60,941 bases of DNA, taken from contig JAISNC010000093.1 in assembly GCA_031276355.1 (NCBI GenBank), positions 1 through 60,941 on the forward strand, written 5' to 3'. The notes under the pieces are model-generated. The model had not been told where the DNA came from and did no database searches. It saw only the letters and a list, made by a program, of their open reading frames with translations. Numbering within the stretch: position 1 is the stretch's first letter; each line of letters begins with the position of its first letter. The position numbers and the translations under genes were made by a program. This DNA is from Odoribacteraceae bacterium. GTDB taxonomy: Bacteria > Bacteroidota > Bacteroidia > Bacteroidales > Marinifilaceae. Shown here piece after piece: positions 1 through 60,941 of the stretch.

Positions 1-109
1 TCGTTTCGTCAACGACGGCAACCATCCGTCGCCTCGACTTTCTGTGATGCAGTCGCCCGACTGTCATCAACAACGCCGCTACTGCGGCTACAATCAATAC
101 TGTTTTCAT
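1..109 (-). CDS. Partial hypothetical protein, N-terminal 36 residues
   Basis: An open frame runs from an ATG at 109 on the minus strand to the window edge without a stop. The visible residues start MKTVLIVAAVAALLMTVG, a short hydrophobic stretch like a signal anchor, and continue into a basic segment (HHRKSRRR). The gene continues outside the window, so no function can be given. It is divergent from the S41 protease gene; the 233 bp between them are AT-rich with no convincing promoter pair. The small size of the visible part keeps confidence modest. Confidence 0.4.
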   Translation of the reverse strand, partial: MKTVLIVAAVAALLMTVGRLHHRKSRRRMVAVVDET

Positions 110-342
110 TTTCTACATATAATCCTGACGGTATAGACAAGTGAACATCGAAAATATTTTAATCGCCGACCGTTAATGTTGGTCTCGGCAACCGTCCCCC
201 CTTCCTTGGCTCTTCCCGCTCATTTGCATGAACGCGAAGTTATCTTGCAACATGTATTTAAAAATTAATTAGGCGCGTCTATTTTGGTTATATCGTATAA
301 TAGTTTTACTTTAGGCCCATCGAATCATTTTAATTTTTAATT

Positions 343-1755
343 ATGACAAGGTTTTATGTTTTTTTATGGAGTGCCTGCCTGGGCGTTTTTTTCACTGCTT
401 GTGAAAAAGAGAGCAATGAGGAAAAAAAGAGCAAGGCGGAACGACTGCACGTGAATGAATTTATCGCTGAGGTAATGGATTACTATTACTTGTGGAACGA
501 TCGAGTCCCCCATATCCGGCCCAATGCCGCTACCGATCCGCGAGACTACCTGAATTCCTTACTGTATAAGGATGATCATTGGTCGTATCTCACCGACGAC
601 AAAGAACGCTTTTTGGAAGAAGAGATCACGCGAACGGGAGAATCCTCCGGTTACGACCTTTCCTTCGGGAGGTTTGGCGATCGGACCATTTTTGCCATCG
701 TCAACTATGTTTATCCCGGATCACCCGCGGCGGCGGCAGGGATAAAACGAGGTGATTTTATCCTGCAATTGAATAAAGCGGCCCTGACGGACGAAACCTA
801 TATGGAGCTATACAACGCGGGCACGCACCTGCTCACGTTAGGAAAATACGAGGGGGGAGGACAGATATCCGCGACCGTTACCGTCACCGTTACCTCCGTG
901 AAGATGGATCAGAATCCGGTGCTTATCAACAAGGTAGTGACGGAGGGGACGCATAAAATCGGCTACTTGATGTATACCGGCTTCGTGAGTAACTTCAAGC
1001 AACAGCTGATCGACGCGTTGACCGGTTTCAAAGAGGAGCAGATCACCGATCTCGTGCTTGACCTCCGCTACAATCCCGGTGGGGAGATCGATGTGGCCAC
1101 CCTCCTCTGTAGCGCGATCGTACCCCCCGCGCAGATGAAAAGGGAGAATATCCTCATCAAGCACCAGTGGAACGCCCAGCGACAAGCTGAGTATGAAAAC
1201 GCCGAGCGAGAGAACCCGGAAGAGTATAAAGGATATCTCTCGACCTGTTTCGAGGAAGTCTCCTATAATCTGGGTCTATCGCGCGTCTACGTGCTGACAT
1301 CCAGATCCTCGGCCTCGGCCTCCGAGTTGCTTGTCGTGGGATTGGAGGCGTACATGGACGTGATTCAGATAGGAGATACCACGCATGGCAAGTACACCGC
1401 CATGGTGCTTATATCCCCCACGGATAAAACGATCGAGAAGTGGATGCTCCTTCCTGTCGTGTATAAATTTATGAATGCCAAGGGAAAAACCGATTTTAAG
1501 GATGGGTTAAGCCCCCTTTACTTGTTGCCGGAATCTCTTCCCTTCTCCCCGCTTGGGGATCTGGATGAACCCCTGTTGGCGAAAGCCATCGCCTTGATTA
1601 CCGGCCAAGAAACGGAAGCGGCGAAACCTTTCAGCGAAGAGGTGACATGGCTAACGCCTCCGCCGAGAAGGGTGTTGGAGGGGTATCTACTGTATCGATG
1701 GCCCGACGGCAAGAGTGGCTCGTTACTCCCGTTTAAGCAACAAAATGTGAAATAG
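343..1755 (+). CDS. S41 family (C-terminal processing) peptidase, lipoprotein
   Basis: This is a 470-aa serine protease of the S41/CTP family, probably anchored in the outer membrane or periplasmic face as a lipoprotein. The signal peptide ends in a lipobox, FFTAC, with the lipidated Cys near residue 20. A PDZ-like segment spans roughly residues 104-155 (YPGSPAAAAGIKRGD). The S41 core follows from about 205, with LDLRYNPGG near 240, the serine motif SSASASEL at 322-329 and the general-base lysine in GDTTHGKYTA at about 350, so the Ser/Lys dyad looks intact. The gene lies 2 bp upstream of the helix-hairpin-helix gene, implying co-transcription. Bacteroidales carry many such lipoprotein S41 peptidases; the substrate is unknown. 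Confidence 0.9.
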   Translation: MTRFYVFLWSACLGVFFTACEKESNEEKKSKAERLHVNEFIAEVMDYYYLWNDRVPHIRPNAATDPRDYLNSLLYKDDHWSYLTDDKERFLEEEITRTGESSGYDLSFGRFGDRTIFAIVNYVYPGSPAAAAGIKRGDFILQLNKAALTDETYMELYNAGTHLLTLGKYEGGGQISATVTVTVTSVKMDQNPVLINKVVTEGTHKIGYLMYTGFVSNFKQQLIDALTGFKEEQITDLVLDLRYNPGGEIDVATLLCSAIVPPAQMKRENILIKHQWNAQRQAEYENAERENPEEYKGYLSTCFEEVSYNLGLSRVYVLTSRSSASASELLVVGLEAYMDVIQIGDTTHGKYTAMVLISPTDKTIEKWMLLPVVYKFMNAKGKTDFKDGLSPLYLLPESLPFSPLGDLDEPLLAKAIALITGQETEAAKPFSEEVTWLTPPPRRVLEGYLLYRWPDGKSGSLLPFKQQNVK

Positions 1756-1757
1756 AG

Positions 1758-2375
1758 ATGCGCTTGAGAAGAGTTGAGAAACAAGGGGGCGTGGTGCTCT
1801 GTCTTTTGATCGCCTTGTTGTTTTTTCTCCCGGAGTTAGTCGGGAACAAGAGACAACCACCCTTCTTGTTAGCCCGCGTGGAGGCGGGTGATTCGAAGCC
1901 GGGCAACCTGCGGGAGGACACGCTCCCGCCGCCGAAAAAACATGTCACTCCGCGTCCCCCCTCCGTTTCAAAGCGTCCACCCCCGCCGCTTGTCGAGTTA
2001 AATAGTGCCGACAGCATCGCGTTGGTGAAGGTGAGGGGTATTGGTGCCTATTATGCCTCCCGTATCCTGCGTTACAGGGCGTTGCTGGGGGGATTTTATA
2101 GTACGGGACAGTTGAAGGAGTTAAACGGCAAATACCTCTCCTTCGACACGTTGCTCCACCTTTTTACCGTTGATCCTGCGCTGATTCGTAAGAAGGCGCT
2201 GGACACGATGAGTTTTAGATCTATGCTCCGTCACCCCTACTTGGAGTATGAAGACGTTGAATTGATCTTTAACGCCAAGCGGGCAGCGGGCGACTCGCTC
2301 TCGTACTCCCTGTTGGAAGAGAAAAAAGTGCTCGTTCCGCAAAAACTGAAGAAGATAAAACCTTATTTTCAATGA
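1758..2375 (+). CDS. Helix-hairpin-helix (ComEA-like) protein
   Basis: A 205-aa protein with one hydrophobic N-terminal segment (VVLCLLIALLFFLPELV, about residues 11-27), a Pro-rich linker, and a ComEA-type helix-hairpin-helix region from about residue 78 (VELNSADSIALVKVRGIGAYYASRIL). A second, more degenerate HhH-like repeat follows around 145-200 (HPYLEYEDVELIF). Proteins of this shape bind DNA without sequence specificity; ComEA relatives act in DNA uptake, but the Bacteroidota versions are mostly uncharacterised. It starts 2 bp after the S41 protease stop. The ATG follows GAG rather than a clear ribosome binding site, as is normal for this phylum. Confidence 0.8.
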   Translation: MRLRRVEKQGGVVLCLLIALLFFLPELVGNKRQPPFLLARVEAGDSKPGNLREDTLPPPKKHVTPRPPSVSKRPPPPLVELNSADSIALVKVRGIGAYYASRILRYRALLGGFYSTGQLKELNGKYLSFDTLLHLFTVDPALIRKKALDTMSFRSMLRHPYLEYEDVELIFNAKRAAGDSLSYSLLEEKKVLVPQKLKKIKPYFQ

Positions 2376-2413
2376 AGTATCTCGTACTTAGTTCAATAAA
2401 ATAGATTTGTACC

Positions 2414-4888
2414 ATGAAAAAAGTGATCGTTATCACCCTCTCCCTGCTCGTTGGCGTGATCGGCATCTTGATCGCCATTCCCTTCTTTTTCAAGGAAGAT
2501 GTCTTGCGGTTGATCGAGCGTCAATCGTCCAAATATATCCGGGGCCAGTTAGTGATCGGGGACATGAAGATTAGCATGTTCAGGAACTTTCCGAATCTCA
2601 GCGTTACCTTGACCGACGTGCAACTTTCCGGGACGGGCGGGGAGGCCGCTGACACGCTTGTGCTGGTGCCCCGGTTCGAGGCCTCCGTCAACTTGAAATC
2701 GCTTGTCTGGGGCAACGAGATCATCGTGAATCATCTCCTATTGAAAGACGCGCGTTTGGCCTTGCAGGTGAATGCAGCGGGGAACTCTAACTGGGACATC
2801 CTCCTTCCCCCTACCGACACGCTCGCCACGAAAACGGAAGGTAAAAGGGACGAAGATGACTCCTCGATTCGCTTGAGTCATATCGCGATTGAAAACCTCT
2901 CCTGCGTTTATGACGATATCCCGGCTGCTCTGCATGCTGGCGCGGAGAAGATCTCGCTCCGCCTGCAGGGCAATTTTTCGGAGACAAACACCCTCTTGGC
3001 GCTGGGCCTCCATGTGGAAAACACCTCTCTTTGGGTGGCCAACACCGCGTGGTTAACCCATCTGCATCTTGACTGGAACACGGAGATACAGGCTAACCTG
3101 CGTGACTTTATCTTTGAAATTCGAAAAAGTGACCTCTCCCTGAACGACTTGAAATTGGATTTCGCGGGTAGCGTCGGGCTTGCCGACGATAGACTTCTCC
3201 TCGATTTGGCGCTGAACGCTCCCGACACTCGCTTTGAGAGCTTGCTGGCGCTGCTCCCGGAAAAGTTCCGATCGCTCCTCGATGGGATCAATACCACGGG
3301 CGAGTTTAAACTGCATGCGACCGCGCGGGGCGAGTATCATGGCGATCATCTCCCGGCCGTTGACTTGCAATTCGGGATCATGAACGCCAGTTTGCAATAC
3401 CCGAACTTGCCGGAGTCTATCGAAGCGATCAACCTGGAACTTCATGTTTCTCATCCCGGTGGAAGTCTGGTTGCCACGAATATCGACTTGAGCAAGCTCC
3501 TCTTTCGTGTCGCGAACAACCCGTTCGAGATGCGCTTGAACGTAACGAACCTCGCGGATCCCCGTCTCAACGGTATGGTAAAAGGCATTCTCCATTTCGA
3601 GAGCTTGAAGCGAGCACTGCCCCTCGCGAAGATCACCCTCGAGGGCACCCTGGCCGCGGATCTCTCCTTCGACGGGAAATACGCGTACATCGAACAGGAG
3701 GAATACGAGAAATTCTCCGCGCGTGGGCATCTCTCGTTGAAAGAGGTTCTTTTCAAGAACGATCGCTTTCCCGGTGGGATAGCCATTTCGTCCGGGGAGA
3801 TGAAGATCACCCCGTCGCGCCTGGATCTCTCCAATCTCCAGCTGAAGGTCAACTCTTCCGACGTGCGGTTGGAGGGGCATCTCTCCAACTACCTATCCTA
3901 TCTCCTGAAGGGACAAGCGCTGAAAGGAGATTTTGTCCTCTCCTCCTCGCTCCTGAATCTCAACGAACTCTACGGTGGTGCTTCTGCCGGTGCGACGACG
4001 ACCTCCGATACCACCACGGGTGTCATCGCGGTGCCGAAAAACCTGCAACTGGGGCTTGATGCCCGCGTGGGTACGCTCCTCTTCGATGACTTGGTCATCC
4101 AGAATATCCGCGGGAATGTGCGGACGAACGACGGGATTGCCACCCTGAAAGAGATGAGCCTGGATCTTTTGAACGGGAAGATCCTCCTCGGTGGCTCTTA
4201 TAACACGGTGAATATACAAAAACCGACGGTGGATTTTGACGTTAACGCGTCTGCTATCGACCTTGACGAGGCGTATAAAGCTTTCTCGTTTATCCGGGCG
4301 AGCCTTCCCGTTGCCGTGCATTGCCAGGGAAAAGTCTCTGCCGTCATGCGGTTCGCCGCGGGGTTAGACCGGGAGATGTGCCCGGAGATCACTACCATGA
4401 GTGGTGGGGGAACTCTCTCCGCGTCCGACATCCTCGTCAATGACAATCCGGCGTTAGACGAACTTGCCGCCTTGCTTCACAACGAGGAGTTGAGTCGCCT
4501 GAGAATCTCCGACCTGAAGATAGCGTTCAAGATGGAGCAAGGGAATATCACCGTGGAGCCGTTTACCACGAAACTCGCCGGTCAACAGGTGACGATGTAC
4601 GGTGTGCAGGGGGCCACCGGGGCGATGGATTACACCCTCTCCGTCACCGTTCCTCGCGAGCATTTCGGGAAAGAGATAGAGAAACTCCTGGCCCCTATCC
4701 CCGGCTCGGCTCGGATCAAGAGCGTGGATATCGACGTGAAGATCGGCGGTACGCTGCATAAACCTACTTTCACGCTCGACCTCTCCAAGGTGCGTAAGGT
4801 CGTCGAAAAGGCCCTCAAGGAGCAAGTGGAGGAGAGTATCCAGAAAGAGATCATCAAAGGCATTGATAAACTGTTCAAACGTAAATAG
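2414..4888 (+). CDS. AsmA-like family protein
   Basis: An 824-aa protein of the AsmA/TamB-like bridge superfamily, thought to help lipid or outer-membrane protein homeostasis across the periplasm. One N-terminal transmembrane helix (VIVITLSLLVGVIGILIAI, residues 4-22) is followed directly by the typical AsmA start (RQSSKYIRGQLVIGDMKIS, with FRNFPNLSVTLTDVQL). A long beta-rich body follows. The C-terminus shows the family feature of TLHKPTFTLDLSK followed by a charged amphipathic helix ending FKRK. Length is usual for Bacteroidales AsmA-like proteins. It lies 38 bp after the HhH gene, possibly in the same transcript. The fold is well supported; the exact role is not. Confidence 0.88.
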   Translation: MKKVIVITLSLLVGVIGILIAIPFFFKEDVLRLIERQSSKYIRGQLVIGDMKISMFRNFPNLSVTLTDVQLSGTGGEAADTLVLVPRFEASVNLKSLVWGNEIIVNHLLLKDARLALQVNAAGNSNWDILLPPTDTLATKTEGKRDEDDSSIRLSHIAIENLSCVYDDIPAALHAGAEKISLRLQGNFSETNTLLALGLHVENTSLWVANTAWLTHLHLDWNTEIQANLRDFIFEIRKSDLSLNDLKLDFAGSVGLADDRLLLDLALNAPDTRFESLLALLPEKFRSLLDGINTTGEFKLHATARGEYHGDHLPAVDLQFGIMNASLQYPNLPESIEAINLELHVSHPGGSLVATNIDLSKLLFRVANNPFEMRLNVTNLADPRLNGMVKGILHFESLKRALPLAKITLEGTLAADLSFDGKYAYIEQEEYEKFSARGHLSLKEVLFKNDRFPGGIAISSGEMKITPSRLDLSNLQLKVNSSDVRLEGHLSNYLSYLLKGQALKGDFVLSSSLLNLNELYGGASAGATTTSDTTTGVIAVPKNLQLGLDARVGTLLFDDLVIQNIRGNVRTNDGIATLKEMSLDLLNGKILLGGSYNTVNIQKPTVDFDVNASAIDLDEAYKAFSFIRASLPVAVHCQGKVSAVMRFAAGLDREMCPEITTMSGGGTLSASDILVNDNPALDELAALLHNEELSRLRISDLKIAFKMEQGNITVEPFTTKLAGQQVTMYGVQGATGAMDYTLSVTVPREHFGKEIEKLLAPIPGSARIKSVDIDVKIGGTLHKPTFTLDLSKVRKVVEKALKEQVEESIQKEIIKGIDKLFKRK

Positions 4889-5012
4889 TGGAGGGCCGGT
4901 GCAGAAGTATAAGCAAGCCTGGCGCGCCCGGTCGTGTAGCGTTGCGTTCCTCATAGGATGCCCGGGTACGATCACGGTCGAGACAACCCTGGAAAATGAC
5001 GAGAGGAATTTG

Positions 5013-5050
5013 TGACAAATTGTCAGTTTTATTCTTGGCACGTTATTTGA
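5013..5050 (+). promoter_or_regulatory. Candidate sigma-54 promoter with adjacent palindrome, upstream of hsp20
   Basis: TGGCAC at 5036-5041, GTTAT, then TTGA at 5047-5050 matches the -24/-12 sigma-54 consensus (TGGCAC-N5-TTGC) except for the final C. The GG pair and the -12 GA are 10 bp apart, as required. Ten bp upstream lies a perfect inverted repeat, TGACA-AAT-TGTCA (5013-5025), a likely protein-binding site. Predicted transcription start is near 5062, leaving about 40 nt of leader. A strong Shine-Dalgarno-like AGGAGG (5091-5096) precedes the hsp20 ATG at 5105, which is unusual in this window. Confidence 0.6.
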
Positions 5051-5104
5051 AAATACTCTTTACGAAAACCATTGTTTAATCATTTAATATAGGAGGATCT
5101 GATT

Positions 5105-5533
5105 ATGAACTTGATTAGAAGAAATCAAAATTGGTTGCCCGATGTATTCAGTGATTTGTTCAGTAACGACTGGATGCTAAGGGCGAATGCGACGGCACCG
5201 GCGATCAATGTCATTGAGTCCGAGAGTGATTACAGGATCGAGGTGGCCGCTCCGGGCATGACTAAAGACGATTTTTGTGTCCGCATTGATGATGACAACA
5301 ATCTTGTTATCTCGATGGAGAAGAGGGTCGAAGACACGGAGAAGAACGAAAACGCGCTCTATCTGAGACGCGAATTTTCGTACAGCAAGTTTGAGCAAAA
5401 GATGACCCTTCCCAAAAACGCGGATAAAGAGAAGATCTCGGCCAAAATGGAGCACGGGGTGCTGAATGTCTCTATCCCTAAGATGAATGAAGAGGATCTC
5501 AAGAAGAACATGAAGGTGATTGAGGTCTGTTAG
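5105..5533 (+). CDS. Hsp20/alpha-crystallin family small heat-shock protein
   Basis: A 142-aa small heat-shock protein, an ATP-independent holdase for unfolding proteins in the cytoplasm. The alpha-crystallin domain covers about residues 32-135: it starts at APAINVIESESDYRIEVAAPGM, has the YLRREFSYSKFEQKMTLP strand region, and the conserved A-x-x-x-n-G-V-L motif as AKMEHGVLNVSIPK. Length is standard for Bacteroidota Hsp20. It is monocistronic, placed between a sigma-54-like promoter with a palindromic site and a hairpin terminator 33 bp after the stop. The AGGAGG 9 nt before the ATG fixes the start. Confidence 0.95.
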   Translation: MNLIRRNQNWLPDVFSDLFSNDWMLRANATAPAINVIESESDYRIEVAAPGMTKDDFCVRIDDDNNLVISMEKRVEDTEKNENALYLRREFSYSKFEQKMTLPKNADKEKISAKMEHGVLNVSIPKMNEEDLKKNMKVIEVC

Positions 5534-5565
5534 CGGGGGATAGCACGGACTAAAAACAGGAGGCG

Positions 5566-5601
5566 AAAGAGGGTGTGTCAAAACAGGCACATCCTCTTTT
5601 T
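5566..5601 (+). terminator. Rho-independent terminator after hsp20
   Basis: AAAGAGGGTGTG (5566-5577) pairs with CACATCCTCTTT (5588-5599) through a 12-bp stem with one G-U pair, followed by T residues. The GGGTGTGTCAAAA inside it resembles the ends of the inverted-repeat element beginning at 5926, so the terminator may derive from a mobile-element end next to the transposase relic. Confidence 0.75.
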
Positions 5602-5636
5602 CTATCACCTTCCTAAGAGTCTTTGTATTGTTCTCT

Positions 5637-5900
5637 CTACGTGGCGATCTTTTTGTTTGTCAAGTAGTGAGTTGGTGGCAACCAGCCATATTGGTCAACA
5701 AAGAGCCTAAAAATGGCGATTATCAAGCGAGCAAAGTCTCCATTTCCTGTTTTTGCAAGTTTAGCACATGGTTTTTTGAGGTTAAAGGCCGTGGCAAAGA
5801 AGGCAAAGTCCATTGCAATCTTGTCTTTTCCGAAGTGTCAGCAGCGTCGGTATGCCATGTTGTATTTCATTTGACCGAAGCCTGCCCCGTCTGGGCTTGA
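5637..5900 (-). pseudogene. C-terminal remnant of a DDE transposase (IS1182-like)
   Basis: Translating the minus strand from about 5900 to the TAG at 5637 gives a degraded transposase tail: FGQMKYNMAYRRC, an in-frame TGA, then HFGKDKIAMDFAFFATAF and NLKKPCAKL. This pattern (an FG.xKxNxxxRRF motif, then a GK(D/E)K..xDFAFFAxAFNLKK motif) is typical of the C-terminus of IS1182-family transposases. Only about 85 codons remain, with an internal stop and no catalytic part, so it is dead. The plus-strand ORF listed over the same bases is its shadow. Family assignment is by motif only. Confidence 0.65.
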
Positions 5901-5925
5901 GAAAGCCTGGGCTTTTTACAATAAA

Positions 5926-6514
5926 AAGGGGGTGTGTCAAACGTCAGATTTCGTCATTGCGATCCGCATAGCTGGAAGCAATCCAGAAACCCGTAAAACC
6001 CCTGGATTGCTTCACCCTCCGGGTGGGGTGGCATAAATCAAGTATCATTTTCCTTGATTTATGTTTTTCATTTCTATTATTAATTTCATATCCCCTGATT
6101 ATCATAAATATAAAATTAGATTAAAACAATATGTGGCTGGTGTTTTTTTTAAGACAATGCCTATTTATGCCACCCCACCCTTCGGGTTACCAATGACGGG
6201 AATTACAATCTTTGTTTTCGTCATTAGTAGCTGTCTCGAACGTCCCGAATGAATGTCATCGGGCGAGTGTAATTCGAAATAATTCATTGACGTATTGGTT
6301 TCTGGATTGCTTCCTGCTGCGCAGATCGCAATGACGGTACACGTGGGGCGTCGTGACGGTACACGCCCCAGTGTCGTTGCGCTCTTCCGTCAGTGCCTTT
6401 GGTTTCGTCATTGCGAATCCCGGAGGGTGAAGCAATCCAGGGGTTTATGGATTGCTGGATTGCTTCCCGCTGCGCGGATCGCAATGACGAAATCTGACGT
6501 TTGACATACCCTTT
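5926..6514. repeat. Inverted-repeat (MITE-like) element built of REP-type units
   Basis: The left end (from 5926) and the reverse complement of the right end (up to 6514) share about 60 bp with few differences, including GTCAAACGTCAGATTTCGTC and ATTGCGATCCGC. Inside are further copies, in both orientations, of a REP-like unit: CGTCATTGCGATCCGC, then GGAAGCAATCCAG, near 5951-5985, 6300-6336 and 6410-6490. No ORF of credible coding character lies inside; the listed ORFs are low-complexity translations of the repeats. A second element is nested at 6021-6180. Confidence 0.65.
6021..6180. repeat. Small AT-rich element with perfect 18-bp terminal inverted repeats
   Basis: GGGTGGGGTGGCATAAAT at 6021-6038 is repeated exactly as its reverse complement at 6163-6180. 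The 124 bp between are markedly AT-rich compared with the surroundings. It interrupts a REP-type unit: the sequence GGATTGCTTCACCCTCCGGG is whole (reverse complement) near 6420-6440 but is broken here by the insert. This is the layout of a small non-autonomous transposable element. It contains no credible gene. Confidence 0.6.
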
Positions 6515-6781
6515 TAATCAAGTGTCGTCCCTGCGAGACTGGGTGGGAGATGTGTTCCCTGGCGGCCGTAAGCTAAAGCATACGGTTAATAGAGTGTCGT
6601 CCCCGCGGGACTGGGTGGGAGATGTGTTCCCTGCGGCCGTAAGCTAAAGCATACGGTTAATAGAGTGTCGTCCCCGCGGGACTTGGAGGCACGTGCGTCC
6701 CCCTGCTGCCGTACACTAAAGTGCACGGTTAATCAAGTGTCGTCCCCGCGGGACTGGGTGGGAGATGTGTTCCCTGGCGGG
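6514..6781. repeat. 72-bp tandem repeat, about 3.7 copies
   Basis: Units start at 6514, 6586, 6657 and 6729 (lengths 72, 71, 72 and a partial fourth), each beginning TTAAT(C/A)(A/G)AGTGTCGTCC, then CGCGGGACTGGGTGGGAGAT. Copy 3 has diverged in its middle; copies 1, 2 and 4 are nearly identical. Units abut directly with no spacers, so this is not a CRISPR array. No ORF or RNA gene is recognised in it. It fills the gap between the nested element and the RidA-like gene. Confidence 0.85.
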
Positions 6782-6894
6782 GGGCTGTCTCAAAAGTCAA
6801 CTTTCGGGCGTTATCTCGCATTCCGTCCGGGATGCCCGGGGCTGAGGCAAAAAAACGAAACGGTCGAGATAGGATACCGCAAAAACAGGTGACA

Positions 6895-8034
6895 TCAAAA
6901 CGCTGCAAATCGCCCGTCTTCTGCGGCGGTTATGGCCATACACTCCGCTTCTATCAGCCAGCCCGGCCGGCATACGGGCGCCCATACGACTGCTTTGGGC
7001 ACGTGCGGGCAGGTTTCCGCCAGCCAGTCGCGCGTAATCCGGTAGTCCGGGGCATTGCGCAAGTATACGATCATGCAGGCAATATCTTCCGCACCGGCAC
7101 CGGCCTCGCAGAGAAGCGTCAGGATGTTTTCCCACATGCGTCCGGCCTGTTTCGTCACATCCGAGGGATGTACGATTTCTCCGCGATTGTTGATGCTCGC
7201 CGTACCGGAAATGAAGACGTGCCGGCGGTCGCCGTACTGTATGGCCGTGCCGCGCTCGAATGTCACGCCATACTCGTGCGTCGGGTTGAGATGCGTCGGG
7301 GCGCAAAGGTAGCGGATTTGTTCGGGCAGCAGCCCTTCGACGGCGTAAGCGTCCATAAACACCCGCGTATCGGGATGTACGTGCTTCCCTTCGATGCCCG
7401 TACTGGCAATAAAATGCGTATCTTTTGTCAATCCTTCCCGTTCGAAACACGCCCTGCGCGCGGCCACCATTCCCGCGTAGCGCACGTCGATGGCTTGTAC
7501 GAAAATCCACGTCCGCATACAGTTGTCGGCCAGTGTGCACCCTTCGGTCGAGAGAAGGTCGATGTATCGCGCGAAGATAAGCCTCGTTTGTTCCGCCTCG
7601 TCGGCGGCAGGCGCATACAGCCGTGTGTGAAACAGGTGGCGGTAGCCCGAGTGGGCGACAACCGCAGCCCGTTCATGGCCGGACAGGAATCCGCCGGGTA
7701 TCAGGTATAGCCACAACGCGACTTTGCTGCCGTCGGCGGGCGGTTGCTGCACGACAGAAACGGCCGCGTCGCCCTGTCCGCGCGGGATGAACGGGTACTG
7801 GCCGGCGGCATCGGCGACGAGATAACGTCTCCAGACGATTTCGGCACCGGGCAACTCTTCGAGCAGCCGTCCGACGGCTCTTTCTACGCGGGCGTGCTGG
7901 CACATCGCGTCGTATGTGGTATGGGTGATTCGGAGTATCGCGTGATATTCGGGGATATTCGCCCCCGGTCGGCTGAAAATGCCGAGCCGGGCGTGAACCG
8001 ACAAATCCTTCCACTCTAATGTACGGTAGTTCAT
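6895..8034 (-). CDS. RidA-superfamily (YjgF-like) protein with chorismatase-like N-terminal half
   Basis: A 379-aa protein. The C-terminal third (about 245-370) is a YjgF/Rid fold: GTAIQYGDRRHVFISGTASI, then DVTKQAGRMWENILTLL, AGAGAEDIACMIVYLR, and a late acidic motif AECMAI. The N-terminal half resembles the extra domain of chorismatase/FkbO-type members of the superfamily, which cleave chorismate-derived substrates; that part is inference. The ORF track starts at a TTG (8094) that lies inside a TATCTTTG promoter box, so the ATG at 8034 (MNYRTLEW) is preferred; an ATG at 8061 is the alternative. The gene is divergent from ispF with no linked pathway genes. Confidence 0.7.
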   Translation of the reverse strand: MNYRTLEWKDLSVHARLGIFSRPGANIPEYHAILRITHTTYDAMCQHARVERAVGRLLEELPGAEIVWRRYLVADAAGQYPFIPRGQGDAAVSVVQQPPADGSKVALWLYLIPGGFLSGHERAAVVAHSGYRHLFHTRLYAPAADEAEQTRLIFARYIDLLSTEGCTLADNCMRTWIFVQAIDVRYAGMVAARRACFEREGLTKDTHFIASTGIEGKHVHPDTRVFMDAYAVEGLLPEQIRYLCAPTHLNPTHEYGVTFERGTAIQYGDRRHVFISGTASINNRGEIVHPSDVTKQAGRMWENILTLLCEAGAGAEDIACMIVYLRNAPDYRITRDWLAETCPHVPKAVVWAPVCRPGWLIEAECMAITAAEDGRFAAF

Positions 8035-8091
8035 ATCTATTTTATAAAGGGAACAAGGCATCGTACCCGTTTCCGTTTTTGCGGACAGCGA

Positions 8092-8099
8092 CAAAGATA
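8092..8099 (-). promoter_or_regulatory. Bacteroidota -7 box for the RidA-like gene
   Basis: Read on the minus strand this is TATCTTTG, a perfect match to TAnnTTTG, 58 bp upstream of the chosen ATG. No TTG is found 18-21 bp further upstream, so the -33 element is weak or absent. Confidence 0.4.
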
Positions 8100-8205
8100 A
8101 TCATTAATTCATTCCATTACCTTGCTTCTGTTAGGGTGACGGCGGTTTGCTTTTTTTTTCGTATTATCGCGGAATAAAAACGGGGCAAAACACATCATAA
8201 AATTC

Positions 8206-8685
8206 ATGAAAATAAAAACGGGTATAGGCATAGATATTCACCCCTTGGCAGAAGGCCGGGAGTTCTGGCTGGGAGGGATCAAGATCGAACACGAGAAGGG
8301 ATGCGTGGCCCACTCGGACGGGGACGTGCTGATCCACGCGATCTGCGACGCGTTGCTGGGAGCTGCCGGATTGGGCGACATCGGGAGCTATTTCCCGGAT
8401 ACCGACCCGGCGTACAAGGGGATCGACAGCAAGATCTTGTTAAAACGCGTCGCCGGGCTGGTGGAAAAGCAGGGGTTCACGATCGGGAACATCGACTGTG
8501 TCGTGTGCCTGCAACGCCCGAAGATCAAGGCGTACGTGCTTGATATGAGGCAGTGTCTCGCGGAGATCTTACACATGGAGATCGTTGACCTGACGATCAA
8601 GGCGACAACCACCGAACACTTGGGATTCGAGGGGAGGGAAGAGGGTGTCTCCGCGTACGCCAGTGTACTGATGATCAAATTGTGA
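8206..8685 (+). CDS. ispF: 2-C-methyl-D-erythritol 2,4-cyclodiphosphate synthase
   Basis: A 159-aa enzyme of the non-mevalonate isoprenoid pathway; it cyclises CDP-methylerythritol 2-phosphate to MEcDP in the cytoplasm. The metal-binding motif GIDIHPL at residues 8-14 (Asp and His ligands) and the second His in HSDGDVLIHAICDALLG at 36-52 are intact. Further family motifs are DIGSYFPDTDP and the C-terminal IKATTTEHLGFEGREEG. Length fits the usual 155-160 aa. It stands alone between the divergent RidA-like gene and the ECF sigma gene 60 bp downstream. Confidence 0.97.
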   Translation: MKIKTGIGIDIHPLAEGREFWLGGIKIEHEKGCVAHSDGDVLIHAICDALLGAAGLGDIGSYFPDTDPAYKGIDSKILLKRVAGLVEKQGFTIGNIDCVVCLQRPKIKAYVLDMRQCLAEILHMEIVDLTIKATTTEHLGFEGREEGVSAYASVLMIKL

Positions 8686-8745
8686 TCCCCGCCCACGAGC
8701 ACGCTGCTTGGTTTAGATGATAGTTGCGACGCACGATAAAGGTTG

Positions 8746-9285
8746 ATGATGCAGAACATTATTTTGGAAATACGGTCCGGCGACCGGGAGGCTTTCCGGG
8801 AGTTTTTCGAGGATTATTATCCCGTGCTCTGCTCTTTTGCCCGGAAGTACCTCTTCGACACGGAACGGTGCCGGGACATAGCCCAAGAGGCGCTGCTCAC
8901 GTACTGGGAGGAACGGGGACGGTTTCTTGACCTCTCGGAGGCGCGGCGGTTTTTGTATACCGTCACGCGGAACGCGTGCTTCAACGTGCTGAAGAAGGAG
9001 CGGGCGGCCGACCGCTACCTCCAGGCCTCCGGGCAGGAGTACGCGGATGATTTCGAGGAGAAAATCATAGAGCACGAGGTGTTTCTGTTGCTGCACAAGG
9101 CCGTGAACGGGCTGCCGACCCAGATGCGGCGAATCATCGAGTACTCCCTTCAGGGCATGCGGAACAGCGAGATCGCCCGCGAGATCGGGATCGCCGAGGG
9201 CACGTTGCATACGCTGAAGAAACGCGCTTACAGGAAGTTGCGTGAAGCCATGAAGGATCATTTTTACGTCCTGCTATTTTTTTAG
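8746..9285 (+). CDS. ECF-type RNA polymerase sigma factor
   Basis: A 179-aa ECF sigma-70 factor of the Bacteroidota FecI-like group. Region 2 spans about residues 20-85 (FEDYYPVLCSFARKYLF, then RDIAQEALLTYWE). Region 4 is at 118-170 (LPTQMRRIIEYSLQGMRNSEI, then AREIGIAEGTLHTLKKRAYRKL). The ORF track starts at a TTG at 8743; ATG at 8746 or 8749 is more likely. The next gene is its FecR-type anti-sigma factor, then a SusC with an STN domain, the standard trans-envelope signalling arrangement in which substrate binding at SusC releases the sigma factor to transcribe the uptake genes. Confidence 0.92.
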   Translation: MMQNIILEIRSGDREAFREFFEDYYPVLCSFARKYLFDTERCRDIAQEALLTYWEERGRFLDLSEARRFLYTVTRNACFNVLKKERAADRYLQASGQEYADDFEEKIIEHEVFLLLHKAVNGLPTQMRRIIEYSLQGMRNSEIAREIGIAEGTLHTLKKRAYRKLREAMKDHFYVLLFF

Positions 9286-9369
9286 AAAAAAAAATCTTCC
9301 CGCGGTACCCCAAATATGGTATGATGTTGTTGTACTAATGAGAAACATCAAAACCATAAGGGGTAATCC

Positions 9370-10536
9370 ATGTATAAGAAAGATGAACGAATTGTAGAAG
9401 CCATCGCTGCCCGACTGGCGAAGGTTGCCACGGAGGAGGATCTCCGGGTGATCGCCGTATGGCGGATGGAGTCGGAACGGAACGAGGCGTTGTACCAGCG
9501 TATCACAACCAAAGAGGTGCTGGAAAAGAGCATAGAGGAGTTCCGGCAGGAGGATGTCCAACGCGCGTGGGAACGCGTGGAGCGATTGATGAACGCCTCG
9601 CGCCCGCGTCGCTACACCTTCTTCCGACGGTACGCGGCGGCGGCAGCAGCAGCGCTTATCGTGCTCCCGTTGACGTGGTGGCTTACCTCCCGCGCCCCGT
9701 TAGAAACGGGAGAGGAGTTACCGGACACGCGGAGTTCGGCCAAGGTGCAATTGGTGTTGAGCGACGGCACGACCATCCCCGTCAACGAGGGGAACGCGTC
9801 GATCATCCGGGACAGTGCCGGCACCGTGATCCGGCAAGAAGAGGGGCATCTTGATTACTCGCAGAATGAAGCGCTCCGGGATACTACCCCTATTTTTAAC
9901 GAGATTATCATGGCCAACGGCATGGAGTATACGATGACCCTCTCCGACGGCACCAAGATCTTCTTGAACGCCGAGAGCAAGTTGCGCTTCCCCGTCAAGT
10001 TCACGGGGAAAAAGCGGGTGGTGGAGTTCGAGGGAGAGGGGTACTTTGAGGTGGCGCACGACCCGCAGCACCCGTTTATCGTCCGGGCAGGCGGGATGGA
10101 GGTGACCGTGTTGGGAACGGAGTTTAACTTGCGGGCCTACAAAGACGAGCCGACGGTAGAGACGACGCTGGTAGAGGGAAGCGTGCGGGTGAGTAACGGG
10201 AAGGAGGAGTTCCGGATCGTGCCGGGAGAGCAGGGCGTCTACGAGCACGGGACAAAGCGCATCAGCACGCGGCAGGTGGACGTGACATTGTATACCGCTT
10301 GGCATCGTAACGAGATCAAGTTCAAGGATATGCCATTGGAGGACGTGATGCGCGACCTGGCGCGGTGGTACGGGATCGTCTACGAGTTCTTGGACGAGTC
10401 GTCGCGGAAGATCGAATTTGGCGGCTGCTTTGATCGCTTCGAGCATATCGACCCGATCCTCGACATGTTGCGCCGGACGGAACTGGTAGAGGTGGTCGTC
10501 CGGGAGAGTGTTATCTATATTTCCAAAAAGAAATAA
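9370..10536 (+). CDS. FecR-family anti-sigma factor
   Basis: A 388-aa inner-membrane anti-sigma factor. The cytoplasmic N-terminus (about 1-85) binds the ECF sigma factor, a single transmembrane helix follows (YAAAAAAALIVLPLTWWL, about 87-104), the periplasmic FecR domain is at about 195-290 (SDGTKIFLNAESKLRFPVKF, then EVAHDPQHPFIVRAGGMEVTV), and a C-terminal DUF4974 is at about 315-386 (FKDMPLEDVMRDLARWYGIVY). The periplasmic part is expected to contact the STN domain of the adjacent SusC. The gene lies 84 bp after the sigma gene. A 7-bp hairpin (CGGGAAA/TTTCCCG, 10541-10560) follows the stop before SusC. Confidence 0.93.
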   Translation: MYKKDERIVEAIAARLAKVATEEDLRVIAVWRMESERNEALYQRITTKEVLEKSIEEFRQEDVQRAWERVERLMNASRPRRYTFFRRYAAAAAAALIVLPLTWWLTSRAPLETGEELPDTRSSAKVQLVLSDGTTIPVNEGNASIIRDSAGTVIRQEEGHLDYSQNEALRDTTPIFNEIIMANGMEYTMTLSDGTKIFLNAESKLRFPVKFTGKKRVVEFEGEGYFEVAHDPQHPFIVRAGGMEVTVLGTEFNLRAYKDEPTVETTLVEGSVRVSNGKEEFRIVPGEQGVYEHGTKRISTRQVDVTLYTAWHRNEIKFKDMPLEDVMRDLARWYGIVYEFLDESSRKIEFGGCFDRFEHIDPILDMLRRTELVEVVVRESVIYISKKK

Positions 10537-10606
10537 CGCACGGGAAATGTCAGTTTCCCGCACGTTAAATCACTATAAAGTATGTTCAACTTTAATTCAC
10601 AAATGT

Positions 10607-13600
10607 ATGAAAAAAAACGAAGAAGTGTCCTCGTTGTATTCAAAAAAAACACGAAAAAAGATTTTGAATGCAAGAGGTAATTTGCTCATCTTCTTGCTGG
10701 GGCCTCTTTTATTCCTCCACCCGGGGATATTAGGGGCGTTCCCTCAAGCTCAAACACCTCCCCAGGTGCGATTTCAAGCGGGGAACAAAAGCGTGACCAT
10801 CGACATGAAGAATGTGGATCTGGAGCGGGTGATCTGGGAGATCCAGAAGCAGACGGAGTATGTCTTCATGTACGGGGCCAAAGAGGTGAAGGCCGTGACG
10901 GGCCTGAACGTGGAGGCGAAAGATCGCTCGGCCTTACAGGTGTTGGAGGCATGCCTGCAGGGGAGTGACCTGGTCTACACGGTGGAGGGGGTTAACGTGG
11001 TGATCAAGAAAAAGGCGGCACCTACGGCGCAGACCCAGGAAAAAGTGACGATCAAGGGAGTGGTAAAGGATCAGACCGGGGAGTCATTGCCGGGCGCGGC
11101 CGTGAAGATCAAAGGTACCACGACGGGGGTGGCCACGAACATCGACGGTTCGTTCACGCTCTCGGTGGTGCCGACTCCCGGTATGATTATCCAGATTTCT
11201 TACGTCAGCATGAAGACACAGGAGATCGTCTACTCGGGCCAGACTTCGATCAACGTGGTGCTCGAGGAGATCGTCCAGAGCATCGACGAGGTGATAGTGA
11301 CCGGATATCAGAAGATAGATCGGCGCCTTTTTACCGGATCGGCCGATGTCGTGAAAGCGGAAGACCTGGCCGTGGGGGGCAGTAACGATGTTTCCCGGAT
11401 GTTGCAGGGGAAGTCTTCGGGGGTGCAGGTGCAGAACGTCTCCGGGACGTTTGGCGCGGCACCGAAGATGCGGGTGCGGGGTGCCTCCTCGATCTACGGT
11501 GACCAGAAGCCGCTGTGGGTGGTGGACAATATCGTGCTGGAGGACGTGGTGGACGTGTCAGCGGACGACCTCTCCTCCGGGGATGCCAAGACCCTGATCA
11601 GTTCTGCCGTGGCCGGGCTAAATCCAGATGACATCGAGAGTTTCCAGATATTGAAAGATGCCTCCGCGACGGCGTTCTACGGCGCGCGGGCGATGAACGG
11701 CGTGGTCGTGATTACCACGAAGCGAGGCAAGGCCGGGGTGACCCGGGTGGGGTACTCGGGAGAGTTTACCATGCGACTAAAACCCTCGTATCGCGAGTAT
11801 AATATCATGAACTCCCAGCAACAGATGATGCTCTACCGGGACATGGAGGCCAAAGGGTGGCTGAATTACGCGGACGTGTCGCAGGCGGCGGCCGGGGGCG
11901 TTTACCGGAAGATGTACGACGCGCTGGATCATTACGATCCCGTGACGGGGACGTTCGAGTTGAGGAACACCCCGGAAGAGCGAATGCGCTACCTGCAGCA
12001 GTTCGAGAAGGTAAATACCGACTGGTTCGGGCTTTTGTTCAATAATTCCGTGCAGCAAAGCCATTCGGTGAATCTCTCTGGGGGATCCGAGAAGGCCACC
12101 TTTTTCGCTTCGATGAGTTTGCTGTACGATCCGGGCTGGAGTGTCGGCGACAAGGTGAGCCGTTACACGGCTAACATGAACGCCTCGTTTATCATCAATG
12201 ATTACCTCACGTTTAATATCGCCACCACGAACTCGTTGCGGCAACAGTTGGCTCCCGGCACGATCGCCCGCGAAACGGATCCCGTTAACGGCACGGTCTC
12301 CCGGGAATTTGACTTGAATCCCTTCAGCTTCGCCCTGAACACGAGCCGCACGATGCGCCCCTATGATAACGACGGGAAGTTGGATTTTTACGTGATGAAC
12401 TACGCCCCGTTTAACATTATCCACGAGTTAAAAAAGAACTACCTCGACATCGACATGCTGGATTCCCAGTTCCAGACGGAGTTCGAGATCCGCCCCATGA
12501 GGGGCTGGGACATCAAGGCGATGGGATCTATTCGCTTCGTGAAGTCCACGCGGGAACACAAGATCCGGGAAGGCTCCAACTTGGCGGAGTGCTACCGGGC
12601 CGATGGCAACGCGACCGTTCGCAAGGCCAACTCTTACCTGTACGCCGACCCGGAGATCCCCGGCTCGGTGCCTGTCACCGTGTTGCCACAAGGGGGCTTT
12701 TATAACCGGGTGGACAACCGGCTGTTAAATACCTACTTCCGGGCCATGACGAACTACACTTCGTCGGTGAACGACCTGCACATGTATAACGTGACCGCCG
12801 GGATGGAGGTGAGGAAAGCGGATCGCCGGGAGTCGTACTCGAACGGGTACGGCATTCAATACGACCGGGGCAATGTCCCCTTTATTGACTATCGGATCCT
12901 CAAAAAAGTGCTGGAACGAGGAGATAACTATTACGGCATGGGGAACTCTTACGAGCGTTTTGTCGCTTTTTTCGTATCGGGAGGGTATAACTGGTCCAGC
13001 AAGTATACCTTTAACGTCACCGGTCGCTATGACGGGTCGAACCGGATGGGGCAAACCCGCTCCTCTCGCTGGTTGCCCACGTGGAATATTAGCGGCGCGT
13101 GGCACTTGCACGAAGAGTCTTTTATAAAAAATATCGAGTCCATCTCGACACTGACCCTCCGCTCTACCTACGGGCTAACAGCCAGCATGGGGCCGACGAC
13201 GAACGCCAAGGTGGTGTACTATAACGACATCTCCTTTCGTCCCACGCAAGCGGAACGGGAAAACCAGATCATTATCGACCAGCTGGAGAACTCCAAGCTC
13301 ACGTGGGAAAAGCAGTACGAGTTTAACGTGGGCGTGGATCTCGGGTTGGTCGGCAACCGGGTCAGCATCAGCACGGATGTCTATTTCCGCAATGGCTTCG
13401 ATCTGATCGGGCGCTTGCAGACCTCCGGCATCGGGGGTGAAGCCATCAAGCTGGCGAACTACGCGAACATGGCCTCAAGCGGCATGGAGTTCACGCTGAA
13501 CACGAAAAATATCACGAACCCGCGCTTTAACTGGACGACGAACATCACTTTCGCCTATAACCAGAACAAGATCACGAAGCTCAACTCGAGTATTAACGTG

Positions 13601-14311
13601 ATGGGGATGATCTCCTCCGCCGGTGCCGCCGTGGAGCGCTACCCCGTGCGCGGGATCTTCGCCATCCCGTTCATGGGATTAACTTCCGACGGGTTGCCCA
13701 CGTTCTTGGATCAAAACGAGAAGGTGGGTGTTTCCAGTATCAACTTCCAGGAGAGCCAGAACCTGGATTTCCTGAAATACATGGGGCCGGTGGATCCCAA
13801 GTATGTCGGGGGATTTGACAACAACTTCACCTATGGTCCTTTCCGGGCGAACATCTTCTTCACCTACCAGTTCGGTAACAAGGTGTGGCTCTACCCGGCT
13901 TTTAGCTACCGCTACTTCGACAACGACGCGCTCCCCAAGGAGTTGGCCGACCGGTGGATGGTGCCCGGCGACGAGCAACGTACCAACATCCCGGCCTTGG
14001 TGTCGAGAAGGCAGTACGCTTTTGATGCCAAGTTGCCGGTGGCTTACAACGCGTACAACCACTCAACGGTACGGGTGGTGAAGGGCGATTTTATCCGGCT
14101 GAAAGAGCTTTCCGTGAGTTACGACCTGCCGAAGGAGTGGGTCAAGAGTTTCAAGCTGGAGAACGCCTCGATGCGATTCTCGGCTTCCAATCTGCTCCTT
14201 TTGTACTCGGATAAGAAGTTAAAAGGCCAAGACCCGGAGTTCGCCCGTTCGGGGGGAGTATCCCTGCCCGTGCCGCGGCAGTTTTCGTTAGCACTCAAGG
14301 TTGGATTTTAA
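10607..14311 (+). CDS. SusC/RagA TonB-linked outer membrane protein with STN domain
   Basis: A 1234-aa TonB-dependent transporter. After the signal region (NLLIFLLGPLLFLHPG) come an STN signalling domain (about 62-135: VDLERVIWEIQKQTEYVFMY), a carboxypeptidase-regulatory-like domain (about 148-235: IKGVVKDQTGESLPGAAV), the plug (about 239-375, with VITTKRG) and a 22-strand barrel ending in Phe. The track ORF begins at 10508 inside fecR; ATG at 10607 (MKKNEEV) gives a sensible signal peptide. The STN domain and the upstream sigma/FecR pair mark it as the sensor for the locus. It forms a lidded transporter with the following SusD. The substrate is unknown. Confidence 0.95.
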   Translation: MKKNEEVSSLYSKKTRKKILNARGNLLIFLLGPLLFLHPGILGAFPQAQTPPQVRFQAGNKSVTIDMKNVDLERVIWEIQKQTEYVFMYGAKEVKAVTGLNVEAKDRSALQVLEACLQGSDLVYTVEGVNVVIKKKAAPTAQTQEKVTIKGVVKDQTGESLPGAAVKIKGTTTGVATNIDGSFTLSVVPTPGMIIQISYVSMKTQEIVYSGQTSINVVLEEIVQSIDEVIVTGYQKIDRRLFTGSADVVKAEDLAVGGSNDVSRMLQGKSSGVQVQNVSGTFGAAPKMRVRGASSIYGDQKPLWVVDNIVLEDVVDVSADDLSSGDAKTLISSAVAGLNPDDIESFQILKDASATAFYGARAMNGVVVITTKRGKAGVTRVGYSGEFTMRLKPSYREYNIMNSQQQMMLYRDMEAKGWLNYADVSQAAAGGVYRKMYDALDHYDPVTGTFELRNTPEERMRYLQQFEKVNTDWFGLLFNNSVQQSHSVNLSGGSEKATFFASMSLLYDPGWSVGDKVSRYTANMNASFIINDYLTFNIATTNSLRQQLAPGTIARETDPVNGTVSREFDLNPFSFALNTSRTMRPYDNDGKLDFYVMNYAPFNIIHELKKNYLDIDMLDSQFQTEFEIRPMRGWDIKAMGSIRFVKSTREHKIREGSNLAECYRADGNATVRKANSYLYADPEIPGSVPVTVLPQGGFYNRVDNRLLNTYFRAMTNYTSSVNDLHMYNVTAGMEVRKADRRESYSNGYGIQYDRGNVPFIDYRILKKVLERGDNYYGMGNSYERFVAFFVSGGYNWSSKYTFNVTGRYDGSNRMGQTRSSRWLPTWNISGAWHLHEESFIKNIESISTLTLRSTYGLTASMGPTTNAKVVYYNDISFRPTQAERENQIIIDQLENSKLTWEKQYEFNVGVDLGLVGNRVSISTDVYFRNGFDLIGRLQTSGIGGEAIKLANYANMASSGMEFTLNTKNITNPRFNWTTNITFAYNQNKITKLNSSINVMGMISSAGAAVERYPVRGIFAIPFMGLTSDGLPTFLDQNEKVGVSSINFQESQNLDFLKYMGPVDPKYVGGFDNNFTYGPFRANIFFTYQFGNKVWLYPAFSYRYFDNDALPKELADRWMVPGDEQRTNIPALVSRRQYAFDAKLPVAYNAYNHSTVRVVKGDFIRLKELSVSYDLPKEWVKSFKLENASMRFSASNLLLLYSDKKLKGQDPEFARSGGVSLPVPRQFSLALKVGF

Positions 14312-14323
14312 ATACAGGGAATT

Positions 14324-15841
14324 ATGAGAAGACACATTATTAATATCGTATCGATTTTTACCCTCTTTTTGGGCGGGTGTGAATCCTTCTTGAGCAAGGT
14401 GCCGGACGATCGCACCCAGATCACCGACATGGAGGCCGTGAAAGCCCTCCTCGTATCGGCCTATCCCGAGGCACAGTACATGATGATCGGCGAGGTGATG
14501 AGTGATAATGCCGATGACAAAGGCACGTACCTCGTATCCTCCGTCGCGGTGGCGATCGAGGAGTGTTATTTCTGGAAAGAGGTCACCTCCGAATACCAGG
14601 ACTCTCCCAGCTTTTACTGGGCAAACTGTTACAGCGCCATCGCGGCCGCCAACCACGCGCTGGAGGCGATCGAAACGATGGGGAACACGCCGGAGTTGCT
14701 GCCCTACCGCGGGGAGGCGTTGTTGTGCCGGGCCTACGCTCATTTCATGCTGGTGAATTTCTGGGGCGAGCATTTCGATCCCGTCACCTCGGCGACGGAA
14801 CTGGGCGTGCCCTATGCGACGATCCCGGAGAAGGTCGACTTGGCCTATTACCAGCGGATCACCGTGAAGGAGGTCTACAACCTGATCGAAAAAGACCTGA
14901 AAGAGGGGTTACCCTTGATCCGGGACGACGTGTACGACGTGGCCAAGTATCATTTTAACCGGGAAGCGGCCAACGCGTTTGCCGCTCGTTACTACACCTT
15001 CCGCGGGGACAGCTGGGATCTGGTCAAGCAGTATAGCAATGCCGTGCTGGGCGAAGGGGGCGATTTCAAGAATTACCTGCGGGATTATCCCGGCAAGTAC
15101 AGGCCGCTCTCGTCGAATCCCGTGGAGTTTGCCAAGCTCTACACGAACTACGGGGAGGCCAGCAATCTCATGCTGATCGCCGGCTACTCCTACTGGGGCA
15201 ACACGGCCGGCTTCGCCCGTTACGGGATGTCGCAACGGGTGCAGAAATGGGTCCTCGACTCGCTGGACATCGCCAACACGCCGTGGATGAATAGCTTGAT
15301 CTGGGGCACCTATCCGCACTACGTGATTTACAAGTTCACCCCCTTCTTCAAGTATCTCTATCCCGGGTCGGATCTGGGTTATCTGTTCGCGTTTAACCCG
15401 GCCTTTACTGCCGAGGAGGTGATGTTTAACCGGATGGAGGCTTACGTGATGAATCACCAGTTCGACGAGATCATCCGGGATTTCCACGTCTACTGGAGCC
15501 TACGGACCAATAACTATGCCCCTGACCCGAAATTCTTCGACAAGATCAAGGAGTATTACAACGAACGCCTGAAAGGGAAGTGGGAGCGTCCCGACCCCTG
15601 GTACCGGGATCAGTTGGACGAAGATCAGTTGGTGATGTTGAAATACATCACGGATGTCAAGCGGAAGGAGTTCATGCAACAGGGCATGAGATGGTTCGAT
15701 ATTAAACGCTTCCACATACCGGTGAGACACGTCGTCTACGCGAGTGCCGAGTACGTGGATCTGACGAAGGACGATCCGCGGCGGGTGTTGCAGATCCCTC
15801 CCACGGCAATAGATTATGGTATCACCCCTAACCCACGTTAA
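14324..15841 (+). CDS. SusD/RagB family nutrient-binding lipoprotein
   Basis: A 505-aa outer-membrane lipoprotein (lipobox LFLGGC, Cys near residue 19) that caps the SusC barrel and binds ligand. N-terminal SusD features are seen: KVPDDRTQITDMEAVKALL, then tetratricopeptide-type helices (YRGEALLCRAYAHFMLVNFW). The C-terminal RagB signature is clear: KRKEFMQQGMRWFDIKRF near residue 445. It starts 12 bp after SusC, in the same operon. It is paralogous to the SusD at 21548 in the second copy of this module (shared MRWFDIKRFH, LLVSAYP and LCRA motifs). Confidence 0.93.
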   Translation: MRRHIINIVSIFTLFLGGCESFLSKVPDDRTQITDMEAVKALLVSAYPEAQYMMIGEVMSDNADDKGTYLVSSVAVAIEECYFWKEVTSEYQDSPSFYWANCYSAIAAANHALEAIETMGNTPELLPYRGEALLCRAYAHFMLVNFWGEHFDPVTSATELGVPYATIPEKVDLAYYQRITVKEVYNLIEKDLKEGLPLIRDDVYDVAKYHFNREAANAFAARYYTFRGDSWDLVKQYSNAVLGEGGDFKNYLRDYPGKYRPLSSNPVEFAKLYTNYGEASNLMLIAGYSYWGNTAGFARYGMSQRVQKWVLDSLDIANTPWMNSLIWGTYPHYVIYKFTPFFKYLYPGSDLGYLFAFNPAFTAEEVMFNRMEAYVMNHQFDEIIRDFHVYWSLRTNNYAPDPKFFDKIKEYYNERLKGKWERPDPWYRDQLDEDQLVMLKYITDVKRKEFMQQGMRWFDIKRFHIPVRHVVYASAEYVDLTKDDPRRVLQIPPTAIDYGITPNPR

Positions 15842-15853
15842 AAAAGACAGATC

Positions 15854-16714
15854 ATGAAGAATAAACGCTATATCATTATCACGCTCCTGGCACTCTTGGC
15901 CTTGGGGAGTTCTTGTGGACGAGAGAAGTTCGAGAAGAGCATTTACGACATCGTCGAGCCTCGCTTGGACGAGTTAGCCCAGTGGGTGCGCGACAGTTTC
16001 GTCACCCCGTACAATATAGAGGTGCTGTATCGCTGGGAGGACATGGAGACAGACATGTCGCATAACCTGGTGCCTCCGACCCAATCGCGCGTGAAACGCT
16101 TCTTGCAGATGGTGAAAATCAGTTTTATCGACACGTATGTTCGTCTCGTGGGGAAGAACGTGGTGAACCCGATCTTTCCCAAGCAGCTTCTGTTGCTGGG
16201 GACGGGCGCCTTCTCCAGCGACGGTACGATCTCGTTGGGAACGGCCGACGCGGGGAAGAAGATCATCTTGTATAACGTGGACGAGTACTACTCCCACTCC
16301 AAAAGCCGGGATACGATCCGGAAGTTTGTCCACACCATGCACCACGAGTTCATGCATATCTTGAACCAGCAAAAGGCCTACCAGTTGGCGTTCAAAAAGA
16401 TCACGCCGGCCTCTTACACGATAAGCTGGTTCAACGAGTCGGAAACCAGCGCGTTAACTGCCGGCTTCGTCACGCCGTACGCGATGGCCGAACCGGACGA
16501 GGATATCGCGGAGACCTTCTCTAACTACGTCGATCACTCGCAAACGGAGTGGGATAACTTGCTCTCCCGCGCCCCCGCGAGCGGACGGGCCTTGATACAG
16601 AAAAAAGTAGAGATGGTACGTACCTACATGGAGGAGGCGTGGCACATCGACATGGACGCGCTACGTGACTTGATACAACAATCCATCCAGGAAGTGGCAA
16701 GCGGTAACTTTTAA
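15854..16714 (+). CDS. Putative zinc-binding metallopeptidase (Mx1-type) lipoprotein
   Basis: A 286-aa secreted lipoprotein (lipobox ALGSSC) of the Bacteroidota putative zinc metallopeptidase family found beside SusC/SusD pairs. The zinc site HHEFMHILNQQ (HExxH) is at about residues 161-171. A downstream acidic segment, AEPDEDIAETFSNYV (about 214-228), probably supplies the third ligand. Catalytic activity has to my knowledge not been shown for most members. Its place directly after SusD suggests it works on a peptide or protein ligand at the cell surface. A paralogue lies at 23118. Confidence 0.85.
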   Translation: MKNKRYIIITLLALLALGSSCGREKFEKSIYDIVEPRLDELAQWVRDSFVTPYNIEVLYRWEDMETDMSHNLVPPTQSRVKRFLQMVKISFIDTYVRLVGKNVVNPIFPKQLLLLGTGAFSSDGTISLGTADAGKKIILYNVDEYYSHSKSRDTIRKFVHTMHHEFMHILNQQKAYQLAFKKITPASYTISWFNESETSALTAGFVTPYAMAEPDEDIAETFSNYVDHSQTEWDNLLSRAPASGRALIQKKVEMVRTYMEEAWHIDMDALRDLIQQSIQEVASGNF

Positions 16715-16726
16715 AAAGCAAAAGCA

Positions 16727-18097
16727 ATGAAAACAAGAGAGATATTATGGTTACTTCCTTTATTTTCACTGTTCGCGCGGTGTACGGTACAGGAGGATTA
16801 TATCTTTGAAGAGAGCGCGACCGCTCGCATCAAAGCATACATCACCGCGTGTCAGACGGTGATCACGCAACCCGAACACGGGTGGAAGGTGCTGTTCGAA
16901 CCCAACAAACAGAGCCTTGGAGGGTATCACGTGGTCATGAAGTTCCACGAGGACGGGAGCGTGCGGATGGTGTGCGATTTCCTCGAGGAGGAGTCTACCT
17001 CCACCTACTCCTTCAACGAGTCGCAGGGAGCGGTGCTCTGCATGGACTCCTACTCCGCGTTGCACTATCTATCCGATCCGCGTGTCCCGCGCAATGGGAT
17101 TCTTGGCGTGGGATTGGAAGGGGAGTTCGAGTTTGTCATTAAAGAGGTAACGCCCGATTCGATGGTTTTCTTCGGGAAGAAACGGGGGGAACCCGTCGTG
17201 TTTTACCCGGCCGAAGAGGCCGATTGGACGGGACGGATGGCGCTATACCGCAATCACATCGAGAAGATGGCACCCCAGGAGGACTCTCCCTTCTTCCGGG
17301 CGTTGACGATGAACCAAACTGCCATTAACCTGGTCTATGACCCACCCACCCGTACGATTATCTATACCTATTCCGATGACAAGAGCAAACAAATATTGTC
17401 GGCCTGGACGCGGGTGTACGGCACCGAGGAGGGCGTTCGCTTCTCGCCCGCGATACGCGTGAACGGCGTGGTACTGGATCAGTTGCGCTACAACAACACG
17501 ACCCACCTCTTCGAGGTCGGCACTCCCGGCGTGGTCGGCTCGTTGAGATACAGCAATACTCCTCCCTTCCCGTTCTATAACTCGCTCGACATGTTGCAAG
17601 CCCGCTCCACGTTCGCTTGCACGCCGCTGGTGGGCAGTATCTCCGGGAGCCTGACGAGTATCATAGATTTCATCGAGGCCTTGATGGGAGGCCACTCGAT
17701 CTACATGACCTCCGAGTTACAATTTGGCTACCGGGCCTTGGTCATGGCGGGGATGAAACAGTTCCGCATCATCTGGGATATTGATGGTAAAGGTCCCTGG
17801 TTCTCCTTTTACGGGGCGAAAAACGCGATCTCGGAGGCTCAATACTCCCTGAGCTATAAATTAAACATGGAGGTATTGAGAGATTCCCGGGATCAGGTGC
17901 GCTTCACCTGGACGGACGAACGTCAGACCAACGACGCGGAGTTTGCCACGGCCATGGTGCAACAGCCCGGATTCGCCGCGTTCCGCACGTTCATCATTGA
18001 TCCTGCAGGCTTCACGATCGTGCCGAGTTCCAACGAACGCTTCTACTTGGTGAACTTGAACGACTCGAAACGCTGGCTATTGTTGTCAAAAGAGTAA
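16727..18097 (+). CDS. DUF4302 family lipoprotein
   Basis: A 456-aa lipoprotein (lipobox LFARC, Cys near residue 19) matching the DUF4302 pattern: an N-terminal IFEESATARIKAYITAC helix, then HGWKVLFEPN, FNESQGAVLCMDSYSALHYL and GLEGEFEFVIKEV. These proteins accompany SusC/SusD and Mx1 peptidase genes in Bacteroidales; the function is unknown. The gene lies 12 bp after the peptidase gene, with a short A-rich spacer before ATG that recurs through this operon. The second-module paralogue is at 23979. Confidence 0.85.
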   Translation: MKTREILWLLPLFSLFARCTVQEDYIFEESATARIKAYITACQTVITQPEHGWKVLFEPNKQSLGGYHVVMKFHEDGSVRMVCDFLEEESTSTYSFNESQGAVLCMDSYSALHYLSDPRVPRNGILGVGLEGEFEFVIKEVTPDSMVFFGKKRGEPVVFYPAEEADWTGRMALYRNHIEKMAPQEDSPFFRALTMNQTAINLVYDPPTRTIIYTYSDDKSKQILSAWTRVYGTEEGVRFSPAIRVNGVVLDQLRYNNTTHLFEVGTPGVVGSLRYSNTPPFPFYNSLDMLQARSTFACTPLVGSISGSLTSIIDFIEALMGGHSIYMTSELQFGYRALVMAGMKQFRIIWDIDGKGPWFSFYGAKNAISEAQYSLSYKLNMEVLRDSRDQVRFTWTDERQTNDAEFATAMVQQPGFAAFRTFIIDPAGFTIVPSSNERFYLVNLNDSKRWLLLSKE

Positions 18098-18124
18098 TCG
18101 ATTGTTTTTAAATAAGAAAAACGT

Positions 18125-21100
18125 ATGAATAAAAAGAATATACTACCCGGGATTGCTTTCGTCCTCCTGTTGCTGGTCATGGCCGCGGGACGCCCCTCGA
18201 CAGCGCGGGCGACAGGAGTGGAGAGAATCCCCGGTATGCAAGTCAAGGATTCCGTACCCCAGGGAGTAAGAACGATCAGCGGGCAAGTGGTGGACGAGGA
18301 GGGCAACTCCATACCGGGAGCGGCCGTTTTAATCAAAGGTACCACGATAGGAGTGGCCGCGGACATGGATGGCTATTTTAAATTAAACGTGCCGGCAGGG
18401 AAACACACGTTGCGCTTCTCGTGTATGGGATTTACTCCCCGCGAGATCGACAGTCAATCGCGACTTTTGACGCGGGTAGTCCTGCAAGAGGAGATCGCCA
18501 CCTTCGACGAGGTGGTGGTGACCGGGTATCAGACCATCGACCGGAAGTTGTTCACCGGTTCGGCCAGCGTGGTGCGCGCCGACAAATTGGAAGCCGACGG
18601 GGCGAACGACATCTCCCGCATGTTGCAAGGGAAGGCCGCCGGTATCGCGATCCAGAACGTGTCGGGTACTTTCGGCGCGGCCCCGAAGATGAAGATTCGC
18701 GGCTCCTCCTCGATCTTTGGTGAGATGAAACCGTTGTGGGTGATCGACGGGGTCGTGTTAGAGGATGTCGTGGAGATCACGGCGGACGAGCTATCCTCCG
18801 GCGACGCGACCACCCTGATCAGTTCGGCCGTTGCCGGGTTGAACAGCGCGGACATCGAGAGTTTCCAGATATTGAAAGATGCTTCCGCCACGGCCCTCTA
18901 CGGGGCACGGGCGATGAACGGGGTGATCGTGATCACCACGAAGAAGGGGCGCATCGGGCAGATGACGCTGAACTACAACGGTGAGTTCACGGTGCGCCAG
19001 GTGCCCTCCTACCGCGAGTACAATGTCATGAACTCGCAGCAGCAGATGGCCGTCTACCTCGACATGGAGGCCAAAGGCTGGTTGCGCGACGTGGAGGTGT
19101 TGAACGGTGCCAACGGGGGTGTCTTCCGGAAGATGTATGACGGGTGGAACCGCTACAACCCCGAGACCGACAGTTTCGAGGTCGTCAACACGCCGGAGGG
19201 GATGAACCAGTTCTTGAAAAAATACGAGAAGATAAACACCAACTGGTTTAACGAACTTTTTCGTCCCAGCGTGCAACACAATCACTCCATCTCCATCTCT
19301 ACCGGTATCGAGAAGGCTCGTTTCTACGCCTCGTTAAGTTTCTTCGGGGATCCGGGATGGGCACCGTCGGACAACGTGAACCGCTTCACGGCGAACATTA
19401 ACACGTCGGTAGATATTGCCAAGTGGTTAAGCCTAAACTTGATTAGCAACACCTCCATGCGGTTGCAAACCGCTCCCGGGACACTCAGCCGGACGGTGGA
19501 CGCGCAGGCAGGAAACATATCGAGGGCCTTCGACATCAACCCCTTCAGCTACGCGCTCAACTCGAGCCGGGTGTTACGGCCCCACGACGACAACGGGAAT
19601 TACGAGTACTACACGATGAACTACGCCCCGTTTAACATCTTGGACGAGCTGAATAATAACCAGATCGAGCTGGAAGTGTTGGACACCCGGTTACAGGGCG
19701 AGTTCGAGATCAAGCCCATCCGCCCGGTCAATATCAAGTTGATGGGGTCGATACGTTACGTGAAGACGAGCCAGGAACACAAGATCATGGAAAACTCCAA
19801 CATGGCCGAATCGTATCGCGCCGACTACAACGAGGAGGTGCGGGCGAACAACGCCAACCTCTACCGCGATCCCGACAACGTGACGGCGGTGCCGATCGAG
19901 GTGTTGCCCAAGGGCGGGTTCTACACCCGCCGGGACAACATGTTGTTGAACTACTATTTCCGGGGGATGGCCAACTACGACAACCTGTTCAGTGAGCTGC
20001 ATCGACTGAACGTGTTAGTCGGCACCGAGATCAAGAGCACCGACCGTTCCACCTCCGAGAATTACGGGTACGGGATGCAGTACCAGCGGGGCAACGTCCC
20101 CTTCGTGGACTACCGGATCTTGAAAAAGACGGTGGAACGGGGGCTATCCTACTTTTCGTACAACAACTACACCGACCGCTTCGTGGCTGCCTTCGGAACG
20201 GCAGGCTATTCGTTCGATGAGCGCTACACGTTGAACGCCACGGTCCGTTACGACGGCTCCAACAGGCTGGGGAAATCCCGCACGGCTCGCTGGTTGCCGA
20301 CATGGAACATCAGCGGGGGATGGCACATGAAACGGGAGTGGTTCCTTGAAAACGTGAATTGGTTGTCGCGGATGACCCTCCGCGCGACCTACGGCTTGAC
20401 CGCTAACATGGGGCCGGCCACGAACTCCGCCGTGATCTACCGCAACTCGGTGCCCTATCGTCCGGTAGACTACCGGGAGAACGGTGTCTATATTCAAGAG
20501 TTAGAAAATTCCGAGATCACGTGGGAAAAGCAGTACGAGATGAACATCGGGCTTGACCTCGGCTTCTTTAACAACCGCGTGAGCTTGATCCTCGACGGCT
20601 ATACCCGCCAGGGCTTTGACCTGATCGGCGTGATGCGCTCGTCGGGCATCGGTGGAAAGCGCTTCAAGTATGCCAACTACGCGGACATGCGATCGCACGG
20701 TTTTGAATTTACGCTGAACACGAAAAACATCCATACCAGGGATCTCAAATGGGAGACGAATATGACCTTCTCCTATAATAAAAACGAGATCACGAACCTC
20801 TTCTCCAACCCGCGGGTGATCGACATGTTGCCCGTGGAGGGGTATCCCAGGGAGGGATTCCCGGTGCGGGGGCTATACTCCATCCCCTTCGTGGGATTAA
20901 ATAACGAGGGCTTGCCGGTATTGCGGAACGAGTTTGGCCGGAGCACCGTGGGCGAGGTGAATTTTGAAGAGGTCGAGCGCACCGATTTCTTGCATTACGA
21001 GGGGCCGGTAGATCCCACCTACATCGGCGGGTTGGACAACACCTTCAATTACAAGAACATCAAGGCGGGTATCTTCTTCACCTACCAGTTCGGCAGCAAA

Positions 21101-21529
21101 CTGCGGCTCTATCCCGCGTTCAGTTCCCGCTACTCGGATCTGATCGGTATGACGCGGGAGTTTGCCGACCGCTGGATGGTGCCAGGCGACGAGAACATCA
21201 CCCAGGTGCCGGCGTTAGCCACCTCCGAGAATTACAAGGAGTATCCCTACCTCCAACGCGCGTACAACGCCTATAATTACTCTGACGTGCGCGTGGCGAA
21301 GGGTGATTTCATCCGCTTGAAAGATATTTACGTGACCTACACGGTGCCGCAACGCTGGTTGAAGAGCGTGCAACTCTCCTCCTTCGCTGTCCGGGCGGCG
21401 GTATCGAACGTGTGCCTGCTGCTGTCGGATAAGACGCTCAAGGGACAAGATCCCGAGTTCGTACGCGCCGGCGGGGTGGCCTTGCCTGTCCCGCGGCAGT
21501 ACACGGTGACGGTAAAACTTGGATTTTAA
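18125..21529 (+). CDS. SusC/RagA TonB-linked outer membrane protein, second copy, no STN domain
   Basis: A 1134-aa SusC paralogue of the transporter at 10607. It has a signal peptide, a carboxypeptidase-regulatory-like domain (about 54-125: RTISGQVVDEEGNSIPGAAV), a plug (about 135-265) and a barrel ending KLGF. The STN domain is missing, so it should not signal to a FecR. Plug segments SSGDATTLISSAVAGLN and MNGVIVITTKKG are near-identical to copy 1 (SSGDAKTLISSAVAGLN), showing duplication. It starts 27 bp after the DUF4302 gene, with no new sigma factor or obvious terminator between, so it is probably read in the same transcript. Confidence 0.95.
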   Translation: MNKKNILPGIAFVLLLLVMAAGRPSTARATGVERIPGMQVKDSVPQGVRTISGQVVDEEGNSIPGAAVLIKGTTIGVAADMDGYFKLNVPAGKHTLRFSCMGFTPREIDSQSRLLTRVVLQEEIATFDEVVVTGYQTIDRKLFTGSASVVRADKLEADGANDISRMLQGKAAGIAIQNVSGTFGAAPKMKIRGSSSIFGEMKPLWVIDGVVLEDVVEITADELSSGDATTLISSAVAGLNSADIESFQILKDASATALYGARAMNGVIVITTKKGRIGQMTLNYNGEFTVRQVPSYREYNVMNSQQQMAVYLDMEAKGWLRDVEVLNGANGGVFRKMYDGWNRYNPETDSFEVVNTPEGMNQFLKKYEKINTNWFNELFRPSVQHNHSISISTGIEKARFYASLSFFGDPGWAPSDNVNRFTANINTSVDIAKWLSLNLISNTSMRLQTAPGTLSRTVDAQAGNISRAFDINPFSYALNSSRVLRPHDDNGNYEYYTMNYAPFNILDELNNNQIELEVLDTRLQGEFEIKPIRPVNIKLMGSIRYVKTSQEHKIMENSNMAESYRADYNEEVRANNANLYRDPDNVTAVPIEVLPKGGFYTRRDNMLLNYYFRGMANYDNLFSELHRLNVLVGTEIKSTDRSTSENYGYGMQYQRGNVPFVDYRILKKTVERGLSYFSYNNYTDRFVAAFGTAGYSFDERYTLNATVRYDGSNRLGKSRTARWLPTWNISGGWHMKREWFLENVNWLSRMTLRATYGLTANMGPATNSAVIYRNSVPYRPVDYRENGVYIQELENSEITWEKQYEMNIGLDLGFFNNRVSLILDGYTRQGFDLIGVMRSSGIGGKRFKYANYADMRSHGFEFTLNTKNIHTRDLKWETNMTFSYNKNEITNLFSNPRVIDMLPVEGYPREGFPVRGLYSIPFVGLNNEGLPVLRNEFGRSTVGEVNFEEVERTDFLHYEGPVDPTYIGGLDNTFNYKNIKAGIFFTYQFGSKLRLYPAFSSRYSDLIGMTREFADRWMVPGDENITQVPALATSENYKEYPYLQRAYNAYNYSDVRVAKGDFIRLKDIYVTYTVPQRWLKSVQLSSFAVRAAVSNVCLLLSDKTLKGQDPEFVRAGGVALPVPRQYTVTVKLGF

Positions 21530-21547
21530 TTTTAATACACGGAAAAT

Positions 21548-23089
21548 ATGAAAAGAGACTTTTGGATTGTTTTGATCGTATGCGTCCTCTCCTTGTGCGG
21601 GTGTAATGATTTCTTGAACGAGGAGCCGGACAACCGTGCCAAGGTGGAAACGGCAAGCGACTTGCAAGAGTTGCTGGTGAGCGCTTACCCACAAGCCACC
21701 TACCATTTGATCTGCGAGATGATGTCGGACAACGTGACCGACCGCGGGTTTAGCGAGGATTGTGTCACCTCCATCACCGACGACGAGATGTACTTCTGGC
21801 GAGAGGGAACGGACAGTGACTACGACTCTCCCTTTGCCGTGTGGACGGGATTTTACGAGGGGATCGCCGCGGCCAACTACGCGCTGCGGATCATTGATAG
21901 CAAGCCGGATCCGGAGAACTACCGGGCCATGCGCGGCGAAGCGTTGCTCTGCCGCGCCTTCGGCCACTTCCTGCTGGTGAACCTCTGGGCCGAACATTAC
22001 GACCCCGCAACGGCCGCTACCATGCCGGGCATCCCTTACGTGACGGAGCCTGAGACCGTGGCTTTCAAGGAGTATAAACGCAATTCCGTGGAGGAGGTTT
22101 ACCGGATGATTGAAGAAGACCTCCGCCGGGGCTTGCAGATGATCGACGATCAGGCCTACAGCATGCCGAAGTTCCACTTTACCAAGCGAGCGGCCCACGC
22201 CTTCGCGACGCGTTTCTATACCTACAAGGGAACGGAGTGGGATAAGGTGCTCTATCACTCCTTGCAAGCGGTGCCGGAGGACTTCCGGCCGGAGATGCGG
22301 GACGCGCGCGGCACGCACAACCTGCCGGAGTTGGAGTACGCGCTGCAATACACCGACCCGGGGCAAACGTCGATCCTGCTGTCGGTATGCGTGCCCACCT
22401 ACTACAATGACATCTGGAACCGATGCCCGATCCTCGACTCGCGCTATGTACTAACCCCGTCGATGCGCCACGATCTTTTCCCCATCTCCCTGTACAACCT
22501 ACCGGGAGGTTCGCTGGCCTACCGCACGGCGGGACTGGGTAACACCACGGTCTCCTACATGCTCAAGTCATACGGCTACTTCAAGAGCGATGCCGTCAAC
22601 TCCCGTCAGGGGATGCCCTACGTCAACGAGCCGATGCTCACGGTCGAGGATGTCGTCTTGAACAGGATAGAGGCCTACACCATGCTGGGCGATTTCGATC
22701 TCGCCGTGCGCGATTTGAACCGTTTCTACTCGAACCGCGTCACCAATTACAAGGCGGACAACCAGGTGGATCTGGCATTTATCATGGAATTTTACGCCAA
22801 ACCCACGTGGATTAATAACATCCCGGAACCCCACTACAAGGAGAGTTTACAGGCAGACACGCGTAAATTATACTTGATGATGGCCGTGGAGGATTTGCGG
22901 CGGATGGAGTTCATGCAGGAAGGGATGCGTTGGTTCGACATCAAGCGCTTCCACCTTCCCGTTGTCCACCGGCTGCACTGGGAACGCACGGAGATCACGC
23001 TGGATCGTTACGACCCGCGACGCGTGCTACAAATCCCGCAGGAGGCGCAAAAAGCGGGAGTAACGCCTAACGAGCGGCCCAATGAATAA
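21548..23089 (+). CDS. SusD/RagB family nutrient-binding lipoprotein, second copy
   Basis: A 513-aa SusD-like lipoprotein (lipobox LSLCGC). SusD hallmarks are NEEPDNRAKVETASDLQELL at the start, YRAMRGEALLCRAFGHFLLV in the helical core, and RRMEFMQEGMRWFDIKRFHL near residue 460. It partners the SusC at 18125, whose stop lies 18 bp upstream. Its stop overlaps a possible ATG of the next gene, pointing to tight translational linkage. It is a paralogue of the SusD at 14324. Confidence 0.93.
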   Translation: MKRDFWIVLIVCVLSLCGCNDFLNEEPDNRAKVETASDLQELLVSAYPQATYHLICEMMSDNVTDRGFSEDCVTSITDDEMYFWREGTDSDYDSPFAVWTGFYEGIAAANYALRIIDSKPDPENYRAMRGEALLCRAFGHFLLVNLWAEHYDPATAATMPGIPYVTEPETVAFKEYKRNSVEEVYRMIEEDLRRGLQMIDDQAYSMPKFHFTKRAAHAFATRFYTYKGTEWDKVLYHSLQAVPEDFRPEMRDARGTHNLPELEYALQYTDPGQTSILLSVCVPTYYNDIWNRCPILDSRYVLTPSMRHDLFPISLYNLPGGSLAYRTAGLGNTTVSYMLKSYGYFKSDAVNSRQGMPYVNEPMLTVEDVVLNRIEAYTMLGDFDLAVRDLNRFYSNRVTNYKADNQVDLAFIMEFYAKPTWINNIPEPHYKESLQADTRKLYLMMAVEDLRRMEFMQEGMRWFDIKRFHLPVVHRLHWERTEITLDRYDPRRVLQIPQEAQKAGVTPNERPNE

Positions 23090-23117
23090 ACGTACCACCA
23101 TTAAACAGAAAAGAACA

Positions 23118-23966
23118 ATGAGACACCTAAAATACGCGTTGATAGCGGCCTGCCTGGCTTGTTTCATGGCCTGTTCGGACGACGACGATTTTCAAGAGAG
23201 CATCCTGAACAGCGTGCCCGAGCCGCAGACACCGTTAGACGAATGGATCTGGGAGACATTCACGAAGGAATACAACATACGCGTCATCTATAAGTGGAAG
23301 ACGTTCGAGATCACCCCCGAATTAAACCTTGTCCCCACGGAAGAGGCTAAAATCATCCCTTTCCTGGAGATCATCCGGAAAGTATGGATGCTGCCATACA
23401 TTGATCTGGGAGGAGCCCCCTTTTTCAAGGAGACGGCCCCCAAACAGATCGCGCTCGTGGGATCCATCGGTTTCATGGAGGACGGGTTATACCTCCTCGG
23501 GGAGGCGGAGAGAGGGCGCAGGATCACCATCCTGGGATTAAATACCCGGCCGATCAACGAGCTACGGGTGAAGCAGTTCACTCATGACTTTCACCACGAG
23601 TACACCCACATCCTGAACCAGCTCAAAAGCTACCCGCCCGCGTTCGAGGCGATCAGCGCCGGCTCCTACACCACCTCCTGGTCGCAGATCACAAATTCGT
23701 ACGTGGAGGGTTTCATCTCCCCCTACGCCATGGCCGATGCCAACGAGGACTTCGCCGAGATGGTATCCTACTTCGTGATCCTCGATGCCGCCACGTGGGA
23801 TCGCCGCTTGCAAGCTGCCGGCCAACCGACCTCCGAGCCTTACCGGAAGTTAAAAGAGAAGGAGACCATCATGTTGCAATACATGAAGAACATGTACAAC
23901 ATCGACATGTACGAGTTGAGAAACCGCGTGCAAGTCGAGATGGCAAAGATCATCGCCGAACTTTAA
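23118..23966 (+). CDS. Putative zinc-binding metallopeptidase (Mx1-type) lipoprotein, second copy
   Basis: A 282-aa paralogue of the peptidase at 15854. The zinc motif is HHEYTHILNQL, with the downstream acidic segment ADANEDFAEMVSYF. The track ORF starts at 23082, overlapping susD by 8 bp. ATG at 23118 is preferred because MRHLKYALIAACLACFMAC then forms a clean lipoprotein signal and the preceding A-rich spacer matches other genes in the operon. The chain is truncated by 12 residues relative to the track ORF. Function is inferred only from the HExxH motif and neighbours. Confidence 0.85.
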   Translation: MRHLKYALIAACLACFMACSDDDDFQESILNSVPEPQTPLDEWIWETFTKEYNIRVIYKWKTFEITPELNLVPTEEAKIIPFLEIIRKVWMLPYIDLGGAPFFKETAPKQIALVGSIGFMEDGLYLLGEAERGRRITILGLNTRPINELRVKQFTHDFHHEYTHILNQLKSYPPAFEAISAGSYTTSWSQITNSYVEGFISPYAMADANEDFAEMVSYFVILDAATWDRRLQAAGQPTSEPYRKLKEKETIMLQYMKNMYNIDMYELRNRVQVEMAKIIAEL

Positions 23967-23978
23967 AGAGCAAGAACC

Positions 23979-25280
23979 ATGAAAAGAGCAAAAATTATCA
24001 CGATAATGAGCGTCGCGACACTCCTGACGGGGTGTTCCGTCACCACTGACTACCTGTTTGACGAACTGTCCACTCACCGCATCACCCAGTACGTCGAGGC
24101 GTGCGACAAGGCGCTACAGGAGTGGCCCGAGGGGTGGAAGATGGTCTATTACCCCGACACCTCGCAATACGGGGCCTACACTTTCCTGCTTGACTTCCAA
24201 GAGGGAAGACGGGTAAAAATGGCGTGGGACGGGGACAAAGATACCACGGAGAGCGCCTACAACTTCAACACCTCCCAGGGGCCGATCCTGCTGTTCACTA
24301 CCTACTCGCTGCTCCACAAGCTGGCCGACCCCGACCCGAGCGTCTTCGGCGGTGCCATCGGCATGGGCTTCGAGGGCGAGTACGAGTTCATCATCCGGGA
24401 AGTGACGGAGGATCGCATTGACCTCGTCACCCGCAAGCAAAAACGTCCCGTCTCCCTCGTCAAGGCTTCGCGGGAAGATTGGAACCAGTTAGAGTACAAC
24501 CGGCAGATTGTAAGTCGCTTTGAGGTCAACAGGGAGCTGCCCTTCTACCAGTATATCGAGGTCAACGGGGAGAAAGCGACCTTCTTCTACAGCCAGAAAC
24601 TGCGCATGGCCTACATCGCTCACCCGAAGGAGAACCAAACGGTGGTCTACCGCCTGCCGTGGGAATCCACGCCCACGAGCATCCGTTTCATTCGTCCCGT
24701 GACGTTGGGCGGGGTCACCTTCTCCGAAGTCACGATGAACGCCTCCAAGCAACTGCGTATCGCCGACGTGCCCGGCACCACCGGTACATTCTCCCGGGCC
24801 ACTAACCGCACGGATCGATGCGAATTGCGATTTCCCGGTGCGGTAGAGGCTGCCCAGAAACACGACGGCTACAACCTCGTGGAACGGGGCGTGGAGTTGG
24901 ACTACATCACCCCTCCCGGCCACGGGATCGAGTACTTCCGCTTCTACTGGAACCTCGTGGGCTACGCCGCGGGAGAACTCTACACCCGGAATGACCAGGG
25001 GATCGGCCTGTGGGCAGGGTTGTATACCACGAACATCGTGGCCGACGGCGTGGGCGACCAGGTCACGTTTACCAAACACACCTACTCCCAGTGCTCCGGT
25101 GTCCTGACCTTCGACATGAACAACTGGTTCAGCATCGTCTACTTCCCCGGCACGCTGACAAACTACTTGGGCAACCCGGCCGGGTTAACCGTCATCCCCT
25201 TCGGGGATCAATTCTACATGGTCCGCAACGCCGACAATCGCCAGTGGGCCTTGTATAGTCGTAAAAATATGGTTGAATGA
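23979..25280 (+). CDS. DUF4302 family lipoprotein, second copy
   Basis: A 433-aa lipoprotein (lipobox LLTGC) paralogous to the DUF4302 protein at 16727: YLFDELSTHRITQYVEACDK, then EGWKMVYYPD, FNTSQGPILLFTTYSLLH and GFEGEYEFIIREV match segment by segment. It lies 12 bp after the peptidase gene and ends in a 4-bp ATGA overlap with a possible start of the LRR protein gene. It completes the second SusC-SusD-peptidase-DUF4302 module. Function is unknown. Confidence 0.85.
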   Translation: MKRAKIITIMSVATLLTGCSVTTDYLFDELSTHRITQYVEACDKALQEWPEGWKMVYYPDTSQYGAYTFLLDFQEGRRVKMAWDGDKDTTESAYNFNTSQGPILLFTTYSLLHKLADPDPSVFGGAIGMGFEGEYEFIIREVTEDRIDLVTRKQKRPVSLVKASREDWNQLEYNRQIVSRFEVNRELPFYQYIEVNGEKATFFYSQKLRMAYIAHPKENQTVVYRLPWESTPTSIRFIRPVTLGGVTFSEVTMNASKQLRIADVPGTTGTFSRATNRTDRCELRFPGAVEAAQKHDGYNLVERGVELDYITPPGHGIEYFRFYWNLVGYAAGELYTRNDQGIGLWAGLYTTNIVADGVGDQVTFTKHTYSQCSGVLTFDMNNWFSIVYFPGTLTNYLGNPAGLTVIPFGDQFYMVRNADNRQWALYSRKNMVE

Positions 25281-25294
25281 TAAAAAGAAACAGC

Positions 25295-28177
25295 ATGAGA
25301 AAAACAACTCTTTTAGGATTCGTACTGGGAGGAGGCTTGCTATGGGGCGGTTGTTCCGACACGGACGATAACCTCGTGAAATACCTCTCCGATGCCGTGG
25401 AGATCACGGACTCGGAACTCCTCCTGCCCTCCTCCGGGAAGGCCACGGAAAGCACGATCATCACCTCCGACCACCCCTGGACGCTGGAGGGGGGCAACGA
25501 CTGGTGTTCCTTCTCCCCGCGCGACGGCAAGCCGGGGACGACGACCGTCTACTTCACGTTGCTCCCTAACGAGGGCTACGACGACCGAAGTGTCATCGTC
25601 ACGTTGCACTCCTCCGCGGGCGACCTGCCGTTGACCGTCTACCAGAAAAAGAGAGATGCCATCATCTTCTCGAAAGACCGTTTCGACAACATCGGGATGG
25701 ACGGCGGGGAGATAAAAGTCGCGTTACAGACAAACGTGGCGTACCGCGTCGAGATCCCCGCCGCGAACGCCTGGATCCATAGCGTGCCAACCCGCGCCTC
25801 AACCCGCGGCCTCGAAACGCGCGAGGAGACTTTCCAGATCGATGCCACGAGCAACTTCAACGCGCGCAAGGGCATCATCGTCTTTATCAACCTGGAAAAC
25901 GAAAAGATGCAAGACACGGTCACCGTCTACCAGGTGCAGCGCGACCAGATCATCCTCGAGTCCTCCTCCGTCCAAGTGCCCCTGGAGGGAGAGACGATAC
26001 GGGTACCCGTGCGTTCCAACATCGACTACGAGGTCGTCATCCCGTCGGGCAGCGCGTGGATACACCAGGAGCCAAGCCCCCGGGCCGACGAGATCGTGCT
26101 GCGCGTTGAGGAATCACTGACCGAACGCTCGGCCACCATCACGATCCGGGATAAAAATAACACCACCCTCACCGCCTCCCTCGCGATCCAACAACAGGAG
26201 AAAGCGACCTTGAAATTCGAGACGGAATCGACGAACGTGGCGCGCGAGGGGGGCAAGGTGAAAGTCACCGTCCTCGAGAACCTCGGCGGGAAATTCAAGT
26301 TGATCGTCCCCGAATACGCCCCGTGGATCAAGCTATCCACCGCCCCGGGCACGCTCGCGCTGACTCCCCACGAGATCTGGCTCGACGTGGAAGCCAATGG
26401 CACGGACGACCTCGCCCGCGAGGGACGGGTATTCCTGCAAGGCACGGAGGATGTCAACCTCTTCGCCACCTTCACGATCTTCCAGGCGGGAGGCCGCGAG
26501 CCGGAACCGGACGAGCGGATCACCCTCCTCGCGATCGCGGCCGCGCTGGACATCGAGAACTGGCAAAACAACTATCACGAGACCTGGCTCGCGACCAACC
26601 CGCTCAATAAGTGGACGAACGTGAAGACGGATCCCACCGGCGAGCACGTGGTCTCCCTCTCCTTCTCGACGCTGGCAAAAGGGCAACTCCCCAAGGAGAT
26701 CGGCGACCTGGCCTACCTGGAAACGCTGCAATTGAACGTCTCCCCGGGCGTCGGCGGGAAATTCCCCCCGCAGATCGCCAACCTGAAAAAACTCAAGAGC
26801 TTAGAACTATCGGCAGGCAGCTTTGAAGGGCTTATCCCCGAGTTCGGTGCCTTAACCGCCATGAAGAGCCTGATCATCTCGGGCGGGTTCAGCGGCGAGG
26901 CGGGGGCGCACATGGATGCCATCGGCTGGTTAGAGAACCTGGAAACCCTCGAACTGCGCAACGGCCATAACAAATACGGCACCAAGATGCCCGACACGTG
27001 GCGAAACCTGAAAAACCTGCAAACACTGGTGCTCAACGACGCGGGCTTCTCCAACGTCGACCCCGTGGAAGGCATGACGGCCTTGCGCAGCGTAGACCTC
27101 CAGTATCTGCCCGACTTAACGGGCAGCCTCCCGGCCGCGTTCGGCGACCTGAAAGAGTTGAATTACTTGCGGCTCTACCACGTGAACCTCGATGCCCTCC
27201 CGGCCTCGTTCGGCGACTTAGAGAAGCTGGCCACGCTTGATATTCGCCACACGAACATCGCCACCCTCCCCTCCTCCGTCTCCAAGTTGAAGGCGTTGCA
27301 GTCGCTGACGCTCGAAAACAACAAGCTGACCGCCCTGCCGGAGGCCCTGAGCGGGATGACGAACCTGACCACGCTCGTGATTGACGGGAACAAGGAACTG
27401 GCCGGGGAGTTGCCGGTAAACATCGGGAACCTGACGAAGTTGACAAAACTCACCATCATCAATAATCCCCTCCTGGCAGGGGCGATACCCGAGAGCATCT
27501 CCCGCTTGCAAAAGATCACCAATTTGACCATGCAAGGCAACGCCTTTACCGCCCTGCCGACATCCATCGGCGAGATGGTGAACCTGACCTCCATCCGTCT
27601 CGACGGGAACGATTTCCAGGGAACGATCCCCGAATCCATCGGGAATTTGAAGAATCTCACGACCCTCTACATCAACCGGCCGGAGAAAAACCCCTACAAG
27701 GGGTTGATCGGGAGCATCCCCGCCTCTATCGGGAACATCACGACGCTCAAATACTTCCGCCTCGAGAACAACCAGCTGAGCGGGTCGATCCCGGAAACGT
27801 TTAGCGGGCTGACTTCCATGATGGAGTTTCACCTCTCGAACAACGAGTTGACGGGATCTCTGCCCGGCTTCTTCGCCACGTTCCCGGACCTGACCGAGTT
27901 GTACTTGGACAACAACGGCCTCTCCGGGTCGCTCCCCGTTGATTTCCGCGACTTCGCGCGTATCCAGGAGCTGAACCTCTACAACAACAACTTCGAGGGC
28001 ACGATCCCCGAGGGATTCCAGGGGAAGGGCACGTCATACACCCGCACCGGATACTTCCTCGACCTGCGGCTGAACAAGCTCAAGGGAGTCATCCCGCAAA
28101 GTTTCCTCGACAGGACATTCGAAAACAGTAACTTTAAATACCGCGAACAGAAACCCGGTTACGGGTTCACGAATTAA
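25295..28177 (+). CDS. Surface lipoprotein with BACON-like domains and leucine-rich repeats
   Basis: A 960-aa lipoprotein (lipobox LLWGGC). The N-terminal 400 residues hold about four BACON-like beta domains, each with a hydrophobic-WI(H/K/C) core (ANAWIHSVP, GSAWIHQEP, YAPWIKLS). From about 430 to 940 there is a long run of plant-type leucine-rich repeats (LxxNxLxGxIPxxIGNLxxL), for example LTTLYINRPE and LRLENNQLSGSIPETFSGLT-like units. Such proteins bind ligands at the cell surface. ATG at 25295 is preferred over 25277 because of the operon's spacer pattern and signal peptide. It is probably the accessory binding protein of the upstream uptake modules. Confidence 0.85.
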   Translation: MRKTTLLGFVLGGGLLWGGCSDTDDNLVKYLSDAVEITDSELLLPSSGKATESTIITSDHPWTLEGGNDWCSFSPRDGKPGTTTVYFTLLPNEGYDDRSVIVTLHSSAGDLPLTVYQKKRDAIIFSKDRFDNIGMDGGEIKVALQTNVAYRVEIPAANAWIHSVPTRASTRGLETREETFQIDATSNFNARKGIIVFINLENEKMQDTVTVYQVQRDQIILESSSVQVPLEGETIRVPVRSNIDYEVVIPSGSAWIHQEPSPRADEIVLRVEESLTERSATITIRDKNNTTLTASLAIQQQEKATLKFETESTNVAREGGKVKVTVLENLGGKFKLIVPEYAPWIKLSTAPGTLALTPHEIWLDVEANGTDDLAREGRVFLQGTEDVNLFATFTIFQAGGREPEPDERITLLAIAAALDIENWQNNYHETWLATNPLNKWTNVKTDPTGEHVVSLSFSTLAKGQLPKEIGDLAYLETLQLNVSPGVGGKFPPQIANLKKLKSLELSAGSFEGLIPEFGALTAMKSLIISGGFSGEAGAHMDAIGWLENLETLELRNGHNKYGTKMPDTWRNLKNLQTLVLNDAGFSNVDPVEGMTALRSVDLQYLPDLTGSLPAAFGDLKELNYLRLYHVNLDALPASFGDLEKLATLDIRHTNIATLPSSVSKLKALQSLTLENNKLTALPEALSGMTNLTTLVIDGNKELAGELPVNIGNLTKLTKLTIINNPLLAGAIPESISRLQKITNLTMQGNAFTALPTSIGEMVNLTSIRLDGNDFQGTIPESIGNLKNLTTLYINRPEKNPYKGLIGSIPASIGNITTLKYFRLENNQLSGSIPETFSGLTSMMEFHLSNNELTGSLPGFFATFPDLTELYLDNNGLSGSLPVDFRDFARIQELNLYNNNFEGTIPEGFQGKGTSYTRTGYFLDLRLNKLKGVIPQSFLDRTFENSNFKYREQKPGYGFTN

Positions 28178-28194
28178 ACCAACGTTCATGCAAC

Positions 28195-28222
28195 GCGGGG
28201 GGAGGGATCTCCCTCTCCCCGC
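28195..28222 (+). other. GC-rich hairpin between the LRR and Fn3 genes
   Basis: GCGGGGGGAGGGA pairs with TCCCTCTCCCCGC (13 bp, one G-U) around a 2-nt loop. No T run follows, so it is more likely a processing or stability hairpin than a terminator, though partial termination is possible. Confidence 0.5.
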
Positions 28223-28271
28223 TTCCGAACAACCGTGAAAAAACAACTTGAATAATTCAACACCTGAAAAC

Positions 28272-29489
28272 ATGAAAAACATCACATCGCTTTCTTTGAT
28301 ACTCGCGGCCACCGTGGCCCTCGCCGCGTGCGACGGGGATGACACTCCCGGGAATGGTTCCTTGAAGGCTCCCCAGGGCTTGCAAGTCGTGTCGGTCGCC
28401 GCCACCAGCGCCCTCGTCAGCTGGGAGGAAGATGCCGCCGCCCTCTACCACGATGTCTGCGTCCCCGGCGTGGACACCCTCGCGGTGGAGAGCGCCTCCT
28501 CCTGCGAGATCAGCGGCCTGCAACCCAACACCACCTACACCTGGAAAGCGCGCGCCCGTAACGGCGAGACCGTGACGGCGTGGGTCGACGGCCCCGCCAT
28601 CACGACGGGAGACGTCGCCTTAAACGCCCCCAGGGAGTTGCAAGTCACGTCGACCACCTACAACAGCGCCCTCCTCCTCTGGGAGGGAGACACCACCGCC
28701 CTCTACCACGATGTCTGCATCCCCGGCGTGGATACCCTCTCGGTGGTGAGTTTCTCCTCCTGCGGCATCGACGGCCTGGAACAGAACACCACCTACACCT
28801 GGAAAGTGCGCGCGCGCCGCGGCGAGACCGTGACGGCGTGGGTCGACGGCCCCACCTTCAAGACGGAGATCTATGACGATGCCCGTGGCCCATGGGTCGG
28901 CGAGTGGTACTCCGACGGCAAGTGGACAGGCTCCGTCACCCTCTACGGCAACACGATCCCCTACGAGCAGTTCAGCTCCTACCTGCCCGACACCCTCCGG
29001 CCCGGCACGATGGGCACGATAGACGTCACCATCGAGTTGGCCGAGGAAAACGGCGAGAAGCTCATCGCGATGGAGTTCCCCGCCCCGCCCTTCCCGGGAG
29101 CCTTCACCGAGACCCGCGTCGTCATGCCGATCGTGGACGGCAAGGGCTCCGTCGAGCGCCCCTTGACACAGACCATCCCGGTGGTCACGGCGGCCAACCC
29201 CGTCGCCGTGCGGGATCTCCCCTTTATCGAGAGCATACTCGGGAGCGCGGCAGGGCTTGAATCCATGATAGAAAACCTCTCCATCACGGAGTTCACCGTC
29301 CACCTCACGAAGATCACCTTCACCTTCGGGCCGGTGGCGACGGACACGATCCCCGTGGTCGTGGTCATCGACGGCACCACCGAGCTGGATACGGACAACA
29401 CGCTCGCCAACATCCTGCTCGACACGATGTTATCAGACAACAGGCTAAAAATAACGATCCACTCCTCCCTTTACCGGAAAGAGGAGTGA
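28272..29489 (+). CDS. Lipoprotein with two fibronectin type III repeats
   Basis: A 405-aa lipoprotein (lipobox VALAAC). Two near-identical Fn3 domains follow (about residues 30-112 and 116-198): each starts AP(Q/R)xLQV, contains LYHDVC(V/I)PGVDTL and SSC, and ends NTTYTWK then VTAWVDGP. Each has a conserved pair of Cys that could form a disulfide. The C-terminal 200 residues are a beta-rich domain I do not recognise. The track start is a TTG at 28248; ATG at 28272 gives the proper signal peptide. It is probably an accessory surface protein of the locus. Confidence 0.8.
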   Translation: MKNITSLSLILAATVALAACDGDDTPGNGSLKAPQGLQVVSVAATSALVSWEEDAAALYHDVCVPGVDTLAVESASSCEISGLQPNTTYTWKARARNGETVTAWVDGPAITTGDVALNAPRELQVTSTTYNSALLLWEGDTTALYHDVCIPGVDTLSVVSFSSCGIDGLEQNTTYTWKVRARRGETVTAWVDGPTFKTEIYDDARGPWVGEWYSDGKWTGSVTLYGNTIPYEQFSSYLPDTLRPGTMGTIDVTIELAEENGEKLIAMEFPAPPFPGAFTETRVVMPIVDGKGSVERPLTQTIPVVTAANPVAVRDLPFIESILGSAAGLESMIENLSITEFTVHLTKITFTFGPVATDTIPVVVVIDGTTELDTDNTLANILLDTMLSDNRLKITIHSSLYRKEE

Positions 29490-29543
29490 TCCCCCTTACG
29501 AACGAGAGTCGACTTATCAATAATTAATTAACACTATCGCTTT

Positions 29544-31976
29544 ATGAAAAACATGTTTAGATTTATGATGGCATCCGCTTTCGTCCTTCTCCTGGCCGCG
29601 GCCTGCAAGGACGATAAACAAGCGCCGATGTTAGCCGTGAACCCGGGTAAATTAACCTTCGGGAAAGAAGGTGGCGAGGCCACGTTCGAGGTACTTTCCG
29701 ACTCCAAGTGGAGCGTGACAAACGGCAAAACAGCCTGGTACGACAGTGACAAGAGCGCCGGCGAGAAAGACGCCACGGTGAAAGTCACCGTCAACGCCAG
29801 CGAGCAAGCCACCGGGAGAAAAGACACCATCTTCCTCTCCGCCGGCGTGACGACGGCCCACGTCGTGATCGAGCAACTGCCCAGCTACGAGGACATCACC
29901 CTCTTCGTCCCCGACCAGAAGCTCAAGGAGGCCATCATCGCCCTCTTCGACAAGGACAAGAACGGCAAGGTCTCCAGCGCCGAGGTCAACAACGTCAAGG
30001 ATGCCGACTTCTCCGGCAAGCAGATCGTCTCCATCGACGGGCTGGAATACTTCCCCGCCCTCGAGACACTGAACCTCAGTAACAACGCCCTGGACACCCT
30101 CGATCTCGCGAAGGTACCCTTCCTGACGACGTTGAACTGCAGCGACAACGCGTTGACGACGCTGAACCTCGCCCCGCTCACCGCCCTCGAGACACTGAAC
30201 CTCAGCGACAACGCGTTGACGACGCTGGACCTCTCCCCGCTCACCACCCTCGAGACACTGAACCTCAACGGTAACGAGGCGTGGGAAGGCACCTCCATCA
30301 ACATCAGCACCAACACTCACCTGACCAACATCGACCTTGCCGGCACCGGCATCGTCTACGTGAACGTCTGGAGCGGCTTCGCGCTCGACGGGTTCACCCA
30401 CCAGCCGGCCGAGCTACGCTTCCGCGGTGCCACGCCCGCGAGCATCAGCGCCGTTCCTACCCCCATCATCTTCGAGTGGGATGATAGCAACGAGGAAACC
30501 GCGCTGACGATCACCTCCAACATCGACTGGACGATCACCGGGGAGTCCTCCTGGTTCACCCTCTCCGGGACATCCGGCCACGACAACGGCTCCGTGACGG
30601 TCACCCTCAACTCCACCAACGATAGTTACGAGGAGCGCGCCGTCACCCTCACCCTCTCGGGCGACGGGCAGTCGACCACCGTCGTCGTCAAGCAAAACGG
30701 CAAGCCGCTGCCCCCGATGGAGGTGAACAAGACGAGGATCGAGAACGGTGCCTCCACCGGGACGGTATCCTTCACGGTTCTCTCCAATAACCCGTACACC
30801 ATTAGCAAGCCAGAGGAGGATACCTGGTACACGATCGACAAGACCGCGGGTGCCGGGGAAACCACCGTCACGGTCACTTTCGAGGCTAACGCCGCGAACT
30901 GGGCGCGCCTCTCCTACATCGACGTCCTGGATGACACCGGCCCAGTGTACTACGGCACCGAGATCAAGGCCATCAAGCGCCTGCTCGTGAGACAAGAGAG
31001 TGGTGTCACCCCGCAAGACGATGATCTCCTCTCCGCTTACCTTCCCGATGCCAACTTCTACGCCGCCCTCAAAGCCATCAGCGCCATCCCGAAAAACGGT
31101 GCCGGCGAAATCACCGTGGGCGCCGCCAAGGCCTTCTCCGGCAATATCACGAGTTCGAACCTGTCTAACAAGAATATCGCCTCGTTCGTCGGCATCGAGC
31201 TTTTCGAAAACCTGCCCCAGTTCTATCCCGGCACGACAAATGCCAACACGGCCCACAACACGGCCAAGGTGATCGATCTATCGAAAAACACGAAAATGGC
31301 CCGGGTGAATGCCAACCGGATGACCGAGTTGTGCCTGCTTGACGTCTCCGGCTGCCCCGAATTGACGGAATTTCAAGCGAACTATACCCTGTTAGTAGAG
31401 CTGGATTTTACCCCTAATCCCCTGTTGGTGTCCCTCTACTGTAGCGGTGGAAGCTACTTGACAGGTGCTGACGATAACGGGCAAATACGGAAGGTAAACT
31501 TGAAAGGTTGCCCGGCGTTAAAAACCTTGCAACTTTCCTGTCACTTGTTAACAGAACTGGATCTCTCGCTGAATCCCGCACTCGCCGCGGCCGTCTACCT
31601 GAGGAATAACTTCCTCTCCACGCTTGACATCTCTCACCTCATGGACATCACGACCATTGACGTGAAGAATAACTGCCTGGAAAGCCTAATCCTCCCCGTG
31701 AGAGATAATACCAAGGATCTCGCCGTGAAAATAGATAACGATGGTAATCCCACCAAAAAGCAGAATAACAAGATCACCGTGTTGGATGCCTCTCGTTGCT
31801 TCAGTATCTACTCGATCTCCTGGACGGGACAAAAAACACTCCAGAAGATACGTATTCCAAAAGTGCGTAATCGTGCCAACCCGAGCATGTCGCCGGCATT
31901 GAACGCGTACGTTTCGGAAGGACTGCCCGCCGTGATCCTGGAGGAAGTTGAATTTCCGGCCGCAGCCTCCCTGTAG
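29544..31976 (+). CDS. Surface lipoprotein with BACON-like, EF-hand-like and leucine-rich repeat segments
   Basis: An 810-aa lipoprotein (lipobox LLAAAC). The order is a BACON-like domain (about 32-112), a calcium-loop-like motif DKDKNGKVSSAE (about 133-144), a short LRR block (about 165-245) whose units LETLNLSDNALTTLDLSPL are nearly identical even in DNA, two more BACON-like domains (about 290-475), then a second, more divergent LRR region to the C-terminus. It is the last gene before a strong terminator at 32016 and so ends the long uptake locus. Likely a ligand-binding or adhesive surface protein; the ligand is unknown. Confidence 0.82.
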   Translation: MKNMFRFMMASAFVLLLAAACKDDKQAPMLAVNPGKLTFGKEGGEATFEVLSDSKWSVTNGKTAWYDSDKSAGEKDATVKVTVNASEQATGRKDTIFLSAGVTTAHVVIEQLPSYEDITLFVPDQKLKEAIIALFDKDKNGKVSSAEVNNVKDADFSGKQIVSIDGLEYFPALETLNLSNNALDTLDLAKVPFLTTLNCSDNALTTLNLAPLTALETLNLSDNALTTLDLSPLTTLETLNLNGNEAWEGTSINISTNTHLTNIDLAGTGIVYVNVWSGFALDGFTHQPAELRFRGATPASISAVPTPIIFEWDDSNEETALTITSNIDWTITGESSWFTLSGTSGHDNGSVTVTLNSTNDSYEERAVTLTLSGDGQSTTVVVKQNGKPLPPMEVNKTRIENGASTGTVSFTVLSNNPYTISKPEEDTWYTIDKTAGAGETTVTVTFEANAANWARLSYIDVLDDTGPVYYGTEIKAIKRLLVRQESGVTPQDDDLLSAYLPDANFYAALKAISAIPKNGAGEITVGAAKAFSGNITSSNLSNKNIASFVGIELFENLPQFYPGTTNANTAHNTAKVIDLSKNTKMARVNANRMTELCLLDVSGCPELTEFQANYTLLVELDFTPNPLLVSLYCSGGSYLTGADDNGQIRKVNLKGCPALKTLQLSCHLLTELDLSLNPALAAAVYLRNNFLSTLDISHLMDITTIDVKNNCLESLILPVRDNTKDLAVKIDNDGNPTKKQNNKITVLDASRCFSIYSISWTGQKTLQKIRIPKVRNRANPSMSPALNAYVSEGLPAVILEEVEFPAAASL

Positions 31977-32015
31977 GAAACAAGCACTACATTTCCTTTA
32001 GCATATAATCCGACG

Positions 32016-32050
32016 GGAGCGGTCTCACGCGTGAGGCCGCTCCTCTTTTT
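32016..32050 (+). terminator. Rho-independent terminator ending the uptake locus
   Basis: GGAGCGG (32016-32022) with TCTCA pairs with TGAGG and CCGCTCC (32037-32043) around CGCG, followed by TCTTTTT. It lies 40 bp after the last lipoprotein stop. Confidence 0.85.
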
Positions 32051-32196
32051 CCTGTCCCCCGCGTTTCCCGGGTGCCAGCCCCGCCCCGTGCCAGGGTGTC
32101 CGCCAGGCTTCGCCCGGCTCGCCCGCCCCCCGGGATCCAATGTCATCCAGTTAAGAGAGAACGATTGGCCGTGGCGACCTTCGCTCCGATTGGCTT

Positions 32197-32386
32197 CGCC
32201 GGGTTTCGCTTCCCCAGAGCGGAATAATATCAATAGAAAACAGGATCCCCCCCGTATCTCCAATAGCCCGTGGGGCTTTCATTTCGGCGCTTTTTATGAA
32301 TCCCCTGCGGGGAATTGGGAACAAGCAGGGATGCCGTTTCTCTATTGATATGATTGCCCTACGGGCAATCGCCGTGAAACCCGGCG
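32197..32386. repeat. 190-bp imperfect inverted-repeat element
   Basis: Both ends carry the same pair of motifs in opposite orientation: CGCCGGGTTTC at 32197 and its complement at 32376-32386, and ATATCAATAGA near 32227 matched by its complement near 32341-32351. The centre holds smaller palindromes such as CCCCTGCGGGG. There is no ORF of credible coding character. It is likely a dispersed, structured repeat of this genome. Confidence 0.5.
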
Positions 32387-32418
32387 TGGGCAATCGCCAC
32401 CCTACGATCCGCATGTCC

Positions 32419-32502
32419 CGTCATTGCGATCCGCGCAGCGGGAAGCAATCCAGAACCCCGTAAACCCCTGGATTGCTTCCCGCTCCGCGGATTGCCATGA
32501 CG
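32419..32502. repeat. REP-type palindrome
   Basis: CGTCATTGCGATCCGC (from 32419), continuing through GGAAGCAATCCAG, is repeated as its reverse complement at 32468-32502, giving a hairpin of about 35 bp per arm. The same unit occurs in the 5926-6514 element. About 20 bp downstream, GACTTTTGAGACAGCCCC is the reverse complement of the sequence at 6782-6799. Confidence 0.7.
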
Positions 32503-32668
32503 GTCATTCACAATGATAAAAACCGACTTTTGAGACAGCCCCTCGTATATGATCCGTACTCTCGTCCGGGATGCCCGGGCGGTATGATGCGATCCCGGGC
32601 GGGTCGATCTGGTGTTCGGGCGGGATCGCGTTTGGGGCAATCCCGGCCTTTTGGCTCACTCGTTTGCC

Positions 32669-33781
32669 TTAATAGGCATTCTCGTCCTCCTTCACCTCTT
32701 GGATGTCGAGGGGCTTGCGGTTCAACGCCCTCCAGGCGTAGAAGATGTAAGCGATCACCAACGGGGAGAGGAGCGAGACATAGGCCATGGTCTCTAACGT
32801 GTACTCCGAAGAGGAGGCGTTCTGGATGGTCAACGAGGAGTTCGGGTCCGTGTACGAGGGATAGAACGCCGTGTTGTTGAACCCGGCCACGATGAAGAGC
32901 GCGATGACGGCCAGCACGGTACCGATGCCCGTGAACCAGATGCCTTTCCGCCATCGGGCCGAGCAGACACTCTTGCCGATGCCGAACAGCACGCCCACTA
33001 CCCCGACCAGCAGGAGCGCCGTGTTCGCGGGCATCTCCAGTAAGTTGTGGAAGTATTTGTACTGTACCCGCGTGACATTGCCCTCCTCGTCGACCGCGTA
33101 CCCCTTGCTCAAGAGAATAATGGTCAACGCCGTGAGTAGGAAGACGACGAACGGGACGGCGTTTAGCAGTACCTGTCTCTTGCTCCGCGTAAAGATTGTA
33201 TCGTGGTTGATGCTATTCATGAAGTAGAGCGATGCCAGCGTGCGCGAGAGGAAAAAGATAGCCAGCCCGAGCGCGACGTTCACAACATTGAAGAGCACCT
33301 CGATGCCGCGCCAGGGGCTCATCCACGCCACCTGGTTCATCTCGTTTAGCCGGAACGGGTTGCCCGTGAAGAACGAGCCGACGACGGCCCCCACGCAGAC
33401 AGTGGCCAGAACGCCGTTGATGATGAGGAAAACGTTGTATGTCGTCTCGCCGAGCAGGTTGTTGGCCTTGCGGCGATACTCGTAGGAGACGGCTTGCAGC
33501 ACAAAGCAAAACAGCACGACCATCCACGCGAGGTAAGCCCCCCCGAAACTCGTTGAGTAGAATAACGGGAAGCTGGCGAAGAACGCCCCGCCGAATACCA
33601 CCAGCGTGGTGAAAGTAAACTCCCATTTATGACCCAGGCAGTTGACGAGTAAGTCGCGTTCGTCCCCCGTTCGCGCTACCGTGTACAGCAGCGTCTGACC
33701 CCCTTGCACGAAGAGCAAAAATACCAGGATCCCGCCCAGCAGCGCTATGATAATCCACCAGTAGTGTTGTAAAAATTCCAT
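32669..33781 (-). CDS. cydB: Cytochrome bd ubiquinol oxidase subunit II
   Basis: A 370-aa polytopic inner-membrane protein, subunit II of the cytochrome bd quinol:oxygen oxidoreductase that lets these microaerotolerant anaerobes reduce oxygen. About eight transmembrane helices are visible, beginning YWWIIIALLGGILVFLLFVQGG. Family features include GNPFRLNEMNQVAWMSPW and the C-terminal TLETMAYVSLLSPLVIAYI. Its start lies 24 bp after the cydA stop, so they are co-transcribed. Length agrees with bacterial CydB (about 340-380 aa). Confidence 0.95.
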   Translation of the reverse strand: MEFLQHYWWIIIALLGGILVFLLFVQGGQTLLYTVARTGDERDLLVNCLGHKWEFTFTTLVVFGGAFFASFPLFYSTSFGGAYLAWMVVLFCFVLQAVSYEYRRKANNLLGETTYNVFLIINGVLATVCVGAVVGSFFTGNPFRLNEMNQVAWMSPWRGIEVLFNVVNVALGLAIFFLSRTLASLYFMNSINHDTIFTRSKRQVLLNAVPFVVFLLTALTIILLSKGYAVDEEGNVTRVQYKYFHNLLEMPANTALLLVGVVGVLFGIGKSVCSARWRKGIWFTGIGTVLAVIALFIVAGFNNTAFYPSYTDPNSSLTIQNASSSEYTLETMAYVSLLSPLVIAYIFYAWRALNRKPLDIQEVKEDENAY

Positions 33782-33805
33782 ACGATTACTATTTAAGAGT
33801 TATAT

Positions 33806-35347
33806 TCATACTTCCGGCCCTTTCTTGATCTGCGAGCACAAGATCTTCAACTCGGCCACCAGCATCACGGTAAAGAGGAGGGCGAATAACCAGAAGGTCA
33901 CTTGTACCCACGTCGAGGTGATGTCGGTCACGGCCACGTGCGTGGTCATCAAATCCTGGACCACCCAGGGTTGGCGGCCTACTTCCGCCACTATCCACCC
34001 GCATTGCGAGGCGATGTACGCCAGCGGAACACACGCCAGCGCGAGGTAGGGGATGAACTTGAAGCGGTTGAATTGCCGTTTCTTGGCGTACCACCACGAG
34101 AGGATAAAGAGCACGATGAAGAGGAAGCCAAGCCCCACCATGATCCGGAAGCTGTAAAAAACCAGCGGGACGTGAGGGATGATCTCCTCCGGCGAGGAGA
34201 GGCTGCCATAACCGAAGTCGGCGTAGTTCGCCCGCAACACGGCGAGCGCGCTGTCGGCGGCGGCGGCATTCGTCTTCTTCGCCTGCTTGTAGCTCCGTAG
34301 AGCGTCCATGGCGCGTTGCCCGTTCTCGATGCGTTGTTGCACGGGAGCGTACGTCTTGCCCTCGTGAGAGGTATATCCCTCCAGGATGTCCTGGAACCCG
34401 GGGATGAAGGCATGGCAATCGCGGTAGCTCATCCAGGAGAGGAGGCCGGGGAGCGTGATCGCCGCGGTGGTGCTTTTCAGCCTCTTACTTGGCAGGGCGG
34501 GGTCATCCGCGAGGATCCCGAACACCGTCAGTCCCACGCCGTTCCCCCCGCGGTTCAATCCTTCCATCGCGGCGAACTTCGCGGGTTGCGTGCGGGCGAT
34601 GTTCTGGCTGGTCGTGTCGCCGGTAAAGATGGTCAGCGCGATGCTAATCAGTCCGAAAACGGAGCCGAGCAGGATGCTCTTCCGGGCGAACTCGGTGTCC
34701 CGTCTCTTCAGGAAGAACCAGCCGCAGACACCTACCACGAAGCACGCGGAGAGCGTGTACGCCGATGTCACCGTGTGGAAGAACTTGTTGAACGCCGTGG
34801 CCGAGAGCACGTCCGTGAAACTCGTCATCACGTTGCGCGCCGTGTCCGGGTCGAACGTCATCCCGACGGGATCTTGCATCCACCCGTTGGCCACGAGGAT
34901 CCAGAGCGCCGAGATGTTCGTGCCGACATACACCAGCCACGTGGATACCAGGTGAAAGCGTTTACTCACCCGTCGCCACCCGAAGAACATCACGGCCACG
35001 AAGGTCGCCTCCATGAAGAAGGCCACGATGCCCTCGATGGCGAGCGGGGCACCGAAGATGTCCCCCACGAACCAAGAGTAGTTCGACCAGTTGGTGCCGA
35101 ACTGGAACTCGAGGATCAGCCCCGTGGCTACCCCGATGGCGAAGTTCACGCCGAAGAGTTTCATCCAGAATTTCGTGGCCTTGAGCCAATCGTCGTTGCC
35201 GGTCTTATACCAGGTGGTCTCCATCACGGCTACCAGCAGGGAGAGACCCAGCGTGAGTGGTACAAACATGTAGTGATAAATGGCCGTCATGGCAAATTGC
35301 CAGCGTGACCACTCCACCAATGTCGTTGCAGATAGATCGTACAGCAT
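33806..35347 (-). CDS. cydA: Cytochrome bd ubiquinol oxidase subunit I
   Basis: A 513-aa subunit I that carries the haems and quinol site. The N-terminus WSRWQFAMTAIYHYMFVPLTLG contains the conserved haem-ligand His. Other signatures are GVATGLILEFQFGTNW, the Q-loop region around YRDCHAFIPGF, and the near-invariant GRQPW in AEVGRQPWVVQDLM near residue 455. The Q-loop appears to be of the long type. The operon order is DUF4492 gene, cydA, cydB, a standard Bacteroidales arrangement. Confidence 0.96.
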   Translation of the reverse strand: MLYDLSATTLVEWSRWQFAMTAIYHYMFVPLTLGLSLLVAVMETTWYKTGNDDWLKATKFWMKLFGVNFAIGVATGLILEFQFGTNWSNYSWFVGDIFGAPLAIEGIVAFFMEATFVAVMFFGWRRVSKRFHLVSTWLVYVGTNISALWILVANGWMQDPVGMTFDPDTARNVMTSFTDVLSATAFNKFFHTVTSAYTLSACFVVGVCGWFFLKRRDTEFARKSILLGSVFGLISIALTIFTGDTTSQNIARTQPAKFAAMEGLNRGGNGVGLTVFGILADDPALPSKRLKSTTAAITLPGLLSWMSYRDCHAFIPGFQDILEGYTSHEGKTYAPVQQRIENGQRAMDALRSYKQAKKTNAAAADSALAVLRANYADFGYGSLSSPEEIIPHVPLVFYSFRIMVGLGFLFIVLFILSWWYAKKRQFNRFKFIPYLALACVPLAYIASQCGWIVAEVGRQPWVVQDLMTTHVAVTDITSTWVQVTFWLFALLFTVMLVAELKILCSQIKKGPEV

Positions 35348-35351
35348 AATT

Positions 35352-35567
35352 TTAGGGTTTAGAAATTAATTGTTCAATTACATGGTCACTTTTCTCTTGA
35401 AAAGTCCCGTATCGTGAATTTAGATAGTTCGGCATAAGAAAAAGGCGGAAGAGAAGAAACATGACGCCCAATTTGATGATAACAATCAACCAAAGCCGTC
35501 GTCCCCAGGCAGGCATGTTGCGGAAACCGTCGTAATACAGTTTCCAGATACGCGTAAATACAGGCAT
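35352..35567 (-). CDS. DUF4492 family small membrane protein upstream of cydA
   Basis: A 71-aa protein with one transmembrane helix (LWLIVIIKLGVMFLLFRLFL, about residues 25-44) and an N-terminal YYDGFRNMPAWGRRLW motif. This matches the DUF4492 family, which sits immediately upstream of cydA in Bacteroidota and probably assists assembly or stability of the bd oxidase; that role is inference from conserved context. It ends 4 bp before the cydA start. Confidence 0.85.
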   Translation of the reverse strand: MPVFTRIWKLYYDGFRNMPAWGRRLWLIVIIKLGVMFLLFRLFLMPNYLNSRYGTFQEKSDHVIEQLISKP

Positions 35568-35667
35568 ACTTCACTCTATCTTTAAAAAACGTAGTAAAGC
35601 TAATGAAATTTATGATTGGTAACGCGGGGGGTACTTATTTTTTTTCTCGCGCTATAAATTCTTTGAT

Positions 35668-35775
35668 ATGAATACAATTGAGGAGGCCATCGTTACTCTC
35701 TTATCCCCGGAAGAGCGCCGCGGACGTGCCTTGCGAGGAGAAAGAGGCCCCGCGCGACCGGGAGAAGAGGCGTGA
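35668..35775 (+). CDS. Possible 35-aa ORF, unrecognised
   Basis: An ATG at 35668 opens MNTIEEAIVTLLSPEERRG followed by a low-complexity basic/acidic tail and a TGA. The first half looks protein-like, the rest does not, so it may be the eroded start of a lost gene. It is upstream of the Cys-leader promoter, divergent from the cyd operon. Confidence 0.2.
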   Translation: MNTIEEAIVTLLSPEERRGRALRGERGPARPGEEA

Positions 35776-35819
35776 AAAGTCGTTGTTGCCCGTCTTCGCG
35801 CATATTTTGCCCGTACTGC

Positions 35820-35849
35820 TTGTGCGGTACAAACTATTCGTTACCTTTG
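35820..35849 (+). promoter_or_regulatory. Housekeeping promoter for the Cys-rich leader and FecR-like gene
   Basis: TTG (35820-35822), 19 bp, TACCTTTG (35842-35849): a perfect Bacteroidota -33/-7 promoter. The predicted start is near 35856, about 19 nt upstream of the Cys-rich leader ORF. Confidence 0.75.
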
Positions 35850-35874
35850 TCCCGGTTTTACCAACGAAGTATAT

Positions 35875-35961
35875 ATGAATATCATTGTTTCCAGCGAATT
35901 AACGTGCTCCCGCATGTGTTGTTGTACCGGTTACTGCCGGGGCGGGTGTTTCGTGTCGTGA
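35875..35961 (+). CDS. Cys-rich 28-aa leader peptide (candidate attenuator peptide)
   Basis: A short ORF from ATG 35875 to TGA 35959-35961, too short for the ORF track. It encodes 28 residues with six Cys, clustered as CSRMCCCTGYCRGGC and including three consecutive TGT codons (35917-35925). It sits between a perfect promoter and a strong terminator. GCCGGG at 35936-35941, within its last codons, can pair with CCCGGC (35989-35994) in the terminator's 5' arm. Also CCGG (35927-35930) can pair with CCGG (35937-35940). This is the layout of ribosome-mediated attenuation, with stalling at Cys codons favouring antitermination. Direct metal binding by the peptide is an alternative. Confidence 0.6.
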   Translation: MNIIVSSELTCSRMCCCTGYCRGGCFVS

Positions 35962-35985
35962 AGAGACGAGAAGAGAATTTACAAT

Positions 35986-36011
35986 AGGCCCGGCTGACAC
36001 CGGGCTTTTTT
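35986..36011 (+). terminator. Attenuator terminator between Cys leader and FecR-like gene
   Basis: GCCCGG (35988-35993) pairs with CCGGGC (36000-36005) around CTGACA, extended by A-T and G-T pairs, and is followed by TTTTTT. It lies 24 bp after the leader stop and 19 bp before the FecR-like ATG, so it must be read through for that gene to be expressed. Confidence 0.8.
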
Positions 36012-36029
36012 ATTTATACGAACTTTAAA

Positions 36030-36743
36030 ATGATCACCATGAGAAGACATCTTTACTTACTGCCCCTCGCGCTGGCCCTCGTTTCCTCCTGCCGGGCCGG
36101 GGGTGACGGCATCGTGCGCCTTGTCACGCCCCGGGGAGGCGAGTATTCGGTCATCCTGCCCGACGGCACGCGGGTATGGCTGAACGTCGAGAGCGAGCTG
36201 ACCTACCCGTCGCGTTTTCGCGCGGGGTCACGCGAGGTACACCTTCGGGGAGAGGCCTACTTCAAGACGGTGCCGGACGCGCGGGAGCCGTTCGTCATCC
36301 ATGCCGGCGGCGTGACGCTGTTGGTGCCGGGGACGGAGTGTAACGTGCGTGTCGCGGGCGAGGAGGTGATCGTCACGCCGGTGGGTGGTGCGTTGCTCGT
36401 ACGGGCCGGCGGCGGGCAAGCCGTTTGTCATCCGCGGGTGGGGCAACAAGCCGTGTGGCGCGCGGGCGCGTTCACGGTGGCAGATGCGGACATTGGGTTG
36501 AACGTCGCGTGGAAAGAGGGTTACTTCGACTGTCGCGGCGTTCCCCTGGAGCAAGTGCTGGAGGAGCTTGCCCGCTGGTACGACTTCACCTACTCGTTCC
36601 GTTCTTCGGCTGCCCGCGCTCGTGTCGTGACGGCTCGTTTCTCTCGTTTTGATGACCTCGACCGGGTGTTGGTGACCCTGTCGAGCGATGAGTTTCTCCT
36701 TGTCCGCGAGGGCAAAACGGTGGTGGTCACTGCCCGGCGGTAA
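36030..36743 (+). CDS. Orphan FecR/DUF4974-like lipoprotein lacking the anti-sigma region
   Basis: A 237-aa protein equal to the periplasmic part of a FecR. The FecR domain is at about 30-130 (LPDGTRVWLNVESELTYPSRF, EAYFKTVPDAREPFVIHAGG) and a C-terminal DUF4974 at about 165-235 (GVPLEQVLEELARWYDFTY). The cytoplasmic sigma-binding part and transmembrane helix of normal FecR are absent; instead the N-terminus is a signal peptide with a possible lipobox, LVSSC. No ECF sigma factor or SusC adjoins it. The start may be 36030 or 36039 (MRRHLY). Expression appears gated by the Cys-leader attenuator. It may titrate or modify an STN-domain signalling pathway; that is speculation. Confidence 0.8.
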   Translation: MITMRRHLYLLPLALALVSSCRAGGDGIVRLVTPRGGEYSVILPDGTRVWLNVESELTYPSRFRAGSREVHLRGEAYFKTVPDAREPFVIHAGGVTLLVPGTECNVRVAGEEVIVTPVGGALLVRAGGGQAVCHPRVGQQAVWRAGAFTVADADIGLNVAWKEGYFDCRGVPLEQVLEELARWYDFTYSFRSSAARARVVTARFSRFDDLDRVLVTLSSDEFLLVREGKTVVVTARR

Positions 36744-36749
36744 GCCTTG

Positions 36750-37523
36750 TCACGCGATCTTTTGCCGTATCGCGTGCAGGAAGCGCTTCATGGCGTCGGG
36801 ATCCCGGGCCTGAATGATCTCCAACAGTCCGGCTAACTCTTGGCGTATTGACTCCAATTGTCGTGGCGTGTGCGGGTTAAAGAGAATCTCCGTCAGCAGG
36901 TAATCGTCCTCGGAGAGAAGGCCGCGGGCGATCGTCATGTGCTTCTTGAATGTCGTGCCGGGCGCGTCTTGGTGCTTCATGACGGCGGCGAATACCAGTG
37001 TCGAGGCGAAGGGGATGGAGAGCGAGTAGGCGATCGTCTCGTCATGTTCCTCGAAAGAGTATTCGAAGATATTTAACTTGAGCGAGTTGTATAGATCTCG
37101 AAAGAAGACCTTCCCCAGGTGTGATGACTCGGTGATGATAATCGCGTTCTCCGTGGAGAGGTTCTCCAGGTTGGCGAACGTGGGACCGAACATCGGGTGC
37201 GAGGAGACGAAGGGTCGTCCCGCTTCCCGGTAAAACTCCTTCAGGCCCGTTTTGACCGAGGCGATGTCCGCGAGGATACACGTCGGCGCGAGGAGCGGGA
37301 GCACCTGCCGGAAGGCTTCGACGGTGTAGCGGAGCGTGGCCGCGTTGATCACGATCTCCGGGTTAAAGGCGGCGATCTCTTGCGGATCGCTCAGCCGGAT
37401 GCAGTTGTAGGTGAAGCGGAGCCGGTCGGGGTGATAATCAAAGACGGCGATCTCGTGTTCCGCGCTCAGCACGTCGGCGAAAAAGGCACCCATCTTCCCG
37501 GCACCAAGGATTTGTATTCTCAT
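36750..37523 (-). CDS. tyrA: Prephenate dehydrogenase (TyrA family)
   Basis: A 257-aa enzyme that oxidatively decarboxylates prephenate towards tyrosine. The N-terminal Rossmann motif is GAGKMG at residues 6-11 of MRIQILGAGKMG. Family motifs SHPMFGP and ENAIIITES follow, then the helical dimerisation half. The ORF track start is a GTG at 37571; ATG at 37523 puts the nucleotide-binding motif at the usual place. No chorismate mutase domain is attached. It is the third gene of the pheA-aminotransferase-tyrA operon and under its Phe/Tyr leader. Confidence 0.9.
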   Translation of the reverse strand: MRIQILGAGKMGAFFADVLSAEHEIAVFDYHPDRLRFTYNCIRLSDPQEIAAFNPEIVINAATLRYTVEAFRQVLPLLAPTCILADIASVKTGLKEFYREAGRPFVSSHPMFGPTFANLENLSTENAIIITESSHLGKVFFRDLYNSLKLNIFEYSFEEHDETIAYSLSIPFASTLVFAAVMKHQDAPGTTFKKHMTIARGLLSEDDYLLTEILFNPHTPRQLESIRQELAGLLEIIQARDPDAMKRFLHAIRQKIA

Positions 37524-37575
37524 GATATTTATTTTAATGTGTGTTAAATGTTTGTCTGCCAAGGGAGACACTAAG

Positions 37576-38760
37576 TTACCACCCTGAACGTATCCTTGCC
37601 AACGCCTCTCGCAGCCGCTCTTCCCGGCAACAGAGGGAGATGCGGGCGTACCGGTTGCCGTTGTTTCCGAAGATAACCCCCGGCGTGATGAAAACGCGGG
37701 CCCGGCGCAACACCTCGTCGCCCATCTCTTCGCCGTCGCGCCACTCGTCGGCCACGCGGCCCCAGAGGAAAAGGCCGCGTTGCTCCGTCCGGCACGAGCA
37801 GTGAAGCGCGCGCATGATCTCTTCGGCCACCTCCCGCCGGGCGGCGTACATCCGGTTGTTCGCCACGTACCACTCCCGGCCCGCCTCCAGCGCTTGCGCC
37901 GCCGCCAGCATCACCGGTCGGAACTGCCCGCTGTCGACGTTACTCTTCACCTTTAATATCCACTCGACGAACCGCGCGTTCGAAGCGAGCATCGCCACGC
38001 GCCACCCCGGCATGTTGTGTGACTTGCTCAGCGAGTTCATCTCGATACAGCACTCCCGGGCACCCTCCACGGCGAGAATACTCCCGGGGCTGTCGTTCAG
38101 GATAAAGCTATACGGGTTATCGTGACAGACGACGATGCCGTGGCGCCGCCCGAATGTCGTCAGTCGCTCGAAGATCTCGCGCGTGGCCGGTGCGCCCGTC
38201 GGCATGTGAGGATAGTTCGCCCACATCAACTTCACCCGCGAGAGGTCGCGTCGTTCGAGTGCCTCCCAGTCCGGTGCCCACTCCCGTTCTTCGTGCAGGG
38301 CGTAGGGTACGGGCACGCCCCCGGCGAGGCGCGTGGCCGAGCTGTAGGTCGGGTAGCCGGGGTCGGGCACCAGCACCTCGTCGCCCGGGTCGAGGAAGGC
38401 CAGTGACACGTGCAGTATCCCCTCCTTTGACCCGATCAGTGGCAGCACCTCGCGCGTGGCATCCAGTTCGACACCGTACCAGCGGCGGTACCACCCCGCA
38501 AACGCCTCCCGTAGCTCCGGGATCCCCGCGTACGACTGGTAGCCGTGCGTGTCCGCCCGTCGCGCTTCCCGGCACAGCGTCTCGATCACCGCCCCGTCGG
38601 GCGGCGTGTCCGGGCTACCGATGCCGAGGTTGATCACGTCGGCCCCGGCGGCGTTCATCGCGGCGATCTCCTTCAACTTGCGCGAGAAATAGTACTCGTG
38701 GATTGCCTCCAGCCGTCGCGCGGGGTGGAAGCCGGGTGTCGGGTCAGCGTGCGTCATCAT
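37576..38760 (-). CDS. Class I/II PLP-dependent aminotransferase, probably aromatic amino acid synthesis
   Basis: A 394-aa fold-type I aminotransferase. Visible motifs are NLGIGSPDTPP, YQSYAGIPELREAFA, the DPGYPTYSSA segment, HDNPYS and the PLP-binding lysine in NSLSKSHNMPGWR (near residue 235). It resembles LL-diaminopimelate/aspartate-type aminotransferases, but its place between pheA and tyrA points to transamination of phenylpyruvate and hydroxyphenylpyruvate. The start overlaps pheA by 17 bp, implying translational coupling; ATG at 38757 is equally possible. Confidence 0.88.
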   Translation of the reverse strand: MMTHADPTPGFHPARRLEAIHEYYFSRKLKEIAAMNAAGADVINLGIGSPDTPPDGAVIETLCREARRADTHGYQSYAGIPELREAFAGWYRRWYGVELDATREVLPLIGSKEGILHVSLAFLDPGDEVLVPDPGYPTYSSATRLAGGVPVPYALHEEREWAPDWEALERRDLSRVKLMWANYPHMPTGAPATREIFERLTTFGRRHGIVVCHDNPYSFILNDSPGSILAVEGARECCIEMNSLSKSHNMPGWRVAMLASNARFVEWILKVKSNVDSGQFRPVMLAAAQALEAGREWYVANNRMYAARREVAEEIMRALHCSCRTEQRGLFLWGRVADEWRDGEEMGDEVLRRARVFITPGVIFGNNGNRYARISLCCREERLREALARIRSGW

Positions 38761-39595
38761 GATACTCGGTATATTCGCCCAGGATTTTAAACTCGTTCAT
38801 CAACGGGCGCGTCGCGTCCAGCCCTTGCCTGTACTTCAGGATCTGCTCGAACGTGAAGTCCACGTAGAAAAGATACTCCCACTCGCGCCCCAGTATCGGC
38901 AGCGACTGGATGCGGGTCAGGTTCATGTCATAGAACGAGAAGATCGCCAGTACCCGCGACAGGCTTCCCCCGGCGTGCGGGAGCGTGAAGACGATCGATG
39001 CCTTGTTAATGGCCGTCTCGTCCACCAGTTCCCGGATCTTCCACGGGTTGGCTACCAGCAGGAAGCGCGTAAAATTGCGTTTGTTCGTCTCGATGCCCTC
39101 GGCCAGTACCTCCAGCCCGTACATCCCGGCCGCCTCCCGGCTACAGATGGCCGCGTGCCCCCGCGATCCCTGTTCGGCGATAAAGCGGGCGCTGAGAGCG
39201 GTATCTTCCTCCTCGACGATCTTCACGCGGGGCAGCGCGTCCAAGTAGTCGGCACACTGCATCAGGGCGATCGGGTGTGAATGTACCTCCCGGATCGTCT
39301 CGATCGTCTCGCCGGGCAGGGCGGCGAGGGCGTGCGTGATGCGGGTCTTCTGCTCGCCGACCACGGCGAGGTCACTCCCGCGGATCAGCGCGTGGTTTTG
39401 CAGCAGGCTCCCGGCGATCGTGTTCTCGATGGCCAGGATCCCGATCATCTCCGGTTCCCGTTTCACGGCCGCGATCACGTCCTTGAAGCGGGCGCAGGGG
39501 AGGATCTCGATCTCCTCGCCCCTCGACTTGAAATAGGCGCGGGCAGCGATCTCGTGATATGCCCCCGGGCCTCCTTGAATGGCTACTCTCTTCAT
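38744..39595 (-). CDS. pheA: Prephenate dehydratase
   Basis: A 283-aa monofunctional prephenate dehydratase, converting prephenate to phenylpyruvate. The catalytic domain covers about 1-180 (IQGGPGAYHEIAARAYF, PIENT-like LAIENTIAGSL, and the TRF motif in NFTRFLLV). A C-terminal ACT regulatory domain is at about 195-270 (IVFTLPHAGGSLSRVLAIF, LTRIQSLPILGREWEY), usually the site of phenylalanine feedback inhibition. The ORF track starts at 39622 inside the attenuator hairpin region; ATG 39595 (MKRVAIQGG) is correct. It is first in its operon, preceded by a Phe/Tyr leader. Confidence 0.94.
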   Translation of the reverse strand: MKRVAIQGGPGAYHEIAARAYFKSRGEEIEILPCARFKDVIAAVKREPEMIGILAIENTIAGSLLQNHALIRGSDLAVVGEQKTRITHALAALPGETIETIREVHSHPIALMQCADYLDALPRVKIVEEEDTALSARFIAEQGSRGHAAICSREAAGMYGLEVLAEGIETNKRNFTRFLLVANPWKIRELVDETAINKASIVFTLPHAGGSLSRVLAIFSFYDMNLTRIQSLPILGREWEYLFYVDFTFEQILKYRQGLDATRPLMNEFKILGEYTEYHDDAR

Positions 39596-39601
39596 GCGTT
39601 T

Positions 39602-39636
39602 AAAAATAAAGAATCCCGTCATCTCTGACAGGATTC
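39602..39636 (-). terminator. pheA attenuator terminator
   Basis: On the minus strand GAATCCTGTCA pairs with TGACGGGATTC (11 bp, one G-U) around GAGA, followed by TTTATTTTT. It ends 7 bp before the pheA ATG. The 5' arm can instead pair with GGACAGGATC (39686-39677), which lies directly after the leader stop, giving a mutually exclusive antiterminator. Confidence 0.85.
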
Positions 39637-39690
39637 GCGTGTTTCACTTCGTATTTATGTTCGTTCTACCATGCCGATCCTGTCCCCTTT

Positions 39691-39741
39691 CATGTAAAAT
39701 AAAAGTAGTGGAAAGAAAAGGTATGATAAAATCGTTTCATC
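39691..39741 (-). CDS. pheL: Phe/Tyr-rich leader peptide of the pheA operon
   Basis: A 16-residue ORF absent from the ORF track: MKRFYHTFSFHYFYFT, with six Phe and three Tyr among 16 residues. Five of the six Phe codons are TTT, the form less used in the GC-rich neighbouring genes. It is preceded by a TTG-N18-TACCTTTG promoter (39770-39798) and followed by an antiterminator strand and a terminator before pheA. This is a textbook ribosome-mediated attenuator: scarcity of charged Phe or Tyr tRNA stalls the ribosome and permits readthrough. Confidence 0.8.
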
Positions 39742-39769
39742 GCTCGTGTTTTATCGTGTTTGGCGGGCC

Positions 39770-39798
39770 AAAGGTAGCGGTTTTTTCCCGGCGTACAA
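39770..39798 (-). promoter_or_regulatory. Promoter of the pheA operon
   Basis: On the minus strand, TTG (39798-39796), 18 bp, TACCTTTG (39777-39770), a full Bacteroidota housekeeping promoter. The predicted start is near 39763, about 22 nt before the leader peptide ATG. Confidence 0.75.
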
Positions 39799-40104
39799 GC
39801 GGTAGGGAAAATTTTTCGGGGCAGGCAGATTCAAGTAGCAAATGTGACTACAATTTTCTTTGTGCTATAAGTATTTTAGCCGCAATTTATATTGTTAAAA
39901 CGAGAATAAATCTTTGATCTATTTCCCGTTTTAACAACACGTCATCAGTATCACGTTGTTTATTTATTTTCAATCCTTTATTACTATAAAGTTGTATTTA
40001 CTAATTGAACTTACTTGATTTGATTTGTTATTTGTTATCTCCTTCTCGTGAGGTCGCGTGGGCAAGTGACTTCGCGTGTTTCTTAAAAAAAAGTAGAAAA
40101 AACT
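39799..40104. other. AT-rich intergenic region between the divergent pheA and ilv promoters
   Basis: About 300 bp without a credible ORF or RNA gene. The only structure seen is an imperfect inverted repeat at 39894-39936: GTTAAAACG with its complement CGTTTTAAC, extended by partial pairing to about 18 bp. It might be an operator or a bidirectional terminator; nothing supports either strongly. Confidence 0.4.
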
Positions 40105-40134
40105 TTGCGCGGTTGATTTCTCCATCTATATTCG
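40105..40134 (+). promoter_or_regulatory. Promoter of the ilv leader and ilvDB operon
   Basis: TTG (40105-40107), 19 bp, TATATTCG (40127-40134), seven of eight matches to TAnnTTTG. The predicted start is near 40141, about 20 nt before leader ORF 1. Confidence 0.6.
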
Positions 40135-40159
40135 CGGCTGGAAAATAAACGTAACAACG

Positions 40160-40240
40160 ATGCGACACTTTATTCTACACGTGATTCTTCTAACGGTCGG
40201 TGGTGTGATTACCGCGGGAGCGAGAAAGGCGTGTGGATAA
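40160..40240 (+). CDS. Branched-chain leader peptide 1 of the ilvDB operon
   Basis: A 26-aa ORF absent from the track, from ATG 40160 to TAA 40238-40240. Its middle, FILHVILLTVGGVI, is dense in Ile, Leu and Val and uses CTA and ATT codons that the downstream genes use little. Its last codons contain GCGAGAAAGGC (40220-40230), which is perfectly complementary to GCCTTTCTCGC (40266-40276) in the following hairpin. A ribosome stalled at the Ile/Leu/Val codons leaves that strand free to act as antiterminator; one reaching the stop covers it. Confidence 0.75.
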   Translation: MRHFILHVILLTVGGVITAGARKACG

Positions 40241-40262
40241 AGTAGATTCCAGGAAAAATCAT

Positions 40263-40300
40263 GAAGCCTTTCTCGCGCGCCGGGGAAGGCTTCTTACATT
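40263..40300 (+). terminator. ilv attenuator hairpin 1
   Basis: GAAGCCTTTCTC (40263-40274) pairs with GGGGAAGGCTTC (40282-40293), 12 bp with G-U pairs, then TTACATTT, a weak T run. The alternative pairing with 40220-40230 (11 bp perfect) disrupts it. Confidence 0.65.
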
Positions 40301-40310
40301 TAAAGAAGGC

Positions 40311-40394
40311 ATGAGACAAGGAAACTATTTGAGACCGGAGAGTTCGTTGGAGGTGATTCTAATTACCATTCTACCCGTGGTGCTACGTACCTGA
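40311..40394 (+). CDS. Branched-chain leader peptide 2 of the ilvDB operon
   Basis: A second short ORF, 27 aa, from ATG 40311 to TGA 40392-40394. It includes VILITILPVVL, again rich in Ile, Leu and Val with ATT and CTA codons. Immediately after its stop, CGGGAGAGAGG (40395-40405) can pair with CCTTTCTCCCG (40429-40439) of the next hairpin (11 bp, one G-U). This repeats the architecture of leader 1 in the same transcript, so the operon appears to have two attenuators in series. Confidence 0.7.
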   Translation: MRQGNYLRPESSLEVILITILPVVLRT

Positions 40395-40424
40395 CGGGAG
40401 AGAGGTAGTGTATATACTAAAGCC

Positions 40425-40455
40425 AGAGCCTTTCTCCCGCGCGGGGAAAGGCTCT
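40425..40455 (+). terminator. ilv attenuator hairpin 2
   Basis: AGAGCCTTT and CTCC (from 40425) pair with GGGGAAAGGCTCT (to 40455) around a GC-rich loop. It resembles hairpin 1 in sequence. No proper T run follows (CGTCATAAAT), so termination may be inefficient or factor-assisted. It ends 27 bp before ilvD. Confidence 0.5.
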
Positions 40456-40481
40456 CGTCATAAATAACAGGAAATGAAGGT

Positions 40482-42302
40482 ATGAAACAGACGTTACGAA
40501 GTGCAACTACGATGACCGGCCGCGCGATGGCCGGTGCCCGCGCCCTCTGGCGGGCCAACGGGATGAAAGAGGAACAGGTCGGCCAGCCGGTGGTCGGGAT
40601 CGTCAACTCGTTCACGCAACTGGTGCCGGGGCACGTCCACCTGCACGAGGCCGGGCAGCGGGTGAAGCGCGTGATCGAGGAGCTGGGGTGCTTTGCCGCC
40701 GAGTTTAACACGATAGCCATCGACGACGGGATCGCCATGGGACACGCGGGGATGCTCTACTCGTTGCCGTCGCGGGAGATTATCGCCGACAGCATCGAGT
40801 ACATGGCCAACGCTCATCGCGTGGACGCGCTCGTGTGCATCGGGAATTGCGACAAGGTGACTCCGGGCATGTTGATGGCGGCCGCGCGGTTGAATATCCC
40901 GACGGTCTTCGTGTCGGGCGGGCCGATGGAGGCGGGGCGTTTCCGCGGCGAGCCGGTGGACTTGATCGACGTGATGGTCAAGGGGGGCGACCCGCGCGCC
41001 GACGCGGCGACGCTCGACGCGTTGGAGCGGGTGGCCTGCCCCGGGTGTGGCTCGTGCTCGGGGATGTTCACGGCGAACTCGATGAATTGCTTGAACGAGG
41101 CGCTCGGCATGGCCCCGGTCGGGAACGGGACGCTGGTGGCCACGCACGCGGGGCGGCTGGCGCTGCTCGAGGAGGCCGGGAGGCTTGTCGTCCGGGCGGC
41201 CCGGGCGTGGTACGGGGAGGGGGATCGCTCGGTGCTCCCCCGGGGGATCCTGACGTGGGAGGCGTTCGAGAACGCGATGTCGCTGGACATCGCGATGGGC
41301 GGCTCGACGAATACGGTGCTGCACCTGCTGGCCATCGCCCGCGAGGCCGGCGTTGCCTTCACGATGAGGGATATTGACCGGTTGTCGCGGCGGGTGCCGG
41401 TGCTGTGCAAGGTGGCCCCGAACGGGCGCTACCACGTGGAGGACGTGCACCGGGCCGGCGGGATCCCGGCGATCCTCGGGGAGCTGGCGCGGGGCGGTCT
41501 CGTGCACCTGGACACGCGGCGCGTGGACGGGTTGACGCTGGAGGAGGCGATCGCCCGGCACGATATCGCTTGCCCGACGTGCGACCCGGCTTCCCGCCGT
41601 CTTTACCTGGCGGCACCTGCCGGCGTGCCGGGGAGGACGATGGGGGAGCAAACGTGCTACTACCCGGGGGCGGACATCGACCGGGAGCGCGGGTGTATCC
41701 GTTCGATGACGAACGCGTACGCGCGGGACGGCGGCCTGGCGGTGCTGTACGGCAACCTGGCCCCGGATGGCTGCATCGTGAAGAGCGCCGGCGTGGATGA
41801 AGGGATGCGCCGGTTTAGCGGCCAGGCCCGCGTGTACGAGTCGCAGGAGGAGGCGACGCGCGGCATACTCGCGGGGGAGGTGCGGCCGGGGGAGGTGGTG
41901 GTGATCCGCTACGAGGGCCCGCGGGGCGGCCCGGGGATGCAGGAGATGTTGTACCCTACGTCGTTCCTCAAGTCGCGCGGGCTGGACAAGTCGTGCGCGC
42001 TGCTCACCGACGGGCGTTTCTCCGGCGGCACGTCGGGGCTTTCCATCGGGCACGTGTCGCCGGAGGCGGCGGCGGGCGGCACGATCGCCCTGGCGCGCGA
42101 CGGCGACGTGGTGGAGATTGATATACCGGCCCGCGCGATCCGCCTGGCGGTGGACGACGGGGAGCTGGCGCGGCGGCGGGCGGCCGTCACCCGCTACGCG
42201 CCGGCCCGCCGGGAACGCCCGGTGCCCGCCTCGCTCCGGGCGTACGCCCGTTTTGTTAGCTCGGCCGACAAGGGGGCCGCGCGGGTGATCACCGAAGAGT
42301 AA
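40482..42302 (+). CDS. ilvD: Dihydroxy-acid dehydratase
   Basis: A 606-aa iron-sulfur dehydratase converting 2,3-dihydroxy acids to 2-keto acids in valine and isoleucine synthesis. Cluster cysteines are visible in [12 protein letters not shown] (near residue 124) and [17 protein letters not shown] (near 187). The N-terminal [20 protein letters not shown] and the C-terminal [19 protein letters not shown] segment are typical. Length fits the long IlvD form. It is first in an operon with ilvB 12 bp downstream and preceded by the tandem leader region. Its GC content is clearly above that of the left half of the window. Confidence 0.96.
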
Positions 42303-42314
42303 ACACGAAACGAT

Positions 42315-44069
42315 ATGGAAGAGATGATTGCAGGTAACGATTCGACGCGGGGGGATGCCCGCCGCGTGCTCTCTGGCTCGCGGGCCCTGGTGGAGACGCT
42401 GTTGCTGGAGGGCGTGGAGGTGATCTTCGGCTACCCGGGGGGGGCCATCATTCCCGTGTACGACGCGCTGTACGACTACCAGGAGCGGTTGCGCCACGTC
42501 CTCGTGCGCCACGAGCAGGGCGCGCTTCATGCCGCCCAGGGGTACGCGCGCGTCTCGTCGCGGGTGGGCGTGTGCATGGTGACCTCCGGCCCGGGTGCCA
42601 CGAACACCGTCACGGGGCTGGCGGACGCGATGGCGGATTCCACGCCGCTCGTGCTGGTGACCGGGCAGGTGGGCTCCGCGCTGCTGGGGACGAACGCGTT
42701 CCAGGAGGTGGATATCATCGCGATCACGCGGCCGGTGACGAAGTGGAATTACCAGGTGCGGCGGGCCGCCGAGATCCCGCGGGTGCTCTCCCGGGCGTTT
42801 TACATCGCCCGCAGCGGGCGGCCGGGGCCGGTGCTGGTGGACATCACGAAGGACGCGCAGGTGGAGATGGCGCCGTTCTGCCCCGGGCCGGTGCTCGGCG
42901 CGCGGGGGTACGTGCCTTACCCGCCGCCCGACGCGCGGCAGGTGGAGGCGGCGGCGGCGCTGATCCGGGAGGCCCGGCGGCCGATGGTGCTCTTCGGGCA
43001 AGGGGTCATGCTGGGCGGGGCCGAGGCGGAGTTCCGCGCGTTCGTCGAGAAGAGCGGCATGCCCGCGGCCTCCACGCTGCTCGGGTTGTCGACGCTGCCC
43101 GTCGACCACCCGCTCTACGTGGGCCTGCTCGGCATGCACGGGAATTACGCCCCGAATATCAAGAACAAGGATTGCGACCTGCTGGTGGCCGTCGGGATGC
43201 GCTTCGACGACCGCGTGACGGGTAACCCCCTCGAGTTCGGCAAGAACGCGCGGGTGATTCACCTGGAGATCGACCCGGCGGAGGTGAACAAGATCATCCG
43301 GGCGGACGTCCCGGTGGTCGGCGACGTGAAGGAGACCCTCCCGATGCTCACCGGGCGGATCGCCCCGGGGGAGTACGCCGGCTGGATCGAGGAGTTCCGC
43401 GCCTGCGCCCGGGTGGAGGAGCGGGAGACGATCCGCCCGGCCGTCCAGCCGCTGGACGACGCGCTGCACATGGGCGAGGTGGCCCGCGCCGTGAGCCGGG
43501 CGTACGACGACGACGCTATCCTGGTGACGGACGTCGGGCAACAGCAGGTGTTCGCCTGTCGCTATTTCGGCTACCGGCGGCCGCGCAGCGTGGTCACCTC
43601 CGGCGGCCTCGGGACGATGGGCTTTGGCTTGCCGGCGGCCATCGGCGCGCGGCTGGGCGCTCCCGGCCGGGAGGTGTGCCTGGTCGCGGGCGACGGCGGG
43701 TTGCAGATGACGATCCAGGAGCTGGGTACCGTCGCGCAGCTGGATATCCCGGTGAAGATCATCCTGATGAATAACGGTTACCTGGGGATGGTGCGCCAGT
43801 GGCAGGAGCTGTTTTACCACAAGCGCTACGCCTTCACCGAGATCCAGAACCCCGACTTCGGGTGCATCGCCCGCGCCCACCGCATCGCCTACCGGCTGGT
43901 GGAACGCCGCGAGGAGCTGCCCGCCGCCATCCGGGAGATGAAGGAGCACGCCGGGCCGTTCTTCCTGGAGGTGCGCGTGATGAAAGAAGAGAACGTCTTC
44001 CCGATGGTCCCCGTGGGCGCGGCCGTCGAGGATATATTATTAAACGGTGTCACGCCGCCCCTTTCATGA
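42315..44069 (+). CDS. ilvB: Acetolactate synthase large subunit
   Basis: A 584-aa thiamine-diphosphate enzyme that condenses pyruvate with pyruvate or 2-ketobutyrate. Motifs: VEVIFGYPGGAIIPVYDAL, the catalytic Glu in VRHEQGALHAAQGYAR (near residue 61), central FAD-type domain, and the ThDP-binding GDGGLQMTIQELGT followed by MNNGYLGMVRQWQ near 460-490. Length is normal. The usual next genes in Bacteroidales, the small subunit ilvN and ilvC, are not adjacent; instead a palindromic 23-bp repeat begins 17 bp after the stop. The regulatory subunit must be encoded elsewhere, if present. Confidence 0.96.
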   Translation: MEEMIAGNDSTRGDARRVLSGSRALVETLLLEGVEVIFGYPGGAIIPVYDALYDYQERLRHVLVRHEQGALHAAQGYARVSSRVGVCMVTSGPGATNTVTGLADAMADSTPLVLVTGQVGSALLGTNAFQEVDIIAITRPVTKWNYQVRRAAEIPRVLSRAFYIARSGRPGPVLVDITKDAQVEMAPFCPGPVLGARGYVPYPPPDARQVEAAAALIREARRPMVLFGQGVMLGGAEAEFRAFVEKSGMPAASTLLGLSTLPVDHPLYVGLLGMHGNYAPNIKNKDCDLLVAVGMRFDDRVTGNPLEFGKNARVIHLEIDPAEVNKIIRADVPVVGDVKETLPMLTGRIAPGEYAGWIEEFRACARVEERETIRPAVQPLDDALHMGEVARAVSRAYDDDAILVTDVGQQQVFACRYFGYRRPRSVVTSGGLGTMGFGLPAAIGARLGAPGREVCLVAGDGGLQMTIQELGTVAQLDIPVKIILMNNGYLGMVRQWQELFYHKRYAFTEIQNPDFGCIARAHRIAYRLVERREELPAAIREMKEHAGPFFLEVRVMKEENVFPMVPVGAAVEDILLNGVTPPLS

Positions 44070-44086
44070 CAGCCATGAAGCCCGCT

Positions 44087-44194
44087 GCCCGACACCGGCA
44101 CCGCCCGCGGTACGACACCGGTACAGCCTGCTGTACGACACCGGTACAGCCTGCTGTACGGCACCGGTACAGCCTGCTGTACGATACCCGTATA
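44087..44194. repeat. 23-bp palindromic tandem repeat after ilvB
   Basis: About 4.7 units of 23 bp, three of them nearly identical: GTACGACACCGGTACAGCCT plus GCT, starting at 44110, 44133 and 44156, with a degenerate copy before (44087) and a partial copy after (44179). Each junction forms a hairpin, GCTGTAC with GTACAGC around 7 nt. A further hairpin, CATGGAAG/CTTCCATG, is at 44227-44246. Confidence 0.8.
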
Positions 44195-44226
44195 TTTTCC
44201 TATATGATAAGCGTTTCTTAACGGGT

Positions 44227-44246
44227 CATGGAAGCCTCCTTCCATG
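44227..44246. terminator. Possible hairpin terminator between convergent ilvB and GH3 genes
   Basis: CATGGAAG pairs with CTTCCATG (8 bp, loop CCTC) between the converging genes. It lacks a T run on either strand, so termination function is only suggested by position. Confidence 0.3.
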
Positions 44247-44264
44247 CATCGTGGATAGTCATCG

Positions 44265-46457
44265 TCAATCGACGAGCGAGAAGGTGGCCACGCGGTCTTT
44301 CACGCGGAGGTGAAACACGCCGGGTTCCAGGCGACGAAGGCCGTCGGGGCCGGGGAAACTCAAGTCGCGGGAGGGGACGATCTCGAACGTGTAGCGGCGC
44401 GTCCCGCCGGCGGGGATCCCGCGCTTCTCGAAATGCTTCAACTCCTTCACCGGGCGCGAGATGGAGGCCACCGGGTCGGAGACGAACCAGAAGACGGTCT
44501 CGTCGCCGGGCCGGTCGCCCGCGTTCCGCACCTCGACCGACGCGGTGATCGTCCCGTCGCGCGTGACGCGGTCGCTCGACAGCGCGATCTCCCCGTACTC
44601 GTAGCGGGTGTAACTCAGCCCGTGCGCGAAGGGGTAGAGCGGCCCCGCGGGGAGATCCTGGTAGCCGCCGGAGCCGGGACGCGCCGGTTGCCGCTGGTTA
44701 TAATACGCCGGCTGCTGGGCGGCCCCGCGCGGGAAGGTGATCGACAGGCGACCGGAAGGATTCTCGTCGCCGGAGAGGATGTCGGCCAGGGCGCGGCCCC
44801 CCTCGATGCCGGGCTGCCAGATCATGACGACGGCCCCGGCGAGCGGCGCCACGCGCGCCAGGTCCAGGGGGCGGCCCGCGGATACCACCAGCACCACCGG
44901 CTTCCCCGCCCGCCGGACCTCCGCCGCGAGCCGCTCCTGGATCGCGGGCAACGCGAGGGACGCGCGCGAGGCGTTTTCCCCGCTCCACGCGGCCCGCTCC
45001 CCGAGGCAGAGCACGACCACGTCGGCGCGCGAGGCCACGCGGCGGGCCGCGGCGAAGCCGGTGGTGTCCTCGCCGTCGTGGTCGCAGCCGCGCGCGTGCG
45101 TCACCTCCCCGCCGAAGCGGGCGCGCAGGCCGTCGAGGAGCGAGCACGCGTCGCTCGCCTCCCCGTGCCCCGCCCACGAGCCGAGGAGCGCGACGCTATC
45201 GCGCGCCAGGGGGCCGATCACCGCCAGCCGCCGGGCCGCGCCCGCCGCCAGGGGCAGGAGGTCGTCCTTGTTCTCGAGCAGCACCATCGACTCGACGGCC
45301 AGGCGACGCGCGAGGGCCACGTCACCGGGACGAAGGAAACGCTCGTCGTCCGGCAACTCCTCGACGTACGGGCGGTCGAAAAGCCCCAGGCGGAACTTGA
45401 CGCGCAACACGCGCCTGACGGCCTCGTCGAGCCGGGCGATGGAGACCCGCCCCTCCTCGACGAGCGCGGGAAGGTGCCGGGCGTAGATATCGTCCACCAT
45501 GTCCATCTCCACGCCCGCCGTGAAGGCCTGCAAGCAGGCCTCCCGCTCGTCGGCCGCGACGCCCTGGGGAACGAGGTTCTGGATCGAGCCCCAGTCCGAG
45601 ACGACGAAGCCGTCGTGACCCCAGCGTTGCTTGAGGACGGTGGTGAGGGTGTAGGGATTCGCGGAGGCGGGAACGCCGCTGATGTCGTTAAAGGCGCTCA
45701 TGACGGTGGCGGCCCCGGCCCGCACGCCCGCCTCGTAGGGGGGCATGAACGTTTCCCAGAGGGCCTGGGGGGAGACGTCGCTGTAATGATAGTCGCGGCC
45801 GCCGTCGGAAAGGCTGTAGCCGACGTAATGTTTCAGGCAAGCGGCGATGGAGTGATCGCCGGCGAGGTCATCGCCCTGGTACCCCCGGACGGCCGCCGCG
45901 CCGTAGACGGCGTTCGCGTGGGGATCCTCCCCGTACCCCTCGACGACGCGCCCCCAGCGGGCGTCGCGGGCGACGTCGATCATCGGCGAGAAGGTCCAGT
46001 CCACGCCGGAGAGCTTGGCCTCGCGGGCCGCGACGGCGCACGAGGCGCGCACCAGGTCGACGTTCCACGAGCAGGACTGGGCCAACGGGACGGGGAAGAT
46101 GACGCGGAAGCCGTGAATGACATCAAAGCCGAAGAGGAGGGGGATGCCCAGCCGCGAGCGCTCGACGGCCTCGCGTTGCACCCGGTTGCGGTACGCGGGG
46201 CTGGGGCTGCGGTAGATCAGCGAGCCGGTGAGCGGGTCGACGGCCCTCGTCTCCCTCTCGACGTTGTTCGGGTTCATGTTCTTGCCGTACGTCCGCTGGA
46301 CGGTCTGCATGACCTTCTCCTCGACGGTCATGCGCGCGAGGAGATCCTCGACGCGGGCCTCGATGGGGGCGTCCCGCTCCTTGTAGACGGGGGGGGCATC
46401 GACGGCGCACGCGAGGAGAAGGGCGGGGAAGAGGGCGGTGATCAGGAATTTGTTCAT
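44265..46457 (-). CDS. Glycoside hydrolase family 3 beta-glucosidase-like lipoprotein
   Basis: A 730-aa GH3 enzyme. The N-terminus MNKFLITALFPALLLAC is a lipoprotein signal. The (beta/alpha)8 domain carries PLLFGFDVIHGFRVIFPVPL, DWTFSPMIDVARDARWGR and the nucleophile Asp in GFVVSDWGSI (near residue 285). The alpha/beta sandwich domain (LAVIGPLARDSVALLGSW) and a C-terminal Fn3-like domain (ASVEVRNAGDRPGDETVFWF) follow. The track ORF begins 67 codons earlier, but that extension is low-complexity and lacks an ATG context; 46457 is chosen. It probably trims oligosaccharides to glucose or a related sugar as the exo-acting enzyme of the locus. Confidence 0.93.
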   Translation of the reverse strand: MNKFLITALFPALLLACAVDAPPVYKERDAPIEARVEDLLARMTVEEKVMQTVQRTYGKNMNPNNVERETRAVDPLTGSLIYRSPSPAYRNRVQREAVERSRLGIPLLFGFDVIHGFRVIFPVPLAQSCSWNVDLVRASCAVAAREAKLSGVDWTFSPMIDVARDARWGRVVEGYGEDPHANAVYGAAAVRGYQGDDLAGDHSIAACLKHYVGYSLSDGGRDYHYSDVSPQALWETFMPPYEAGVRAGAATVMSAFNDISGVPASANPYTLTTVLKQRWGHDGFVVSDWGSIQNLVPQGVAADEREACLQAFTAGVEMDMVDDIYARHLPALVEEGRVSIARLDEAVRRVLRVKFRLGLFDRPYVEELPDDERFLRPGDVALARRLAVESMVLLENKDDLLPLAAGAARRLAVIGPLARDSVALLGSWAGHGEASDACSLLDGLRARFGGEVTHARGCDHDGEDTTGFAAARRVASRADVVVLCLGERAAWSGENASRASLALPAIQERLAAEVRRAGKPVVLVVSAGRPLDLARVAPLAGAVVMIWQPGIEGGRALADILSGDENPSGRLSITFPRGAAQQPAYYNQRQPARPGSGGYQDLPAGPLYPFAHGLSYTRYEYGEIALSSDRVTRDGTITASVEVRNAGDRPGDETVFWFVSDPVASISRPVKELKHFEKRGIPAGGTRRYTFEIVPSRDLSFPGPDGLRRLEPGVFHLRVKDRVATFSLVD

Positions 46458-46513
46458 GGTCCGGGCGTGGATAAGGCGCGGCCCCGCGGGGAGGGGGCCG
46501 CGCCGGTGAGGGT

Positions 46514-47845
46514 TTAACGTGTTAACTCGAAGTCGTCCATCAGGATCGTGCGGTTGCCGACGGTGGTGATGTTGGCACCGGTGGAGGTGGAGAGGGGGCG
46601 TATCTGGTGCGCCTCGTAAGCGGTGCCCGCCGGGAAGCGGAACTCGATGGTTTCCCACTCGCCGTATTTCGTCGGCAGCGCGACGGGGGGCATGTTGCTA
46701 CCTCCCTTGTTGAACTTGATGTGCGGGTAATACTCGTTGCCCGGCTCGCGGTAGATCTTGAAACGAAGCCCCTTGTACTGCGCCAGGTCGGGGATCCCGC
46801 TCAAGGAGAGATCGAAGAAGCCGGAGGTGCTGCTGGTGCCGTTGACGGCGTTTTTCATGACCTTATCGCTGGTGTTGATGCCGCCCTTGTAGGGATTCTC
46901 CTGGATGGTGAGGCCGGGACTGTTGGTGGAGGCGAAGCGAAGCTTGAGGGTGGTGTTGTCGAGATTCTCGCAGTCGGTGATGAGGTAGGCCCCCGCGGTG
47001 ACGCGTAGCGTGTAGCCCCGCGAGAGGGTCTCGCCGATGGCGTTGACGGCGTGGTAGGCGAGCGCGTATTCGCCGGCGGTGGTGCAGGGGTAGAGCAGCT
47101 CGGCGGTAGTCGCGACGGTATGGCCGTCGAGCGTCCATTCGTGGACGATGCCGGTGCCGCCGTGGAGGACGGTGGCCGTGATGGAGAGCTGGTCGCCGGT
47201 GACCCTGTCGATGGTCGTGCCGGTCTCGGAGAATCGTATCTCGAGGGGGCGTTCGATGGCCTCGACGACGAGCGTTTTCTCGACGGTGCCGACGGCGTTC
47301 GTCCCGGTGTAGGTGAGGCTATACTCCTTGACCTCGGCCAGCGTGAAGCCGTGGAGGAAAGGTTCGGTGGAGAAGTCCACCCCGTCGATCCTCCAGAGGT
47401 GCGAGACACCGGCACCGGATTCGACGATGGCGGCGAGCTGGAGGTCGTCGAGCTGCTTGCGCTTGACGCGGGTGGAGTCGCCGGTGGAGAGCGAGATCGC
47501 GAGGAGATCCGCGACGGTGACGGTGAACACGCGGGAGTACTCCCCGGCACCGTTGCGGGAGACGTAGCGGAGGGTGTAGGTGCCGGGCGCCGCGAAGGTG
47601 TAGCGGAGTTCCGGCGTGGCCGCCTCGAGGCGGTCGTTGATAAACCAGTGGCTCGACGCGCGGCCGCCGGTGGTGACGGTGGCGCGGAGGGAGAAGGGCG
47701 CGTTGACGGTGGTCGCGAACGACTCCTGGTCGCTGTCAAAGGTAGCCCGCGGGGGGACGTTGGTGACGGGGCGCGGCTCCTCGGCACAGCCCCCGCACGC
47801 GGCGAGGGCGATGAAAAGCAGGGGTATGATCTGTTTCGTTTTCAT
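46514..47845 (-). CDS. PKD-like domain surface lipoprotein, probable glycan-binding protein
   Basis: A 443-aa lipoprotein (lipobox LAACGGC). About three tandem PKD/Ig-like domains of some 90 residues are visible, each ending in a tryptophan-or-tyrosine-rich core plus TYTLRY-type strand (APGTYTLRYVSRNGAGEYS; VKEYSLTYTGTNAVGTVEKT; AGEYALAYHAVNAIGETLS). The C-terminal 150 residues form a beta-sandwich-like domain (GLRFKIYREPGNEYYPHIKF, ILMDDFELTR) of the carbohydrate-binding kind. It sits between two glycosidase genes in the PUL and fits a surface glycan-binding protein. Ligand unknown. Confidence 0.8.
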   Translation of the reverse strand: MKTKQIIPLLFIALAACGGCAEEPRPVTNVPPRATFDSDQESFATTVNAPFSLRATVTTGGRASSHWFINDRLEAATPELRYTFAAPGTYTLRYVSRNGAGEYSRVFTVTVADLLAISLSTGDSTRVKRKQLDDLQLAAIVESGAGVSHLWRIDGVDFSTEPFLHGFTLAEVKEYSLTYTGTNAVGTVEKTLVVEAIERPLEIRFSETGTTIDRVTGDQLSITATVLHGGTGIVHEWTLDGHTVATTAELLYPCTTAGEYALAYHAVNAIGETLSRGYTLRVTAGAYLITDCENLDNTTLKLRFASTNSPGLTIQENPYKGGINTSDKVMKNAVNGTSSTSGFFDLSLSGIPDLAQYKGLRFKIYREPGNEYYPHIKFNKGGSNMPPVALPTKYGEWETIEFRFPAGTAYEAHQIRPLSTSTGANITTVGNRTILMDDFELTR

Positions 47846-47863
47846 GATTACGGGATAAAACGG

Positions 47864-49318
47864 TTATTTATCGTAGAAGCGGGTGAGCTGGTAGACGTGA
47901 TCGTTCAACTCCTTCATGTTGTCGAGCAGGGGGCGGTAGGGCTGGAAGTCCCACGTGACGATGCCCTTGTTGGAGTCGCGGTTGGAGGGGTCGGTGTTCA
48001 TGTTCTGCGGGTCGTTGTCCTGGTACGTGAACCAGTGCCAGCCGACGCACCCCTTGCTCTTGATGAGTTCGAGGGTGAAGTTCTGGTAAAAGTAGCCGCG
48101 ATCGGCCTGCGTCTGGACGTTCCAGCCGGCACCCGTGTTGTTCGGGAGGCCGGAGTCCTCGCCCTTGACGTAGAACTCGACGATCATGAAAGGTTTGCCG
48201 GACCACGCGACCCAGTCGCGCATCATCGCCTGGTCGGGCTGCCAGCTGCGGTAGTGGTCGATCGAGATGATGTCGGCGTACTGCCCGGCGACGCGCATGA
48301 TCTCGGGATTGGCCAGCTCCTCGTCCTCCTGGTTGAACTTGGTGCCGAGGAACAGGTGGTTCGGGTCGTAACGGCGCAAGGCCTCGGCCACTTTCTTGAT
48401 AAAGGCCTCGAAGTAATAACCGGTGAAGGCGCGGCGGTCGGCATCCGTCACGTCGGCCAGCGAGGCATCTTTCCCCTTCCGGGCATCGAGCCAGGCTTTC
48501 GCCGCGACGTGGTTGTGGTGCGACGCGGGAAAGTAGGCGAGGCAGCGGTCGAGGGCATCGTCCTTCCACGGCAACTCGTTGTCGACGAAGTAGCCGAGGA
48601 GGTACTTGTCGTTCTTGTACTGCTCGGCCTTCTTCATCTCGTTGTCGACGTAGGTGTCGAAACGGGGATCGAAGACCATCACCACGTCTCGCTCGTACCC
48701 TTGCCAACCGGCGTGGGAGAAATCCTCGCCGTCGCTGATCATCCGGGCGCGCAACTTGGCCATCGGCTCCAGGAAGACGCAGTAGACGGGCGGCGCGGAC
48801 AACGCGCGCAGCTCGGCGACGTTCGACCAGCAGCCCGCGCCGTTAAAGCCGTAGGACTTGATCCGCTCGGTCTCCTGCCTGGCCCAGCTGGAGGCGGAAC
48901 CATACGTGGTCTGCAAGGCGCTCTTCTGGCGATCGGAGGAGCCGGGATTGAAAACGGCCACCGCCTTGTGGATAAAAAGATCTCCCCCGGGGTCGATGAT
49001 CCACCAGCGGCCGTCGATCTTCTCCACGCGGAAAAAGCCCGTGGCCGCACGCGCCCCGGCCTTCCATCCCCCGTAAACGCTCTTGGAAGGCTCCCCGGAG
49101 GGAGTGAAACCGGGCAGGCGATCCACCGTCTGGGCGGTGTAGAAGTTCCACGCGGTGGAGGTGGCGTTGGGACGGCTCTTGACCTCCCGGAAAGGCGGCT
49201 TCTCCTCGTCCGGGTCGGGCTTATAGACATCGTCGATCCCCGGCCCGTCGTCGCCCGAGCAGGAGAGGCAGGGGCCAGCGATCGCCAAGAGAACCAGCAG
49301 GAATAATTTCGTTTTCAT
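47864..49318 (-). CDS. Clan GH-A glycoside hydrolase, agarase-like, lipoprotein
   Basis: A 484-aa lipoprotein (lipobox GPCLSC). After a Pro/acid-rich linker, the catalytic barrel starts at GFFRVEKIDGRWWIIDPGG, a signature shared with agarase-type (GH50-like) proteins. The likely acid/base Glu is in GYFVDNELPW (near residue 248) and the nucleophile Glu in KPFMIVEFYVKGEDSG (near 372), both at clan-A strand ends. WHWFTYQDND is further family-like sequence. The exact CAZy family is uncertain and agar should not be assumed. It is probably the endo-acting surface enzyme of the PUL. Confidence 0.75.
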   Translation of the reverse strand: MKTKLFLLVLLAIAGPCLSCSGDDGPGIDDVYKPDPDEEKPPFREVKSRPNATSTAWNFYTAQTVDRLPGFTPSGEPSKSVYGGWKAGARAATGFFRVEKIDGRWWIIDPGGDLFIHKAVAVFNPGSSDRQKSALQTTYGSASSWARQETERIKSYGFNGAGCWSNVAELRALSAPPVYCVFLEPMAKLRARMISDGEDFSHAGWQGYERDVVMVFDPRFDTYVDNEMKKAEQYKNDKYLLGYFVDNELPWKDDALDRCLAYFPASHHNHVAAKAWLDARKGKDASLADVTDADRRAFTGYYFEAFIKKVAEALRRYDPNHLFLGTKFNQEDEELANPEIMRVAGQYADIISIDHYRSWQPDQAMMRDWVAWSGKPFMIVEFYVKGEDSGLPNNTGAGWNVQTQADRGYFYQNFTLELIKSKGCVGWHWFTYQDNDPQNMNTDPSNRDSNKGIVTWDFQPYRPLLDNMKELNDHVYQLTRFYDK

Positions 49319-49322
49319 CGCG

Positions 49323-50309
49323 TCAATAGTTTAGCGTGTTCTCGTCCTGCCACTCGTTCACGCCGTCGCGGATCCTGTTGCGGAAGGTGAGCGTGTCGCG
49401 GGCGTGGTAGATGTTGCCGCCCTTCGCGTACTTGTAAGCCAGGAAGATTTTCCTGTCTTGCAAGAGCCGCGCCCGGTTGAAGGCGCTCTCGCCGTCGGCC
49501 TCTACTTCATAGGAGGCACCGGGCAGGGCCGTCACCGTGATCGTCCCGTCCTCCTCCTGGGTGAGCTTGAATTGCGGCGTTGTCGCGCTTAACTCGTCGC
49601 CCACCGCATTGACGTGCAACTCCCGCGGCCCGACGGTCGCGAGGCTCCAGACGCGCGCGTCGGCCTGCGGGATCGTCGTCGGGTAATCGATCGTGTCCAC
49701 CGGCGTGTTCGAGGGATCTGTCACCACGACGCACCCGCCGTGCCAGTAGTGCCCGAAGAGCATGTTCTCGTAACGTACCCCCACGACGAGCGTCTCCTTG
49801 CCCGCGAGCAGTGTCGTGGAACTTACTTCCGTCAGGCGCAGGGGCACGACAAAGCGCGGCGACGTGCGCGAGGGGTCGGCGAGGAAAGCGGCCGAGTCCA
49901 CGCGCACCGTGATCGCGCCGAGATGCGCCCCGGCGGGTATCACCGTCTGCCCGGCCGGTTTCCCGTCGACCAAGAGGGAGTACTCGTTGGCGGGTAACTC
50001 CGCGAGGGCGGCGATCGGGGCACATAGATTCTTGATGTAGGAGAACGCGTGATTCTTCATGTCGGCCAGTGTCGCGGCGTTCACTAACGAGGGGTCGACC
50101 TCGAAGCGCACGACCCGCTCCTCCTTGTTATCAATGACACCGGCGAGGTTCACGCCGATCCTGAACTGCATCCCCTCGCCGACGACCACCGAGCGAACGT
50201 CCGTCTGGTAAGGGAAATAGATCGCCTGCTCGTCGTAATCCTTCACGTAATCGTCGTAGCAGGAGGTCAACGCGGCGATAGCCACGAGTGTGAAAATGTA
50301 TCGTTTCAT
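49323..50309 (-). CDS. DUF1735/DUF4361-type PUL lipoprotein
   Basis: A 328-aa lipoprotein (lipobox ALTSC). The N-terminal half matches the BT_3987-type DUF1735 Ig-like domain: IYFPYQTDVRSVVVGEGMQF, RVVRFEVDPSLVN, then YSLLVDGKPAGQTVIPAG. The C-terminal half (FGHYWHGGCVVVT onwards) fits DUF4361. Such proteins follow SusD in many PULs and bind glycans or act as scaffold. The track start at 50324 is a TTG; ATG at 50309 is preferred. It lies 24 bp after SusD. Confidence 0.78.
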   Translation of the reverse strand: MKRYIFTLVAIAALTSCYDDYVKDYDEQAIYFPYQTDVRSVVVGEGMQFRIGVNLAGVIDNKEERVVRFEVDPSLVNAATLADMKNHAFSYIKNLCAPIAALAELPANEYSLLVDGKPAGQTVIPAGAHLGAITVRVDSAAFLADPSRTSPRFVVPLRLTEVSSTTLLAGKETLVVGVRYENMLFGHYWHGGCVVVTDPSNTPVDTIDYPTTIPQADARVWSLATVGPRELHVNAVGDELSATTPQFKLTQEEDGTITVTALPGASYEVEADGESAFNRARLLQDRKIFLAYKYAKGGNIYHARDTLTFRNRIRDGVNEWQDENTLNY

Positions 50310-50333
50310 AGTCTTGTTTTTCAAAGTGTGAAT

Positions 50334-52145
50334 CTATTGCCAGCTATCCCAGCCCTCGTTCTGGATCATGCTACTCATGTTGACGACCTCCCGGTAAGGG
50401 ATCGGCAGGTATGCCGAGGTGAAGGCGCGACGCCCGACGACGTGGTTGAAGTCGTAGGTGAAGCTGTTGTCGCCGTTCTTGACCACGTTGACCCCGTGAA
50501 CCTCCCTGTTGAGTTCTCCCAGCGTCGTCGTCCAGCGCCGGACATCGTAGAACCAAAGTCCCTCGAAACAGGTTTCGATCCGCCGCTCGTTCCGCAGGAA
50601 GAGATCGAAGGCCTGCTTGCCGGAGATGGCGATCTGGTCGAGGTACGGGTCGGTGACAAGCCCGGCGACACCATCGTAGGTAGTACGGCCCCGCAGGAGG
50701 GCGATTGCCTCCTTCGCCGTCAGCCCGTGGACGGGCGTTGTAGGCCCGGCGTAACGGTTGGCGGCCTCGGCGAAGGCCAGCACCAGGTGTGCCCAGCGGA
50801 TATGGAACTTGGCGTGCGGCATACGGCTGATGGTGGTGTTCGACCAGTTGACACCACCGTACACGAACTTCTTGACGTGGTAGTTCGTCAGGCTGTTCTT
50901 CGAGCTTTTCCCCGCGGCGTCCTTCCCCTCCGCCCAGTGCTCGAAGGTGTAGGGGGACGCGGGATTACCGGCACTGATCGTGCGGTTGTTATAGAATATC
51001 ACGCTGTAAAAGCGGGGGTCGCGATTCGCGTACGGGTTCGCCGGATCGTAGGCGTAGGTCGGTGACTGCCCGAGCGGGTAGCCGTCGGCCATGCCGAACG
51101 CGTCCACCAGCTCCTGCGTCGCTCCCAACACGCCGTTGCCCTGGAAACCGCCCGGGTAAAAGGCCCGCTCCATGTCGTCGTTGCCGCTCTTGGGGCGCGA
51201 GGCAAAGACGATGCAGGGATTGTTCGGGTCAAACCAGTTGACGGCTCGCTTCACGTTAAACCCGTTGGTGACGTTGTCCACGGTCATCTTGAAATCCATC
51301 ACCTCCTTCGCGAAGCGCGCGGCCTTCTCCCACCGCGACGGGTCGTTCGCCTCGTTAAACCGCGGGCTTGCCCACGTCAAGTAGACCAGGGCCTTGATCG
51401 CCACGGTGGTGATCCCGTCGAGGCGGCCCCAGTTCTGGCTGCCGAGCACCAGCCGCTCCTCCGTCGACGAGACGAGGAAATCGCGGTGAGCCACGGGGAG
51501 GTACTTGTAGGCCGAGTCGCAGTCGGCGACGATCTGTTGCACGCACGCCTCGTAGGTATCGCGGCGAAAGTCGAGTCGCGAGGCGATCTCTTCCGGTGTC
51601 ATGTTGGCCACGTTCACCGGCTCGCGGAGAATCGGGAACCCCAGCATCTCGCCGTTCGTTCCCCTGCCGCCAAACTTCTTGAGCAGGTCCCACTGGAACC
51701 AGGCCCGCAGGGCAAATGCCTCCCCCTTCAAGCGGGCCCGCAGGAGATCGTTCTGGTGTTCGTCCAACAAAAAGCGGGTGTTATAGCCGCGGTCGTCCTT
51801 GAGGAACATGTTCACGTTGTATATCCCCCGGTAATTCCTCGTCCAGTAGGTCTGGAAGGGATCTTCCGTGGGGCTGATCGTCCCGGCGGCGAAGCGGTTG
51901 ATGATGTCGGTGGAGGTGGTGCGGACGGCGTTATCCGTGGCCCCGTCGAGGTAGGCCCCCTCGTTGTCGTTGTAATTCGCGGAGAGGTAGTCGTAGCATT
52001 GCCCGATCAACCCCTGCACGGTACTCTGGTTGGTCCAGATATACTCCTCCGAGCGGATCGCGCTGGGATAGGGATCCAGGAAATCGTCGCACGCGCAGGC
52101 CAGCAGCGCCGCGCATCCCGAGAGTATCAATGTATCTAATTTCAT
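50334..52145 (-). CDS. SusD/RagB family lipoprotein of the PUL
   Basis: A 603-aa glycan-binding SusD homologue (lipobox LLACAC). Signatures: DDFLDPYPSAIRSEEYIWTN, the helical LKGEAFALRAWFQWDLLKKFGG, and C-terminal NERRIETCFEGLWFYDVRRW near residue 545. It pairs with the SusC at 52158, whose stop is 12 bp upstream. It forms the lid of that transporter and delivers oligosaccharides. Confidence 0.94.
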   Translation of the reverse strand: MKLDTLILSGCAALLACACDDFLDPYPSAIRSEEYIWTNQSTVQGLIGQCYDYLSANYNDNEGAYLDGATDNAVRTTSTDIINRFAAGTISPTEDPFQTYWTRNYRGIYNVNMFLKDDRGYNTRFLLDEHQNDLLRARLKGEAFALRAWFQWDLLKKFGGRGTNGEMLGFPILREPVNVANMTPEEIASRLDFRRDTYEACVQQIVADCDSAYKYLPVAHRDFLVSSTEERLVLGSQNWGRLDGITTVAIKALVYLTWASPRFNEANDPSRWEKAARFAKEVMDFKMTVDNVTNGFNVKRAVNWFDPNNPCIVFASRPKSGNDDMERAFYPGGFQGNGVLGATQELVDAFGMADGYPLGQSPTYAYDPANPYANRDPRFYSVIFYNNRTISAGNPASPYTFEHWAEGKDAAGKSSKNSLTNYHVKKFVYGGVNWSNTTISRMPHAKFHIRWAHLVLAFAEAANRYAGPTTPVHGLTAKEAIALLRGRTTYDGVAGLVTDPYLDQIAISGKQAFDLFLRNERRIETCFEGLWFYDVRRWTTTLGELNREVHGVNVVKNGDNSFTYDFNHVVGRRAFTSAYLPIPYREVVNMSSMIQNEGWDSWQ

Positions 52146-52157
52146 GGTCGATTCGAT

Positions 52158-55100
52158 TTAGAACGTTAATTTAATCCCGCCGACGAAGCTCCGGAAGAGC
52201 GGGTAAGCGTTGACACCGGAATTGATCGCCTCCGGGTCGACATCCTTGATCTTCGAAAGGGTCAACAGGTTGGAGCCTTTCACGTAGAGGCGCGCCCCCC
52301 GCGCCTTGTCCGGGGAGAAGAGATGTGCCGGCAGGTTGTAGCCCAACTCGACATTCTGCAACTTGAAATAGCCCCCCTTCTCGAGCCAGAAGTCGGAGGT
52401 CTTGTAGTTGTTGTTCATCCGGTAGTAATTCAACTTCGGGTACTTGCCCCCGTTGTGGGTATCCAGCACGAACTTGGAGTAGTTGCCGTCGCCCCAGCCG
52501 TTCCAAAAGTACTCGTTCGTCAGGGGGATGTCGTAGAAGGCCCGGCCCGTGCCGATCACGCTCAGGTCAAAGCCCTTGTAGCTCACGTTGACGCGCAGGC
52601 CATACACCAGCTTCGGGGCGGAGTTACCGATCAGGCAACGATCGTTGTCGTCGATGACCCCGTCGCCGTTCATGTCCGTGTATTTAAAATCGCCCGCGTG
52701 CAACTCCTCATCGTAGAGTTGCGGGATCAGGCGCGTCTCCGCGTCATCGCGGAACTTGCCGGCGTACTTCAAGCCGAAGATCGCGCTACTTGGAAGCCCT
52801 ACCCGCGACATGTAAGAGAAGGGGTAGTGAAGCTCGTCGTTGCGCAGCACCTTCGAATCTTGCAGCGCGGCATTCGCGTCCACCGAGTAGGCCAACGCCC
52901 CCGCCCGCTCCTTGAACGAGAGGGCCAGCTCCACGCCATAGTAGCGCGTCCGGTTGTAATTCATCCACGGGGTGGCATCGCCCAACCCCACCACGAGCGG
53001 GATCACGTTCTCGATCTTCGTCACGGGGCCGTCGGTAATGGAGTTGTAGTAGTCCACCTCGAAGGCCAAGCGACGGTTCAGGGCCAACCCCTCGATGCCG
53101 GCAGAGAACTCCAGGCGGCGCTCGAGGCGCAGGTTGGGATTGCCGATCAAGCCCGGGGTCACGCGGATCGTTCCCCCGCTCTGCGTGCTCCCGAACCACT
53201 GGTTGTTGGCATGGGGGCCGAACGCTTGCCCGGTGTTGTTCCAGTTAAAGTTATCTATGTCGCGGTACGCCGACATCGAGCCGTCGTAATGCAAGAGTCC
53301 CCCCTCGGCCTTGATCTTGAGGAAATCAATGGCGCGGACTCCCGACAGGAAATTCTCCTCGGAGAGGATCCACCCCGCCCCGACCGAGGGCGAGAAGGCG
53401 TAGCGGTTATTCTTCAACGAGTAGGTGCCCGTGTAGCCCAGCGCCGCCTGGAGGAGGTAACGATCGTTGTAGGCGTAGCGTGCCGACAGGGTCGCTGTCA
53501 CCTCGCGCCGGTGTTCGGTGATAAACTTCATCGTCCGCTTGGTGATAAACGCCGTCAACGAGGCATCGATGTCGTGCCGTCCAAACACGTTCCGGTACGC
53601 GATCTTCTGCGAGCCGAAGAAACGTTGCGACAGGTAGTCGGCCAACCGCACCTTGTTTGCCATGTCGCTTACCGTGTGGCTGCTGCTCTTGACGAGTTCC
53701 GGCACCACGTTCCCGTCGCCGTCCCACCCTTTCGTGATCAGGTAGGCATCGTAATTCTCGGCCGTACCGATACGCAAGAGATTCGTCGCGTCGAACCACC
53801 CGTGGCTCGTCGCGGAGAGTCCCTTGAGCAGGAACGACAAGTCGAGGTCCACCGCCACCCGGATCAATCCCCGGCGCGTGCTCTCCGTGTACTTGCCGTT
53901 CTTCAGCAGGTTCCCCACCGGGTTTTGCGTGTAGAGTTGGCTCACGGCATACCAGGGCGAAGCCAGCTCCGGGTCGTTGTTCGCGTACACCGGGAACGAG
54001 ATGGCGGGTATCGCGCGGATGTCGTTGAGCACGGCGGGGATCTCGTAGACACCGAGCGCGGTGTTCGTCGCCTCGTCCTCGCTCGTGAAGTCGGCATCGT
54101 AGCCGTAGTTGGGCGACTTCCGGTAGGAGATGCTCGAGAAGATCCCCAGCGATGCCCGGATGAAATCGTTGAGCTTGATCTCCACGTTCGAGTGGAGGTT
54201 GACCCGGTCGTACTTCGCGGTGGGGCCGATCTTGAAGATATCCCCGTCGCCCGTGTACCCGAGGTAGGCGTGGTACTTGAGCGCGCCGCTCCCGCCGCCC
54301 GACGAGACATTCACCCGCTGGTAATTCGTCGTCGACTTCAGGAGCATCTGCTTGAAATCCACGTTCGGGTAGAACATGTCGTGGGGGTCACCCCGCGCGT
54401 ACCGCTCGATATCCTCCCGCGTGTAGAGCATCTCGAGGCCGCTGTTGTTCCGGGCGATGTTGTTCAGGCGCGCGTAATCGACACCATTGACGTACTCCGG
54501 CATCCGGTCGATCGTCCGGACACCCGCCTCGACGGTCACGTCCAACGTCCGGTCGTCGTGCCGACCGGCGCGGGTCTTGATGTAGATGATGCCGTTCGCG
54601 GCGAACGACCCGTAGAGCGTCTTCTCGACGATGTCCTTCACGATGGTCACCGATTCGATCTCGCGCGGGTCAAGGGGTGTCTCGGCAATGTCCACGGGCA
54701 CCCCGTCCATCATGTAGATAAAACTCTTCCCGCGGCCGTTGATGGAGACCTTCCAGCCGGCACCCCACCGTCCGATGCGCTCCAGGGCCGTCATCCCGGG
54801 GGCACCGTTATTCTCGATCACCTCCACGCCGCTGGCGAGGCCCGTCAACGAGTTGCGTATATCGCTCGAGCTAAAAGCCTCCAGCGCCTCGCCGGGGATC
54901 ACGACGGAGCCGCCCACCGAGTAGCGCCGCTTGATCGTCACGAACGGGAGGGGAATGTCATCCTCCTCCGAGGCGAACAACTTCACGGGCAGGAGCACCA
55001 CCTCGCCTCTCTCCAGCAACTCGCCGGCGATCGCCGTGTTGCGCGCGAAACCCGCCTTATAGAAGGTCACCACGACGCCCAAGGAAGCCCGGAAGCGGGC

Positions 55101-55313
55101 CTTTCCCTCCCCGTCGGTTTGCAGGCGATAAACTCCCTCGCCCACGGTGATTGCCACGCCGGACAAGGCGCTACCGTCGTCGCCCTTCACCGTCACGACG
55201 ATCTCCTCCTCCACCTGCTGGGCGCGGAGCGTCCCCGCCACCGGGAGCATGGAGAGCATCACGGCCACGAGCACGCGGGCCGGCATGTATTTCATCACAA
55301 TATTATATTTCAT
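52158..55313 (-). CDS. SusC/RagA TonB-linked outer membrane protein of the PUL
   Basis: A 1051-aa SusC transporter. The signal peptide is around ARVLVAVMLSMLPVAG, then a divergent N-terminal extension domain (about 35-110: VTVKGDDGSALSGVAITVGE), a plug (about 135-260, VSINGRGKSFIYMMDGVPVD) and a barrel ending GGIKLTF. The canonical VVTGY-type TonB-linked box is altered (FVTIKRRYSVGGSVVIPG), so it is a divergent SusC. ATG at 55313 is used; 55295 is an alternative. It lies 24 bp after the preceding SusD. Confidence 0.93.
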   Translation of the reverse strand: MKYNIVMKYMPARVLVAVMLSMLPVAGTLRAQQVEEEIVVTVKGDDGSALSGVAITVGEGVYRLQTDGEGKARFRASLGVVVTFYKAGFARNTAIAGELLERGEVVLLPVKLFASEEDDIPLPFVTIKRRYSVGGSVVIPGEALEAFSSSDIRNSLTGLASGVEVIENNGAPGMTALERIGRWGAGWKVSINGRGKSFIYMMDGVPVDIAETPLDPREIESVTIVKDIVEKTLYGSFAANGIIYIKTRAGRHDDRTLDVTVEAGVRTIDRMPEYVNGVDYARLNNIARNNSGLEMLYTREDIERYARGDPHDMFYPNVDFKQMLLKSTTNYQRVNVSSGGGSGALKYHAYLGYTGDGDIFKIGPTAKYDRVNLHSNVEIKLNDFIRASLGIFSSISYRKSPNYGYDADFTSEDEATNTALGVYEIPAVLNDIRAIPAISFPVYANNDPELASPWYAVSQLYTQNPVGNLLKNGKYTESTRRGLIRVAVDLDLSFLLKGLSATSHGWFDATNLLRIGTAENYDAYLITKGWDGDGNVVPELVKSSSHTVSDMANKVRLADYLSQRFFGSQKIAYRNVFGRHDIDASLTAFITKRTMKFITEHRREVTATLSARYAYNDRYLLQAALGYTGTYSLKNNRYAFSPSVGAGWILSEENFLSGVRAIDFLKIKAEGGLLHYDGSMSAYRDIDNFNWNNTGQAFGPHANNQWFGSTQSGGTIRVTPGLIGNPNLRLERRLEFSAGIEGLALNRRLAFEVDYYNSITDGPVTKIENVIPLVVGLGDATPWMNYNRTRYYGVELALSFKERAGALAYSVDANAALQDSKVLRNDELHYPFSYMSRVGLPSSAIFGLKYAGKFRDDAETRLIPQLYDEELHAGDFKYTDMNGDGVIDDNDRCLIGNSAPKLVYGLRVNVSYKGFDLSVIGTGRAFYDIPLTNEYFWNGWGDGNYSKFVLDTHNGGKYPKLNYYRMNNNYKTSDFWLEKGGYFKLQNVELGYNLPAHLFSPDKARGARLYVKGSNLLTLSKIKDVDPEAINSGVNAYPLFRSFVGGIKLTF

Positions 55314-55337
55314 ACGTGTACATTTTAAGTATTCGTT

Positions 55338-57218
55338 TTACCACGCCTTGTTCGGCACGTAATTCTTCATCTTCACTAATTCCGACTTGATGAAGGGGAT
55401 GTACTCCATCCCGTCGACCCAGGCCGTCTGCCGGTCGGCATCGAGGGGCACGCGCGTGTAGCGAAAGCCCGTCGGGTAGAGCACGGGATCCTGGCTGGCC
55501 GTAGAGAGTTTCACGGCCTGTATCCCGTAGAGCGTCCCCGCCATGATCGTGGGAGCGTCACCCCAGCGGCGGATATCGCAATAATAGTGGAACCCTTCGA
55601 AACACAGCTCGACGATCCGTTCATTTTTGATGCGGGGCCGCAGTTGGTTTTTATCGCTCGTGTAGCGGGCGAGCACGTTGGGCATCCCGACGCGGGCGCG
55701 GATCGCGTTCAGGGCCTGGAGTGCCGTGAGGTTAGCGCCGGGTGCCGCCCCGTTAGGCCCGTAGGCCTCGTTGGCCGCCTCGGCGTAATTGAGGTAAAGC
55801 TCCGCCAGCCGGATAATCGGGTCGGTCAGCACGAGACTCTTCACCGAAGAGTTCTGCGCCATCGTCCCCGTCCGCTTGCACTCGTAGTAGCCCGTCCGCG
55901 TGTACCGGTCAGCCGGCGACGTCGGCATCAGCGAGTTGGCCGGCCGCGTGCCGTTCTCCTCGATATACAGCGAGGCATTCCCGTAGCCGTCCAAGGGCTT
56001 CTGGTTATAGATCACCGCGAGCGCCAGGCGCGGGTCGCGCCGCGTGTAGGGGTTTTGCTCGTTATACTTGCCCGCGGTGACGGCCTCCGCGCGTTCCGCG
56101 TCCGTGTAGAGGGGGTATCCATCCTCCGTCTCGAAGCGGGTCACGAAATTCTCCGTGGGGCACTGCCCCGACGCGTTGGCGGCACCCGAGAAGATGCGGG
56201 GGATCAGCGTCTCGAGGCTGGGGGTGTTGTAACTCATGGTGCCGTTACTGTGTGCCCACAGCTGCTCGTTCGTGTAATTCGTCCCGTAGAAATTCTTCGT
56301 GTAATCCGCCCGGGAGAGCAGCGCGTAACCGTTCGCCAACGCCAGCTCCAGCGCCTCCCAGTTCGCGACCGCGGCTTGTTCCCACGAGGCGACGTCGCCC
56401 GACGGGTTATTCAGCGGGCTGGCGGCGTAGAGGAGCGCCCGCGCCTTGAAAGCTTTCGCCGTCACGCCGTTCGGCTTATCCTGGTCGGGATCGGCCAGGT
56501 GACCCGCGCCACTCGCGGGATCCCGCCGGGTCTTGCCGGCGGCGGCGAAGTACGCGGCAGCGGTGTCGAAATCACCGGCGACCCGGGCCAGCATCTCCCG
56601 CGTATCGAGCCGGGGCAAGTCCCACTCGTCGTCCGGCCCGAGGGCCTTGTCCACGTAGGGCAACGAGCCGTAGAAGCGGAACAGCTCGAAATGGCAGAAG
56701 GCGCGCACGAAATGGGCCTGCCCCAGCAAGTCGTTCTTGTCCGTTTCCGTGATGTCCTGCACCTCGTCCACGTGCTCGATGCAGAGGTTACAGACCCGTA
56801 TCGCCCGCCACGAGAGCGGCACCTTCGCGCGGTCCTTGTAATACCCCATGCGGCCGGCGAACCCCTCCGAGGCCACGCCCCGCTTGGGTTGCTGGGCGTA
56901 CTGCATCCGGACCATGTCGCACATGTCCGTCAACGATTCCAGCGTCAACTTCTGGTCCCAGCGCATAAAGAATAACGGGAAATGCGGCTGGATACTCCGC
57001 CCGTCCGAGCCGTCCGAGCCGCCCGTCGTCACGGGGGCGCGGTAGATGGAGTAGAGAAAGTTCTTGTAATTCGTGAACTTCGAGAAGACCTCCTTCTCGT
57101 TCAGTCCCGATTCGGGTGCCCGGTCGAGGTACTCCTCGAGGCAAGCGGTGAGGCCGGTAGCCATGAACAGCGCCAACGTCACGGCGGCCAACTTGTTATA
57201 ATATCTCGTATGTCTCAT
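55338..57218 (-). CDS. SusD/RagB family lipoprotein of the PUL (first pair)
   Basis: A 626-aa SusD homologue (lipobox TGLTAC). Signatures: YLDRAPESGLNEKEVF, AHFVRAFCHFELFRFYGSLP, and C-terminal NERIVELCFEGFHYYCDIRRW near residue 560. It partners the SusC at 57237 (18-bp gap). Sequence differs widely from the SusD at 50334, so the two pairs are not recent duplicates and may import different products of the same glycan. Confidence 0.94.
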   Translation of the reverse strand: MRHTRYYNKLAAVTLALFMATGLTACLEEYLDRAPESGLNEKEVFSKFTNYKNFLYSIYRAPVTTGGSDGSDGRSIQPHFPLFFMRWDQKLTLESLTDMCDMVRMQYAQQPKRGVASEGFAGRMGYYKDRAKVPLSWRAIRVCNLCIEHVDEVQDITETDKNDLLGQAHFVRAFCHFELFRFYGSLPYVDKALGPDDEWDLPRLDTREMLARVAGDFDTAAAYFAAAGKTRRDPASGAGHLADPDQDKPNGVTAKAFKARALLYAASPLNNPSGDVASWEQAAVANWEALELALANGYALLSRADYTKNFYGTNYTNEQLWAHSNGTMSYNTPSLETLIPRIFSGAANASGQCPTENFVTRFETEDGYPLYTDAERAEAVTAGKYNEQNPYTRRDPRLALAVIYNQKPLDGYGNASLYIEENGTRPANSLMPTSPADRYTRTGYYECKRTGTMAQNSSVKSLVLTDPIIRLAELYLNYAEAANEAYGPNGAAPGANLTALQALNAIRARVGMPNVLARYTSDKNQLRPRIKNERIVELCFEGFHYYCDIRRWGDAPTIMAGTLYGIQAVKLSTASQDPVLYPTGFRYTRVPLDADRQTAWVDGMEYIPFIKSELVKMKNYVPNKAW

Positions 57219-57236
57219 AATCTTATTTTACACGCG

Positions 57237-60200
57237 TTAAAACGAAATCTCCAACCCGCCCTTGATCGTCATCATCTGGGGATAGTTCCCGTAGAGCAGG
57301 TAGGTGTTCTCCGGGTCACCCTCGAGTAGCGAGGTAAACGTCAGCAAGTTATTTCCCGTCGCGTAGACCCTCACGTGGCGGATGCCCGTCAGCGTTTTCA
57401 ACCGGGCCGACTCCATCGAGTAGGCGATGTACACCTCCTTGAGGCGCAGGAAATCCGCGCGTCGCCACGACTTCCCGGCGATCTTGGCCGCGTAACCGGC
57501 GTTCGTCTCCGACTCGTCGATGCCCGACCAGTAGAGGTTGGATATCCACCCGGCGGTGTAGTGCAGCGCGGCGTGATTGCCGCCCGGGTTGCCCGGCGAC
57601 CAGTAATCGGCCTGCGACACGTGCACCCGGTAGTTCCCCTTGTAGAACTCGTACTCGTACATCTGGTCGAAGTTCACGTATTTCCCCGCGTACCCCTGGA
57701 AGAGGAAACTCACGTCCAGCCCGCGCCAGCGGATGCCGCCGCCGAACGCGTAGCCGATCGGGGGTTGCGTCGAGCCTTTGATCCGCGTCAAGTCATCGCG
57801 GTTGATCAGGCCATCGGGCATGTAGTCGAGGAATTTATAATCGCCCACCACCAGCTCGCCGATGTCGGGCAACGCCGACGCGTGGCTATGAATATCGTCC
57901 ACCGAGGTGTAGAAACCGTTGCCCGTGAGGTAAGCGCCCTTGCTTTGCGCGCCGATCGCGGTGCCCGTCTTCTTCTGGTGCGAGAGCGCGTAGGGGGCAT
58001 CGTCCTGGTAGAGGATGCGGTTCTCGTTGAACCCGAAGTTGCCCCGCGCGTGGTACGAGAAATCCTCCGACACCCGCGCGCGCCACTCCATCTCCACCTC
58101 GAGGCCGTGTTTCTTGATCCGCCCCTTGTTGAGATCCTTGTAGGAGTTTCCCACCCACATCGGGACGGTATTGTTCACGGGGATCAGCATCTTGTAGCGG
58201 CTCTCGTCGAACAGGTCCAGCGTCGCGGTCAGGCGATTCTCGAGGATGGCCAGCTCGATGCCCACGTCGCGTTTCCGGGCCTCCTCCCACTGGGCGACGG
58301 TATTGGCCGAGGGGTCTTCCTTGATGTTGCCGTTAGCGTCTTTCGAGAACTCGCTGACATACAACCAGCGGTTTCGCGCGTAATCGCTACCGACAAGGCC
58401 CCACGACACGCGCGCCTTGAACTTGTCCACCCACGGCAACACCCGCTTGAAGAACGCCTCCTCCGAGGCGATCCACCCCACGGCCCCCGACGGGAAAAAC
58501 CCGAAGCGGTTGCCCGGGGCAAAACGCTCCGACCCCGTGTAGCCCATGTTCACCTCGACGAGGTACTTGTGCGCGTAGTCATACGTCACGCGGCCCACCA
58601 CCGCCTCGTTATAATAGGTAAAGGCCGTTCCCTTGTCCGCCTCCTGCCGGTTCAGCAGCAGCAACCCCGTCACCGCGTGGCGCCCGAACGAGCGCGCGTA
58701 GTTCAGCGACAGGTCGTAATACAGGTCGTGGTAATACCCGTCGCTCAACCCGCCGACCGTCGTGTACGAGGGGTTCGGCGTGTAGACCTCGTTCGTGCTC
58801 CCGGCCCGTTCCCACGGGTTCACGCCCGACCCGACCTTCGAGAAATTCAGGATATAACTTGCCTGCGTGTACTGCGTCGAGAGGGAATTATACTTATAAT
58901 AGGTACTCAGCGAGAACTTCCCCTTGGCCGACAGCCCCGGCGTGATGAAATCCAGCCGTTGCTCGAGCAGGATGTCCGAGAAGAGCTTGGAATCCGTGTA
59001 CTGGTTAAACTTCCCGCCGGCCAGCACGAAGTACGGGTTATACGTCACGTCGCCCATGTTATCGATCAACCGGTCTTCCGTCAGCCCGGGGTAATCCGGG
59101 TCGGGCACCTCCTCCATCACCCACGCGGGGTAGTACATCGGCGACTTCGTCGTGCTCGCCCCGAAGACGAACTTCCACAGCGTCGCGTCGTTATCGCGCG
59201 GCACCGGCTTGTTCTGGATCCCGACGTTCCCCCCGAGGTTAAATGACAGCGTGGTCGCCCCCGTCAGGTTAAAGTCGAGGTTCGCCCGGTAGTTGACCCG
59301 GTTATAGTAGAAGCGCGTGTCGAATTTTCCCTCTTGCCACGACTTGAAGAGCGATCCCTGGTGCGCGTATCCCACCGCGGCGAAGTACTTCACGAACCGC
59401 GTGCCGCCCCGCACGTTAAAATTCGCGTTCAACGACGGCGCGTACGGCTCCGTCAGCTCCTCGAACCAGTCCACGTCCGGGTAGCGGATCGCGTTCAGCC
59501 GCGAGGAGGGCCGCGCGTACTCTTGCAGCACCGCCGCCGGCGTCAGGTCCGAGAACTGCTTGTCGTTCATCCGCGCCACGTTCAACAGCGACATCGTCGC
59601 GTACGCGTCCACGTGCCGCGCCACGTTAATCGGCAACTGCACGCCCGCCGAGAACGAGAAATCCATCCGCGGCCGGCCTTCCGTCCCCCGCTTCGTCGTC
59701 ACGATAATCACGCCGTTCGCGCCCCGCGCCCCGAAAACGGCGGTGGCCGACGCGTCCTTTAACACGGACACCGTGCTCACCTCGTGCGGGTCGATGCTCG
59801 TGAAGTCCCGCTCCACGCCATCCACCAGCACCAGCGGGCTGGAGCTGTCAAAACTCGACAGCCCCCGGATCACGATCTCCGCGTGGTCGTTCCCCGGCAT
59901 CCCCGATCGCTGGATCGTGGCCACGCCCGAGAGTTTCCCCGCCAGCGCGTTCGTGATCGTCGTCTGTCCCGCGCGCACGAGCTCCTCGCCCTTCACCTGC
60001 GAGATAGCGCCCACCACGCTCTCCTTGCGCTGGACGCCGTACCCGACGACCAGCACCTCCTCGATCTCCGCCACCCGCTCCGCGAGCCGGATGAAATAAT
60101 AGGCCGGCTCACCCACGACCACCGTCTTCTCCTCGAAGCCGACGAACACCACCCGCAGGCTGCTCCCCGGCGCGACGGCCAGCGTGAACTTCCCGTCGGC

Positions 60201-60422
60201 CCCCGTGGCCGTGCCGGTGTTGGCGCGCCCGACCACCAGCACGTGCGCCCCCGCGAGGGGCACTCCCCGCTCGTCCGTGACGACACCCGTGATCACCCGC
60301 TCCCGGGGACGCGTGTCGGTTGACTGGCCGCGCGCCGTCATTCCCGCGGGAGAGGCCAGCAGGAACGCGAGCAACACCGCGAGAACGGGCTTGATACATG
60401 TAGAAACTCCCATAACGTTCAT
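57237..60422 (-). CDS. SusC/RagA TonB-linked outer membrane protein heading the PUL
   Basis: A 1061-aa SusC. Signal peptide (VLAVLLAFLLASPAGMTARG), carboxypeptidase-regulatory-like domain (about 42-118: VITGVVTDERGVPLAGAHV), the conserved EEVLVVGYGVQRKESVVGAI box, a plug (about 125-250, ANGVIIVTTKRG) and a barrel ending GGLEISF. No STN domain, so regulation is not by a FecR; no regulator gene is inside the window. It is first in the minus-strand PUL, with a -7 box at 60520-60527 and paired direct repeats further upstream. Confidence 0.95.
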   Translation of the reverse strand: MNVMGVSTCIKPVLAVLLAFLLASPAGMTARGQSTDTRPRERVITGVVTDERGVPLAGAHVLVVGRANTGTATGADGKFTLAVAPGSSLRVVFVGFEEKTVVVGEPAYYFIRLAERVAEIEEVLVVGYGVQRKESVVGAISQVKGEELVRAGQTTITNALAGKLSGVATIQRSGMPGNDHAEIVIRGLSSFDSSSPLVLVDGVERDFTSIDPHEVSTVSVLKDASATAVFGARGANGVIIVTTKRGTEGRPRMDFSFSAGVQLPINVARHVDAYATMSLLNVARMNDKQFSDLTPAAVLQEYARPSSRLNAIRYPDVDWFEELTEPYAPSLNANFNVRGGTRFVKYFAAVGYAHQGSLFKSWQEGKFDTRFYYNRVNYRANLDFNLTGATTLSFNLGGNVGIQNKPVPRDNDATLWKFVFGASTTKSPMYYPAWVMEEVPDPDYPGLTEDRLIDNMGDVTYNPYFVLAGGKFNQYTDSKLFSDILLEQRLDFITPGLSAKGKFSLSTYYKYNSLSTQYTQASYILNFSKVGSGVNPWERAGSTNEVYTPNPSYTTVGGLSDGYYHDLYYDLSLNYARSFGRHAVTGLLLLNRQEADKGTAFTYYNEAVVGRVTYDYAHKYLVEVNMGYTGSERFAPGNRFGFFPSGAVGWIASEEAFFKRVLPWVDKFKARVSWGLVGSDYARNRWLYVSEFSKDANGNIKEDPSANTVAQWEEARKRDVGIELAILENRLTATLDLFDESRYKMLIPVNNTVPMWVGNSYKDLNKGRIKKHGLEVEMEWRARVSEDFSYHARGNFGFNENRILYQDDAPYALSHQKKTGTAIGAQSKGAYLTGNGFYTSVDDIHSHASALPDIGELVVGDYKFLDYMPDGLINRDDLTRIKGSTQPPIGYAFGGGIRWRGLDVSFLFQGYAGKYVNFDQMYEYEFYKGNYRVHVSQADYWSPGNPGGNHAALHYTAGWISNLYWSGIDESETNAGYAAKIAGKSWRRADFLRLKEVYIAYSMESARLKTLTGIRHVRVYATGNNLLTFTSLLEGDPENTYLLYGNYPQMMTIKGGLEISF

Positions 60423-60519
60423 GTCGATCAGTTGTTTTGGTTAATAAGGTTTTTTTCTTCTAACTAACTTGAACCAACGCCTGCCGGGGAGATGCCCTGC
60501 AAACGCGGGTTATCAGCGG

Positions 60520-60527
60520 CAAATATA
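60520..60527 (-). promoter_or_regulatory. Bacteroidota -7 box for the PUL operon
   Basis: On the minus strand this reads TATATTTG, a full TAnnTTTG match, 98 bp upstream of the SusC ATG. No TTG lies at the expected -33 spacing, as often seen in activator-dependent promoters. Confidence 0.45.
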
Positions 60528-60557
60528 TGCGCGGCGCGCGATAGCCCGTGTGTCTTT

Positions 60558-60588
60558 TCGTACATAATTAGTAAAACTATCGTACATA
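60558..60588 (-). promoter_or_regulatory. Paired 9-bp direct repeats, candidate activator site of the PUL
   Basis: TCGTACATA occurs at 60558-60566 and again at 60580-60588, exactly 22 bp apart (two helical turns), about 30-60 bp upstream of the -7 box. Spaced direct repeats at this place suit a dimeric regulator such as a hybrid two-component system. The regulator itself is not in the window. Confidence 0.45.
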
Positions 60589-60670
60589 TTCGCGCCCCCC
60601 CGTGACCGGGGAAGCGCGGGGGGTGTCAAAAGTGATCGTGCTCGAGGATATGTCAAAAGTCGGTTCCCGG

Positions 60671-60941
60671 AGAACCTCGCGAGGCTCTCAGAGAACCTTG
60701 CGAGGCTCTCGGAGAACCTTGCGAGGCTCTTTTAGAACCTTGCGAGGCTCTTTTAGAACCTTGCGAGGCTCTTTTAGAACCTTGTGAGGCTCTTTTAGAA
60801 CCTTGTGAGGCTCTTTTAGAACCTCGCGAGGCTCTTTTAGAACCTTGCGAGGCTCTTTTAGAACCTTGCGAGGCTCTTTTAGAACCTTGCGAGGCTCTTT
60901 TAGAACCTTGCGAGGCTCTTTTAGAACCTTGTGAGGCTCTT
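60671..60941. repeat. 21-bp tandem repeat array, at least 13 units, cut by window end
   Basis: The unit AGAACCTTGCGAGGCTCTTTT is repeated head to tail about 12.9 times with few changes (TTGTGAGG and TCGCGAGG variants; the first two units end CAG and CGG). Each unit is a near-palindrome: AGAACCT with AGGCTCT around TGCG. One frame is open (RTLRGSF repeats), but there is no sign that it is translated. Units are contiguous, so it is not CRISPR. Confidence 0.85.

Follow-up and report, generated by a model that had tools for sequence, protein, structure and literature searches.

We identified, between positions 35820 and 36743 of the window (the whole 60,941-nt stretch of DNA analyzed here), what we take with a probability of about 0.7 to be a ribosome-mediated transcription attenuator that senses charged cysteinyl-tRNA and controls an orphan periplasmic FecR-like lipoprotein. 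The protein is probably made only when cysteine for protein synthesis is short, cysteine supply being the signal that we infer. The initial annotation had proposed that cysteine controls a component of cell-surface signaling. Given the anatomy of the element, a Phe/Tyr control present in the same window, and the Cys leaders found before cysK in relatives, ribosome-mediated attenuation by cysteine is the best reading of the first part, and the signaling part is half right. If this reading is true, cysteine attenuation extends to Bacteroidota, where the cysK leaders of relatives would provide a natural test set, and a Cys leader would be found in front of a gene that is not part of cysteine metabolism. 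As a candidate FecR receptor domain that stands alone, the protein itself could serve to study how FecR proteins recognize TonB receptors. In the literature that we searched on Cys and leader attenuation, whose coverage is incomplete, Cys attenuation is not described for Bacteroidota.

Anatomy of the leader region

The plus strand carries, in this order, a promoter (35820-35849), a leader ORF (35875-35961), an intrinsic terminator (35986-36011), and the FecR-like gene (36030-36743). This is the order of an attenuator, and promoter, Cys-rich ORF, terminator, and gene start lie within at most 220 nt. The perfect promoter claimed previously is indeed an exact match to the Bacteroidota-type TTG-N19-TACCTTTG, with a putative transcript start near 35854-35856. 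The consensus TTG-N19-TAnnTTTG has two copies in the 61-kb window for 0.12 expected, and none of the shuffles reached two. Genome-wide it has 66 occurrences, compared with 22 for a reversed-pattern control. Since the operon upstream, DUF4492-cydA-cydB (cytochrome bd), is divergent, the plus strand promoter belongs to no upstream gene. The DUF4492 ORF (35352-35567, minus strand) adjoins cydA upstream and is conserved in the genus. On the downstream side, tyrA converges on the FecR-like gene. Only 18 nt separate the T-run of the terminator from the start of the FecR-like gene, which leaves no place for a promoter of its own. Hence, the gene must be transcribed through the terminator, which stands between the leader ORF and a gene lacking any other promoter.

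The leader ORF (MNIIVSSELTCSRMCCCTGYCRGGCFVS) has 28 codons, of which six encode Cys, so that a short ORF rich in the codons of a single amino acid follows the exact promoter, as in attenuators. The Cys codons are at 35905-35907, 35917-35925 (TGT-TGT-TGT, as originally described), 35935-35937, and 35947-35949, with the spacing C-x3-CCC-x3-C-x3-C. The window contains 235 ATG ORFs with lengths of 15-50 codons, and no other reaches six Cys or has a CCC run. Dinucleotide shuffling of the leader region, repeated 5000 times, never gave an ORF of up to 30 codons with at least six Cys. Cys accounts for 0.78% of the codons in the 27 genes of the window, which puts the probability of finding at least six in 28 at around 7e-8. 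Four of the six are TGT, the minority codon (36 TGT for 83 TGC across the 27 genes). The 28-aa peptide matches no Pfam family, including DUF2946/CruR.

The terminator, found by terminator scan and fold energy, consists of a GCCCGG/CCGGGC stem followed by TTTTTT. Its energy is -13.7 kcal/mol and none of 200 shuffles was as good, in line with the GC hairpin first noted just before the gene. Directly 3' of the CCC run, a 15-nt strand (35927-35941, plus strand) containing CCGGU and then GCCGGG gives a competing fold, as it can pair with both arms of the terminator hairpin. The previously claimed pairing GCCGGG/CCCGGC (35936-35941 with 35989-35994) is confirmed, and is extended by a second one, CCGGU/ACCGG (35927-35931 with 35999-36003). 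The fold of 35925-36013 has an energy of -33.2 kcal/mol (z -3.29, a value equaled by one of 200 shuffles). Terminator and antiterminator are predicted to exclude each other, and both beat shuffles (z around -3.3 to -3.7); the energy of the duplex between leader and terminator was matched by 8 of 400 shuffles.

In an equilibrium model, the probability of the terminator is 0.04 when the RNA is free from 35925-35928 and 0.99 when it is free from 35931 onward. The switch point thus lies 8-11 nt downstream of the first nucleotide of the CCC run (35917), close to the expected front edge of a ribosome stalled at its first codon. It depends on the assumed footprint, since a ribosome edge 1-2 nt further downstream restores the terminator at equilibrium. 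Co-transcriptional kinetics would favor the antiterminator, whose strand emerges first. An equally low dip somewhere in the leader was observed in 56 of 400 shuffles. Since the same test on control leaders shows no clear switch, its power is limited and we use it as supportive evidence only.

In the proposed mechanism, transcription would start near 35855. When cysteine is ample, ribosomes would pass the Cys codons and reach the stop at 35961, covering the antiterminator strand 35927-35941, so that the terminator 35986-36011 would fold and the transcript would end at around 160 nt. A shortage of charged tRNA-Cys would stall the leading ribosome at either Cys11 or the first of the three consecutive Cys codons, leaving the strand ahead free to pair with the terminator arms, and the polymerase would enter the FecR gene. 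If the A site held the codon at 35917, a front edge 8-11 nt on would result in antitermination and one 1-2 nt further in termination.

Leaders of the same layout and known cysteine leaders

The window contains an internal control on the minus strand. The second and only other exact copy of the promoter consensus, TTG-N19-TACCTTTG at 39769-39798, precedes a Phe/Tyr-rich leader ORF (MKRFYHTFSFHYFYFT, 39690-39740) and a terminator (39611-39636) located directly before the prephenate dehydratase gene pheA (38744-39595, Pfam PDT). Three further members of the genus (L246-L248) have the leaders MTAQRFYRSFFFHYFYFT, MTRRFYHSLSYYYFYRDESKTGRV, and MTHRFYTYSFYYFHFRGK, and a hairpin sequence separates each of these from the gene. 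The Phe/Tyr attenuator is therefore kept in all four genus members examined, with divergent peptides, which indicates that the lineage uses leader-peptide attenuators. The Cys element shares with this control both the promoter consensus and the layout.

Further support, by analogy, comes from cysK. In three relatives in the order, a promoter, a CCC leader, and a terminator directly precede this gene. The leaders are MNKKMIYLNSYNCCCCCQSLDCVGKLVV (L153), MTLFILNSSCCCFLKSEDGQ (L155), and MKINKLNNTCCCSRIKVCCR (L296, with a TATATTTG promoter), and a hairpin with a T-run lies between each of them and cysK. They resemble the window element in the order of the parts, a CCC or CCCCC run, a length of 20-28 codons, and an intrinsic terminator close before the gene. 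However, they would control cysK, and neither their peptides nor their RNA can be aligned to the window leader, so they back the Cys reading without being homologous to it. They also fit the earlier suggestion that a leader once belonging to sulfur genes was recruited. The number of CCC ORFs upstream of cysK relative to control windows is not significant alone because antisense poly-Gln gives false matches. The case for the cysK leaders rests on their anatomy. The cysK genes inspected in the window's own genus lack such a Cys leader.

Other ORFs were observed near cysK. Five genomes of the family (G008-G011 and G013, loci L175-L179) have leaders of 34-35 codons before a second cysK; close to the C-terminus these carry six or seven consecutive Cys, followed by RCR in two of them. 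These five leaders have no obvious intrinsic terminator, and in L175 a CTCTCC/GGAGAG hairpin lacking a T-run lies between leader and cysK. In one genus, two genomes (L181 and L182) have an ORF MNKMNSIENVFSATHTCCCCCCC, with one residue different, around 590 nt upstream of a cysK relative.

The leader could instead stand as a gene in its own right, coding for a small Cys-rich peptide that binds metal or buffers thiols and ending in its own terminator, with the FecR gene expressed solely through leaky readthrough. Promoter, ORF, and terminator do make a complete small transcription unit. We nevertheless consider this improbable, since the peptide is conserved in no genome searched and matches no family, an antiterminator strand would not be expected, the FecR gene would be left without its own promoter, and this layout has a regulatory form where it recurs before pheA and cysK.

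Cysteine attenuation has precedents in other bacteria. The uORFC-8-2 motif found before cysS in Rhodobacterales, with 145 conserved examples, is presumed to act by ribosome-mediated attenuation (PMC8632094). Like the window element, it combines alternative stems and an intrinsic terminator with a short ORF whose tandem Cys codons fall at around positions 14-15. It differs in occurring in Alphaproteobacteria and in controlling cysteinyl-tRNA synthetase (PMC8632094), and the two have no sequence relation. Mycobacteria have polycysteine leader ORFs (PMC4633059, PMC1262725). Runs of Cys codons in these short upstream ORFs, as in the window, are reported to slow the ribosome according to cysteine supply and thereby to attenuate downstream genes (Canestrari 2020, as cited in PMC9031893). 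In contrast to the window element, they lie on leaderless mRNAs with no obvious intrinsic terminator and mostly before sulfur-assimilation genes (PMC9031893).

A different kind of sensing is found in CruR of Bordetella, a copper-responsive upstream ORF whose product is an exported DUF2946 protein of 145 residues that carries CXXC and RAPP motifs, and for which termination is Rho-dependent (PMC9426467). Like the window leader, it is a Cys-containing upstream ORF before a gene linked to TonB transport, but the likeness fails on size, motifs, and type of termination (PMC9426467). If the nascent peptide of the window were such a sensor, copper, zinc, or thiol redox would act on its Cys residues and stall the ribosome. 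The six Cys in 28 residues with their C-x3-CCC-x3-C-x3-C spacing, the TonB-signaling relative encoded downstream, and the divergent cytochrome bd operon could be accounted for in this way. This is slightly less probable still than a small-peptide gene, since DUF2946, CXXC, and RAPP are absent from the leader, the terminator is intrinsic, and the relatives with the same layout control cysK. The initial proposal of metal or redox sensing is thus left unsupported, there being no DUF2946/CruR match and termination being intrinsic rather than Rho-dependent.

The orphan FecR-like lipoprotein

The plus strand gene at 36030-36743 (start possibly at 36042) encodes a FecR-like lipoprotein of 237 aa, according to Pfam, alignment, and phmmer. 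Pfam identified FecR (6e-14) and FecR_C (1e-9), which bears out the FecR/DUF4974-like gene claimed at first, and the ORF is intact across both domains. The protein has a signal peptide with a VSSC lipobox and four Cys, that of the lipobox included. Compared with the 390-aa FecR proteins of relatives, to which it is 38-43% identical overall, it has no anti-sigma domain at its N-terminus, no transmembrane helix, and one linker fewer; both periplasmic domains are retained behind the signal peptide. The FecR and FecR_C domains are thus shared with the FecR/PupR-type transmembrane anti-sigma regulators. These regulators have a cytoplasmic anti-sigma domain and a transmembrane helix, whereas the window protein lacks both, has no sigma gene beside it, and carries a lipoprotein signal instead. 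As a signaling component, it has retained the FecR domains that are periplasmic in relatives, but neither the anti-sigma domain and the transmembrane helix nor a neighboring sigma gene. Among the matches listed in the family, it is the only short FecR not at a contig end.

Among the solved relatives retrieved by phmmer are 6ovk/6ovm, in which PupR is bound to the signaling domain of PupB, and 4m0n/4m0h, whose deposited description is that of a putative anti-sigma factor. In PupR (the 6ovk match), the FecR and FecR_C domains face the receptor. Most likely, the lipoprotein would bind the signaling domain of a SusC-like TonB receptor, in competition with full-length FecR anti-sigma regulators. 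It is more speculative, and in our opinion rather unlikely, that under cysteine starvation the free periplasmic FecR domain would compete with full-length FecR so as to retune SusC/TonB signaling toward other nutrients.

Switches with Cys leaders normally guard cysteine-making genes. The window element has the same working plan as the known cysteine attenuators, but its target lies outside cysteine and sulfur metabolism, is not cysS, and has no known link to cysteine.

Distribution of the locus

No ortholog of the leader or of the FecR-like gene was found in 56 genomes of the family or in one GTDB scan, and tblastn searches with the leader in these 56 and in 393 genomes of the order revealed no leader ortholog. 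The other tblastn matches inspected were rejected as out of frame, antisense, or within longer frames in a different setting. The exact pattern MCCCTGYC is absent from genome contigs, a related pattern has 62 matches in viral contigs, and the search of genome contigs with the FecR-like protein confirmed no relative. In the members of the genus, the cydA and tyrA loci have other neighbors than in the window, so that, of the species seen, only this one has the leader-FecR locus.

The lack of orthologs and the species-specific position are what one would expect if a Cys-rich ORF had arisen by chance in a 5' leader whose terminator is constitutive, or if the locus were decaying, but this is the least probable explanation, since the Cys enrichment, the promoter, the terminator, and the antiterminator are each improbable and yet coincide, and no break interrupts the FecR ORF in either Pfam domain.

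Further Cys leaders were sought by pattern in the genome itself, the genus, and the family; most of what matched was T-rich coding DNA or repeats of Leu, Gln, or Ala. Two candidates were inspected and discarded, one being a tRNA flank and the other an overlapping coding region. Upstream of cydA in L042, where the window has the leader and the FecR gene, we observed tandem repeats of around 45 nt with TCTACATNNTGTAGAAAGTA.

Follow-up and report, generated by a model that had tools for sequence, protein, structure and literature searches.

We found that the region upstream of pheA in a 60,941-nucleotide stretch of an Odoribacteraceae genome (assembly GCA_031276355.1, contig JAISNC010000093.1; the whole stretch is called the window here) very probably encodes a classical ribosome-mediated transcription attenuator of the trpL/pheL kind that reads both phenylalanine and tyrosine, a reading to which we give a probability of roughly 0.87 from comparative sequence analysis. 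Transcription would start about 20 nt upstream of a short leader open reading frame (ORF). When Phe-tRNA and Tyr-tRNA are charged and plentiful, the leader would be translated to its stop codon, where the ribosome would cover region 2 or permit a 1:2 hairpin, allowing a 3:4 terminator to form and presumably to halt RNA polymerase before pheA. When either Phe or Tyr is scarce, the ribosome would be expected to stall on one of eight Phe/Tyr codons and to leave region 2 free for pairing with region 3. The terminator would then not form, and pheA, the aminotransferase gene, and tyrA would be transcribed. A classical attenuator had been proposed at this site in an initial annotation, and the proposal is now supported by conservation in the Bacteroidia, by covariation of two mutually exclusive helices, and by ribosome geometry.

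The three genes of the operon are tightly spaced (Table 1), and their matches to PDT, Aminotran_1_2, and PDH_N agree with the operon as annotated. An aminotransferase gene follows pheA in most relatives too. The annotated Phe/Tyr-rich leader peptide was confirmed, one base from the position originally given (39741-39691): 8 of the 16 codons of MKRFYHTFSFHYFYFT specify Phe or Tyr, and none of 2,000 dinucleotide shuffles of the upstream region matched its Phe/Tyr score. The full promoter claimed upstream of the leader was also present, as a TTG and a TACCTTTG element spaced by 19 nt, an arrangement that fits the Bacteroidota -33/-7 promoter pattern. With leader starts in relatives picked by composition, the 90 nt preceding the leader start contained TAnnTTTG at 180 of 241 loci, compared with 15 of 241 after shuffling. 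Among these 180 loci, the median distance from the -7 box to the leader start was 24 nt, and 163 carried TTG or TTT at the -33 spacing. TTT made up about 70 to 77% of leader Phe codons independently of G+C content, unlike in pheA genes at 60% G+C, where its share was only 17%. Either decoding or RNA pairing may be the cause of this TTT preference.

Table 1. Positions of the proposed pheA leader elements, the operon genes, and the neighboring ilvD leaders in the window
Feature	Positions	Strand	Remarks
-33 promoter element TTG	39798-39796	minus	From sequence; 19 nt before the -7 element
-7 promoter element TACCTTTG	39776-39769	minus	From sequence; Bacteroidota TAnnTTTG
Leader ORF MKRFYHTFSFHYFYFT, ending in a stop codon	39740-39690	minus	16 codons, 5 Phe and 3 Tyr; DNA ATGAAACGATTTTATCATACCTTTTCTTTCCACTACTTTTATTTTACATGA
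Putative hairpin 1:2, between leader codons and the stretch after the stop	39728-39667	minus	Minimum-free-energy fold
Region 2, predicted antiterminator strand GACAGGAT	39684-39677	minus	8 contiguous pairs with region 3
Terminator GAATCCTGTCA-GAGA-TGACGGGATTC	39636-39611	minus	11 pairs; terminator scan
Region 3, GAATCCTGTCA	39636-39626	minus	5' terminator arm, common to antiterminator and terminator
Region 4, TGACGGGATTC	39621-39611	minus	3' terminator arm
T run TTTATTTTTA of the intrinsic terminator	39610-39601	minus	Sequence and terminator scan
pheA, prephenate dehydratase, first operon gene	39595-38744	minus	Pfam PF00800 PDT, E 8.7e-52
Class I/II aminotransferase, second gene	38760-37576	minus	Pfam PF00155 Aminotran_1_2, E 3.8e-55
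tyrA-like prephenate dehydrogenase, third gene	37523-36750	minus	PF02153 PDH_N, E 9.3e-9; probable start codon
Putative first ilvD leader MRHFILHVILLTVGGVITAGARKACG	40160-40240	plus	Hairpin 40263-40293
Putative second ilvD leader MRQGNYLRPESSLEVILITILPVVLRT	40311-40394	plus	Hairpin 40425-40455

The 11-bp terminator with a T run had been placed just before pheA, and it was found there. Folded alone, the terminator has a free energy of -17.3 kcal/mol (z -4.5), and the fold of the whole leader RNA has a z of -4.3. The annotated antiterminator strand is also present, as GGACAGGATC at 39685-39676 on the minus strand, but it begins four bases past the stop codon and not directly after it. Hairpin 1:2 (-15.9 kcal/mol, z -2.0) is the weakest of the three helices, and in ribosome-free RNA before region 4 has been synthesized, 2:3 is the minimum-energy fold and is favored over 1:2. 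Because 2:3 pairing is favored without a ribosome, repression may require that a ribosome reach the stop codon and not that the 1:2 hairpin form. In these folding models a protective 1:2 hairpin, which would mask region 2 in the absence of a stalled ribosome, is plausible, and it is the least certain part of the device.

We compared pheA upstream regions gathered at the genus, family, order, class, and phylum levels. Similar Phe/Tyr leaders lie upstream of pheA in most relatives. A strict unit had to contain a Phe/Tyr leader, a terminator, and, 5 to 30 nt past the last Phe/Tyr codon, a complement of the terminator arm. In a sample of pheA loci chosen by PheA protein similarity, and therefore not random, 213 of 269 loci carried this unit within 200 nt of pheA, compared with none of 807 shuffled sequences. 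The device was missing from most members of one pheA-aminotransferase-tyrA group and from reduced symbiont genomes. Two genomes of 1.2 and 1.0 Mb (L178 and L286) have an intact pheA-aminotransferase-DAHPS-tyrA operon and have lost both leader and terminator; L285, a genome of 2.7 Mb from their genus, has retained both. Feedback control may have been lost there during genome reduction.

The host assembly is 84% complete in 127 contigs, and its nearest named relatives are metagenome-assembled genomes of Dysgonamonadaceae, Candidatus Symbiothrix, and Candidatus Azobacteroides, which are kinds of bacteria from termite guts. The PheA protein of the window is 54 to 61% identical to those of several genomes from other families of the order and at most 49% identical to those of other genera of its own family. 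The operon may have been transferred, or the family to which the assembly is assigned may be an odd placement.

To examine covariation, we aligned 54 relatives, in which the terminator and the antiterminator compete for the same region 3 columns. Two-sided changes were seen at 8 of the 11 terminator pairs, with 95% of cells paired, and at 5 of the 8 antiterminator pairs, with 91% of cells paired. The antiterminator covariation score was 0.354, against 0.217 for shuffled alignments, and for either helix none of 500 shuffles scored as high. Sliding the partner by one column made pairing collapse in both helices. Across 285 units, the complementarity of region 2 to the terminator arm of its own unit far exceeded that to the arms of other species: a region 2/region 3 score of at least 16 was reached by 77% of own pairs, by 22% when arms were swapped between species, and by 5% after shuffling. 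When region 2 was sought downstream of the stop codon, we obtained weak complementarity only. The search was re-anchored at the last Phe/Tyr codon, because the leader ORF extends through region 2 in many relatives, and complementarity was then clear.

The position of region 2 relative to the regulatory codons was likewise constant. The last Phe/Tyr codon lay a median of 12 nt from the start of region 2 (interquartile range, 10 to 13 nt), whereas its distance to the stop codon was anywhere between 9 and 42 nt. Such spacing is expected if region 2 must just remain free when a ribosome stalls at the final regulatory codon. In a simple occlusion model of the window leader, placing the ribosomal A site at each of the eight Phe/Tyr codons in turn left all 8 antiterminator pairs available, at -17.2 kcal/mol or better. 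Seven pairs were available with the A site one codon past the Phe/Tyr codons, and only 4 of the 8 with the ribosome at the stop codon. The placement of the regulatory codons in this model suits attenuation, in that region 2 would be freed by stalling and covered once the ribosome reaches the stop codon.

Which amino acids are sensed can be approached through the genes downstream of pheA, which vary by lineage: an aminotransferase gene, a DAHP synthase/chorismate mutase gene, and tyrA occur in several orders, or pheA stands alone. Operon content in relatives was judged from up to 6.5 kb downstream of pheA. At least one Tyr was present in the densest 14 residues of all 228 leaders that precede pheA together with aminotransferase, tyrA, or DAHP synthase genes. 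The mean core Y/(F+Y) was 0.43 in these leaders, compared with 0.06 in 16 leaders before pheA alone, 10 of which had no Tyr at all. On the PheA protein tree, operon content changed independently five times, and the leader shifted concordantly in all five cases; a sign test on the five contrasts gave p 0.0625, the smallest value attainable with that number of pairs. The addition of 40 loci brought the pheA-alone leaders up to 16 and left the number of independent changes at five. This match to operon content is the best available evidence on the question and supports functional Tyr codons in a device that would read both Phe and Tyr. Dual sensing had been offered as a possibility in the initial annotation, and the pattern, Tyr with operons that serve Tyr and nearly absent when pheA is alone, strengthens it.

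The same comparison bears on a reading in which the attenuator senses Phe only, and the Tyr codons either come from TTTTAC repeats that suit 1:2 pairing or are neutral neighbors of Phe codons. E. coli pheA is under such a leader, pheL, which uses Phe alone, and region 1 of the window, CTTTTACTTT, shows strong conservation at the RNA level in alignment A2 and is able to pair with a later stretch of the AGTAAGAG type. However, Tyr is kept without exception in the operon leaders and has been lost, with Phe retained, in five pheA-alone lineages. Leaders with Phe only still have a working region 2/region 3 pair, which implies that the RNA device needs no Tyr codons, and we consider a purely Phe-sensing attenuator unlikely. 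Leader translation might instead act through Rho-dependent termination or translational coupling, with the hairpin as a minor brake. The pheA start is only 16 bases past the terminator stem, and the antiterminator would alter RNA structure near that start as well; against this, the terminator and T run are conserved with compensatory changes and are usually the last element before pheA in relatives, which makes this explanation quite improbable. A ligand-binding riboswitch, a T-box, or a protein-bound terminator with an incidental short ORF would share the layout of a structured 5' leader and a terminator before an amino acid operon. Yet no Rfam family exceeded its cutoff in the window, and the only one to do so in eight relatives was a neighboring tRNA; the constant features are the run of Phe/Tyr codons and the spacing between that run and region 2, not an aptamer core. 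We regard regulation of this kind as very improbable indeed.

The best cis-regulatory match below the Rfam thresholds was Phe_leader (RF01859), whose model aligned over its full length (positions 1 to 125) to 39733-39606, upstream of pheA. At 17.7 bits against a gathering cutoff of 55, membership in this family was rejected; none of 26 relatives exceeded the cutoff, which a control genome passed. Like the window leader, the enteric pheL leader described by RF01859 is rich in Phe, has a region 2 and alternative terminator and antiterminator, and precedes pheA. The window leader differs in mixing Phe and Tyr codons and in serving an operon that adds an aminotransferase gene and tyrA. In E. coli, thrL (Thr and Ile) and ilvL (Ile, Leu, and Val) each read several end products of their operon through one leader, as the attenuator proposed here would. 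They differ in their amino acids and phylum, and here the codon set tracks operon content.

A 2004 comparative study by Vitreschak and colleagues in FEMS Microbiol Lett reportedly mentions attenuators in Bacteroidetes. The transcriptome of Flavobacterium psychrophilum, of the same phylum, gave signs of leader peptide attenuation at amino acid operons and revealed a pheA 5' element that is structured and conserved in Flavobacteriaceae; the main text of that report appears to present neither a pheA leader sequence nor its amino acid specificity (PMC9723704). A transcript map of Bacteroides thetaiotaomicron contains leader-peptide-like small ORFs within long 5' untranslated regions (PMC7366714). 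We found nothing more specific than these two reports in the open literature on Phe/Tyr leaders in Bacteroidota, and the remark that attenuation is little studied in this phylum is fair, although the field is not untouched. In Acholeplasma and environmental sequences, the uORFC-13-1 motif upstream of aroF likewise combines an upstream ORF containing at least one Phe residue and a terminator before a DAHP synthase gene, and, unlike the window leader, it is not known to have a Tyr pattern (PMC8632094). The mechanism we propose would be of the classical pheL/thrL/ilvL type, and its new features appear to be the spread across the phylum and the Phe/Tyr code, because the window and the relatives tested are below the Phe_leader cutoff and the literature on the phylum is general apart from the Flavobacteriaceae pheA element. 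If so, the textbook enteric mechanism probably governs how aromatic amino acids are made in a phylum to which dominant gut bacteria belong and in which RNA-level control is little mapped, and operon rearrangements would provide natural experiments on leader sensing that test dual Phe/Tyr control clearly. The Phe/Tyr elements lie outside Rfam and could become one or more new families.

A broader reading, which we hold to be somewhat better than an even chance from these comparisons, is that of an old, phylum-wide aromatic attenuator whose codons are tuned to the genes of its transcription unit: Phe codons where pheA stands by itself, Phe and Tyr where tyrA or DAHP synthase is included, and possibly Phe, Tyr, and Trp for stand-alone DAHP synthase in the genus of the window, with some lineages carrying two units in series. 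In this genus the DAHP synthase/chorismate mutase gene lies outside the pheA operon, and in the window genome a separate aromatic leader, MRQDLLKRFYWYHLYFQPRRGME, precedes it, with a promoter and a terminator. Two sister genomes have similar DAHP synthase leaders that also include one Trp codon. In this genus, the stand-alone DAHP synthase leaders at L363 (G000:C94:5555-6583), L383, and L385 each contain one Trp codon and are followed by a terminator; KRFYWYHLYF and RHFRWYYRYYFYF are examples of DAHP synthase leaders. A search before stand-alone DAHP synthase genes in pheA-alone lineages found no leader. Trp occurred in 38 of 219 pheA leaders of operons that include DAHP synthase, in 0 of 9 of operons that lack it, and in 2 of 16 before pheA alone, counts that are not decisive for a Trp component.

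The window pheA has one unit only. Two Phe/Tyr leader-terminator units in series precede pheA at L153, L156, L158, L159, L169, L172, and L223, and further double units were seen at L232, L260, L267, L293, L309, L324, and others. A loose scan gave 41 loci with at least two units, although some of these calls were doubtful; in a strict scan, 14 of 269 loci had a distal second unit, compared with none of 807 shuffles. If the broader reading is true, an operon behind stacked units would have to clear two codon-reading checks. The two ORFs of Salmonella mgtCBR, which are not known to be a repeated leader for one amino acid pathway, are likewise in series, as in some relatives and unlike the single unit of the window. 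There, tandem attenuators with two leader ORFs precede one operon (PMC3641672).

The ilvD gene of the window adjoins pheA divergently. In one pheA-alone lineage, an ilvD-like gene follows pheA on the same strand at three loci (L246, L320, and L321), and an ilvB-like gene follows it at a further member (L322). Upstream of the divergent ilvD-ilvB operon of the window, the plus strand apparently carries two tandem branched-chain leaders between 40160 and 40455. The first ilvD antiterminator would be formed by a long inverted repeat whose arms lie at 40209-40230 and 40266-40287. Of 21 relatives, most carry a single Ile/Leu/Val leader before ilvD and several carry two. Between the pheA and ilvD operons, outside both leaders, lies an AT-rich 15-bp inverted repeat, TTGTTAAAACGAGAA and TTCCCGTTTTAACAA, at 39892-39937.

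Follow-up and report, generated by a model that had tools for sequence, protein, structure and literature searches.

Two Putative Branched-Chain Amino Acid Leader-Peptide Attenuators in Series Upstream of ilvD in a Bacterium of the Odoribacteraceae

Results

Layout of the ilvD Upstream Region

The window, that is, the whole stretch of DNA that was analysed, is a single 60.9-kb contig from a genome of 2.8 Mb (84% complete) belonging to a termite-gut-type bacterium of the Bacteroidales, family Odoribacteraceae/Marinifilaceae. Upstream of ilvD, a single promoter of the Bacteroidetes type is followed by leader ORF 1 with its antiterminator/terminator set, then by leader ORF 2 with a set of its own, and finally by ilvD itself (table 1). 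The operon downstream of the leader, ilvD-ilvB, encodes biosynthesis of the amino acids that the leaders would sense, as is characteristic of the attenuator class.

Table 1. Positions of the features at the ilvD locus and of the divergent pheA leader within the window
Feature	Position	Strand	Description
Hairpin upstream of pheA	39636..39611	-	tail TTTATTTTTA
Strand complementary to the 5' arm of the pheA hairpin	39685..39677	-	GGACAGGAT
Phe/Tyr leader peptide upstream of pheA	39740..39690	-	MKRFYHTFSFHYFYFT
Promoter-like site	40104..40134	+	Bacteroidetes type; TTTG (-33), 19 nt spacer, TATATTCG (-7)
Leader ORF 1	40160..40240	+	26 codons; MRHFILHVILLTVGGVITAGARKACG; Ile ATT x3, Leu CTA x2 and CTT, Val x3
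Strand 1 of unit 1	40168..40181	+	pairs with 40230-40242
Strand 2 of unit 1 (antiterminator 5' strand)	40220..40230	+	GCGAGAAAGGC; overlaps the 3' end of leader 1
Terminator-like hairpin 1 (strands 3:4)	40263..40293	+	tail TTACATTT
Leader ORF 2	40311..40394	+	27 codons; MRQGNYLRPESSLEVILITILPVVLRT; core Ile ATT x3, Leu CTA x3, Val GTG x3
Strand 2 of unit 2	40395..40405	+	starts immediately 3' of the leader 2 stop codon
Terminator-like hairpin 2 (strands 3:4)	40425..40455	+	poor U-tract (CGUCAUAAAUA)
ilvD, dihydroxy-acid dehydratase (controlled gene)	40482..42302	+	NF009103 and TIGR00110 above cut-off
ilvB, acetolactate synthase large subunit	42315..44069	+	TIGR00118 above cut-off; same direction, 12 nt past ilvD

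Every element that the original prediction had placed here (leader ORFs, hairpins, and 11-nt complements) is present at its predicted position. The complements are exact, strand 2 pairing with 40266-40276 (GCCTTTCTCGC) in unit 1 and with 40429-40439 in unit 2, and none of 200 dinucleotide shuffles of the strand-2 region matches the real pairing energy in either unit (p = 0.005). The complete leader scores 3.45 sd above shuffles in folding. In addition, a 1:2 helix of 13-14 bp in unit 1 completes the 1:2, 2:3, and 3:4 set; this duplex is marginal relative to shuffles in the window (p 0.059) and stronger at three other loci (L005, L007, and L010). The 1:2 helix was rejected as a general feature since it is significant only in a minority of units (26/204 at p<=0.01). 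Many Bacteroidales leaders share a Leu-His pair just before or within the branched-chain amino acid (BCAA) core (e.g., L007, L011, L013, L047, and L134), a peptide motif that may reflect RNA pairing, CTACAC belonging to strand 1 of the 1:2 helix in unit 1 of the window.

The promoter-like site is the sole one of its kind within the ilvD leader, and nearly all tandem loci examined likewise have one such site, before leader 1. A second promoter of the TTTG/TAnnTTTG kind was sought between the units of the window leader and none was found. A sigma-70-like match (40391-40418) was rejected as a second promoter, its kind being unusual in Bacteroidetes and its position overlapping with strand 2 of unit 2. 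With a single promoter-like site upstream of leader 1, both units most likely lie in series on one transcript.

Both leaders are short ORFs rich in codons for the end products of the operon, with frame and core conserved; the BCAA core of leader ORF 1 is kept in four genomes of the window's genus. Against a background of 17,845 codons from the long ORFs of the window, Leu is encoded by CTA in 5 out of 8 cases across both leaders (2.5% in the background, p = 5e-7) and Ile by ATT in 6 out of 6 (12.6% in the background, p = 4e-6). Such rare synonyms would raise the sensitivity of the leaders to tRNA charging, and the bias may partly serve RNA pairing.

Predicted Switching

Folding of the leader with ribosome masks, a check proposed with the original prediction, predicts a classical switch for both units, for unit 2 in the nascent transcript; the masks are hard, and the foldings describe equilibrium and not kinetics. 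When the ribosomal A site in unit 1 is placed on codons at 40166-40193, the 2:3 structure forms with >=11 expected pairs at the expense of 3:4. A ribosome at the stop codon, or none at all, allows 3:4 to form with 12.9 pairs, and in the latter case strand 2 is held by the 1:2 helix. For unit 2, in nascent RNA that ends before strand 4, roughly 14 pairs of 2:3 form when the ribosome stalls at the BCAA codons between 40353 and 40380, and a ribosome at the stop codon abolishes these pairs. In the full transcript at equilibrium, 3:4 of unit 2 rivals or outcompetes 2:3 for several stall codons; unit 2 is thus closer to balance, so that the order of synthesis matters and antitermination would need 2:3 to form first. 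The geometry is the same in both units, a stall freeing strand 2 and a stop-codon ribosome masking it, and the 2:3 and 3:4 structures share strand 3 and are mutually exclusive according to both the folding predictions and covariation.

Conservation across the Bacteroidales

A comparison of ilvD upstream regions, likewise proposed at the outset, found the leaders and complementary strands conserved in relatives. A unit of the same anatomy precedes ilvD in 93 out of 118 genomes of the order (strict criterion, tandem families excluded) and is present at the ilvD loci of named Bacteroides, Phocaeicola, Alistipes, Tannerella, and Muribaculaceae. Among 204 Bacteroidales units, the 2:3 pairing is better than shuffles in 162 (p<=0.05) and the expected switching under masking is predicted in 180. 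At strand 3 positions that deviate from the consensus, Watson-Crick pairing with strand 2 is preserved in 63 out of 196 cells compared with 31.5 (sd 4.3, maximum 44 of 1000) in a control that shuffles strands 2 among units and ignores phylogeny. A class-wide search outside the Bacteroidales revealed no ilvD near enough for comparison.

Distribution and Origin of the Tandem Pair

In the window's family (Marinifilaceae/Odoribacteraceae), 37 genomes bear ilvD and 31 of these have two units; 28 were assigned by the strict criterion and three by reading (L004, L005, and L225). Odoribacter splanchnicus (G052) is among the carriers; in strain DSM 20712, leader 1 spans 329-251 nt ahead of ilvD and leader 2 ends 105 nt ahead of it. 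Five family members have a single unit, namely G058 and the two genomes each of g5 (among them O. laneus) and g15, and one has none (G024). In family f117 the pair is present in all four ilvD-bearing genomes. Well-supported branches of an ilvD tree with 55 rows force at least four changes of the tandem label, gains being indistinguishable from losses on this gene tree, and control by a single switch seems from these sequences to have been doubled repeatedly. On the ilvD tree the closest sister genus is that of G024, whose ilvD locus (L006) lacks any leader and has a promoter-like site a short distance upstream of the gene (TATATCTTTG); there the attenuator was apparently lost. Three further tandem calls (L116, L132, and L061) were discarded as false second matches, the upstream "unit" resembling the end of a neighbouring gene with its terminator or a hairpin that lacks a U-tract.

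The two hairpins of the window are alike, as had been noted. This likeness, from which an origin by duplication was drawn, is indistinguishable from likeness to the consensus of the order: most Bacteroidales units have GCCUUUCUC arms and BCAA cores in common, and each unit of the window also resembles this consensus, so that one unit may or may not derive from the other. In O. splanchnicus, leader 1 resembles the single leader of O. laneus (LSLHL...) and leader 2 the common Bacteroidales form (IIVINILLVVL).

The codon content of the two leaders differs between lineages. Codons for Ile, Leu, and Val all occur in both leaders of the window and of Odoribacter. The averages for Marinifilum/Labilibaculum are 2.4 Leu in leader 1 and, in leader 2, 1.2 Leu beside 7.8 Ile and 3.9 Val; the Leu of leader 2 is mostly at codon 2, leaving a core nearly free of it. 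With this divergence, leucine shortage would open the first gate and not the second.

Terminators and U-Tracts

The weak T runs behind both hairpins, named as the main caveat of the original prediction, are real: the U-tract of the window is moderate in unit 1 (T 7/11) and poor in unit 2 (3/11). Other hairpins within the window have good T-runs, which indicates that the poor tract of unit 2 is no general habit of this genome. The second U-tract of O. splanchnicus is also partly poor, and decay of this tract appears to have affected the window's genus and, to some extent, O. splanchnicus. Long T-runs mostly follow both hairpins in Marinifilum, Labilibaculum, and f117, with perfect U-tracts on both terminators in the first two, and both hairpins therefore resemble plain intrinsic terminators there. 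The caveat is thus answered in general by the many relatives with perfect U-tracts on both units, and it stands for unit 2 in the window. Hairpin 1 can be regarded with fair confidence as a predicted terminator; the same role is assigned to hairpin 2 with less confidence, as its own U-tract is poor and the assignment leans on relatives.

Two alternative readings of unit 2 follow from its tail. It is unlikely, although deserving of weight, that unit 1 is the only working transcription attenuator here and that unit 2 has lost its terminator and is vestigial, or acts only as a pause or backup. Such a loss would fit the tail of hairpin 2, which has 5-7 T in the three remaining genomes of the genus against the lower count here, while hairpin 1 keeps 6-9, and a unit can evidently be absent, as O. 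laneus, g15, and G058 have one and G024 has none. However, the start and BCAA core of leader 2 and a strand 2 complementarity of 10-13 bp are kept in all four genomes of the genus, leader 2 retains its rare codons, and hairpin 2 is still very strong (-22.7 kcal/mol), all of which a vestige would be expected to lose. It is quite unlikely that unit 2 works by a mechanism other than an intrinsic terminator, for example Rho or ilvD translation, in a two-mechanism tandem in which transcription is controlled first. A poor U-tract beside an otherwise intact ORF/2:3/3:4 anatomy would fit such a mechanism, and the mgtCBR attenuators likewise work without intrinsic terminators (PMC3641672), but hairpin 2 stops 26 nt short of the ilvD ATG and leaves the start uncovered, and a full unit 2 U-tract is found in Marinifilum/Labilibaculum, G050, and family f117, most simply explained by an ancestral form that was an intrinsic terminator. 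Two complete transcription attenuators in series remain the preferred reading for the window.

Controls and Riboswitch Searches

AT-rich DNA often yields BCAA-rich ORFs, yet a purely random origin of the short ORFs and hairpins, with no regulator present, has a negligible probability and is already refuted for the anatomy: a strict unit detector, which requires a BCAA-rich ORF starting with ATG and a stable hairpin behind it, matches 171 out of 238 real upstream regions compared with 5/693 shuffled and 6/231 reverse-strand regions, two units never occur in any of these control regions, and conservation across the order and codon bias add to the case. In Firmicutes, ilv operons are under T-box control, and T-boxes are also known in tandem. 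A T-box or metabolite riboswitch in place of a leader peptide is nevertheless extremely improbable here, since no Rfam family, the T-box covariance model included, was found in the whole window at gathering or relaxed thresholds (the best matches to the leader are noise), no conserved tRNA- or ligand-binding core was seen in the leaders, and the BCAA codons are conserved in frame.

Neighbouring Observations

The pheA gene (prephenate dehydratase) on the minus strand is preceded by a Phe/Tyr leader peptide, a complementary strand, and a hairpin (table 1), and the region 39740-39611 (-) resembles a single aromatic attenuator that is divergent from the ilvD one. The longest-ORF start of pheA falls within the hairpin; the true start is probably a later ATG (MKRVAIQGG).

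In relatives, ilvN (acetolactate synthase small subunit) lies close behind ilvB and is followed by ilvC. Among the genomes of the window's genus, which are 64-84% complete, only a weak 97-aa remnant of ilvN was found (G019:C162), and one genome (G000) carries ilvC on a separate contig (G000:C23 was noted for the ilvB-downstream region). The window contains a short imperfect repeat at about 44070-44240, just past ilvB at the expected place of ilvN, with two frames (RHRHRPRYDTGTACCTTPVQPAVRHRYSLLYDTR on the plus strand and VPVPYSRLYRCRTAGCTGVVPRAVPVSG on the minus strand). If the loss of ilvN is real, the feedback subunit is gone and attenuation would be a more important control.

Discussion

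Ribosome-mediated attenuation is itself a known mechanism. In enterobacteria, BCAA leader peptides control ilv genes in this way upstream of ilvGMEDA and ilvB, each as a single unit in another phylum and with another sequence than in the window. In the open-access literature (subscription journals were mostly outside this scope, and absence is not proof), neither BCAA leader peptides before ilvD of the Bacteroidales nor two complete same-signal leader-peptide attenuators in series were found to be described, and we know of no description of the latter.

The closest parallels before ilvD itself are found in Firmicutes. The Rli60 leader of Listeria monocytogenes, where ribosome-mediated attenuation was demonstrated by mutation, likewise places a leader peptide with many BCAA codons ahead of ilvD and has a 2:3 antiterminator that competes with a 3:4 terminator, but it is a single unit with a 13-residue peptide, and the likeness drawn here is one of organization (PMC5864092). 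The attenuator proposed for ilvD of Staphylococcus aureus shares the Ile/Leu-codon leader peptide and terminator, but it has one unit and its proposed antiterminator motif pairs with the poly-U tail and not with the 5' arm of the terminator (PMC5794164). For Bacteroidota, the papers found go no further than to mention sORFs reminiscent of leader peptides in B. thetaiotaomicron (PMC7366714) or clues for leader-peptide attenuation in F. psychrophilum (PMC9723704).

The nearest precedent for the tandem is the mgtCBR leader of Salmonella, in which two leader ORFs and two serial attenuator-like structures act independently in one leader RNA (PMC3641672). The window has the same two leader ORFs and two attenuators in one leader RNA, given its single promoter-like site. 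The mgtCBR units differ in sensing different signals (ATP and proline), in having no intrinsic terminators, and in controlling a nonbiosynthetic operon (PMC3641672); in the window, the same three amino acids are encoded in both leaders. The best guide to the effect of doubling is the pseudo-cooperative tandem riboswitches (e.g., tandem TPP), which also place two independent same-signal sensor/terminator units in series and for one ligand give a steeper, more "digital" response, although the ligand is sensed by aptamers and not by ribosome stalling (PMC9481103).

Codon bias, masked folding, conservation, order-wide 2:3 covariation, and the single promoter all support the original prediction of serial ribosome-mediated attenuators for Ile, Leu, and Val, and the ilvDB leader RNA very probably comprises a series of two complete transcription attenuators, both ribosome-mediated and served by one promoter. 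Within each unit, a ribosome would trail the RNA polymerase through the short ORF. If the charged tRNA for Ile, Leu, or Val runs short, the ribosome would stall on the ATT, CTA, or GTG codons and leave strand 2 free to form the antiterminator with strand 3, allowing the polymerase to continue. With charged tRNAs available, the ribosome would reach the stop codon and cover strand 2, the 3:4 hairpin would form, and transcription would stop; 3:4 would likewise be favoured if no ribosome were present. We infer that the leaders are translated, that termination takes place in vivo, and that ilvDB output approximates the product of two readthrough probabilities. Since the polymerase must pass twice when the units are in series, this roughly multiplicative output would reduce basal expression and steepen the response to shortage. 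Of the earlier suggestion that serial attenuators sharpen the response, the serial arrangement is supported, and by analogy with tandem riboswitches the doubling probably makes the response sharper.

A broader reading is offered tentatively, at somewhat less than even confidence: serial leader-peptide attenuators may represent a recurrent logic in the Bacteroidales, in which equal units form a steep multiplicative switch and the diverged units of Marinifilum/Labilibaculum an AND gate, and the second unit of the Odoribacter branch may terminate differently. If the AND gate is true, leucine shortage alone cannot open the operon of Marinifilum/Labilibaculum. These proposals are directly testable, as O. 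splanchnicus, Marinifilum, and Labilibaculum carry the tandem and O. laneus a single unit. Leader-peptide attenuation is barely documented in Bacteroidota, and the present data point to a BCAA attenuator upstream of ilvD across the majority of the order. The doubled form, which most members of one family retain and which was acquired or lost on at least four occasions, would constitute a natural experiment on the use of two near-identical decision points to a cell.
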